Assembly: GCA_021790895.1 (NCBI GenBank)
Contig: JAJYFM010000020.1
Coordinates: 1 to 35,458 of the forward strand
Origin: a bacterium
GTDB lineage: Bacteria; Vulcanimicrobiota; Vulcanimicrobiia; Vulcanimicrobiales; Vulcanimicrobiaceae
Reading direction: 5' to 3'
Length of the DNA stretch: 35,458 nucleotides
The position numbers were made by a program, and so were the translations under genes. Below the pieces are notes generated by a model. That model did not search any database, was not told where the DNA came from, and saw only the letters and a list, made by a program, of their open reading frames with translations. Of this stretch, positions 1 through 35,458 are shown in pieces. Each line of letters starts with the position of its first letter. The first letter of the stretch is position 1.

Positions 1-2397
1 GTCGTCTCGCTCACGAGATGGTTCTGCGCATCGTAGCTGCGCACGATGCTGTCGCCACCCTGCGCCGTCGTCGTGGTCGGCGGCAGTCCGGGGTCGGGGT
101 TGGGGGTCGAAACGCTCACCGTACAGTTGGGCGTTGCAGCATCGACCTCGCGCCCGGCGGCATCGTAGGAATACGTCGTCTGCGCTCCCGCCGTCATGTA
201 GCCAGTCACTCCCTTCGCGACGATCTGGTCGCTCCGCGCATCGAACGTGCCGCCGAGCGGAACGGGGATCGCGTAACCGTTGGCCATCGCCGTAATGCCC
301 ACCGGTTGTTGGCAGGCACTACCCGCGCTGCAAAATGTTGGCGCAGGCAGCCCCGCCCCGACTGCGCAGCGCGTCGCGTCGCTTTCGCAGGGTGCGGGCA
401 GCACGCTGCTAAGCACCGTGCCCTGCACTGCCGTACCATTGCCGATCTGCTCCCCGGCGAGTTCGCCGCGGATCGAATAGCTATCGATCGTGTTGAGCCA
501 CGTCGCGGTGGGAAATACGCTTCCGCCCGCACTCGTGGTGATACTCGGTGCGATAGCGCGATAACTCAAGGGGTTGCCCGCAGCATCGTAAGCGAACGAG
601 TTCTGCGTAAATCCGGTGGGGAAGGTGATGTTCGCAACATCGCCATACGCATCGTAGTGCGTCGTCCGCGGGCCAAACGTCAAGGAATAGGTTGCCGTGC
701 TCGTGCCGCTCGTAACTGCGGGCGTCGCGGCCGTCATCGTCGTGCCGGTGCTCGGATCGCTCTGCGTGAGCTCGCGCCCCGCCGTCGTGTACGTCCACGC
801 ATAGGCGCCGCCCGCTCCGGCGTTCACGCGCTGCGTCTGCAGCAAGCCATCGGTACGATAGCTGTACTGAAACGCATTGGGGAGGTTGATCCCCGCAGCG
901 GGAATCTGCAACGAGAGCGCGGCGCGCGCGCCATCGGGATAGTACGCGTACTGCGTGATCCCCGGATCGGCGAGCGCACCGCCGCTGGGCTCGGCCTTTT
1001 GCGTCAGCTCCCCAGCCGCATCGTACGTAGAGCTCTCGGTGCCCCAGGCAGGGGAGCTCACCGCAACGCTGCGTCCGTCGGGGTCGTAGCTGTAGGTACG
1101 GCTCGGCGTCGCATCGGAGAACGTCTTGCTGACGACCTGCCCATCCGCATCGTAGGCGATGCTCGTTGCCTGCCCCATCGCGTTGACGCTGCTCGTCAGC
1201 AAGCCCGCATCGCCCGGGCCGTCGTAGGTGTTGCGCACTTTCGGTGCAGCTCCGAACGCCACTTCGTAACTCGCCGTCGCGCGATCGAGCGCATCGAACG
1301 AACTGCCGCGCACGTCTTGGAAGACGCAACTACTCGGCCCGGTGGGACTGACGGCACTGTTGACGAGCGGATCGCTGGGCAAGCACTCTTGCGTCTTATA
1401 GAGATTCCCATACCCGCTCACCGTGCCGCTCCCGGCGAGCGTATCGCTTCCACCGAGATCGTAGATGTAGCGCATCATCCATGCAAACTTGTAGTAATCG
1501 TGCGTCGGGTCTTGCGGTGAAATCGTTTCCACTAACCGATCGGCGGCATCGTAAAAACGCTGCGTCACCCCGGCCGGCAACGACTCCGCGCTTCCGGCAA
1601 TCTGCCCGTTGTGCGAGATGATCGCGACGGCATTGCCGTCAGCGTCATAGGTCTGCGCATCGGCATACGTCGGCGGCGTACTCGCGCAGGCACCGCTCCC
1701 ATCCCACGCGTGTTGCAGCGCCGTCTCGGTGTAGGCAACCTGGCCGTCAGGCTGATAGCAGGTGTAGCTACCGATCCCATCGGGATCGGTCACGATCAGC
1801 GGCTGATGCAGCGAATCGTACTGCAGCTGCCAATCGCTGCTCCTGACGCCTTTGCTGTACGCAATCAGATCGCCGTCGGCGTCGTAGGTAAAGCGCTGCG
1901 TCGGCGCGATCGTGCTGCCGTCGGCTTGCGTAAAAGCATCGCCGCTCACCTGCGACGGCAAGCCGTTCGCATCGTAGGTGAAGTGGCGGTGGTACCCGCT
2001 CGGCGCGCTCGCCGTCGGCACGCCGTACGCATCGCTCAACCGCCCGAAGGGTTCGTTGGGGTCGCTGAAATCGTAGACGAAGCGCGCGGCCCCCGGCGAG
2101 CTGGCGGTGCAGGGATCGCCGCCGCTGCCATAATCGCCGCCGTGCTCGTGCACCCAGATCGGGTCGCAGGTGCTGGTGAGATTGCTAAACGCATCGTAGG
2201 TGTAGTCGGTCGTCGGGCGCAGCGTGCCGAGGCTCGTACTCACCGCCGGCAGCGCGACCATCGTGGTATTGCCGTTCGCGTCGTAGGCGTAATTGGTGGT
2301 ATAGTCGCGCGCATCGGTCGAAGCGACGAGGTTGTTGTTCGCATCCCAGCTCATCGCCGAGGTGAGCCACTCGCTCCCCGTCCACTGCGCGCTGCCG
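1..2397. repeat. Direct repeat copy A of the RHS core (about 2.4 kb)
   Basis: This block aligns base for base with 4612-7008. For example, position 541 matches 5152, 1381 matches 5992 and 2341 matches 6952. The differences I see are scattered substitutions, many at third codon positions. The repeat breaks at about 2397. Its left end lies beyond the window. Confidence 0.9.
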
Positions 2398-2486
2398 AGC
2401 GCGCGGCCGTCGGTGGCGGCGCACAGCCGGAGCACCGAGTGAATATCGCCTCCAAGCAATGCGCGACGAGGAGCGCGGTCAGCGCT
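1..2486 (-). CDS. RHS-repeat core, 5'-truncated orphan copy (partial, runs off the left edge)
   Basis: The minus-strand frame is open from an in-frame TAA at 2487-2489 to the left edge. It reads as RHS/YD-repeat protein: motifs such as NYAYDANGNTT, YTYDAFSNLTST and FVYDFSDPNEP are visible. From about 2397 leftward it parallels the intact RHS gene at a constant offset of 4611 bases, with no net insertion or deletion at the points I checked, so the frame is kept. Above about 2400 the similarity stops abruptly. Only about 25 unrelated codons remain, with no signal peptide or DUF6531 region. The first start-like codon is a TTG at 2457-2459 without a Shine-Dalgarno sequence. The piece is therefore probably untranslated alone, a silent cassette or decayed copy. 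It matches core residues of about 561-1359 of the intact protein, so its own C-terminal tip lies outside the window. The RHS assignment is firm. The orphan-cassette role is inferred. Confidence 0.8.
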
Positions 2487-3384
2487 TTACTCGGGTTTTC
2501 TTCGTCCCTTGCCGTCGAAATAAGGATTCCACATGTGCAACGCTGTCCGCGTCGAACACCCACGCGTTATTAACATTGCGGGCGATCACCGCGCCGGGAT
2601 CGTTCGCTGCGCGAAGATCACCATCCGCACCGCCGTAATACACGAGGCCGTCGGGCGTCGCTCCAATTGCCGTTCCCTGCATCCATGTCTTTCCGTCAAG
2701 CGAATACGTCCACACGTTTCCAGTCTCGGCGACACGCCGAGAGAGCATGAATCCGCTCCGATAGGGCAAGATTCCATCCGTGCAGCGAAGGCGCCGTACG
2801 ATCCGATCGGTTATGGGATTGAAGATCACGAGACGCGTCCCAAATCCGCCGGGGAAACGCTCTATACACGACGCGCCGGGAGCGAGTAGCGCTATCTCCG
2901 TCTTCGAAATATACGAGATCGAGCCGGCGTGATTATCCCAGAACCGAACGGATGATGTCCGCAGCGATGACGGGTCGCCGATACGCATGCTTCTTAGCGG
3001 GCCGCCCGCTCCTCTGCCGGATACGCAGTAGATCATTCGCCCGTCGTTACTCACCGCATAGGCTTCGTTATCAAAATTTGACAATTTCTGAGGATTGCCG
3101 CATGGGGGGACGCCGACGACGCGATTCCGCTGATCCAAAAGCTGCCCGCGCCGGTTAGTGTGAAAGATGTGGTTCAGGTGCTCGTCTGCAATTAGCCCGT
3201 ATCGGAGCCGTTTCGCCTTATTCCCCCACAACACCAGATAGCGATTGTGAAGCTCGCTAGGTATCTTGGCGATGATGACGACCCCCGGCGGAAGGGGGCG
3301 AGGTTTTTGCGCGCAGGAGGTCGCCCAGATCGCGCAAGCTACCGAGGACGCAACGACAAGTGCGCTACGAAAGAACGGCGTCAT
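2479..3384 (-). CDS. Lipoprotein, candidate immunity protein for the RHS tip
   Basis: The protein has 301 residues. A short positively charged start is followed by a hydrophobic stretch and a lipobox-like WATSC, so it is probably a lipoprotein facing the periplasm. The rest has irregular beta-propeller-like blades (for example NDGRMIYCVSG, GNVWTYSLDGKTW and TPDGLVYYGGADGDL). I do not recognise the family. The ATG at 3382-3384 shares one base with the RHS stop (TGATG), and a GGAAGG Shine-Dalgarno sits 8 bases upstream, so translation is probably coupled. The position directly behind a toxin-like RHS tip, the membrane anchoring and a visibly less GC-rich sequence together suggest a periplasmic immunity protein against a wall-targeting enzyme. 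That role is inferred from context. The 3' end runs a few bases into the open frame of the orphan RHS core. Confidence 0.75.
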   Translation of the reverse strand: MTPFFRSALVVASSVACAIWATSCAQKPRPLPPGVVIIAKIPSELHNRYLVLWGNKAKRLRYGLIADEHLNHIFHTNRRGQLLDQRNRVVGVPPCGNPQKLSNFDNEAYAVSNDGRMIYCVSGRGAGGPLRSMRIGDPSSLRTSSVRFWDNHAGSISYISKTEIALLAPGASCIERFPGGFGTRLVIFNPITDRIVRRLRCTDGILPYRSGFMLSRRVAETGNVWTYSLDGKTWMQGTAIGATPDGLVYYGGADGDLRAANDPGAVIARNVNNAWVFDADSVAHVESLFRRQGTKKTRVKR

Positions 3385-6300
3385 CAGAGGGGCCTTCCGG
3401 TCTCGGCGTCATAAAACATCGGCGAGCCACCCTTGCCGCCCGCAGAGTCGTCGTTGTTATCACGTCCGTAGCTGGTGATTTTCTTGTGTTGCCTTCGGAC
3501 ATGGGCCATGAAGGTTGCCCAGGATATCCTCTGAACTGTGCCATTGAGGCCTGTTCCGGTCCCTTCCGCGACCATCGTCGGGTTTCCCATTTTGTCGACT
3601 GCGGCGATGAGCGCGACGTGATCCAGATCGCCCGTCGCGCCCTGGAGGAACAAGATATCTCCAACATGCATTTTCGCGCCGAATGTAAACGCATGCAGTT
3701 GGCCGGTCGCTCCAAAGAAGTGCTGAAGGTTCGGAACATACCCCGCCATATCGAAGTTCGTTTTCCCTTTCAGGTAATTATATCCCCACACGTGGAGCGG
3801 ATTCAACCACGCGTCGACCTCAACCTCGGTTCGCAAGTTCAGACCGAGAGCAGCTTGGTACGACGAGAGGAGAAACGTCGTGCATGCCTCGCCGCTCTTG
3901 CCGTATCCTCCGTACGATCCGAGATATGTACCGAGCGCGTTTTCCTGCGCTACCGTAAGAAACCCGCTCGGATCCGAATACGCGACCGGATTATTGCCGT
4001 TCCACATGAAGGGTTTCTGCGAGCCGGGATCGGTGGTGGTACCGGCGTAGGCGTCGGGGCTCACCCATTGCGCGGTGTTGGGATCGTAGGCGCGCACGCC
4101 TTGGATCGTCACGTCGCCGATCTGGTAGCCGTCGGTGCGTGCCATCCCGATCTGCGGAGTGCTCACGTCATCCGGCTGCATCTCGCTGCTACCGTGATAG
4201 GGGTTCCAATCGAGTGTTCTCGTCGTTCCATTGGGTGGCGTCAGTTGCACCAGGTGTTGCAAAAACGCGCCGCTGGGGCTAAACGCGCTAAAGTAATCAT
4301 CGGTATGGGACTGCACCTGCGCTCCGCTTCCGTCGCGATCGATGGTGCTGATCGTGTAGGGCGCATTGAAGCCGTCGCTCCCCAGTTGCACTGCGCCGAG
4401 CTTCCCGATAAAGAGCGTCATCGCTGGGGAACTCGTCCCATTGGCTTGCGTCGTGTAGAGCAACGCGCTACCGTCCCAATGCAGCGAGATCGGTGGATTG
4501 ACCGCACTTGCGCTGCTATAGCTCCACGGATGCCCTTCCAGCCCCCACGCCCACTGCTCGCTGCCGATCCCGGCACCGGTGCAGACCGCCGCCGCGCCGG
4601 CGGCCAACGTCGTCGTCTCGCTCACGAGGTGGTTCTGCGCATCATAGCTGCGCGCGATACTATCGCCACCCTGCGCGGTCGTCGTGGTCGGCGGCAGCCC
4701 CGGGTCGGGATTGGGGGTCGAAACACTCACCGTACAGTTGGGCGTTGCGGCATCGACTTCGCGCCCGGCGGCATCGTAGGAATACGTCGTCTGCGCTCCC
4801 GCCGTCATGTACCCGGTCACCCCCTGCGCGATCAGTTGGTCGCTGCGCGCATCGAACACGCCGCCGAGCGGAACGGGGATCGCGTAACCGTTGGCCATCG
4901 CCGTGATGCTCACCGGTTGTTGGCAGGCACTACCCGCGCTGCAAAATGTTGGCGCAGGCAGCCCCGCCCCGACTGCGCAGCGCGTTGCGTTGCTTTCGCA
5001 GGGTGCGGGCAGCACGCTGCTAAGCACCGTGCCCTGCGCTGCCGTACCATTGCCGATCTGCTCCCCGGCAAGCTCGCCGCGAATCGAATAGCTATCGATC
5101 GTGTTGAGCCACGTCTTCGTTGGAAATACGCTACCGCCGGCGCTGGTGGTGATACTCGGTGCGATATCGCGATAACTCAAGGGGTTGCCCGCAGCATCGT
5201 ACGCGAACGAGTTCTGCATAAACCCGGTGGGGAACGTGATGCTCGCAACATCGCCATACGCATCGTAGCGCGTCGTCCGCGGACCAAACGTCAAGGAATA
5301 GGTCGCCGTGCTCGCGCCGCTCGTAACTGCGGGCGTCGCGACCGTCATCGTCGTGCCGGTGCTCGGATCGTTCTGCGTCAGTTCACGCCCCGCCGCGGAA
5401 TACGTCCAGCTGTAGGTGCCCCCGTCTCCGGCGTTCACGCGCTGCGTCTGCAGCAACCCGTCGGTGCGGTAGCTATACTGAAACGCATTGGGGAGGTTGA
5501 TCCCCGCAGCGGGAATCTGCAACGAGAGCGCGGCGCGCGCGCCATCGGGATAGTACGCGTACTGCACGATCCCCGGATCGGCAAGCGCACCGCCGCTGGG
5601 CTCGGCCTTTTGCGTCAGCTCCCCAGCCGCATCGTACGTAGAACTCTCGGTGCCCCAGGCAGGGGAGCTCACCGCAACGGTGCGCCCATCGGGGTCGTAG
5701 CTATAGCTGCGCGCCGGCGTGTTATCGGAGAATGTGTCGCTGACGACCTGCCCGTCGGCATCGTAGGCGACGCTCGTCGCTTGCCCGGTTGCGTTGACGC
5801 TGCTCGTCAGCAAGCCCGCATCGCCCGGGGCGTCGTAGGTGTTGCGCACTTTCGGCGCCGCCCCGAAGGCGACTTCGTAGCTCGCCGTCGCGCGATCGAG
5901 CGCATCGAACGAACTGCCGCGCACGTCTTGGAAAACGCAACTACTCGGCCCGGTGGGACTGACGGCACTGTTGACGAGTGGATCGCTGGGCAAGCACTCT
6001 TGCGTCTTATAGAGATTCCCATACCCGCTCACCGTGCCGCTCCCGGCGAGCGTATCGCTTCCACCGAGATCGTAGATGTAGCGCATCATCCAGGGAAATT
6101 TGTAATAATCATGGATCGGATCAGTGGGCGAGATCGTTTCCACTAACCGATCGGCGGCATCGTAAAAGCGCTGCGTTACTCCGGCGGCGAGCGACTCGGC
6201 ACTTCCGGCAATCTGCCCGTTGTGCGTGGTGATCGTGACGGTATTGCCGTCGGCGTCGTAGGTCTGCGCATCGGCATAGGTCGGCGCCGTACTCGCGCAC

Positions 6301-8687
6301 GCACCGCTCCCATCCCAGGCATGCTGCAACGCCGTTTCAGTGTAGGCAACCTGGCCGTCAGGCTGATAGCAGGTGTAGCTGCTCACACCATCGGGATCGG
6401 TCACGACCAGCGGCCGATGCAGCGGATCGTACTGCAGTTGCCAGTCGCTGCTCCCGACGCCTTTGCTATACGCGACGAGGTCGCCGTCGGCGTCGTAGGT
6501 ATAACTCTGCGTCGGCGCAATCGTGCTGCCGTCGGCTTGCGTAAAAGCATCGCCGCTCACCTGCGACGGCAAACCATCGGCGTTATAGGTAAAGTGGCGA
6601 TGGTATCCGCTCGGCGCGCTCGCCGTCGGCACGCCGTAGGCATCGCTCAACCGCCCGGCGGGTTCGTTGGGATCGCTAAAATCGTAGACGAAATGCGCGA
6701 CTCCCGCTGAGGTAGCGGTACACGGGTCGCCGCCGCTGCCGTAATCGCCGCCATGCTCGTGCACCCAGATCGGATCGCAGGTGCTGGTGAGATTACTAAA
6801 CGCATCGTATGTATAGTACGTCGTCGGGCGCAGGGTGCCCATGCTCGTGCTTACCGCCGGCAACGCCACCATCGTGGTGTTCCCGTTGGCATCGTAAGCG
6901 TAATTGGTGGTATAGTCGCGTGCATCGGTCGACGCGATGAGGTTGTTGTCGGCATCCCAACTCATCGCCGACGTGAGCCACTCGCTGCCGCTCCAATGCG
7001 CACTCGTCGTCACGCGCGCGAAAGAATCGAGCGTCCACTTCGATGCATGCCCGTCGGAATCGGTGAAAGCAGCATTCAACGTCCCGAGGCCCGTAAACGT
7101 CGCGCTCTGCCAGGCCTGCACACCGCTTGCAACCGTCGGCTGCAACGGCGTATTGGTACCGTCGTTGGGCGTGAAGTTCACCACGCCGACGTTGACGACG
7201 CTGCTCACCGCATCGCCGGTGTAGCCGAACTGCACCGAGTCGCCCTGCGTCGCGGCACCGCTGCTGCGCACGCTCTCTACGTAGCGCGGGCTCTCCACAT
7301 CGGTGAGCTGATGGTTCGCGCCATACCCGTAGGTCGATGGGCGCACGCCGCTGCCGTTGCTGGGACTATCGACTTCAATCAAATCGCCTGCGGCATCGTA
7401 GCCGTAGGTGATGCTCACCCCATCGGGGCGTTGTAACGCGGTGAGCTCGTCGTGCCCGTTCACCAAGCCGAAGCTCAAGGTCAGCGCTTGCCCGTCGGAA
7501 TGCGTCACGACGATCTGCGTGAGATTCTCGGGGTTGGTGGCGTTTCCACCCGCCCACGAATATGCGAAATTCAGCGCATTGTTATAATTGCGCGCTTCGA
7601 TTTGGCAGACGCGCCCCCAATAGGCACTGGGCGTGCCGCATGCGGCAAAGGGCGCCCAGAAGTGATAGCGCGTGCCGCTCTTCTTCGTCCAGAAATACCC
7701 GCAGCCGCCGTCCCAGGTCAGCTTGGAATGCACGCCGGGCGGCGGATTCCATCCACCAACACCGTTGGACGTATAGTCGTAGCGCGTGCCGTCGATATCC
7801 CACACCGTTACGGTGTCGGTTGCAGCGACGTAGCTTAAATGCGCATCGAACGTGTTGGTCCAACCGTTGCCGTACGCCGACGGCTGGCCGCCGTCGCTGC
7901 CGACGCTATTATGCGTGCTCTGCGAGTTGTACGTCCGCCGGAACGCTAAATCGATGCCGCGTTCGGGCACATCAACATCGTCGGCTTGCACGACGAGGTT
8001 GCCGCTGCCGACGTTGACCATCCACTTGCCAACGCCCGGGAGCGCGCCTTCTTCGTACGTCCACCAGCGATTGATGCCGGGGCGCAGAGCTGGTGCGGGT
8101 ACCGGGGTTGCCGTGGCGATGGGAGCCAGCGTCGGCGTTATCACCGGTTTCGGCGTTGCCGGAACCGGCGTCGGCGTTACCACGGGCTTGGGTGTTGCAG
8201 GCACCGGCGTCGGCGTGGCGATGATCGGATGGCAATTGGGAAAGATGCCGATCGTGCCTGTTGAGCAATGCCCGAAATTGATCGCAGGCGTCCGTATTCC
8301 GGTCGTCGGCATCGTCGCGCGCATCGCGCGTGGATCGCGAATCGCACCCATCTGCATGCGCACCGGCAGCGGAGCGGCGACCGGCGAGCCGTAGCGCACC
8401 ACCGGCTCCACGATGCGATAGCGGGCAACGTTCGGCTGCACGAGCGCACGACCCACGCGCACGATCCGCGGCGCCGGAGCATGCATCGCACCCCAGCGAT
8501 CGCCATTTCCGTCGATCATCGCTACCAACTCCGAACCGCGGATCGCGGCTACGACTGGGGCAAACACCGCCGCGATCGTCGAGCCGATCGGTGGGGCAGC
8601 AGACGTCTGGGAAGCGGCGAGTGCCGAGGCCCCCGACGATTCCAAGCAAAGAGCAATAAAGAGCAGACCGGCAAGCCAACGACGCAT
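3384..8687 (-). CDS. RHS-repeat polymorphic toxin-like protein with NlpC/P60-like C-terminal tip
   Basis: The protein has 1767 residues. Residues 1-25 form a signal peptide (MRRWLAGLLFIALCLESSGA, then SALA). A Thr/Pro-rich linker with repeated VPATPKPV units covers about 157-203. A DUF6531-type entry domain follows from about 226 (SGNLVVQADDVDVPERGIDL). Many YD repeats then run to about 1560, ending in the RHS boundary motif NNPVAYSDPSG. The last 192 residues are a separate tip with Cys1602 in GEACTTFL and His1690 in GDLDHVALI, the spacing of an NlpC/P60 or related amidase. RHS proteins make beta-shell cocoons around such tips, and a cell-wall-cleaving tip suits a periplasmic immunity lipoprotein downstream. 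Translation starts at an ATG abutting a T7 tract; the only Shine-Dalgarno candidate (GGAG) is 13 bases away. The core from about residue 561 to 1359 is duplicated at 1-2397. Family certain, toxin role likely, enzyme class moderately sure. Confidence 0.92.
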   Translation of the reverse strand: MRRWLAGLLFIALCLESSGASALAASQTSAAPPIGSTIAAVFAPVVAAIRGSELVAMIDGNGDRWGAMHAPAPRIVRVGRALVQPNVARYRIVEPVVRYGSPVAAPLPVRMQMGAIRDPRAMRATMPTTGIRTPAINFGHCSTGTIGIFPNCHPIIATPTPVPATPKPVVTPTPVPATPKPVITPTLAPIATATPVPAPALRPGINRWWTYEEGALPGVGKWMVNVGSGNLVVQADDVDVPERGIDLAFRRTYNSQSTHNSVGSDGGQPSAYGNGWTNTFDAHLSYVAATDTVTVWDIDGTRYDYTSNGVGGWNPPPGVHSKLTWDGGCGYFWTKKSGTRYHFWAPFAACGTPSAYWGRVCQIEARNYNNALNFAYSWAGGNATNPENLTQIVVTHSDGQALTLSFGLVNGHDELTALQRPDGVSITYGYDAAGDLIEVDSPSNGSGVRPSTYGYGANHQLTDVESPRYVESVRSSGAATQGDSVQFGYTGDAVSSVVNVGVVNFTPNDGTNTPLQPTVASGVQAWQSATFTGLGTLNAAFTDSDGHASKWTLDSFARVTTSAHWSGSEWLTSAMSWDADNNLIASTDARDYTTNYAYDANGNTTMVALPAVSTSMGTLRPTTYYTYDAFSNLTSTCDPIWVHEHGGDYGSGGDPCTATSAGVAHFVYDFSDPNEPAGRLSDAYGVPTASAPSGYHRHFTYNADGLPSQVSGDAFTQADGSTIAPTQSYTYDADGDLVAYSKGVGSSDWQLQYDPLHRPLVVTDPDGVSSYTCYQPDGQVAYTETALQHAWDGSGACASTAPTYADAQTYDADGNTVTITTHNGQIAGSAESLAAGVTQRFYDAADRLVETISPTDPIHDYYKFPWMMRYIYDLGGSDTLAGSGTVSGYGNLYKTQECLPSDPLVNSAVSPTGPSSCVFQDVRGSSFDALDRATASYEVAFGAAPKVRNTYDAPGDAGLLTSSVNATGQATSVAYDADGQVVSDTFSDNTPARSYSYDPDGRTVAVSSPAWGTESSTYDAAGELTQKAEPSGGALADPGIVQYAYYPDGARAALSLQIPAAGINLPNAFQYSYRTDGLLQTQRVNAGDGGTYSWTYSAAGRELTQNDPSTGTTMTVATPAVTSGASTATYSLTFGPRTTRYDAYGDVASITFPTGFMQNSFAYDAAGNPLSYRDIAPSITTSAGGSVFPTKTWLNTIDSYSIRGELAGEQIGNGTAAQGTVLSSVLPAPCESNATRCAVGAGLPAPTFCSAGSACQQPVSITAMANGYAIPVPLGGVFDARSDQLIAQGVTGYMTAGAQTTYSYDAAGREVDAATPNCTVSVSTPNPDPGLPPTTTTAQGGDSIARSYDAQNHLVSETTTLAAGAAAVCTGAGIGSEQWAWGLEGHPWSYSSASAVNPPISLHWDGSALLYTTQANGTSSPAMTLFIGKLGAVQLGSDGFNAPYTISTIDRDGSGAQVQSHTDDYFSAFSPSGAFLQHLVQLTPPNGTTRTLDWNPYHGSSEMQPDDVSTPQIGMARTDGYQIGDVTIQGVRAYDPNTAQWVSPDAYAGTTTDPGSQKPFMWNGNNPVAYSDPSGFLTVAQENALGTYLGSYGGYGKSGEACTTFLLSSYQAALGLNLRTEVEVDAWLNPLHVWGYNYLKGKTNFDMAGYVPNLQHFFGATGQLHAFTFGAKMHVGDILFLQGATGDLDHVALIAAVDKMGNPTMVAEGTGTGLNGTVQRISWATFMAHVRRQHKKITSYGRDNNDDSAGGKGGSPMFYDAETGRPL
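3387..3962 (-). other. Variable C-terminal toxin-tip coding segment
   Basis: This segment encodes the 192 residues after the conserved SDPSG boundary. It looks more A/T-rich than the RHS core, as does the following lipoprotein gene. A composition break exactly at the core-tip boundary is typical of exchanged polymorphic-toxin tips. The Cys and His candidates lie at tip positions 27 and 115, with Glu133 (VAEGTG) or a nearby polar residue as a possible third member. A non-catalytic CHAP-like fold cannot be excluded. Confidence 0.6.
4612..7008. repeat. Direct repeat copy B of the RHS core (about 2.4 kb)
   Basis: This is the partner of the copy at 1-2397, in the same orientation, inside the intact RHS gene. 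The two copies flank the toxin tip and lipoprotein gene. Recombination between them would delete that pair or swap tips. Confidence 0.9.
8079..8219 (-). repeat. Thr/Pro-rich tandem repeat inside the RHS gene
   Basis: The stretch encodes tandem units of the form TPVPATPKPV between the signal-peptide region and DUF6531. The DNA units are near-identical. It is a likely extended linker between an exported N-terminal part and the RHS shell, and may vary in copy number between strains. Confidence 0.7.
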
Positions 8688-8752
8688 AAAAAAACGAGCG
8701 CTCCAAAGAGTGAGGGTGATGAGGGTTTGCGGGCGCTCGATACACCGAGCGC
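8688..8752 (-). promoter_or_regulatory. Alternative hairpins with T7 tract before the RHS start (attenuator-like)
   Basis: Read on the minus strand there are three short elements: GCGCTCG (8752-8746), CGAGCGC (8739-8733) and GCGCTCG (8701-8695), followed by seven Ts (8694-8688). Elements 1 and 2 form a 7-bp hairpin with a 6-base loop. Elements 2 and 3 form a 7-bp stem with a 31-base loop directly before the T tract, as in an intrinsic terminator. The two pairings are mutually exclusive. The T tract abuts the RHS ATG. It could terminate secretin transcription or attenuate RHS expression. I see no leader peptide or ligand-binding fold. Confidence 0.45.
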
Positions 8753-8778
8753 TTCATTGAATTCTCTAGCAAAGCAAG

Positions 8779-11190
8779 CTAGCGACTTACAATATTCACC
8801 GGAATTCCAATCTGCGCCGCCGTGCCGTCGGCACGGAGCGCTCGGAGTTGCAGGAGCACGCTGCGCTGCCCCTGAGCCATCCCAGCGTTGAAAGCAAAGC
8901 TGCCTTGCCAGGTCGACGGGCCGACCCGGCTCAGCGCAGTCGTCATGCCAAGCGTCCCCAACGTCACCTGCGTCACGTTGGTCGTCACGATCGCCGAAAC
9001 CAAAACCGGTGTGCCCGCAGCAAGAACGGTCGGCGAGAGCCGCGCATAAAAAATGCGCGGCGCATCGCCGGGGCCGGCAAACGCGTTCTGCGGCGGTGCA
9101 CCATACGTAAAAACATTCGCGTGCGCAAATGCCCAGGGCGTCGGCGCGGGGCCCGCGCTCGGGAAGGCGGTCGGCGTTGGTGCGAAACTCGGTGTCGGCG
9201 AGGGGGCGGCATGCGGTGCGCGCGCCGCACTCCCCGGGAATCGCGTCGACGGCGGTAAGGTGGGCAGCGGCTGCGGCGTCGGAATCGGCAGTACCGCCTG
9301 CGGCGGCGCATTCTGTCCCGCGCGCACGATATGCGGCGTCACCACGATCACCAATTCGTTGCGCGAGTAACTCACATCGGAGCTATCGAAGAGCTTGCCG
9401 ATCACTGGGATCTCTCCGAGCAACGGCACTTTGGTGACCGAGCGTTGCTTCGCTTCCTGAATCAATCCGCCGATCACCAAGGTCTGGTTATTGCGCAGCT
9501 CCACCACCGTCTGCGTGTCGCGCGTCGCGATTTGCGGCACGCCGTTGAGGAGACCGGTTAAACTGTTCACCACCGGGTGCAACGCCACCGTAATCAATCC
9601 CGTCGGGCCGACGATCGGCGTAATATCCAAACTCACGCCGGTATTAAACGTCTGCAACTGCTGCGTCACCGGCGTGCCGATGGAGCCGGAGGTCTGGGTT
9701 AAAATCGAAATCTGATCTCCGGCGTGAATGCTCGCCGTGCGCCCGGAGAGCGTCGCAATCCGCGGGTCGGCGAGCACGCGCGCATTTCCGTCTTGCACGA
9801 GTGCATTGAGCGTCGCGGTGAATTGCAGCGGCGTGCGCGTGAGCGCTTGCAATCCGCCGATCCGCCCGGGTAAGCCCGTCGTTGGGTCGCTCGGCGGAGA
9901 CATCTCCGTATACGTGCTAAAGACCGCCGGCGAGAGCGTGAGCCCTAAATTCCGCGCCACGTTCTCATCGACTTCCAACACCTCGGTATCCAATTCCACT
10001 AAAGGTTTTGGCATATCGAGTTTGGCGATGAGGGCGCGCGCCATCGCGATGCTCGACGGATCTCCGGTCAGCACGATTTGATTGGAGTTCTGCGGAACGG
10101 CTAGATGCAGATCGGGCGCGAGCGTGCCCAGCGCTTGCTGCACCGCCGAGGCGATATCGCTTGCCGAGGTGGAGGGCGCATCGTTGAGCCCCGGCATCGC
10201 CGCATCCAACGTCACCACCGCCACGTTGCCCCCACCGTACGCAGGCGTCGCCCCAGGCAGACCCGGCGCGCCCGACGTCGCACTCCCATCGAGTTGCGCG
10301 ATCCCCGCAGCAATCCGTCGCTGATCCCGTGCCGAGGCCGTCACCGATAACGCGTTGAGCGACCCGTCAACAACGACATCTGCATGAGGAAACGACCGGC
10401 GCACCAGCGCGCCAACCGATGAGGCGGCAACCGCGTGGAGCCGATAGATCTGCGTGTACCGCGTCATCGCCGCTGGGCGGTCGAGTTGGTGCGCGAGCGT
10501 CTGCGCCGCCGAGATGTCCTCAGGAGCACCGCGCAGTAAAATCGAACTGCCGGAAATCAAGGCGCGAACCCGCGGATACGCGCGCTCCACCGCGAGTGCA
10601 ACGTTGCGCGGATTCGCCGCGAGCACACGCACCGCCGCAGCGGCAACCGGCGCGGGCGCTGGCGTTGCCTCGACGCGCTCGAGCCCGTCGAGCACCGCCT
10701 CCACTTCGTGTAGCGCGTGCGGTGCCGCGCGGAGCAGCACCTTCCATTTCCCGGCGGCGGAAATCGCCGCGTGTGGAAAAATTCGGCGTAATTGCTCGGC
10801 AACGACCGCTGCATTCCCACGGTCGAGCGGCACCACTGTGGCGCGTGCTGCACGAGGATCGCGAACGTCGATCCCCGCGACCACCGTGCGCATCGCATCG
10901 AGATCGCGCGCGTCAGCAACCACCACCACCGCATTCGCGCTGCCGTCAACGCGTATACGTGCGTGCGGATACAATCCATGCAACACCGCAGCAGCGCGGG
11001 ATGCGGAGATCGCGTGCAACGCAAAGACCACCGCCTGCGATTCCGGGCGCGGCTGCGCCGCGCGCGACGGCGGCACCGCAATCAACGCCAAAAGCAGAAC
11101 GCCGCAACTCGCTGCGGCGCCGACACGAGAAAACCACGAGCCGACACGCAAAAAACGCCGACGAGGGAATCGCTCCATAGGCGCGCCCAT
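8779..11190 (-). CDS. Secretin-family outer-membrane channel (GspD/PilQ-like)
   Basis: The protein has 803 residues. The N-terminus has basic residues then a hydrophobic segment (SCGVLLLALIAVPPSRA), a signal peptide. Several short N0/N1-type ring-building repeats follow, each of the form VxxLHAxxASxVxxLVxxxFPHAxVxVD. The secretin domain spans roughly 390-630 and carries the family signature VPLLGEIPVIGKLF. The tail has a Pro-rich stretch (about 645-695) and a final beta-rich, Ig-like segment of about 90 residues. Secretins form the outer-membrane gate of type II secretion, type IV pili and type III secretion. No other gene of such a machine is visible here, so the client system is unknown. 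The signal-peptide-bearing RHS gene follows 91 bases downstream on the same strand, so it is a possible passenger (inference). The start could be the first ATG or the one four codons later. Confidence 0.9.
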   Translation of the reverse strand: MGAPMERFPRRRFLRVGSWFSRVGAAASCGVLLLALIAVPPSRAAQPRPESQAVVFALHAISASRAAAVLHGLYPHARIRVDGSANAVVVVADARDLDAMRTVVAGIDVRDPRAARATVVPLDRGNAAVVAEQLRRIFPHAAISAAGKWKVLLRAAPHALHEVEAVLDGLERVEATPAPAPVAAAAVRVLAANPRNVALAVERAYPRVRALISGSSILLRGAPEDISAAQTLAHQLDRPAAMTRYTQIYRLHAVAASSVGALVRRSFPHADVVVDGSLNALSVTASARDQRRIAAGIAQLDGSATSGAPGLPGATPAYGGGNVAVVTLDAAMPGLNDAPSTSASDIASAVQQALGTLAPDLHLAVPQNSNQIVLTGDPSSIAMARALIAKLDMPKPLVELDTEVLEVDENVARNLGLTLSPAVFSTYTEMSPPSDPTTGLPGRIGGLQALTRTPLQFTATLNALVQDGNARVLADPRIATLSGRTASIHAGDQISILTQTSGSIGTPVTQQLQTFNTGVSLDITPIVGPTGLITVALHPVVNSLTGLLNGVPQIATRDTQTVVELRNNQTLVIGGLIQEAKQRSVTKVPLLGEIPVIGKLFDSSDVSYSRNELVIVVTPHIVRAGQNAPPQAVLPIPTPQPLPTLPPSTRFPGSAARAPHAAPSPTPSFAPTPTAFPSAGPAPTPWAFAHANVFTYGAPPQNAFAGPGDAPRIFYARLSPTVLAAGTPVLVSAIVTTNVTQVTLGTLGMTTALSRVGPSTWQGSFAFNAGMAQGQRSVLLQLRALRADGTAAQIGIPVNIVSR

Positions 11191-11464
11191 CCTTAGCTGC
11201 CTGCGGCCGGAAGGCCTTTACAGAAGCAAAACATTATGACCCGGCTTTTGTCGCAGACACTCTCCTTGCAGACTCTCGGAGAATCCGCCGTACGACCAAC
11301 ATTCGGTCATTGCAGATCGCCTCGCTGGCGATGCCTGTCTCGACGCCGCTTCGCCGATTGGTTCGCCTGAGCAACGGACTCGGGCAACATCGACGGTAAC
11401 CGCAGCCGAACGAGCGTTCGATGTCAACGCCGGATTTCGCCCTCCCCCGTCGAAGCGGCCAGGG
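11191..11464. other. Divergent intergenic region between the secretin and membrane-protein genes
   Basis: This 274-base stretch must hold promoters for both directions. On the minus strand I see a TTGACA (11423-11428) with a poor -10 17 bases on. The perfect palindrome CGAACG-ag-CGTTCG lies in that spacer (11407-11420), a possible operator. A CATAAT -10-like hexamer nearer the secretin start lacks a good -35. No riboswitch fold is recognisable. Confidence 0.3.
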
Positions 11465-12100
11465 GTGCCCAGCTCCATTTTCCCCGGTGCCTCGCGACGG
11501 GAGCGCGCCTTCTGTGCGAGCGTCGCGGTGCTCGCTGCCGCACTCGCCGATCCGTGCCTTGAGTTTGCCTCCAACGCCGGCTGGTTCGGAAGCGGCCGCT
11601 TTACCGATCACAGCATGGCCGACGTGCTGCCCACCCTGCTCTTCGGCGCCCTCTTCCTCGTCGCCCAACTGCTCGGCATCTTCCGCCGCGCTTCCATTCG
11701 TCTCCGGCTCGACGAGCCGCTACGCCGACCGCTCGCGCGGCTGCTGCCGGGCATCTTCATGCTCCAACTCGCGTTGCTCTTTTCGATCGAGAGCCTCGAA
11801 CAACGCCTCGTGTACGGAGATTTTCTCGGCGGAGCGCTCTGGTTGGGTGCGCCGATCGCGATCGCGCTCGTCGTTCACGCGCTCTTCACGCTCTGCACCG
11901 CCTTCCTCGTCGCCGCCACGCTGCGCGAATTCACGCGCCACGCGCCGGCGTTTGCAGCGGCGGTGCGCCTGCGCCGCGAGAAAAACGCTCCGCTTGCAAT
12001 CGCACTCCGACGCACCTTCGCCTTTGCCGCGGCGGCATTACCCGAGCGCACCTTTGGTTCCAGCGGGAAACGCGCTCCTCCGATTCGGGTGATTTCGTAA
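11465..12100 (+). CDS. Small integral membrane protein of unknown function
   Basis: The protein has 211 residues if it starts at the GTG at 11465. Hydrophobic segments lie at about 19-32, 52-70, 90-108 and 122-155, giving about four membrane helices joined by basic loops. I do not recognise the family. The GTG start lacks a well-spaced Shine-Dalgarno (an AGGGG touches it). An in-frame ATG at 11615 is also possible and would remove the first segment. The LCP gene follows after 36 bases on the same strand, so the two may be co-transcribed. The C-terminus is Arg/Ala-rich and probably cytoplasmic. Confidence 0.6.
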   Translation: MPSSIFPGASRRERAFCASVAVLAAALADPCLEFASNAGWFGSGRFTDHSMADVLPTLLFGALFLVAQLLGIFRRASIRLRLDEPLRRPLARLLPGIFMLQLALLFSIESLEQRLVYGDFLGGALWLGAPIAIALVVHALFTLCTAFLVAATLREFTRHAPAFAAAVRLRREKNAPLAIALRRTFAFAAAALPERTFGSSGKRAPPIRVIS

Positions 12101-12136
12101 CCCCATCAATCGCACGACACCCTTCGGAGTATTCTC

Positions 12137-13381
12137 TTGCCCATAAAACGACAACGCGTGCGCCCGCATATGGCGCGCATTCTCATCGCCTGCGCTCTGC
12201 TCGCATTCATCCTCGGATTTGCGATCTTCTTTTCGCAGGGCATACGCCGCCTTGCCGGCGGAGTTGCCGCACGGCTGACGTTGGGAACGCAACCGATCGA
12301 TATCCTCGTCATCGCCAATAATGCGCGCGGCGTCGCCGCGAACGATCCGCTCGGCCTCGGCACCGCAGCGGGGCAAGCCGACGTGATTCTGCTCGCGCGG
12401 ATCGATCCGGCGGCACACCGCATCTACGCGATTACGATTCCTCGCGATACGCTCTTCGCGCAACCCGGTTGGAACGATCCGGTACCGAAAATTAAAACGC
12501 TCTTCTTCATGGGCAATCAAGAGAGCCCACCGCAGGGGCCGCAAGAGCTCGCGAAAGCCGTCGCGCAGCTCACCGGCCTGCCCGTCGACGGGTATATCGC
12601 GGCGAATTTTTCCGGTTTCGAACGCGCGGTCAATCTCGTCGGCGGCATCACCGTCGACGTCAAGCAACGCATCTACGACCCGCGCCATAGCGGAGCGAAT
12701 TTCCAACCCGGGCTTCAACACATGAATGGGAAAGAGGCGCTCGCCTTCGTACGCGTCCGGCAGAATATCGCCGGGAACGCCTATCGTATCAACGATTTCC
12801 AACGCATGCAGGCGGAGGTTGAGGTGCTCGGTATCCTCCGCAACACCTTGCTCAACCCTGCGCACGCCGCGACGCTGATCCCGCATTTCGTGAAAGCGAT
12901 GCACGGCGATATCGCCACCGACCTTCCGCAGGCGCGCCTTATCCAAATCGGCATCGCGATGGCCGGAGCGCCGGTCTACCAAGTTCCGCTCGGGTCGATC
13001 GAGGATTCGATGACGCTCGCTCCGGCGAGCCTCCCGGGGATCAACGCCGAGGGTTATCTCGACGGTGCCGATTACGACGTGCTCGATCCGGCAGAGATCG
13101 CTCGGCGCCTCGCGCAGTTCGGAGCGGCGAGCCCCAGCCTAGGAATCGATTTTCCGCCCCATGCGCAGGTGCATATCTCGCTCTACGGGAGCGCGCACAT
13201 GGCGTTGCATTTCGAACATCTCGGCTTCCAGGTAACGCGCGCGGGTGCCGCGACCGGAGCGCAGATCGTTCTCTACCCGGCAGGCGACGCGGCGGCTGGA
13301 TGGGAGGCTGCGCGCGCACTCGGCGGCGGCGACGTCACCGTCGAACCCGGAACGAACAGTACGGTGGTCGTCGAGGAATAG
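12137..13381 (+). CDS. LCP (LytR-CpsA-Psr) family envelope ligase
   Basis: The protein has 414 residues. It has a basic N-terminus and one membrane anchor (about 13-33, ILIACALLAFILGFAIFF), then an extracytoplasmic LCP domain. Family motifs include the early beta strand IDILVIANNA, the arginine-containing ITIPRDTLF, the VNLVGGITVDV strand and the HMNGKEALAFVRVRQ region with its phosphate-binding arginines. A LytR_C-type domain occupies about 325-414. LCP enzymes move undecaprenyl-linked glycopolymers onto peptidoglycan or other acceptors. The start is a TTG with a GGAG Shine-Dalgarno 8 bases upstream. The next ATG, 11 codons on, has none. In a diderm the acceptor is less clear than in Gram-positives. 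Confidence 0.9.
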   Translation: MPIKRQRVRPHMARILIACALLAFILGFAIFFSQGIRRLAGGVAARLTLGTQPIDILVIANNARGVAANDPLGLGTAAGQADVILLARIDPAAHRIYAITIPRDTLFAQPGWNDPVPKIKTLFFMGNQESPPQGPQELAKAVAQLTGLPVDGYIAANFSGFERAVNLVGGITVDVKQRIYDPRHSGANFQPGLQHMNGKEALAFVRVRQNIAGNAYRINDFQRMQAEVEVLGILRNTLLNPAHAATLIPHFVKAMHGDIATDLPQARLIQIGIAMAGAPVYQVPLGSIEDSMTLAPASLPGINAEGYLDGADYDVLDPAEIARRLAQFGAASPSLGIDFPPHAQVHISLYGSAHMALHFEHLGFQVTRAGAATGAQIVLYPAGDAAAGWEAARALGGGDVTVEPGTNSTVVVEE

Positions 13382-13399
13382 GCTCCGTTTAGGGAGCCT
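13380..13399. terminator. Hairpin between convergent genes
   Basis: AGGCTCC (13380-13386) and GGAGCCT (13393-13399) form a perfect 7-bp stem with a 6-base loop. The stem begins within the TAG stop of the LCP gene and the loop overlaps the stop of the opposing secreted-protein gene. It lacks a T tract on either strand, so it is a terminator-like barrier rather than a classical intrinsic terminator. Confidence 0.5.
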
Positions 13400-14231
13400 T
13401 CCTCGAGGGCGCTCCGCTGCAGACACGAGCTGCGGCGATGATCTTCGGTGCAACGGCGTTCTGCCGTTGCACCATCGCCGACCGAGCCCAGCGCATCACG
13501 CTGGCGACCGCGCTAATGGGATTGTAGCCCAAACTCAGACCCGGCAGATTTTTGAGATTGACCGTCCCGGCACCGAGCGTCGGCGGGGGAAGCCCCGCAT
13601 AATTTTCATTATAGAGCGTCGGGTTCGGCGTCGGGGTAGCAAAGGGGTTGCTCTGTATTTCTTGCGTTCCGCTGAGCGTGCCGATATATTCAAATCCGGA
13701 GTGCTGCATATCGGCGAGTTGGCGCGTCGTCACGAATCCGTTGATGAGATCGATCGCGGATTTTTGAATCTTGAGCGAATTCAACAACCCCGCTTTGATC
13801 GACGCAAGTTTTTTATAATCACCGCCCCTGCCCTTATTGAAAAGACTCTTATCGGCTAAAATTGCGTCGATTTTTTGCGTATTCTTGACGAGCGGCCCAA
13901 CGAGATACTCCATCCGCACTTGCGCGAGTTGGCGCGCCGAAGCGCCGACCGAACCCTCGGCGTTATAACGAACGTAGTCGTCGAAGAGCGGCTGGCTCTT
14001 CGCGATGATGGCATTGTTCTGCAGCATCAACCCAATGGCGGGCCCAACCGCGCGGTGCAGCCCGGTGCAAAGCGGGCGAGCGATGACATGGATGATGACG
14101 GGGAGTTTCAATTCGCTCGGCGGCGGGGAAGAGACGGCCTTCGCCTGTCCGTTTGCGAGCCCGGCCGCAGCAAGCGACGCGCAGAGCACCAGCACGGAAA
14201 CCGGGGCGAGCAGACGACTGCGTACGTTCAT
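13389..14231 (-). CDS. Secreted protein of unknown function
   Basis: The protein has 280 residues with a clear signal peptide (about 1-29: basic start, then APVSVLVLCASLAAAGLANG). The mature part is mixed alpha-helical with a Pro-rich stretch near 200-220 (NPFATPTPNPTLYNENYAG). I do not recognise the family. A strong AAGGAGG Shine-Dalgarno lies 10 bases before the ATG, so translation is probably efficient. It lies 59 bases downstream of cheW on the same strand and may be the last gene of the chemotaxis unit. Nothing in it points to chemotaxis or flagella beyond that position. Confidence 0.7.
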   Translation of the reverse strand: MNVRSRLLAPVSVLVLCASLAAAGLANGQAKAVSSPPPSELKLPVIIHVIARPLCTGLHRAVGPAIGLMLQNNAIIAKSQPLFDDYVRYNAEGSVGASARQLAQVRMEYLVGPLVKNTQKIDAILADKSLFNKGRGGDYKKLASIKAGLLNSLKIQKSAIDLINGFVTTRQLADMQHSGFEYIGTLSGTQEIQSNPFATPTPNPTLYNENYAGLPPPTLGAGTVNLKNLPGLSLGYNPISAVASVMRWARSAMVQRQNAVAPKIIAAARVCSGAPSRKAP

Positions 14232-14290
14232 AGGGATCGATCCTCCTTAGCACCGGAACGACCCGGCAGAGAGAATCGTTTCGGCGCTTG

Positions 14291-14797
14291 CTATTCGGCG
14301 GCCTCGTCGACGCTATCGAGCGCCTGTTTCTCTTCGGCGGTGATGACTTTACTGAGGTCGAGTAAAATGATGAGCCGTGTATCGACTTTTCCGACACCTT
14401 GAATATACTCGGTGCCGATTCCGGCGACCATCTCGGGCGCATCTTCGACGTTTTCAACCGGAATATTGAGCACTTCGGAGACACTATCGACAACGATGCC
14501 GACGCGTTTGCTACCGATATCGGTGACGATGATGCGCGTCGATTTCGTGTGCTCGGCGCGGTTCATGCCGAAGCGCGTACGCAAGTCGATGATCGGAATC
14601 AGTTGCCCGCGGAGGTTGATAACGCCCTCCATGAAGCGCGGTGCGCGCGGCACGTGCGTGATCTCGACCATGCGAATGATTTCTTGCACCTGCGAGATAT
14701 CGACGCCGTACTCTTCACCGCCTAAGCGGAAGGAGACGACCTGAAAGGTCTCGCCGGAATACTGCTGCTTCTTCTCTTCTCGTTGCTCGGCCATCAT
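14291..14797 (-). CDS. cheW: Chemotaxis coupling protein CheW
   Basis: The protein has 168 residues and a single CheW/SH3-like domain after a charged N-terminal tail. Family features include FRLGGEEYGVDISQVQEI, the MEGVINLRGQLIPIIDLR core and VGIVVDSVSEVLNI. CheW links chemoreceptors to the kinase CheA at the inner membrane array. The gene follows cheA by 5 bases, so the pair is co-transcribed. No chemoreceptor, cheR or cheB gene is in the window. Two consecutive Met codons make the exact start uncertain by one residue. Confidence 0.96.
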   Translation of the reverse strand: MMAEQREEKKQQYSGETFQVVSFRLGGEEYGVDISQVQEIIRMVEITHVPRAPRFMEGVINLRGQLIPIIDLRTRFGMNRAEHTKSTRIIVTDIGSKRVGIVVDSVSEVLNIPVENVEDAPEMVAGIGTEYIQGVGKVDTRLIILLDLSKVITAEEKQALDSVDEAAE

Positions 14798-14802
14798 GAC
14801 TA

Positions 14803-16728
14803 TTATACTCCTGAAAACTCGGCGCGCGTGACTTTACCGCCGGCATAGGCGTCGCTGACCAGGGAATGGACGTCGATAATCAACGAGATCGACCCGTTGC
14901 CGAGAATCGTCGCCCCCGAGATTCCCGGAATCCGCCCGACGACATCGGAGAGCGGTTTGATGACGATCTCTTGCTCGCCTTCGAAGGAATCGACGACCAA
15001 GCCGACCTGCCGCCCTTGGAGGCCGACGATCACGATCATCACTTTTTCGGGGTCGCGGTCACCCCCGAGTTCGAAGAAATCAGCGATACGCAGCAACGGC
15101 ACGACCTGGCCGCGCAACGTAATCACCTCCGAACCATGAACCGTACGAACGTCGGGCATCTCGACGCGCTGCGATTCGATCACCGAATCGAGCGGGATGG
15201 CGTAGAGTTCGTCAACGACGCGAACGAGCAGCGCCTGAATGATCGCCAGCGTCAACGGCAACTTAATCGTGAAACGCGTCCCTTGCCCCGGAGCTGAATC
15301 GACATCGAAGATGCCTTTGAGCTTAGTGATGTTCCGTTTCACCACATCCATGCCGACACCGCGTCCGCTGACATCGGAGACTTCGTCGGCGGTTGAAAAC
15401 CCAGGGGTGAAGATCAACTCGATGAGTTCGCGATCGGTCAAGCGATCCTCGGTATCGATAAGACCATTCTTGATCGCTTTCGCGCGGACTTTGTCGAGGT
15501 TGATGCCGCCGCCGTCGTCGGAGATCTCGATGATGATTTGGTTGCCTTCGTGATAGGCGTTCAGCGCGATCGTGCCCAAGCGCGGTTTGCCCTGACGCTC
15601 GCGTTCGTCAGGAGCCTCGATCCCATGGTCGACGCAGTTGCGCAGGAGATGCATCAGCGGCTCGCCGACTTCGTCGACGATCGTTTTATCGAGATCGGTA
15701 TCGGCGCCCGATATCTGCAACTGCACTTCTTTCCCGCGCGCCTTCGCAACATCGCGCACGGTGCGCGGGAAGCGATCGAAGACCTGTCCGATCGGCACCA
15801 TGCGCACTTTCATAATCGATTCTTGAATCTCGTTGGTCGTGCGCGCGAGCAGTGCGGCGCTATCGGCGAGATCCTTCGAGAGCGGACCGATCAGCCCGAT
15901 CGAGGAGTTGAGCGCCCGATCCCCCATGAGTCGCCCGAGCGTCGTGGCGATATCGGAGATGCGGGTGCGGTTGATGACGAGCTCTCCGACGAGATTGAGC
16001 AGCGCGTCGAGACGATCGATATCGACGCGAATCGTCTGCGCGAGCGAGCTGCGCTTCCCTTGGGCCGCGGCTTTTTTCGCGTCCTCCCCGTTCGCACGCG
16101 CCGGCGCGGCCGCCGGTGCGGCGCTCGCTGCCGGCGCTGCGGGAGCCTCGGGGCTGGGGGCCGGTGCGGGGGGTGCGGCGGCCGCCGCCTCGGCAAGCAT
16201 CCGCTCGATCTCGGCTTCGAAGGCGGCGATCTCCGCCTCGTTCATCGGCTCGCTGCCGACCGCTCCGCCGGACTCGCTCCGATCGGGGGTTTTCCCCTCG
16301 ATGACGTTCGACGTTTCGTTATAGATTGCAACGAACTGGTCGAGACGGCCGGTAAATTCATTGAGCCCGCTCGGCGGCGCGCTCTGTCCGATCGCCGCTT
16401 GCACCAGATCGGTTAAGAAGTCGCGCCCGGAGAAGAGAATCTCGACGCTTCCCTCCGAGAGCGGCATGCGCTCCTTGCGCAGCAAATCGCAGAGGTTTTC
16501 CAGCTTGTGCGCAAGCCCCTGAACCTCCGTGAACCCGAGCATTCCCGAACTGCCCTTAATGGTATGGAGCGCTCGGAAGAGCGAGTTCACGATCTCCGGA
16601 TCGGCCTGCCCGCTATCGACAAACTCTTCAAGACGCAGCAAATCCGCATCGATCTGCTGCAATAATTCTTCGGCTTCGTCGCGGAAGTACGCAACGAACT
16701 CTTCTTTATCGAATGGTTCGTCGGACAT
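14803..16728 (-). CDS. cheA: Chemotaxis histidine kinase CheA (no obvious P2 domain)
   Basis: The protein has 641 residues. P1 (HPt) covers about 1-110, with phospho-acceptor His55 in ALHTIKGSSGML. A Pro/Ala linker spans about 170-225. The P3 dimerisation helices cover about 232-330. The P4 ATPase domain includes the N-box HLLRNCVDHGIE, the G1 box DDGGGI and G2 around GRGVGMDV. The final P5 CheW-like domain covers about 500-641. CheA autophosphorylates and passes phosphate to CheY. Between P1 and P3 I find only a short acidic helix and low-complexity linker. The CheY/CheB-docking P2 domain seems absent, so phosphotransfer would rely on direct P1-CheY contact. The gene lies between cheC (40-base gap) and cheW. 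Confidence 0.97.
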   Translation of the reverse strand: MSDEPFDKEEFVAYFRDEAEELLQQIDADLLRLEEFVDSGQADPEIVNSLFRALHTIKGSSGMLGFTEVQGLAHKLENLCDLLRKERMPLSEGSVEILFSGRDFLTDLVQAAIGQSAPPSGLNEFTGRLDQFVAIYNETSNVIEGKTPDRSESGGAVGSEPMNEAEIAAFEAEIERMLAEAAAAAPPAPAPSPEAPAAPAASAAPAAAPARANGEDAKKAAAQGKRSSLAQTIRVDIDRLDALLNLVGELVINRTRISDIATTLGRLMGDRALNSSIGLIGPLSKDLADSAALLARTTNEIQESIMKVRMVPIGQVFDRFPRTVRDVAKARGKEVQLQISGADTDLDKTIVDEVGEPLMHLLRNCVDHGIEAPDERERQGKPRLGTIALNAYHEGNQIIIEISDDGGGINLDKVRAKAIKNGLIDTEDRLTDRELIELIFTPGFSTADEVSDVSGRGVGMDVVKRNITKLKGIFDVDSAPGQGTRFTIKLPLTLAIIQALLVRVVDELYAIPLDSVIESQRVEMPDVRTVHGSEVITLRGQVVPLLRIADFFELGGDRDPEKVMIVIVGLQGRQVGLVVDSFEGEQEIVIKPLSDVVGRIPGISGATILGNGSISLIIDVHSLVSDAYAGGKVTRAEFSGV

Positions 16729-16768
16729 CAGCGATTCTCAAACGCTCGTTCGGTGCAGCCCGGTACGC

Positions 16769-17380
16769 CTACTCGACGCCGAACGCCGAGAGCAGCGGCG
16801 TGAGCGACCCGGTCTCCGGAATCATGATGAACTGTCCGGCAACCTCTTTATCTTTATCGAGGAAACTGCTCTCGATAAGGAAGACGTCCTGGTCGGGCAA
16901 AATCGACATGAGCGTTCGAAACGCCGCTTGGATCGTGCCGTAGGAGAGCGTCGGAACCGAGGGCAGCAAGTTCACCCCGGTGAGTTGGATGATCGCCGTC
17001 AAATAGGAGCCGGCGATGATGTTGCCGAGCTCTTTGAGCGTCGAATCGGCGATCGAATCGAAAATTTGAATGTCGCCGATCACGCGATGGAGGAATTGGC
17101 TGACGAAATCGAGCGCCTGCTCGCGGTCGAAGAGGACGACCATCTGTCCGGGGGCCTCTCCGCGCACGTACATATGCAGCGCGGCGACGGTGCGGTTCTC
17201 GTGCCCGACGCGCGTTGCAAGATCGCGAAACTTAATAACGTCGATTCGCGGCTCGCTCAGGTTGATTTTTGCATTGAGCAATTGCGAGAGTGCCGTGGCA
17301 GCATGCCCGGCACCGATATTCCCGACCTCTTTCAGCGCATCTTTCTGAAGGTCGGTCAGATTCATGCCCTGATGGCTCAC
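16769..17380 (-). CDS. cheC: CheY-P phosphatase CheC
   Basis: The protein has 203 residues and two CheC active-site helices of pattern (D/S)xxxExxN. The first is DALKEVGN (Glu18, Asn21) and the second STLKELGN (Glu116, Asn119). Both motifs are intact, so both sites are probably active. CheC removes phosphate from CheY-P and in many species is stimulated by CheD, which is not in the window. The ATG overlaps the cheY stop by four bases (ATGA), which implies translational coupling of phosphatase and substrate. Confidence 0.94.
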   Translation of the reverse strand: MSHQGMNLTDLQKDALKEVGNIGAGHAATALSQLLNAKINLSEPRIDVIKFRDLATRVGHENRTVAALHMYVRGEAPGQMVVLFDREQALDFVSQFLHRVIGDIQIFDSIADSTLKELGNIIAGSYLTAIIQLTGVNLLPSVPTLSYGTIQAAFRTLMSILPDQDVFLIESSFLDKDKEVAGQFIMIPETGSLTPLLSAFGVE

Positions 17381-17742
17381 GCAAGCACCTTCGAGATGGT
17401 TTCGAGTATTTTCGGCGGTTGAAAGGGTTTGGTGATGAACGATTTCGCTCCGGCTTGAATCGCCTCAACGACGAGCGCTTGCTGCCCCATCGAAGTGCAC
17501 ATGATGATCTTGGCGTTGGGATCCATCGACATAATCTGACGGACCGCCGTGATTCCGTCCATCTCCGGCATCACCATATCCATCGTCACCAAATCGGGTT
17601 GCAATTGCTTATATTTATCGACCGCCTCGACACCGTTTTGGGCCTCGCCAACGACTTCATAGCCATGTTTGGAGAGGATCCCCTTGATCATCATTCGCAT
17701 GACGACGGCATCATCGACGATGAGGACCTTTTTACTCATCAA
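17377..17742 (-). CDS. cheY: Chemotaxis response regulator CheY
   Basis: The protein has 121 residues, a stand-alone receiver domain. The acidic pocket is Asp10-Asp11 and the phosphorylation site is Asp55 in VTMDMVMPEMDG. Thr83 (in MCTSMGQQ) and Lys105 (ITKPF) complete the conserved set. CheY-P binds the switch protein FliM, whose N-terminal docking motif is present in this cluster. The gene heads cheY-cheC-cheA-cheW. The 79-base gap to the pilZ stop is the largest in this part of the unit and could hold an internal promoter, though I recognise none. Confidence 0.95.
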   Translation of the reverse strand: MMSKKVLIVDDAVVMRMMIKGILSKHGYEVVGEAQNGVEAVDKYKQLQPDLVTMDMVMPEMDGITAVRQIMSMDPNAKIIMCTSMGQQALVVEAIQAGAKSFITKPFQPPKILETISKVLA

Positions 17743-17821
17743 AAACTCCCAGAGCGAAGGTGCGACGATATTTCACCGCTGAGGCGGCAAGGCCCCTCTG
17801 ATACGGCATCTTCGCCGTCGA

Positions 17822-18508
17822 TCATGCAAGCCCCCGGCTCCGCAACTCCGCCTGCCGTCGATTAATGAATTCCACGATCGCGTGGTCTTCCTCGGGGCGA
17901 ATGCCGTGAAAACGCAAACCATGCGAAAAGCGCCCCGAACTCGCAATGCGTTCTTGGCGCATCACCTCTCCGAGTAGGACGAGCGGTGCCCCTCCCTCCC
18001 GCAGGCGCAGTTGCACCTCGACGCTCGTGCCCCGCTTGACTTCGCGGTCGAGGATCAGCGAGCAGCCCCCGCGGCTGATATCCCGGATATTGGCCTTCAC
18101 GAACTCGCCGGTTCCCTTCCCCCCAGGCGCGAAGCGCCAGGTCCCCGGAACCAGCGCATCGAGACGCACCGTTTGGCGCTTCTGCGCGCCGCCGCCGCCC
18201 CCGCCCCCGGAGCCGGCGATCGAAGCCGAGGTGACGCGCGAGGGCATCGCCAGCGTCGTCCGATCCCCGCTCGATCCCGTAATCTTCGTCGCCGCACGCA
18301 GCCGGCCGTGCCCGGAATCGTAGAGTAAGATCGCGCTCTCGCCGGCGCGACCGATCACTCCGCGAACGACGATACTCTTGGCGGTGACGACATCGACCGA
18401 GACCGAGCGCGAGGCGCGCCCGGCAACGACGACGTCGACGAACGCGTTGGCATTCGGCAGTTTCGATGCCGGAATCGATGGTCCGCGAGAAAAGAGCGAT
18501 TTGAGCAT
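17822..18508 (-). CDS. PilZ-domain c-di-GMP-binding protein (YcgR-like)
   Basis: The protein has 228 residues. The N-terminal half resembles the YcgR-N-type beta barrel found next to PilZ domains. A run of Gly residues (about 99-107) is a flexible linker. The C-terminal PilZ domain has both c-di-GMP motifs: RQTVR (Arg111, Arg115) and DISRGG (Asp143, Ser145, Gly148). YcgR-type proteins bind c-di-GMP and slow the flagellar motor. The location inside the flagellar operon, with the ATG directly after the flhA stop, supports that role. The Gly run comes from a GC-only simple repeat in the DNA, prone to slippage. Confidence 0.88.
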   Translation of the reverse strand: MLKSLFSRGPSIPASKLPNANAFVDVVVAGRASRSVSVDVVTAKSIVVRGVIGRAGESAILLYDSGHGRLRAATKITGSSGDRTTLAMPSRVTSASIAGSGGGGGGGAQKRQTVRLDALVPGTWRFAPGGKGTGEFVKANIRDISRGGCSLILDREVKRGTSVEVQLRLREGGAPLVLLGEVMRQERIASSGRFSHGLRFHGIRPEEDHAIVEFINRRQAELRSRGLA

Positions 18509-20632
18509 TTAGACTCCCGACCCCATGGGTGCTGAGCTGGTTTCATCGGTTGCCGAGACCTGACCGATCGATTCGACGCGAAGTCCCGGAGCGATTTCAG
18601 AGTAGGAGAGAACGACGAGGTTGGGTGCCGCGCGTTCGGTGAGCCGCTTGAGTGCGAGGCGCACCGAGGGCGACGCGAGCACGATCGGTTGCAGCCCCGC
18701 ATTCTGCGCGACGGCAATCTGACGTGAGAGCGATGAGTAGACCCGCGAGACCGTTCCCGGGTCGAGTAACGCGTAGGCATCCTCGCCGCGACGCACCGCT
18801 TCGGCAAGCAACGCTTCCAGACGCGGGTCGACGGTGATAACCGAGAGCAGCCCCTCTTCGGCATACTCCGAAGAGATATGGCGTGCAAGTGCCGCGCGCA
18901 CGCGCTCGGTGAGGAAATCGATATCTTTGCTGTTGCGCGCAGCATCGGCCATTGTTTCGAGAATGAGGACGAGGTTGCGAATCGGAATGCGCTCGCGCAA
19001 AAGATTCTGCAAGACGCGTTGCACCTCGCCGACCGAGAGCAGCCCGGGAACCAGCTCTTCGACGACGACCGGATAATGCGTTTTGATATTGTCGAGCAAC
19101 GCCGAGGTCTCTTGCCGCCCGAGCAGATCCGGCGCATGCGCGCGGATGAGTTCGGTGAGGTGCGTCGCAATCACGCTGGTCGGATCGATCACCGTGTACC
19201 CGGCCATCTCCGCTTCGGAGCGCAGCGATTCGGGAATCCAGAGCGCCGGTAAACCGAACGCCGGCTCCTTCGTCGCGATGCCGTCGAGCGGCTGCGTCGC
19301 AGTGCCCGGATTCATCGCGAGCAGGCGGCTCACCATCACCTCGGCCTGCGCGACCTCCAACCCGTAGATCTTGACGCTATAGGCGCTCGGTTTGAGTTGT
19401 AAATTATCGCGAACGCGAATCGGCGGCATGACGATACCGAGTTCGCGCGCGGCCTGCCGCCGAATGAGCGTGACGCGTTCGAGCAGATCCCCGCCTTGGT
19501 TGATGTCGACGAGCGGAATGAGTCCGAAGCCGATCTCCAACTCCATCGGGTCGTAGGAAAGAAGCGGAACGACGCTCTCGGCAGGCTTCGCCGGAGTGTT
19601 TCGCGCTGCGGCGGCGGCCTTCGCCGCTGCAGCGGCGGCCTGAACCGCGGGTGATGCAGCGTTACGACGCGAGAAATAATATACGAAGAGCAACGCCGAC
19701 ATCGGCAGCATAAAGAAGCGCGCGAGGCCGACGATGCCGAAGATGCCGGTCATCACGGCCGCGATGAGAATCGCCAGCGGCTGCGAGTTGAGCTGCTTGG
19801 TGAGTTCGCCGCCGAAATCCGATTCAGCAGCAGCGCGCGTGACGATAATACCGGTCGCGGTCGAGATCAAGAGCGCCGGAACCTGGGTGACGATTCCTTC
19901 GCCGACGGTGAGCAACGTGAAGGTCGAGAGCGACTGCAGCACCGTGTAGTGCAACTGCAAGACGCCGATGATGAAGCCGCCGATGATATTGATCGCGACG
20001 ATGATCACCGCGGCGATCGCGTCGCCGCGAACGAACTTGCTGGCGCCGTCCATCGCGCCGTAGAAATCCGCCGAGCGCTGAATATCTTTGCGGCGTTGGC
20101 GCGCTTCGGCCTCGGTGATGAGACCGGCATTGAGATCGGCATCGATCGCCAACTGTTTGCCCGGCATTGCATCGAGGGTGAAGCGAGCGGCGACCTCGGC
20201 GACGCGCCCCGCGCCGTTGGTGATGACGACGAATTGAATGACGACCAAGATGAGGAAGATCACCAGACCGACGGCATAATTTCCCGCGATCACGACCTGA
20301 CCGAAGAATTGAATGACCTCGCCGGCGTAGCCGTTGGTGAGAATCGCGCGCGTCGCCGTAATGTTCAAGGCGAGCCGGAAGAGCGTCACGATGAGCAAGA
20401 GGGTCGGGAAGACCGAGAACGAGAGCGCATTCTCGGCGTAGAGACTGGTGCCGATGATGACGAGCGCGCCGGTGATATTGAGCGTCAACAGTCCGTCGAG
20501 CACATACGTCGGAACCGGCACGATCATCAAGAAGACCAGCGTCACCGCAGCGCCCGCGACTAAGACCGGGGTCGTTGCCGCGATCCGTTGGCCGATGCTC
20601 GGGCGCGCCGCTGCGCTGGTAGCCGAAGCCAT
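18509..20632 (-). CDS. flhA: Flagellar export gate protein FlhA
   Basis: The protein has 707 residues, about the usual FlhA length. The N-terminal half has about eight membrane helices, with the FHIPEP region marked by the conserved AARFTLDAMPGKQLAIDADL and then the short cytosolic loop with RRKDIQRSADFYGAMDGASK. The C-terminal half (about 350-707) is the cytosolic FlhA-C domain that binds chaperone-substrate complexes. FlhA forms the nonameric ring of the flagellar type III export gate and helps use the proton-motive force. The ATG follows the flhB stop directly, and the pilZ start follows the flhA stop directly. Confidence 0.97.
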   Translation of the reverse strand: MASATSAAARPSIGQRIAATTPVLVAGAAVTLVFLMIVPVPTYVLDGLLTLNITGALVIIGTSLYAENALSFSVFPTLLLIVTLFRLALNITATRAILTNGYAGEVIQFFGQVVIAGNYAVGLVIFLILVVIQFVVITNGAGRVAEVAARFTLDAMPGKQLAIDADLNAGLITEAEARQRRKDIQRSADFYGAMDGASKFVRGDAIAAVIIVAINIIGGFIIGVLQLHYTVLQSLSTFTLLTVGEGIVTQVPALLISTATGIIVTRAAAESDFGGELTKQLNSQPLAILIAAVMTGIFGIVGLARFFMLPMSALLFVYYFSRRNAASPAVQAAAAAAKAAAAARNTPAKPAESVVPLLSYDPMELEIGFGLIPLVDINQGGDLLERVTLIRRQAARELGIVMPPIRVRDNLQLKPSAYSVKIYGLEVAQAEVMVSRLLAMNPGTATQPLDGIATKEPAFGLPALWIPESLRSEAEMAGYTVIDPTSVIATHLTELIRAHAPDLLGRQETSALLDNIKTHYPVVVEELVPGLLSVGEVQRVLQNLLRERIPIRNLVLILETMADAARNSKDIDFLTERVRAALARHISSEYAEEGLLSVITVDPRLEALLAEAVRRGEDAYALLDPGTVSRVYSSLSRQIAVAQNAGLQPIVLASPSVRLALKRLTERAAPNLVVLSYSEIAPGLRVESIGQVSATDETSSAPMGSGV

Positions 20633-21697
20633 CTACGCGATCGTCTTTCTCTTTAACCGGTACACGAATGCAATCACCTGCGCGACGGCTGCGTAAAGGT
20701 TCGGCGGGACCATTTGGTCGAGTGCGACCTTCTCGTAGAGCGTACGCGCAAGCGGAGGGTTCTCCAATATCGGCACTCCGGCCTCGCGCGCGATCTCACG
20801 AATGCGTAAAGCAACCAGATCGGCGCCCTTGGCGACAACGACCGGCGCCTCCATCTCGATCTCATCCCATTCCAACGCCACCGCGAAATGTGTCGGGTTC
20901 GTAACGACGACCGTCGCGCGAGGAACCGCCGAAAGCATACGCCTGCGCGCGAATTCACGCTGCCGCCGCTTGACCGCTCCGCGCACTTCGGGGTTGCCCT
21001 CGGCCTGTCGCATCTCATCCTTGACCTCTTGCTTGGTCATCTTCTGGTTCTCCATGAAGTTCCAGCGCTCGTAGGCGTAGTCAAGGATGCCGACGATCAC
21101 CAACAGTATCGCGAATTTGAAGGTGATGTCGTAGATGAGGCCGCCGACGGCATTGAAGACGCCGTAGGGCGACATCTCGCCGAGCGAAAGGAAGAAACCA
21201 AGATTCCCGGCGACCGTCGAGTAGAGAATGATCGCGACGGCACCGAGCTTGATGAATTGCTTAAGGAGATTTACCGCGACTTGTTTTGAGAAAATGCGCT
21301 TGAAGCCGCTGAGCGGATTGAGCTTGGAGAAGTTCGGTTTGAGCGGCTGCAGTGTAAAGAGCAGCCCGACCTGAACGACGTTGAGGAGTACCCCGAGCCC
21401 GAAGGCGATGGCAAAGAGCATCGCCATGACGAAGATGACGCTGCCCAGCGTCTTCGCGAAGATTCCCCAGACCGAGAAGATCGTGAGCGGCCCATACGAG
21501 GCGATGTGGCTGAGCGCGACCATCGTCCCCGGGCCGAGACCGCCGAAATCGCTGCCGGCAAAAAAGTGCAACGCGAGGATCGCACCCAAAAAGATCCCCG
21601 CCCCAGCCAGCTCGGTGCTGCGGGCAAGTTGGCCCTTTTTTCGCGACTCCTCAAGGCGCTTCGGAGTCGCGCGCTCGGTTTGTTCAGGACGCGGCAT
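20633..21697 (-). CDS. flhB: Flagellar export gate/specificity protein FlhB
   Basis: The protein has 354 residues. It has a basic N-terminus (ERATPKRLEESRKKGQ), four membrane helices, and a cytosolic domain with the autocleavage site NPTH (Asn267-Pro268). FlhB switches export from rod/hook to filament substrates when FliK signals that the hook is long enough; fliK is in this cluster. A GGAG Shine-Dalgarno lies 10 bases upstream. It is the first minus-strand gene after the plus-strand lipoprotein gene that interrupts the operon, so it needs its own promoter or readthrough across that gene. Confidence 0.97.
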   Translation of the reverse strand: MPRPEQTERATPKRLEESRKKGQLARSTELAGAGIFLGAILALHFFAGSDFGGLGPGTMVALSHIASYGPLTIFSVWGIFAKTLGSVIFVMAMLFAIAFGLGVLLNVVQVGLLFTLQPLKPNFSKLNPLSGFKRIFSKQVAVNLLKQFIKLGAVAIILYSTVAGNLGFFLSLGEMSPYGVFNAVGGLIYDITFKFAILLVIVGILDYAYERWNFMENQKMTKQEVKDEMRQAEGNPEVRGAVKRRQREFARRRMLSAVPRATVVVTNPTHFAVALEWDEIEMEAPVVVAKGADLVALRIREIAREAGVPILENPPLARTLYEKVALDQMVPPNLYAAVAQVIAFVYRLKRKTIA

Positions 21698-21853
21698 AGC
21701 CCGCTTGCTCCAGAGTCATTCCCAGAGGCATTTCCTTCCCGATGCCGATTCTTCTTGCCGAAACCTGCGGGAATGGGGCCCCCGCGCGATAAATGAGTGG
21801 GGCTGGTCTGAAGCCCCATAATTTCAAAGTACCGCGACAAGGAGTCTCCCACG

Positions 21854-22888
21854 TTGTATCGTCCGCTGGTCACGCTCTCCGGCGTGTTATTCGCTGCCGC
21901 TCTCCTCGCCCTCGGCGCGCTGACGGGGTGTGGGCACGCAACGCCGATCTCCGCCGCGGCAAGCCCAACCGCCACCCCCGTCGTCCCATCGGTAACGGCG
22001 GAGTTCGCTCTTCCGACCAGTTCGGCTGGGGTCACGGCGCTTGCGATCGGAGCGAATAGTTCGATTTGGTTCACCGAGGGCTCGGCCGATAAGATCGGCC
22101 AACTCGAGACGACCGGCACGGTCGTCGATTATCCGCTGCCGACCGCCGGCGCACTGCCGAAGGATCTCGTAGCGGCGCCCGACGGAAACCTCTGGTTCAC
22201 CGAATACAACGGCAATAAGATCGGGAAGATCGGCATCTCCGGAACGACGATCGTCGAGTATGCACTGCCGACGGCGGGCTCCGAGCCCGATGGCATCACG
22301 GTGGGTTCCGACGGCGCGCTCTGGTTCACCGAGGCCGGCACCTCGAAGATCGGGCGCATCACGACTGCGGGAGCGATCACCGAATACACGATTCCAACCG
22401 CGAACGCCGACCCGACGAGCATTGCCGCCGGCAGCGACGGCGCGCTCTGGTTCACCGAATATAACGGCGCGAAGATCGGCCGTATCACGACCGCCGGCGC
22501 GATCAGCGAATATCCCGTCGCGGCGGGAAGCGAGCCGACCTCGATTCTCAGCGGAGCCGACGGCGCGCTCTGGTTCCTCGAACAAGGCACCAACAAGATC
22601 GGACGGATCCTCACCAACGGAACCGGGCTCACCGAGACCTCGCTCGCGGTTCCGACGGCTGCGACGCCGACGATCGGCGGGATCACCGAGGGCGCAGACA
22701 GCAACTTCTACTTCACCGATATCGCCGGCAACAAGATCGGCCAATACCTCAGCAACGGCGGCACGGTCACGGAGTATCCCATCACGACTGCAGCATCGAG
22801 CCCGCTCGCCATCGCGCTCGGCCCCGACCAACGCATCTACTTCAGCGAGAGCGCGGGGAATAAGATCGGGCAGCTCTCCTACTTCTAG
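21854..22888 (+). CDS. Lipoprotein with virginiamycin-B-lyase-like (Vgb/NHL) propeller repeats
   Basis: The protein has 344 residues. A signal peptide ends in the lipobox LTGC (about residue 25), followed by a Ser/Ala/Thr-rich spacer. About six or seven blades follow, each close to GSDGALWFTEYNGAKIGRI with a linker of the type TEYPIPT. This is the pattern of Vgb/streptogramin-lyase-like propellers. Most such secreted proteins have unknown ligands, and I would not call this an antibiotic lyase. The start is a TTG with AAGGAG 9 bases upstream. It lies on the plus strand between fliR and flhB, which are normally adjacent, so it is an insertion into the flagellar operon and opposes its transcription. 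Confidence 0.85.
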   Translation: MYRPLVTLSGVLFAAALLALGALTGCGHATPISAAASPTATPVVPSVTAEFALPTSSAGVTALAIGANSSIWFTEGSADKIGQLETTGTVVDYPLPTAGALPKDLVAAPDGNLWFTEYNGNKIGKIGISGTTIVEYALPTAGSEPDGITVGSDGALWFTEAGTSKIGRITTAGAITEYTIPTANADPTSIAAGSDGALWFTEYNGAKIGRITTAGAISEYPVAAGSEPTSILSGADGALWFLEQGTNKIGRILTNGTGLTETSLAVPTAATPTIGGITEGADSNFYFTDIAGNKIGQYLSNGGTVTEYPITTAASSPLAIALGPDQRIYFSESAGNKIGQLSYF

Positions 22889-22893
22889 CGGTG

Positions 22894-22919
22894 GATGCGC
22901 TCACCGCAACGAGCGCATC
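22894..22919. terminator. Hairpin between the convergent propeller lipoprotein and fliR genes
   Basis: GATGCGCTC (22894-22902) pairs perfectly with GAGCGCATC (22911-22919) over 9 bp with an 8-base loop. It begins 5 bases after the lipoprotein stop and overlaps the fliR stop. It has no T tract. It could act as a two-way barrier limiting transcript collision. Confidence 0.5.
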
Positions 22920-23677
22920 ACCGTGTCCATCTGTCGCGAGAGTTGATCGAAGAGCTGCGGCCCGACCGTTGCGAGCAGCGGTAAACTCGCGGCAAGGGTA
23001 ATGAGCCCCACGGTCACCTGAATCGGGAAGCCGACGACGAAGACGTTCATCTGTGGGGCGACGCGCGCCATGAGGGCGAGCGCGATATTTGTAATAAAGA
23101 GCGCAATCGCCGCCGGCGCCGCAATCTTAAAGACGATATCGAACGATGACGCAAGTATCCCGACGACGTTTCCGGCGAGCGTCGGGTCGATGTGAATGTA
23201 CGGCAGCGGCACGAGATTGAACGAGCCCGCGATACCCGCAATCAACAGCAGGTGCGAGTTCGTCGCAAGAAAGACGAGCGTCGCGAGCGCGAGTTCGAAT
23301 TCGCCGATAATGGTGATCTGCTGCTGGGTCGTCGGGCTGATGACGTTGGCAATCGCGTAACCGATCTCCAGATCGACAAGCTCGCCCGCGAACTGAATCC
23401 CGGCAAAGACCAACGAGGCGATATACCCGACGATCGCGCCCAAGGCGATCTGTGCGAGAATCGCGATCACGAGCGCGAGGAGGCTGGTAAACGGCGTCAG
23501 CGTCGGCACCGTATGCAGGAGCAGAAACGAAATCAGCGCGCCGAGGCCGAAGCGCGTCTGAATCGGAATCTGCGGAGCGGAAAAAATCGGGAAGACGAAA
23601 AGCATCGTGCTGACCCGAATGAAAATCAAAAAAAATGTCTGGAATTGTGCGGCGGTGACCCCGAAAATATCGAGCAT
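22901..23677 (-). CDS. fliR: Flagellar export gate protein FliR
   Basis: The protein has 258 residues and about six to seven hydrophobic helices throughout, as usual for FliR. Recognisable parts are the N-terminal FLIFIRVSTMLFVFPIFSAP and the ELVDLEIGYAIANVISP segment. FliR forms the core of the FliPQR export gate in the basal-body membrane. It starts 6 bases after the fliQ stop. flhB, the usual next gene, is displaced by the plus-strand lipoprotein gene. Confidence 0.96.
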   Translation of the reverse strand: MLDIFGVTAAQFQTFFLIFIRVSTMLFVFPIFSAPQIPIQTRFGLGALISFLLLHTVPTLTPFTSLLALVIAILAQIALGAIVGYIASLVFAGIQFAGELVDLEIGYAIANVISPTTQQQITIIGEFELALATLVFLATNSHLLLIAGIAGSFNLVPLPYIHIDPTLAGNVVGILASSFDIVFKIAAPAAIALFITNIALALMARVAPQMNVFVVGFPIQVTVGLITLAASLPLLATVGPQLFDQLSRQMDTVMRSLR

Positions 23678-23683
23678 ACCGCC

Positions 23684-23953
23684 CTAATGGAGGACGTTCG
23701 CCGCCGAGGAAAAGACTCGCGTCGTAAAATCGGTGAGCAAAGCGAGCATGAACGGACCGAAGAACAAGATCGCTGCCGCCGAAACGAGGATCTTTGGAAT
23801 GAAGGTGAGCGTCGGCTCCTGCAGTTGGGTGACCGCCTGCAAGAGCGAGATGATCAACCCCGTCACGAGACTGATCAGCAGCACCGGCGCAGAGACCAAG
23901 AGCGCGACGAAGATCGCCTCGCGTCCTAAGCTTAATGCATCGCTAACCGTCAT
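23684..23953 (-). CDS. fliQ: Flagellar export gate protein FliQ
   Basis: The protein has 89 residues, the standard length, with two membrane helices separated by the conserved LLQAVTQLQEPTLTFIPKIL hinge. FliQ packs around FliP and FliR in the export gate. The start overlaps the fliP stop by four bases (ATGA). Confidence 0.97.
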   Translation of the reverse strand: MTVSDALSLGREAIFVALLVSAPVLLISLVTGLIISLLQAVTQLQEPTLTFIPKILVSAAAILFFGPFMLALLTDFTTRVFSSAANVLH

Positions 23954-24735
23954 GTCTTAAAGCTCGCAAAGAGCGCCCCGACAACCAAATTCCAGCCGTC
24001 GACTAACAGGAAGATCAGGATCTTAATCGGCAGCGAAATCAAGACCGGCGGGATCATCATCATGCCCATCGAGAGCAAGATACTCGCCACGACCATATCA
24101 ATGACGATAAAGGGAACGTAGAGCAGAAATCCGATCTGGAACGCCGTCTTCAGTTCGGAGATTGTGAAGGCGGGCACCAAAATATAGGTTGGCACGTCGG
24201 CTTGATTCTTCGGCCGTGGATGTTTTGAGATCGAGTAAAAGAGTTCGAGATCCTTTACGCGCGTCTGCTTGAACATAAACGCGCGCAGCGGCTTCGCCGC
24301 CCGGTTGAGCGCGACTTGTTGCGTGATTTGCTTCTTGAGATAGGGTTGCACCGCCGTCGTATTGATCGTGGTAATCACCGGATTCATCACGAAAAACGTC
24401 AGCAATAGGGCGAGCCCGATCAAGACTTGGTTCGGCGGCACCTGCGCCGTGCCGAGCGCCGTCCGTACGAACGAGAGCACGATGATGATGCGCGTGAACG
24501 AGGTCATCAAGACGAGCAGGGTCGGCGCGAGCGCGAGCACGGTGAGCAGCAGCAGCACTTGCAACGCTCCCACGACCTGCTGCGGCGAGTGCGCTTGCCC
24601 TAAACCGATGCTCAGCGAGGGAATCGGCGGCAACGGTGCCGTAGGAGCCGTCGCCGCAGCGACGTGAAGCGGTGCGAGCAAAAGCGCCGCAAATCCAAGA
24701 ATCGCCGCCCCAACGGCGATGCGCGCGCGATGCAT
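23950..24735 (-). CDS. fliP: Flagellar export gate protein FliP
   Basis: The protein has 261 residues from the ATG at 24735. It has a cleavable N-terminal signal-like segment, then the FliP core with LLTVLALAPTLLVLMTSFTR and the FVRTALGTAQVPPNQVLIGL loop. The last helices include MMMIPPVLISLPIKILIFLL. FliP forms the pentameric base of the export gate. A longer frame from 24774 exists, but the chosen ATG shares a base with the fliO stop (TAATG), the usual coupling. The extra 13 residues of the long form would overlap fliO. Confidence 0.96.
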   Translation of the reverse strand: MHRARIAVGAAILGFAALLLAPLHVAAATAPTAPLPPIPSLSIGLGQAHSPQQVVGALQVLLLLTVLALAPTLLVLMTSFTRIIIVLSFVRTALGTAQVPPNQVLIGLALLLTFFVMNPVITTINTTAVQPYLKKQITQQVALNRAAKPLRAFMFKQTRVKDLELFYSISKHPRPKNQADVPTYILVPAFTISELKTAFQIGFLLYVPFIVIDMVVASILLSMGMMMIPPVLISLPIKILIFLLVDGWNLVVGALFASFKT

Positions 24736-25088
24736 TAGCGTTTGCCCCAGGGCAGCGCGAAGATCGAGCTCCATGCCCGCTTCGTCACGTCGAAGCCCTT
24801 TCGTTGCGCCGCCATCCAGCCTTCGACCTCGTCGGCGGGAATCTCAGCGATCTGCCGCGTTCCCGAGGCGGCGCTTGCGACGAGGAAATAGCGCACGCCG
24901 ACTTTGATGACGTGCAACGCTCCGTGAGCACCGAGCTGCGTCGATTCCAGCACCGTCACGAGGCGTCGCTCCGTGGAGAGAACGATGCGGCCGCGCCCTA
25001 AGGCCTTCACGAACGCAGCAAAGAGCAACAGAACGACGGCGACGACGATCAGCGCGAAGATGTATTGAGTCCAAAGATGCGTCGTCAT
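24735..25088 (-). CDS. fliO: Flagellar biosynthesis protein FliO
   Basis: The protein has 117 residues. One N-terminal membrane helix (about 9-28, YIFALIVVAVVLLLFAAFVK) is followed by a small cytosolic beta-rich domain (LSTERRLVTVLESTQLGAHG, then LHVIKVGVRYFLVASA). This is the FliO layout. FliO assists FliP assembly and is poorly conserved, so the order fliY-fliO-fliP supports the call. It sits 20 bases after fliY. Confidence 0.87.
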   Translation of the reverse strand: MTTHLWTQYIFALIVVAVVLLLFAAFVKALGRGRIVLSTERRLVTVLESTQLGAHGALHVIKVGVRYFLVASAASGTRQIAEIPADEVEGWMAAQRKGFDVTKRAWSSIFALPWGKR

Positions 25089-25108
25089 GAACCGCTACGC
25101 GGACTCCG

Positions 25109-25981
25109 CTAGCCGACCTGAGGATTCAGCTCGCTGATTTTCACCGCGTATTTATCATCCACGACAACGACCTCTCCACGCGCAATAAGGATATTATTGA
25201 CGTAGATGTCGATCGGGTCGACGGCGAGCTTATCGAGTTCGAAAACGCTTCCTTGCTGGAGTGAAACAACGTCGCGCAACTGCATCACGGTTTTTCCGAG
25301 AATCGCGCGCACTTGCAACGGCACGTCGTGCACGAGGTCGAGATTCGCCTGACCGGCCGGCGTCTTCTTCGCCTGCGTCGGTACAATCGGCGCGAACTGG
25401 GCCGGAGCGGCGGCGACCGGCGCCGGCGCGGGCTTCGCGGTCGCAGCGCTCGCAGCGGCTTGCGGCGGTTCTTCGGCGTTTCCGAGTTTCGAGAGCGTAA
25501 TCGCCGCGAAATCGACCGCGATATGGGGCGAGAGGTCGTTTTCGAGTTGCACCGGTGCGCTATAAGACTGGAACGGCGGCGGCGGCAGCAGCGTCGCGTC
25601 GCTGCACAGCTCGGCGTGAATGCCGGCGGTGCCGGCACCGATATCATCGGCCAAGCGCTCGGCCATCGCGACCGCGATCTGCGAAACCGTCTCCGAGGCG
25701 ATCGAGAGTTGCATCGGGCCGAGCTCGCCGACCGATTCTTCGCCGCCGAGCATCAGACCGACGATATGCGCGAGATCCTCGCGTTGGAAGCGCACGACGA
25801 GTTGGGCACCGATCGAAGGAATGTCGGCGAGGGCGATCAGTTCGTCGCCGTCGGTGTGAATCGAGCCCTCGTGATCGGCGCGCATACCGGCCCCGGCGAC
25901 CGCCGATTGCTCGACCAGGCGCCCGAGCACGGTCGCTGCCGCGGCAAACATCGCATCGGCGAGATTATCGATCTGCATCAT
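25109..25981 (-). CDS. fliY: Flagellar switch protein FliN/FliY
   Basis: The protein has 290 residues. The C-terminal about 80 residues are a clear FliN/SpoA domain (DLVHDVPLQVRAILGKTVMQ, then LRDVVSLQQGSVFELDKLA). The N-terminal part is a CheC-like domain as in FliY, joined by an Ala/Pro linker at about 175-210. In the best (D/S)xxxExxN match, SIASETVS, the essential Asn is Ser. A second intact motif is not visible, so CheY-P phosphatase activity is probably lost. CheC, encoded nearby, keeps both motifs. The protein forms the lower C-ring with FliM. It starts 6 bases after fliM. Confidence 0.9.
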   Translation of the reverse strand: MMQIDNLADAMFAAAATVLGRLVEQSAVAGAGMRADHEGSIHTDGDELIALADIPSIGAQLVVRFQREDLAHIVGLMLGGEESVGELGPMQLSIASETVSQIAVAMAERLADDIGAGTAGIHAELCSDATLLPPPPFQSYSAPVQLENDLSPHIAVDFAAITLSKLGNAEEPPQAAASAATAKPAPAPVAAAPAQFAPIVPTQAKKTPAGQANLDLVHDVPLQVRAILGKTVMQLRDVVSLQQGSVFELDKLAVDPIDIYVNNILIARGEVVVVDDKYAVKISELNPQVG

Positions 25982-25987
25982 CGTCGC

Positions 25988-26977
25988 TTATTCGTCCTCA
26001 TTCGTGAGCGCGCCGGAAACTTTCATGGCATACCGATCTTTATAGACTCCGGGGAAGAGGTGGTACTTCTCCCGCTCGTTGACTTTCCCCACCAGCGGCG
26101 CCGAGGTATCGTTATCGAGCACCACAAGGTCCCCAAGTTGCAACGAGACGAGATCGCGCAAGGAGAGCATGGTGCGCCCGAGTTCGACTTCGAACTCGAT
26201 ATCCGCGCGTTCGACGTTTCGTTCTAACTGGGCGACATCATCCTCGGTCATGCCCCGCCCGGCGATCACCGTCGGCGACCACTGGAAATCGGTGAGTTGC
26301 TGCCCGATCGACTGCAAGACCAAATACGGCAGACAGAAGTTCATCACGCCGGCCATATCGCCGACTTTCAGTTCCATCGAAACGTACGCAATGATTTGGT
26401 CGAGCGGAATGATGCGCGGGATGAACTGCGGGTTCGAATCAAGCGCCTCGATCTTTAACGAGAGCGTCAGCAGGTAGTTCCAGGATTCGCGATAGCTATT
26501 GAGCATGCGCGCCATGAAGCGCTGCATGAGCGTGCGTTCGATATCGGTGAGATCGCGCAATTTCGGCGGGAACCACCCCGGGCCGCCGAGCAAGCGATCG
26601 ATGATCGAGAAAACGAGATTGAGATCGACCTGCACGATTCCGCTGCCGGGTAACGGGTCCATCGAAAAGATCGCCAAGATCGACGGAATGCCGATCGAAG
26701 CGATGAAATCGCCGTAGCTGATCTGTTCGATCGAGACGATCGTCGCTTCAACGCGCGTGCGCAGATAGACGGAGAGCGAGTTATTGAGCAGGCGCGTAAA
26801 GTTCTCGTGCAACGTCCGCAGCGTCTGGAGTTGGTTGTTCGAAAACTTATCGAGCCGCTTATTGAAGCGAAAGTCGAATGACTTGATGCGCCGACTTTCA
26901 ATCGTTTCGAGCTGCGATTCATCGCTGCCGAGTTGATTGATAAGGGCGTCGATCTCTTCTTGCGATAAACTCGACAT
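25988..26977 (-). CDS. fliM: Flagellar switch protein FliM
   Basis: The protein has 329 residues, the usual length. The N-terminal CheY-P docking motif LSQEEIDALINQL is present. The middle CheC-like domain carries the FliM GGPG loop (RLLGGPGWFPP). The C-terminal SpoA domain covers about 245-320 (VELGRTMLSLRDLVSLQLGD). FliM is the C-ring protein that binds CheY-P and reverses rotation. In Gram-positive style operons fliL usually sits between motB and fliM. Here only 9 bases separate them, so fliL is absent from this position. Confidence 0.97.
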   Translation of the reverse strand: MSSLSQEEIDALINQLGSDESQLETIESRRIKSFDFRFNKRLDKFSNNQLQTLRTLHENFTRLLNNSLSVYLRTRVEATIVSIEQISYGDFIASIGIPSILAIFSMDPLPGSGIVQVDLNLVFSIIDRLLGGPGWFPPKLRDLTDIERTLMQRFMARMLNSYRESWNYLLTLSLKIEALDSNPQFIPRIIPLDQIIAYVSMELKVGDMAGVMNFCLPYLVLQSIGQQLTDFQWSPTVIAGRGMTEDDVAQLERNVERADIEFEVELGRTMLSLRDLVSLQLGDLVVLDNDTSAPLVGKVNEREKYHLFPGVYKDRYAMKVSGALTNEDE

Positions 26978-26986
26978 GGCGCGCTC

Positions 26987-27823
26987 CTAGCTCTTCCCCT
27001 TGGGTTTGATTGAAGGATGGGGTACCGGCTTCTTCACCGCGCGAACGAAACGATCGGTCTTCGCGGTCGGCTGCGGAATATCGCTCTTGTTGAGAATGAC
27101 GATATCGACGCGACGATTCTCCTGACGCCCGGCTGCCGTCGCATTGCTGACCCGGGGATGGAACTTGCCGTATCCTGCCGCGGCGACCCGCGTCGGCTCA
27201 ATCCCATCTTGTTCGACGAGATAGCGCACGACGTTGACCGCGCGCGCCGTCGAGAGCTCCCAGTTTGAGGGGTAGCGCCGCGTATGGATCGGCACGTTGT
27301 CGGTATTACCCTCGACGCGAATCGGGTTGGCGGTCTTTTTGAGGAACCCGGCGACCGTATCGAGAATTTTCAGCGTCTGCGGCCGAATGCGCGCGCTGCC
27401 GCTGTTATAAAAAGATTGATCGGAGAGTAACGTCACCACCAGGTTATGTCGCTCGATGCGAATTTGTACCTGGTGCTGGAGTTGATTTTTTTGGACGTAT
27501 CGTTGCAACTCGCGTTGCAGGGTTGGGATGGAGGCGTTCGCTCCGAAGGACTGCTGACCGTTGCTGCCGCCGTTGGGCGGCTGATTGATCGACCACACAT
27601 TATTGAAGCCGCCGGAGACCGACTTCGCGAAGGCCTGCACCTTGACGCGACTGATGGTGGACATGGCGAACAGAATAATGAAGAGCGCGAGCATCAGCGT
27701 GATCATATCGGCGTACGTCAGCAACCAACGCATCATACCGGCCGTCTCGACTTGTTGCTCCTTCTGTTTGTTGTGGAGCTTCGATTCGGCCGCGCGTGCG
27801 GCGGTCTTTACGGGTTGCGCCAT
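26987..27823 (-). CDS. motB: Flagellar stator protein MotB
   Basis: The protein has 278 residues. It has a cytosolic N-terminus, one membrane helix with the proton-carrying Asp39 in WLLTYADMITLMLALF, a plug/linker region, and an OmpA-like peptidoglycan-binding domain (about 150-255) with EGNTDNVPI and NWELSTARAVNVVRYL. The C-terminal tail is Lys/Pro-rich. MotB anchors the stator to the wall and carries the ion path with MotA. It lies 9 bases downstream of motA. Confidence 0.96.
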   Translation of the reverse strand: MAQPVKTAARAAESKLHNKQKEQQVETAGMMRWLLTYADMITLMLALFIILFAMSTISRVKVQAFAKSVSGGFNNVWSINQPPNGGSNGQQSFGANASIPTLQRELQRYVQKNQLQHQVQIRIERHNLVVTLLSDQSFYNSGSARIRPQTLKILDTVAGFLKKTANPIRVEGNTDNVPIHTRRYPSNWELSTARAVNVVRYLVEQDGIEPTRVAAAGYGKFHPRVSNATAAGRQENRRVDIVILNKSDIPQPTAKTDRFVRAVKKPVPHPSIKPKGKS

Positions 27824-27832
27824 ACGATCGGG

Positions 27833-28672
27833 TTACGTCGAACTCGCCGCGAGCTCTTCGGTGGCGACCGCTCCGCCCTCTTCGACGTGCGCCTCGCGAT
27901 CGCGCGGATCGAGGAACGCCAGGAGCTTCTCCTCGAGCAAGCGCGGGTTATCACCGGCCTGAATCGCGAGAATACCTTCGATCATGATCTCGCGCAGCAG
28001 CAAGAGTTCGCCGTTGCGTTCTTTGATTTTCGTAGCGATCGGCAGCCACAACAGGTTGGCAAACATAATACCGAAGAAGGTCGCGACGAAGGCCTGCGCC
28101 GTCGCAACGCCGATCGATCCGGCGATGTTGGTGCTGTTCGCTGCCGAGGCCAAGCCTTTGAGCATGCCGATGAGGCCGAGCACGGTCCCGATGATACCGA
28201 GGGTCGGCGAGTAGCCACCGAGCGAGGTAAAGACCGACTCCGCCTTCGCCCCACGCTCTTGGTTGTTGCTAACCTCGGTTTCCAAAACTTTACGGATGAT
28301 CTCGGTGTCGCGGCCGTCGATGACGAGTTGGATGCCCTTGCGCATGAAGTCGTCGTCGAGCGCTGCGGCCTCGTTCTCTAACGCGAGCAACCCTTCGCGG
28401 CGGGCTTTTTCAGCGAAGGCGACCAGCGTCGCGATGACGTCGCGTTCGTGATAATTCCGGGTCGTGAACGCCGTCCGAAAGCCGCCGAAGAAGCCGTCGA
28501 TGAAAATACGCCACGGAAACGAGGTAATCGTCGCGCCGAGGGTACCGCCGATGATGAGCACGATCGCTTCCCAGCGTCCGAAAATGATGCCGGGATCGGT
28601 CCCTCCGACGGCGCCGGCAAGCGCAATAGCGCCGAAGCCGAGGAAGAGGCCAACGATAGTTGCGATATCCAA
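27833..28672 (-). CDS. motA: Flagellar stator protein MotA
   Basis: The protein has 279 residues and four membrane helices, two N-terminal and two after a large cytosolic loop. The loop contains the charged segment that contacts FliG. The third helix carries the family signature GGYSPTLGIIGTVLGLIGML, with the conserved prolines. MotA surrounds MotB as the stator ring that drives the rotor. It starts 34 bases after flbD. Confidence 0.96.
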   Translation of the reverse strand: MDIATIVGLFLGFGAIALAGAVGGTDPGIIFGRWEAIVLIIGGTLGATITSFPWRIFIDGFFGGFRTAFTTRNYHERDVIATLVAFAEKARREGLLALENEAAALDDDFMRKGIQLVIDGRDTEIIRKVLETEVSNNQERGAKAESVFTSLGGYSPTLGIIGTVLGLIGMLKGLASAANSTNIAGSIGVATAQAFVATFFGIMFANLLWLPIATKIKERNGELLLLREIMIEGILAIQAGDNPRLLEEKLLAFLDPRDREAHVEEGGAVATEELAASST

Positions 28673-28706
28673 AACTCAGCGCTCCAATCTGTTCCGCATC
28701 ACGCCC

Positions 28707-28907
28707 CTAGCGAGCCGACTCGGTCGGGCCGTAGATTCTTCGCTTGAAGTCGACGATTTTCTTCTGAATCTCAAGCATCGAATCGCGTACCAAGAGTTTG
28801 TTGCCCGAGGTGAGCGTAACGACGGTATCGGGCGTCTCCTCGACGGCTTCGATGAGGTCGCTGTTGACCATGACGGTGCCGCCGTTGAGGCGCTGAAGGA
28901 CGATCAC
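28707..28907 (-). CDS. flbD: FlbD-family flagellar protein (SwrD-like)
   Basis: The protein has 66 residues. It matches the short FlbD/SwrD family: MIVLQRLNGGTVMVNSDLIE, then EETPDTVVTLTSGNKLLV. The Bacillus homologue SwrD increases stator power, which suits the place just before motA. The start is a GTG at 28905-28907. No alternative fits the family N-terminus. This codon forms the base of a perfect 12-bp hairpin and has no Shine-Dalgarno at normal spacing, so initiation is probably weak or regulated. Confidence 0.9.
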   Translation of the reverse strand: MIVLQRLNGGTVMVNSDLIEAVEETPDTVVTLTSGNKLLVRDSMLEIQKKIVDFKRRIYGPTESAR

Positions 28908-28934
28908 GCCGAGGGGTTAGCGCCCCTCGGCGTG
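28905..28934 (-). promoter_or_regulatory. 12-bp perfect hairpin covering the flbD start codon
   Basis: CACGCCGAGGGG (28905-28916) pairs perfectly with CCCCTCGGCGTG (28923-28934), with a 6-base loop. On the mRNA the flbD GTG is the last three bases of the 3' arm. The hairpin lies between the flgE stop and flbD. No T tract follows. It could protect the 3' end of a processed flgE message, hide the flbD start, or both. Confidence 0.65.
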
Positions 28935-28958
28935 AAGGCCTGCACGCTCGCGTGAACC

Positions 28959-30815
28959 TTAGTTCTCGCTCGCCTGCAAGTGCGTGACCGTGATCAGGTT
29001 CTGATCGGCGGTCGTGATGCCGCGGGTATTCGCTTCGAATGCACGTTGCGCCGCGATCATCTTGGTGAACTGATCGGCGAGAGAAACGTTGGATTGCTCC
29101 AGCGCTCCCGAGACGATCGAGCCGAGACTACCCGTCGAGGCAGTGCCGACCTGTGCGAGCCCGGAGTTCGCCGTTTGCTGGAAGAAATTGCTTCCGATAC
29201 GGTTGAGACCTTGCTCGTTTTGGAAGGTCGCCAGCGCGACTTGCGCGAGCGCCTTCTGCTGGCCGTTGGTGAACGATCCGGTGATCGTCCCATCCTGCCC
29301 GACCGTGATGTTCGAGAGGATGCCGGCCTGGTAGCCGTTCTGGGTGAGGGTATTGGCGGTATAGGTACCGGCCAAGCTCGCATCGTTCGAGAAGTCGAGC
29401 CCGATCGGCCCGAGTGCCGGCGTACCGGCACCGGCGGTCGGAGCGACCGAGTTGTTCCCGGTTCCCGGCCCCCACGAGGTGATGTTGAGCTGGTTGCCCT
29501 GTTGGGTCGACGTGAGGGCTCCGGCGGTATGGAAATCGCCGGTCTGTCCCGCCCCGCCGATCGAGGTGCCCGCGGCGGTCGACTCGATCGATGAGGTGTT
29601 GATGAACTGCCCGTTCTGGTCGAAGTAGGCGTAGCCCACCGTCCCGGCGGTTCCGGTTCCGTAGGTCGGTGCGGTGACCGCTCCGCCTGCGGCGACGCTT
29701 CCCGGCGTCTTGATCGTCTGGAAGGTGGTGCCGTCGGCGAAGCTGACGCTGACCTTCCAACGGGTCGCCGGTGTCCGCACGTTGCCGCTCGCGTCGGTGA
29801 CGCTCGCCGGCAATCCGCTCGTTCCTCCGGTCACACCGAGTGTCGTGCTCGAGCCCGCCGTCAGCGCGCCCGCAAGAGTGACCGTATCGGCGCCGATCTG
29901 AATGGTCGAACCCGCCGAAGCGGTCACCACCGCGCCGGAGTTGGAATCGACCAGTGTCGCCGCAGTACCCGTTCCGTTCACGGTAATTTGAATCGTATCG
30001 GCGGCTTGGGTCGTCGGGCTCACCGCTACGGTAGCGATATTGCCCGCCAGACCTGCCGTCACCGCGGTCGTCGCCGCGGTTGCACCCGCGGCATCGGGGG
30101 TGTAGGTGATCGTCGCTTGGTGCGCGACCCCGAGCGAATCGTAGATCGTCGTCGAGATCGTGTACGGCGAGCCGTTCGTCGGAGCGCCACCGACCGAGTA
30201 GTTGAGCGCCTGCGCCCACTGCGTCTGGTCGAGATTGCCGCCGAACGAGACGTCGAAGACCTTATCGGCCGACGTCGGGCCGGTCTTCACGCCGAATCCC
30301 GTTCCCGTCGCCTGCTCCTGCAGGCCGAGCGGAATCGTGATCGCACCCGGGGAGCCGGTCGGGCTGATCTGCCCCTGGGCGTTGGCCATGTAGCCCTGCA
30401 CCGCCAGGCCGCTGCCCGGATCGTAGAGCAGGCCGTTCTGGTTGAGCGAGAAGGCGCCGCTGCGCGTGTAGCTCGGCGTACCGGTTCCGTTTGCGTTCGC
30501 GAGCACGAAGAATCCGTTGCCGTTGATCGCGAGGTCGGTGTTGACGCCGGTCGTTTCGAGCCCGCCCTGATTGAAGAGCGTGTCGATGGTGTTGACCTTG
30601 ACGCCGAGACCGATCTCTTGCGGATTGACGCCGCCGCTGGTGGTCGTCGGGCCGCTGGCGTAGCCGATTTGGTTGTAGAACTGATCGGCGAACGTCATGC
30701 GCTGGCCTTTGAAGCCATAGGTGCCGATGTTCGCGATGTTGTTGCTCAGGAGATCGATCCAGCTCTGGTAAGCATTCAGGCCGGATATCCCCGTATAGAG
30801 CGAGTCAAATCCCAT
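28959..30815 (-). CDS. flgE: Flagellar hook protein FlgE
   Basis: The protein has 618 residues. The N-terminus has the rod/hook signature SLYTGISGLNAYQSWIDLLS followed by NNIANIGTYGFKGQRMTFAD. The C-terminus has the matching coiled-coil end (GALEQSNVSLADQFTKMIAA, then QRAFEANTRGITTADQNLI). The middle (about 200-480) is enlarged with Ala/Thr/Gly-rich beta segments, longer than the 400-odd residues of enterobacterial FlgE, and forms the outer hook domains. FlgE polymerises into the hook, in many copies. A GAGAGG-type Shine-Dalgarno precedes the ATG. The gene is bracketed by hairpins at 28905-28934 and 30873-30901, which suggests separate mRNA processing. Confidence 0.95.
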   Translation of the reverse strand: MGFDSLYTGISGLNAYQSWIDLLSNNIANIGTYGFKGQRMTFADQFYNQIGYASGPTTTSGGVNPQEIGLGVKVNTIDTLFNQGGLETTGVNTDLAINGNGFFVLANANGTGTPSYTRSGAFSLNQNGLLYDPGSGLAVQGYMANAQGQISPTGSPGAITIPLGLQEQATGTGFGVKTGPTSADKVFDVSFGGNLDQTQWAQALNYSVGGAPTNGSPYTISTTIYDSLGVAHQATITYTPDAAGATAATTAVTAGLAGNIATVAVSPTTQAADTIQITVNGTGTAATLVDSNSGAVVTASAGSTIQIGADTVTLAGALTAGSSTTLGVTGGTSGLPASVTDASGNVRTPATRWKVSVSFADGTTFQTIKTPGSVAAGGAVTAPTYGTGTAGTVGYAYFDQNGQFINTSSIESTAAGTSIGGAGQTGDFHTAGALTSTQQGNQLNITSWGPGTGNNSVAPTAGAGTPALGPIGLDFSNDASLAGTYTANTLTQNGYQAGILSNITVGQDGTITGSFTNGQQKALAQVALATFQNEQGLNRIGSNFFQQTANSGLAQVGTASTGSLGSIVSGALEQSNVSLADQFTKMIAAQRAFEANTRGITTADQNLITVTHLQASEN

Positions 30816-30872
30816 AGTTATTGACCTCTCAGTTGGGAAGCCCCGTGGTGCGTCATTCGATCGGCGCCACGG

Positions 30873-30901
30873 CCGAGGCTCCGCGCTGCGGTCCGCCTCG
30901 G
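30873..30901 (-). promoter_or_regulatory. Hairpin in the flgE 5' region
   Basis: CCGAGGC (30873-30879) and GCCTCGG (30895-30901) form a perfect 7-bp stem. Inside it CCGC and GCGG form a second 4-bp helix around a 3-base loop. It occupies the 103-base gap between the TIGR02530-type gene and flgE, the longest gap between neighbouring genes of the fliK-fliR block. No T tract follows, so partial termination or RNA processing is more likely than full termination. Confidence 0.5.
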
Positions 30902-30918
30902 ATGAGTGATAACGTGGT

Positions 30919-31314
30919 TCATGAGATCACCGCCGCCGAATCGATATTCGTAAAAATATTATCTTTTAACGAATTGCTATCGACTGCCGTGATCACGGTG
31001 CGATTGGTTACGCTGACCACCATCGCAACGTCGCGCAAGAGGAAGAGCGATTGCTTCGCTCCCTTTGCCGCTGCTTTGTCGGTCATGGCGTTAATTTTCG
31101 CGACATCTTCTTTTGACAGAGCGATGTTGCGCGATTGCAAACGCGCGGTAGCGTGCGCCGAAAAGCGCACGTCGCCGGAACTTGCGGTACGGTCGAGTAC
31201 CGAGCGAAAACTTTCGCCGGGGGGTATCTCAACCGGGCGCCCTACCGGACGCGGTGCAGGCCCCGGAAGGATCGTGCCGGGTTGTTGGACCGAGGCGATC
31301 TCTTTGGGATCCAT
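30919..31314 (-). CDS. Flagellar operon protein, TIGR02530-like
   Basis: The protein has 131 residues. The C-terminal two thirds match the small flagellar family found between flgD and flgE in Firmicutes-type operons: FSAHATARLQSRNIALSKED, then DKAAAKGAKQSLFLLRDVAM and VSVTNRTVITAVD. Its function is not established as far as I know; the position suggests a hook-assembly role. The N-terminal 40 residues are Pro-rich. The start lies 3 bases after the flgD stop. Confidence 0.82.
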   Translation of the reverse strand: MDPKEIASVQQPGTILPGPAPRPVGRPVEIPPGESFRSVLDRTASSGDVRFSAHATARLQSRNIALSKEDVAKINAMTDKAAAKGAKQSLFLLRDVAMVVSVTNRTVITAVDSNSLKDNIFTNIDSAAVIS

Positions 31315-31317
31315 CGT

Positions 31318-31800
31318 TTAGCTTCCGATACCGACGATCTGCTGCGTCGAGAACAGCAAGGGATTGCCGTTGTTATCGGTGAGCGGTTTTCCGTTGCTTC
31401 CGTTGAGGGTAAAGAACGGCTGCCCGTTCTGTACCGTAATCGAAGCGACGGTTCCGGTAACGGTCGACGCCCCGTTCGCAGTGCTGCTCGCGCCGGTATT
31501 GGCGGTGACAGTCTTCCCGAGGAGTGCGGCCGCTTGCATCACGCCGAAATTCGACGTGAAGGCCTGGAACGAGCTGGCGAGATTCGTCTGCGCGGAGAGC
31601 GCTTGGAACTGCGCGAGCTGCGTGACCGATTGCGTCGGATCCTGCGGCTGGGTTGGGTCTTGGTTCTGCAATTCTGCGGTGAGCAGTTGCAAGAACGTGT
31701 TGAGTCCGACGTCGGACGATTTGCTCGTCGGCGCCGCGTTGGTGGGTTGTGCGATCAACGAGTTAATCGGTAACGTCGTTGAATTCACAGATGTCGCCAT
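31318..31800 (-). CDS. flgD: Hook capping protein FlgD (short form)
   Basis: The protein has 160 residues from the ATG at 31800, with AAGGAG 6 bases upstream. A longer frame from 31989 overlaps fliK and is rejected. The conserved FlgD N-terminal region is present: TFLQLLTAELQNQDPTQPQD, then QLAQFQALSAQTNL. After about residue 100 only one small beta domain follows, so the tandem tudor/fibronectin-like domains of enterobacterial FlgD are reduced. FlgD caps the growing hook and guides FlgE insertion. It lies 10 bases after fliK. Confidence 0.93.
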   Translation of the reverse strand: MATSVNSTTLPINSLIAQPTNAAPTSKSSDVGLNTFLQLLTAELQNQDPTQPQDPTQSVTQLAQFQALSAQTNLASSFQAFTSNFGVMQAAALLGKTVTANTGASSTANGASTVTGTVASITVQNGQPFFTLNGSNGKPLTDNNGNPLLFSTQQIVGIGS

Positions 31801-31810
31801 TCTTTTCTCC

Positions 31811-33571
31811 TTAGGCGAGATAGTTATAGAGCGCATTTCCGTCGGCGGAGAGCATCCCCGCGTTCGAAGATACGAGCGCATCGGTCGGTTGTGCCGCCGG
31901 TGCACCGAGTTCGTGAATCGTGTAGCGGCGACCGAGGCCTGGGCCTTTACCGTCGCCTCCGCGATCCTGATGTTTCCCGCCCGAGACATCGACCGAGAAG
32001 CCGGTCAATTTCAGACCGGAATCGGCGAGACTTCGCGCGAGTTGTTGGTGGTTGGCAAGCAACGTCGCGCGCGTGTCGGCGCTCTGTGCGACGACATTGG
32101 CCGTGACGTTGGTACCGCTCACCGTGAGTTTGACCGCCACCTCCCCGAGATGCTCGGGAACGAGTTTGATCTGCATCTGCGAACTGCCGTCGGAGGCGGT
32201 GCGCATCTGCATACCGGCGACCATTTGTTCGACGAGCGCCTGCACGTCGAGCGGTTGCGAGGTCGGCGTGGCAGCGCCCGGCGCTGCAACGTTCGCTGCG
32301 GCGTGCAGCGGTGGGAGCGTGAAGCCGAGCGCCGCGTTCGACGCCTGGTTTCCGAACGAGGAAGAATCGCGCCCCGTCGACGAGCCGAAGCCCGAGGAGA
32401 GATGCGATCCGGTCGAGCCCGCGCCGCTCTCGGCTGCAGCCGTCAGCATCGCCGTCAAGCGAAGCATCTGGTTGGAATCGAGTTGGCTCGAGCCGGTGCT
32501 GCCGGTGAGGCTCGCGCTTGCGAGATTCGCCGATGCGAAGTTCTCGGTTGCGAAGCTCGTCGGCGACGAGGGTTCCCCGGCAGCGGCCCGCGCCGCGGTC
32601 AGGGTTGCGTCGGTACTCGCTGCACGGGCGATCATACGTCCGAGCAGGTCGAGGCTCTGCCCCGCGTTTGCGTTCGGGGCGGAGTTCGGGGCGGAGTTCG
32701 AAGCGACGCTCAACGGCTCGTTGCGACTCGGCGACTCCGGCGCCGCCCCCGCGTGCGGGGCCGGCAATGGTGGAGGCGCCGCGAAGTTCGCGAGCGAGGT
32801 TGGGAGCGCAGCCTTGAGGCTCGGCGTCGGCGGTGCCGTCATCGGCTTCGGGGCCGTTCGGGGGGCGTTGCCCGGGGGCGGAGCCGTGGCGGCGTTCGGT
32901 GCGAGGCTCGGAGCGGGATTGCCGGCGGCACTTGGGCCGGTTGCGATCGCGTTCGAGAGCATGTCGCTTGGAAGCAACGAGAGCAACGACGAAATCACCG
33001 CATCGATCGCGGGCGTACTCGCGGTCGGCGGGGTGGTCGTCGTCGTTGGGGCCGGGGGTTCTTTCGCCGATATGGCGTCCAAGAGCGTACCCGAGATCTC
33101 GTTCTTCTGCCCCTTGCTGGTCGTCTGCCCTCGCGCTAATCCGTTAACGATTCCGGTGAAGCGTTGCACGAGGGTCGCAGCTTCTTGCTGCGCCGACGTC
33201 GGTGGCGCCGTACCGGGTGGAGAGAGCGCGCTGGCAAATGCAGTTGCGAATTGTTTCGCTACTGCAGCCCTCGCGACAGGGGGTGCTTTGGCAGCCGTGG
33301 CCGCCGCTTGCCCGATCTGCGTCGAGAGCGTGTGGATGAATTCGGCAGGGGAGAGACCGCTTGCGAAAAGCGATGCGAGCGCAGCCGTTGGATCGGATGG
33401 AACCGACGACTTCGCCGCTTTCAATCGAGCCTCCAACGCTGCCGCGAAGGAACCACCGAAGATATCGGTGCCGCCGCGAAACGCCGAGAGATCGAATGCC
33501 TTCAGCAAGGCTTGGAGGCCGATCGCCTCCGTGGGTGCGGCTCTGCCGCTGCCGAGAAGTGGAGTTGTTAT
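31811..33571 (-). CDS. fliK: Flagellar hook-length control protein FliK, probable ATA start
   Basis: The C-terminal Flg_hook domain is clear: QMQIKLVPEHLGEVAVKLTV, then ANVVAQSADTRATLLANHQQ and LARSLADSGLKLTGFSVDV. The rest is long, disordered and Ala/Pro/Ser/Thr-rich, as expected of a molecular ruler. FliK is exported, measures hook length and triggers the FlhB switch. The first ordinary start codon is a TTG at 33508 with no Shine-Dalgarno. Upstream, AAGGAGG (33581-33587) is followed after 9 bases by ATA (33569-33571), in frame and open. This gives 586 residues beginning (M)TTPLLGSGRAAPTEAIGLQ. An ATA start, or a sequence error for ATG, is the simplest reading. Family certain, start uncertain. 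Confidence 0.9.
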   Translation of the reverse strand: MTTPLLGSGRAAPTEAIGLQALLKAFDLSAFRGGTDIFGGSFAAALEARLKAAKSSVPSDPTAALASLFASGLSPAEFIHTLSTQIGQAAATAAKAPPVARAAVAKQFATAFASALSPPGTAPPTSAQQEAATLVQRFTGIVNGLARGQTTSKGQKNEISGTLLDAISAKEPPAPTTTTTPPTASTPAIDAVISSLLSLLPSDMLSNAIATGPSAAGNPAPSLAPNAATAPPPGNAPRTAPKPMTAPPTPSLKAALPTSLANFAAPPPLPAPHAGAAPESPSRNEPLSVASNSAPNSAPNANAGQSLDLLGRMIARAASTDATLTAARAAAGEPSSPTSFATENFASANLASASLTGSTGSSQLDSNQMLRLTAMLTAAAESGAGSTGSHLSSGFGSSTGRDSSSFGNQASNAALGFTLPPLHAAANVAAPGAATPTSQPLDVQALVEQMVAGMQMRTASDGSSQMQIKLVPEHLGEVAVKLTVSGTNVTANVVAQSADTRATLLANHQQLARSLADSGLKLTGFSVDVSGGKHQDRGGDGKGPGLGRRYTIHELGAPAAQPTDALVSSNAGMLSADGNALYNYLA

Positions 33572-33580
33572 GTTCTGTCA

Positions 33581-33587
33581 CCTCCTT
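33581..33587 (-). promoter_or_regulatory. Strong Shine-Dalgarno of fliK facing an ATA
   Basis: AAGGAGG, continued by TGA, is close to the full anti-Shine-Dalgarno complement. The base positions normally used for initiation (5-9 bases on) hold no ATG, GTG or TTG in the fliK frame, only ATA. A GTG inside the Shine-Dalgarno (33579-33581) is in another frame and gives a non-conserved product. Confidence 0.75.
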
Positions 33588-33608
33588 CCGAGTAGACTCC
33601 AGTTCGGG

Positions 33609-33636
33609 TTATCGGCCGACGAGCAGCGGCTCCTTA
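33609..33636 (-). promoter_or_regulatory. Possible sigma28-type promoter for fliK
   Basis: GCCGATAA (33609-33616) equals the flagellar sigma28 (FliA/SigD) -10 consensus and overlaps the aroF stop codon. A weak TAAG -35 (33633-33636) lies 16 bases upstream instead of the ideal TAAA at 15. A start near 33600 would place the fliK Shine-Dalgarno about 13 bases downstream. GCCGATAA also occurs at several intragenic sites in this window, so the motif alone is weak evidence. Confidence 0.3.
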
Positions 33637-34427
33637 ACCGCCTCGCGCAGTGCGCCGAGCCGCCGGGTAAAGCCGGCGAACTCCTCGGGTGCAAGCGCTT
33701 GCTCGGCATCGGAGAGCGCCGCCGCCGGTTCCGGATGGACCTCGAGAATCGCGCCGTCGAGCCCGGCCGCTACGGCGGCGAGCGCCATCGGCACGACGAG
33801 CGAGCGACGCCCGGTGGCGTGGCTGGGGTCGACGATGACGGGGAGATGGGTGAGTTCGCGCAACCGGAGCGCGCCGGCAAGATCGAAGAGGTTGCGGGTG
33901 TGCCGATCGAAGCCGCGCAGCCCGCGTTCGCAGAGCACGACCTGCGCGTTGCCTTCCATCAAGATGTACTCGGCGGCAGCGAGCACTTCGTCGAGCGTGG
34001 CGGCGGGGCCGCGTTTGAGCAGAATCGCCTTGCCGGTTCGTCCGGCGGCCCGTAGGAGGGCGACGTTCTGCATGTTCCGCGCCCCAATCTGCAGCATCGC
34101 AACGCGCGCGGAGACGAACGGCACGTCCTCGACGGCGAGGACTTCGACGACCGTCGGAAGTGCGTGCCGAGCGGCGGCGCGCTCGATGAGCAGCACGCCT
34201 TCATCTCCGAGTCCTTGGAAGCTGTACGGCGAGGTGCGCGGCTTGTAGGCGCCGCCGCGGAGCATCGCCGCTCCGCCCGCCGCGAGCAGCTCGGCCGCGC
34301 GTTCGATCTGCGCCTCGCTCTCGATCGCGCAGGGGCCGCCGATGGCGACGAAACCGCCATCCCCAAAACGCACGCCGGCGACCTCGACGACGCTGCGTTG
34401 CCCGTTGAATGCTGTGAGTGGGTACAC
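33609..34427 (-). CDS. aroF: 3-deoxy-7-phosphoheptulonate (DAHP) synthase, type I beta
   Basis: The protein has 272 residues from the GTG at 34427. It condenses phosphoenolpyruvate and erythrose-4-phosphate, the first step of aromatic amino-acid synthesis. Visible motifs are IGGPCAIES (metal-ligand Cys), the substrate loop KPRTSPYSFQGLG, ILLKRGPAAT, DPSHATGRRSLV (metal-ligand His) and LEVHPEP (metal-ligand Glu). There is almost nothing before the barrel, so the N-terminal ferredoxin-like feedback domain is missing, and there is no chorismate mutase domain. Allosteric control is therefore probably weak, which fits the attenuator upstream. A GGAG lies 8 bases before the GTG. A longer frame from 34577 is rejected because it runs through the terminator hairpin. 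fliK follows 37 bases downstream with no terminator. Confidence 0.94.
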   Translation of the reverse strand: MYPLTAFNGQRSVVEVAGVRFGDGGFVAIGGPCAIESEAQIERAAELLAAGGAAMLRGGAYKPRTSPYSFQGLGDEGVLLIERAAARHALPTVVEVLAVEDVPFVSARVAMLQIGARNMQNVALLRAAGRTGKAILLKRGPAATLDEVLAAAEYILMEGNAQVVLCERGLRGFDRHTRNLFDLAGALRLRELTHLPVIVDPSHATGRRSLVVPMALAAVAAGLDGAILEVHPEPAAALSDAEQALAPEEFAGFTRRLGALREAVKEPLLVGR

Positions 34428-34441
34428 TGCTTGCTCTCCAT

Positions 34442-34456
34442 GGCGCCTTCGGCGCC
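34442..34456 (-). promoter_or_regulatory. GGCGCC inverted repeat before the aroF ribosome-binding site
   Basis: GGCGCC-gaa-GGCGCC (mRNA sense) forms a 6-bp all-GC hairpin with a 3-base loop just upstream of the GGAG Shine-Dalgarno. It follows the attenuator T tract. It may stabilise the readthrough message or modulate initiation. Confidence 0.45.
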
Positions 34457-34471
34457 GACTCGATCTCCAAC

Positions 34472-34498
34472 AAAAAAACCGCCCGGCGATACGGACGG
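34472..34498 (-). terminator. Attenuator terminator of the aroF leader
   Basis: On the minus strand CCGTCCG (34498-34492) pairs with CGGGCGG (34485-34479), 7 bp including one G-U pair, with a 6-base loop. Seven Ts (34478-34472) follow immediately. It is a textbook intrinsic terminator placed between a Trp-rich leader peptide and the aroF gene. Confidence 0.88.
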
Positions 34499-34534
34499 CC
34501 TCTACGAACGATCCCTCGCGGGAGCGACGACGAC

Positions 34535-34600
34535 CTACCTCACCGGCGAATACGCTCCGGAGAGTTGCCACCACCACGCGAACGTGCGATGCGTCATCAT
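34535..34600 (-). CDS. Aromatic-amino-acid attenuator leader peptide (TrpL-like)
   Basis: A 21-codon frame reads MMTHRTFAWWWQLSGAYSPV then R and a TAG stop at 34535-34537. Three consecutive Trp codons lie at 34568-34576, with one Phe before and one Tyr after, so all three end products of the pathway are sensed or sampled. The intrinsic terminator begins 36 bases after the stop, and aroF is next. In ribosome-mediated attenuation, a stall at Trp codons during tryptophan shortage lets an antiterminator form. A 6-bp pairing, GGAGCG (34553-34558) with CGCTCC (34521-34526), is a candidate alternative stem, but I could not assign the full antiterminator by eye. The predicted transcript start lies only about 4 bases before the first ATG, so translation may be almost leaderless. 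Confidence 0.88.
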   Translation of the reverse strand: MMTHRTFAWWWQLSGAYSPVR

Positions 34601-34609
34601 GTATCGCGC

Positions 34610-34638
34610 ATGGTACAGGGCCGCGGCCGGGTTGTCAA
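34610..34638 (-). promoter_or_regulatory. Sigma70-type promoter of the aroF leader
   Basis: A perfect -35 TTGACA (34633-34638) and a -10 TACCAT (34610-34615) are separated by exactly 17 bases. The expected start is near A34604, which puts the leader-peptide ATG about 4 bases into the message. Confidence 0.8.
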
Positions 34639-34639
34639 C

Positions 34640-34976
34640 GGCAGAGCGAGCGTGCGATGCGATCAGCTCTGCCGGGGCGGCGCAGGGGAGAAGTAACCGG
34701 TCGAGGCAGGCGATTTCGCCGATATTTCACGAGTCCCGCTGGTCCGTTTTTGCGGTCAGGGTCATAGGCCGGGAATCTTCGGATATCCTTGGCTCCCAAT
34801 TCGGGGCCTAGCCCACCGGAATCCACGGTGAAACGAGCCTGCTTTATAACGATTGGAGCCTCTACGTTCGCTTTCAGGTCGAGCAACGCTCGGCAGCGGC
34901 GCGGTCGAAGTGCACGGAACTCCGGTTTGGCTCAAACCCGATTAATGCGTCAGCACATCATTGACCCTGACCCGAT
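34640..34976. other. Intergenic stretch between the aroF promoter and the transposase
   Basis: I see no convincing gene, RNA or terminal inverted repeat in these 337 bases. Short open frames exist on both strands but lack ribosome-binding sites and recognisable content. The end of the IS3-type element should lie somewhere here, probably within 100-150 bases of the transposase stop, but I cannot place its boundary. Confidence 0.5.
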
Positions 34977-35458
34977 TCATGAACCAGGCGGAACTGTGGA
35001 AAATCGGCCCGTTGGGTTCGATTCTACCGACCGCGCATACTCGTTTGGCGTTTTGTTCGCCAACATTGAGTGCGGTCGAAATTCATTATACTCGATCCGC
35101 CAAATTCGCGCAGCCCGGCGAGCCTCGTCGAGGGTCTCAAAATAGGAGGGGTTGAGGAACTCGCGCCGGACGCCGCCGTTAAACGATTCGATAAACGCAT
35201 TGTCGGTCGGCGTTCCCGGTCGCGAGAAATCGACTTGTACTTTATTCGCATACGCCCACTGATCAACGGGCGTCGCGACGAATTCTGTTCCGTTATCGCA
35301 ACGGATCGCTTTGGGCAGGCCGCGTTCCCGGCAGGCGGTCTTCAACACGCGGACGACATCTTCGGAGCGAAAGGATTGCGCCACCTCCATGGCCACGCAT
35401 TCGCGCGAGAAGATGTCGACGATGTTCAACAGACGGTACGAACGTTGGTCGGCAAGTC
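34977..35458 (-). mobile_element. IS3-family transposase (OrfB), C-terminal part, runs off the right edge
   Basis: The frame is open to the window edge. It begins inside the protein with LADQRSYRLLNIVDIFSREC, so the TTG at 35429 is not the true start. The integrase (rve) core shows the second catalytic Asp in CDNGTEF and the catalytic Glu in AFIESFNGGVRREFLNPSYF, followed by the conserved tail YNEFRPHSMLANKTPNEYA. This is the DDE layout of IS3-family OrfB. The first catalytic Asp is probably the one in LLNIVDIFSRE. Its usual partner OrfA and the left end lie beyond the window. The C-terminus looks intact, so the element may be active. Confidence 0.9.

What the first reader, a model, noticed from the sequence alone, without database searches (positions are those of the whole stretch)
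34472..34638. Complete ribosome-mediated attenuator with a WWW leader peptide controlling a DAHP synthase
Seen: consensus TTGACA-17-TACCAT promoter, 21-codon leader with Phe, three tandem Trp and Tyr codons, then a 7-bp hairpin with T7, then aroF. Known: this is the architecture of trp/phe attenuators of biosynthetic operons in proteobacteria and actinobacteria. Inferred: the enzyme lacks its allosteric domain, so expression control replaces feedback inhibition. A single leader with all three aromatic codons ahead of a DAHP synthase, outside a trp operon, in this lineage appears unusual.
Basis: partly seen in the sequence, partly recalled or inferred. Interest (0 to 1): 0.85.

Follow-up and report, generated by a model that had tools for sequence, protein, structure and literature searches.

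The report
Trp-codon attenuator ahead of DAHP synthase
The window holds a genuine RNA switch in which a ribosome reading tryptophan codons decides whether the first enzyme of aromatic amino acid synthesis is transcribed; it is one of many such switches in this little-studied bacterial lineage, and in seven genera it stands at the head of a flagellar gene cluster.

Summary
Confirmed. The leader ORF (34600-34535, minus strand), TTGACA-17-TACCAT promoter, terminator (34498-34472) and aroF (GTG 34427) are all present. The leader recurs in 32 genomes of 13 genera, always upstream of one monophyletic aroF clade. Control codons are Trp plus Tyr (WWW, WWCW, YSYWW, YWYW). The window's Tyr17 is His in seven sister species, so "all three aromatics" is overstated. 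This pairing is conserved with compensatory changes, and the element is read in all three reading frames, so selection acts on RNA. The leader ORF starts 7-10 nt after the -10 box without a Shine-Dalgarno sequence (predicted leaderless). Best reading: canonical ribosome-mediated transcription attenuation (about 0.92; no experiment). It is one member of a lineage-wide set (apparently Eremiobacterota/Vulcanimicrobiota): the same design, with codons matched to the gene, precedes proC, hom, pheA-aroF, trpE, trpD, trpS, aroA, tyrA, ilvA/B/C/E, leuA, metY, cysH, ssuA and sulfite reductase. None matches Rfam. In seven genera aroF is followed, without an obvious promoter or terminator, by fliK-flgD-flgE-motAB-fliM.

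The parts
34610..34638 (-). sigma-70-type promoter TTGACA-17-TACCAT of the leader transcript
   Evidence: same promoter at the same place in all 30 orthologous loci examined
34535..34600 (-). leader ORF MMTHRTFAWWWQLSGAYSPVR*, predicted leaderless (9 nt from the -10 box, no SD)
34568..34576 (-). three tandem Trp control codons (TGG TGG TGG)
   Evidence: WWW, WWCW, YSYWW or YWYW at this place in 13 genera
34557..34564 (-). CTCTCCGG, partner of the leader-end element in the ribosome-free fold (1:2 hairpin)
   Evidence: minimum free energy fold; comparative support not quantified
34538..34546 (-). leader-end element CCGGTGAGG (region 2), codons Pro-Val-Arg just before the stop codon
34524..34534 (-). 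3' arm of long-range helix P1 (GTCGTCGTCGC), pairs with the leader start GATGAC at 34598-34593
   Evidence: analogous helices seen by eye in other genera
34483..34488 (-). CGCCGG (region 3) in terminator loop and 3' arm, complementary to CCGGTG at 34546-34541
34472..34498 (-). intrinsic terminator CCGTCCG-TATCGC-CGGGCGG-T7 (3:4)
33609..34427 (-). aroF, type I-beta DAHP synthase without N-terminal regulatory domain, GTG start
31811..33508 (-). fliK (PF02120), next gene; probable real start ATA at 33571-33569 after SD AAGGAGG; no promoter or terminator found between aroF and it
28959..31989 (-). flgD, a PF12611 protein and flgE, following fliK in the same order in seven genera

Best explanation
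This is a ribosome-mediated transcription attenuator. RNA polymerase starts a few bases before the leader ATG, so the ribosome loads on an almost leaderless message (inferred). If charged tRNA-Trp (and in other genera tRNA-Tyr) is scarce, the ribosome stalls on the Trp run, 22-30 nt upstream of the leader-end element CCGGTGAGG. The element is then free to pair with CGCCGG in the terminator loop and 3' arm, the terminator is disrupted, and transcription proceeds into aroF. If the amino acid is plentiful, the ribosome runs to the stop codon, covers CCGGTGAGG, the terminator forms and transcription ends. Without a ribosome the element is held by upstream hairpins and termination is the default in most leaders. 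Shown: the parts, their conservation, and the compensated pairing. Inferred: the kinetics and the response to starvation. In this genus the switch also heads the fliK-flgD-flgE-motAB-fliM cluster, so polymerase that escapes it may continue into flagellar genes (possible, not shown).
For: All parts are present and in order. The leader occurs in 32 genomes of 13 genera, and every aroF of the clade examined has it; the clade is one group in the tree with support 100/99. Codons at the control position vary between Trp and Tyr. RNAalifold, given no hint, returns the leader-end to terminator-loop helix as the only consensus structure. On the mixed alignment of four gene families 96.7% of cells pair, three of six pairs have two-sided changes, no shuffle of 500 reaches the covariation score, and slid versions pair 20-49%. 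The aroF-only alignment is weaker but agrees. The element is read as PVR*, AGE or CR* in three frames, so the peptide is not what is conserved. Folding from a ribosome stalled on Trp up to mid-terminator gives the antiterminator with mean pair probability >= 0.6 in 26 of 30; the ribosome-free leader does so in 8 of 30; with the ribosome on the stop codon the terminator forms at >= 0.9 in all 30. The same design with other codons precedes other amino acid genes, codons matching genes.
Against: No expression, TSS or starvation data. The window's own antiterminator is weaker than its sisters' (one G-U pair; mean pair probability 0.21 in the stalled fold), and L112, L117 and L119 are also low. At equilibrium the terminator wins in nearly all leaders even when the ribosome is stalled, so antitermination must be kinetic. 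In g7, g50 and g52 the leader continues about 30 nt past the element, so a ribosome at the stop codon would not cover it directly. The leader's overall folding energy is ordinary.
Confidence: 0.92

Rival explanations
1. The leader peptide is translated, but control is of translation or by Rho, and the hairpin is an ordinary or constitutive terminator.
For: Some actinobacterial leaders have no obvious intrinsic terminator (PMC1262725); the folding energy of the window leader is ordinary.
Against: A terminator with a T-rich tail is present in all 30 aroF loci; its loop co-varies with the leader end; the aroF start lies beyond the terminator with its own SD in 23 of 30.
Confidence: 0.04
2. A protein or tRNA-binding RNA (T-box, TRAP-like) controls the terminator and the ORF is incidental.
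For: T-boxes control aromatic genes in Firmicutes (general knowledge).
Against: No Rfam family matches the window or 20 related loci; Trp/Tyr codons are conserved while the rest of the peptide is not; leaders of other genes carry codons of their own amino acid.
Confidence: 0.02
3. The small ORF encodes a functional peptide and the RNA pairing is a by-product.
For: S. meliloti peTrpL acts in trans (PMC7298713).
Against: The end of the peptide is read in three different frames while the RNA stays the same.
Confidence: 0.02

Closest known systems
trp operon attenuators of Corynebacterium and Streptomyces (PMC1262725)
   Same: Leader with double or triple UGG codons, GC-rich terminator, conserved complementary triple forming alternative hairpins
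   Different: They precede trp operons (and trpS); here aroF, in another phylum, with mixed Trp/Tyr codons and a different conserved core
S. meliloti trpL-trpE(G) attenuator (PMC7298713)
   Same: Trp codons and a leaderless leader ORF (the RNA starts at the ATG)
   Different: Different gene and lineage; sequence relationship not tested
E. coli trpL attenuator (Rfam Trp_leader)
   Same: Same logic: region 2 freed by stalling, masked by the ribosome at the stop codon
   Different: No Rfam match; predicted leaderless; E. coli aroF and aroG are controlled by TyrR and aroH by TrpR instead (general knowledge)

Membership tests
ribosome-mediated transcription attenuator | short leader ORF rich in codons cognate to the regulated pathway | tested here: met
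   lineage-wide permutation test
ribosome-mediated transcription attenuator | intrinsic terminator between leader ORF and structural gene | tested here: met
   30 of 30 aroF loci have a hairpin plus T-rich tail; window
ribosome-mediated transcription attenuator | mutually exclusive antiterminator that uses part of the terminator | tested here: met
   (compensatory changes, slide controls)
ribosome-mediated transcription attenuator | antiterminator arm lies under the ribosome at the leader stop codon | tested here: inconclusive
   met where the element directly precedes or contains the stop codon (window and most genera); not in g7, g50, g52, where the stop is about 30 nt further on
ribosome-mediated transcription attenuator | readthrough rises on starvation for the cognate amino acid | not testable with these tools
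   needs expression data
Rfam Trp leader or any other curated RNA family | match at gathering score | tested here: not met
   no match
type I-beta DAHP synthase (AroF) | match to DAHP synthase family models | tested here: met
   PF00793 4.7e-69; TIGR01361 above cutoff

The most novel reading that the evidence does not exclude
This lineage controls much of its amino acid metabolism with one transferable, leaderless attenuator design whose control codons have been exchanged to suit each gene, and in seven genera its aromatic version has come to govern a flagellar hook and motor cluster through co-transcription with aroF, tying motility to Trp/Tyr supply.
Probability: 0.4. Interest if true: 0.8.

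Novelty: new member of a known kind. Interest (0 to 1): 0.6.

Why it matters
Attenuation is best described in proteobacteria and actinobacteria. Here a phylum with almost no regulatory data appears to use it across aromatic, branched-chain, proline, aspartate-family and sulfur metabolism. The codons themselves report which amino acid a gene answers to, which helps to annotate unknown genes (a poly-Tyr leader precedes a CADD/PqqC-like protein of unknown function). The link from an aromatic attenuator to a conserved aroF-fliK-flgD-flgE-motAB-fliM order would, if co-transcribed, be an unexpected route from amino acid supply to motility. A cultured relative may make direct tests possible.

Tried and rejected
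Single-sequence folding energy gave no support. A short DNA pattern for the leader-end element was uninformative: control matches were as frequent. I first took the DAHP synthase paralogues to lack leaders; this was wrong for the PheA-AroF fusions, whose leaders lie upstream of the pheA part. The broad alignment A3 gave no consensus helix because MAFFT misplaces variable leaders and loops, so model R3 scores sequence only; several weak hits of the models (L161, L202, L211, L215) look false and were dropped. In the complementarity test on other genes eight leaders were cut from the wrong offset and score near zero; they were left in, which is conservative. Literature searches found no report of an aroF attenuator in this phylum or of an aroF-flagellar operon, but the library holds open-access papers only.

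Full report
Observation. The minus strand holds TTGACA (34638-34633), a 17-nt spacer, TACCAT (34615-34610), the ORF MMTHRTFAWWWQLSGAYSPVR* (34600-34535), a hairpin CCGTCCG-TATCGC-CGGGCGG with T7 (34498-34472), and aroF from GTG 34427 to 33609. The promoter is the only promoter-like site in the region against 0.1 in shuffles. No Rfam family matches the window. The fold of the leader on its own is not exceptional (z -0.51), so the case rests on comparison.

Origin. The window is contig C146 of a 2.1 Mb, 84% complete assembly. Genomes of the same family share contig lengths with records titled Candidatus Eremiobacterota: G034:C171 with JAFAIW010000241.1, G022:C4 with DAIDGS010000004.1, G030:C50 with JAFAXE010000154.1. 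I therefore take the host to be Eremiobacterota (NCBI Vulcanimicrobiota). G017, one 3,508,363-bp contig, fits the 3.50 Mbp complete genome of Vulcanimicrobium alpinum (PMC9758169); this identity is not verified.

Orthologues. AroF proteins at least 64% identical to the window's exist in 13 genera of the family. All 30 loci read have a leader ORF with aromatic codons at the same place, a promoter and a terminator; two further genomes raise the number to 32. Control codons are WWW, WWCW, YSYWW or YWYW. In the window's genus the peptide is invariant except Tyr17, which is His in the other seven species. These AroF proteins form one group with support 100/99 among 57 sequences. The tandem Trp/Tyr run is thus the conserved signal; Phe is frequent but less regular.

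Antiterminator. The end of the leader carries CCGGTGAGG. Its first six bases pair with the loop and 3' arm of the terminator. RNAalifold returned exactly this helix as its only consensus structure. In a genus-level test with nine positions, own pairing scored 199 against 71-107 for slid registers and 194 on average for swapped genera (p 0.02). With proC, trpS and ssuA attenuators added, 96.7% of cells pair, three of six pairs show changes on both sides, no shuffle of 500 reaches the covariation score, and slid registers pair 20-49%. For aroF alone the signal is weaker but in the same direction. Examples are CTGGTGAGG with CCTCACCAG (L095), CCGGTGAGA with TCTCACCGG (L125), GGTAAG with CTTACC (L121) and CCGGTT with AACCGG (proC, L159). 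The element is translated as PVR, AGE or CR* in different genera, so selection is on the RNA.

Mechanism. Folding from just downstream of a ribosome stalled on the first Trp codon to mid-terminator gave the antiterminator with mean pair probability of at least 0.6 in 26 of 30 leaders; without a ribosome in 8 of 30; with the ribosome on the stop codon the terminator formed at 0.9 or more in all. Once the whole terminator is made it is the more stable in nearly all leaders, so the antiterminator must act kinetically. The window's own antiterminator is weaker than its sisters' (0.21). In g7, g50 and g52 the ORF runs about 30 nt further, and how the ribosome masks the element there is unclear.

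Leaderless start. In all 30 aroF loci the leader start lies 7-10 nt after the -10 hexamer (17 or 18-nt spacers), and only one has an SD-like sequence, whereas 23 of 30 aroF genes have one. The leader should therefore be translated from an almost leaderless RNA. This is known for S. meliloti trpL (PMC7298713), so it is not new in itself.

A family of attenuators. Model R1 (aroF only) also hit leaders of trpE, trpS, proC and ssuA-type genes. Models R2 and R3, extended with those and later finds, gave many more: pheA-aroF fusions (Tyr/Trp/Phe), trpD, tyrA, aroA, ilvB, ilvC, ilvE, ilvA, leuA, metY, a cystathionine synthase-type gene, cysH, sulfite reductase, peroxiredoxin, homoserine dehydrogenase and others. 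Gene names come from NCBIfam or Pfam matches of representatives. In the window's genome there are three: aroF, proC (G000:C110:22545-22706, leader MSLHSIPPCLPTPPPRVPAG) and homoserine dehydrogenase (C133:31906-32084, E 3.3e-6). Sixty leaders, one per genus and gene, chosen by me from the hits, have 0.25-0.36 cognate residues in their own class against 0.04-0.14 in others; 50 of 60 are assigned to the right class; no permutation of 100,000 comes near. In 50 leaders of other genes the terminator loop fits its own leader better than those of others (18.1 against 16.0, best of 300 swaps 17.6). Strong hits are confined to families f1 and f2 (one order), mostly weak in f3, and at chance level in the rest of the phylum. 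None of 20 loci matches Rfam. Whether the more distant members are homologous or similar by convergence I cannot say. Part of the set served to build the models, so their E-values are not independent.

Enzyme. AroF is a type I-beta DAHP synthase that starts at the catalytic domain. A second DAHP synthase (G000:C67) shows no aromatic leader in the 450 nt scanned. The idea that the attenuator replaces allostery is plausible but weakened by the attenuated PheA-AroF fusions.

Flagellar cluster. In g1, g21, g11, g28, g7, g52 and g50 aroF is followed by fliK, flgD, a PF12611 protein, flgE, motA, motB and fliM in the same order (motA, motB and fliM named from sequence by eye). In the loci scanned no promoter-like or terminator-like site lies between the attenuator and flgE, and fliK has a strong SD shortly after aroF in most. 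The scans cover sigma-70 promoters only. In g25, g51 and g15 aroF stands elsewhere but keeps its leader, so the switch belongs to aroF. Co-transcription and any effect on motility are unproven.

Verdict.

Noticed in passing
window 33508-17800 (-) and L281-L286, L289: aroF is the first gene of a conserved aroF-fliK-flgD-PF12611-flgE-motA-motB-fliM order in seven genera, with no promoter or terminator seen between the attenuator and flgE.
   Followed up: partly
window 33571-33569 (-); L283, L282, L281: fliK appears to begin at a non-AUG codon (ATA in g1 and g28, ATC in g11, ATT in g21) after a near-perfect SD, but at ATG in g7 and g52; this may limit FliK synthesis.
   Followed up: no
L172 = G000:C110:22300-25500 (attenuator 22545-22706): Proline-codon leader MSLHSIPPCLPTPPPRVPAG, GTG start, with the same design ahead of proC in the window's own genome and in sister species.
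   Followed up: yes
L186, L194, L200, L197, L247, L251: Poly-tyrosine leaders (e.g. FAYYYYYGYF) precede a conserved protein without Pfam or NCBIfam match; a low-confidence model (pLDDT 56) is closest to Chlamydia CADD and PqqC. A CADD-like enzyme that draws on tyrosine is a testable guess.
   Followed up: partly
L268 (G117:C19), L231 (G017): Cys-run leaders (MCCCLC, MLLCCCLLMAC) ahead of a peroxiredoxin and a sulfite reductase: apparent cysteine attenuators of redox and sulfur genes.
   Followed up: partly
L234 (G017:C1:2679071-2679233), L214: Leader MFAHGVITTTMTTTLG ahead of homoserine dehydrogenase; in the window's genome the homoserine dehydrogenase leader has Met, Thr and Cys codons instead.
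   Followed up: partly
L203 (G110:C138:43156-43333): Cys-rich leader MNPGRSLCLGCRCRCFHEDVV ahead of a fatty acid desaturase; the link is unexplained.
   Followed up: no
window 34977-35456 (-): Fragment of an integrase-type transposase (rve, rve_3) lies directly upstream of the aroF promoter at the contig end.
   Followed up: no
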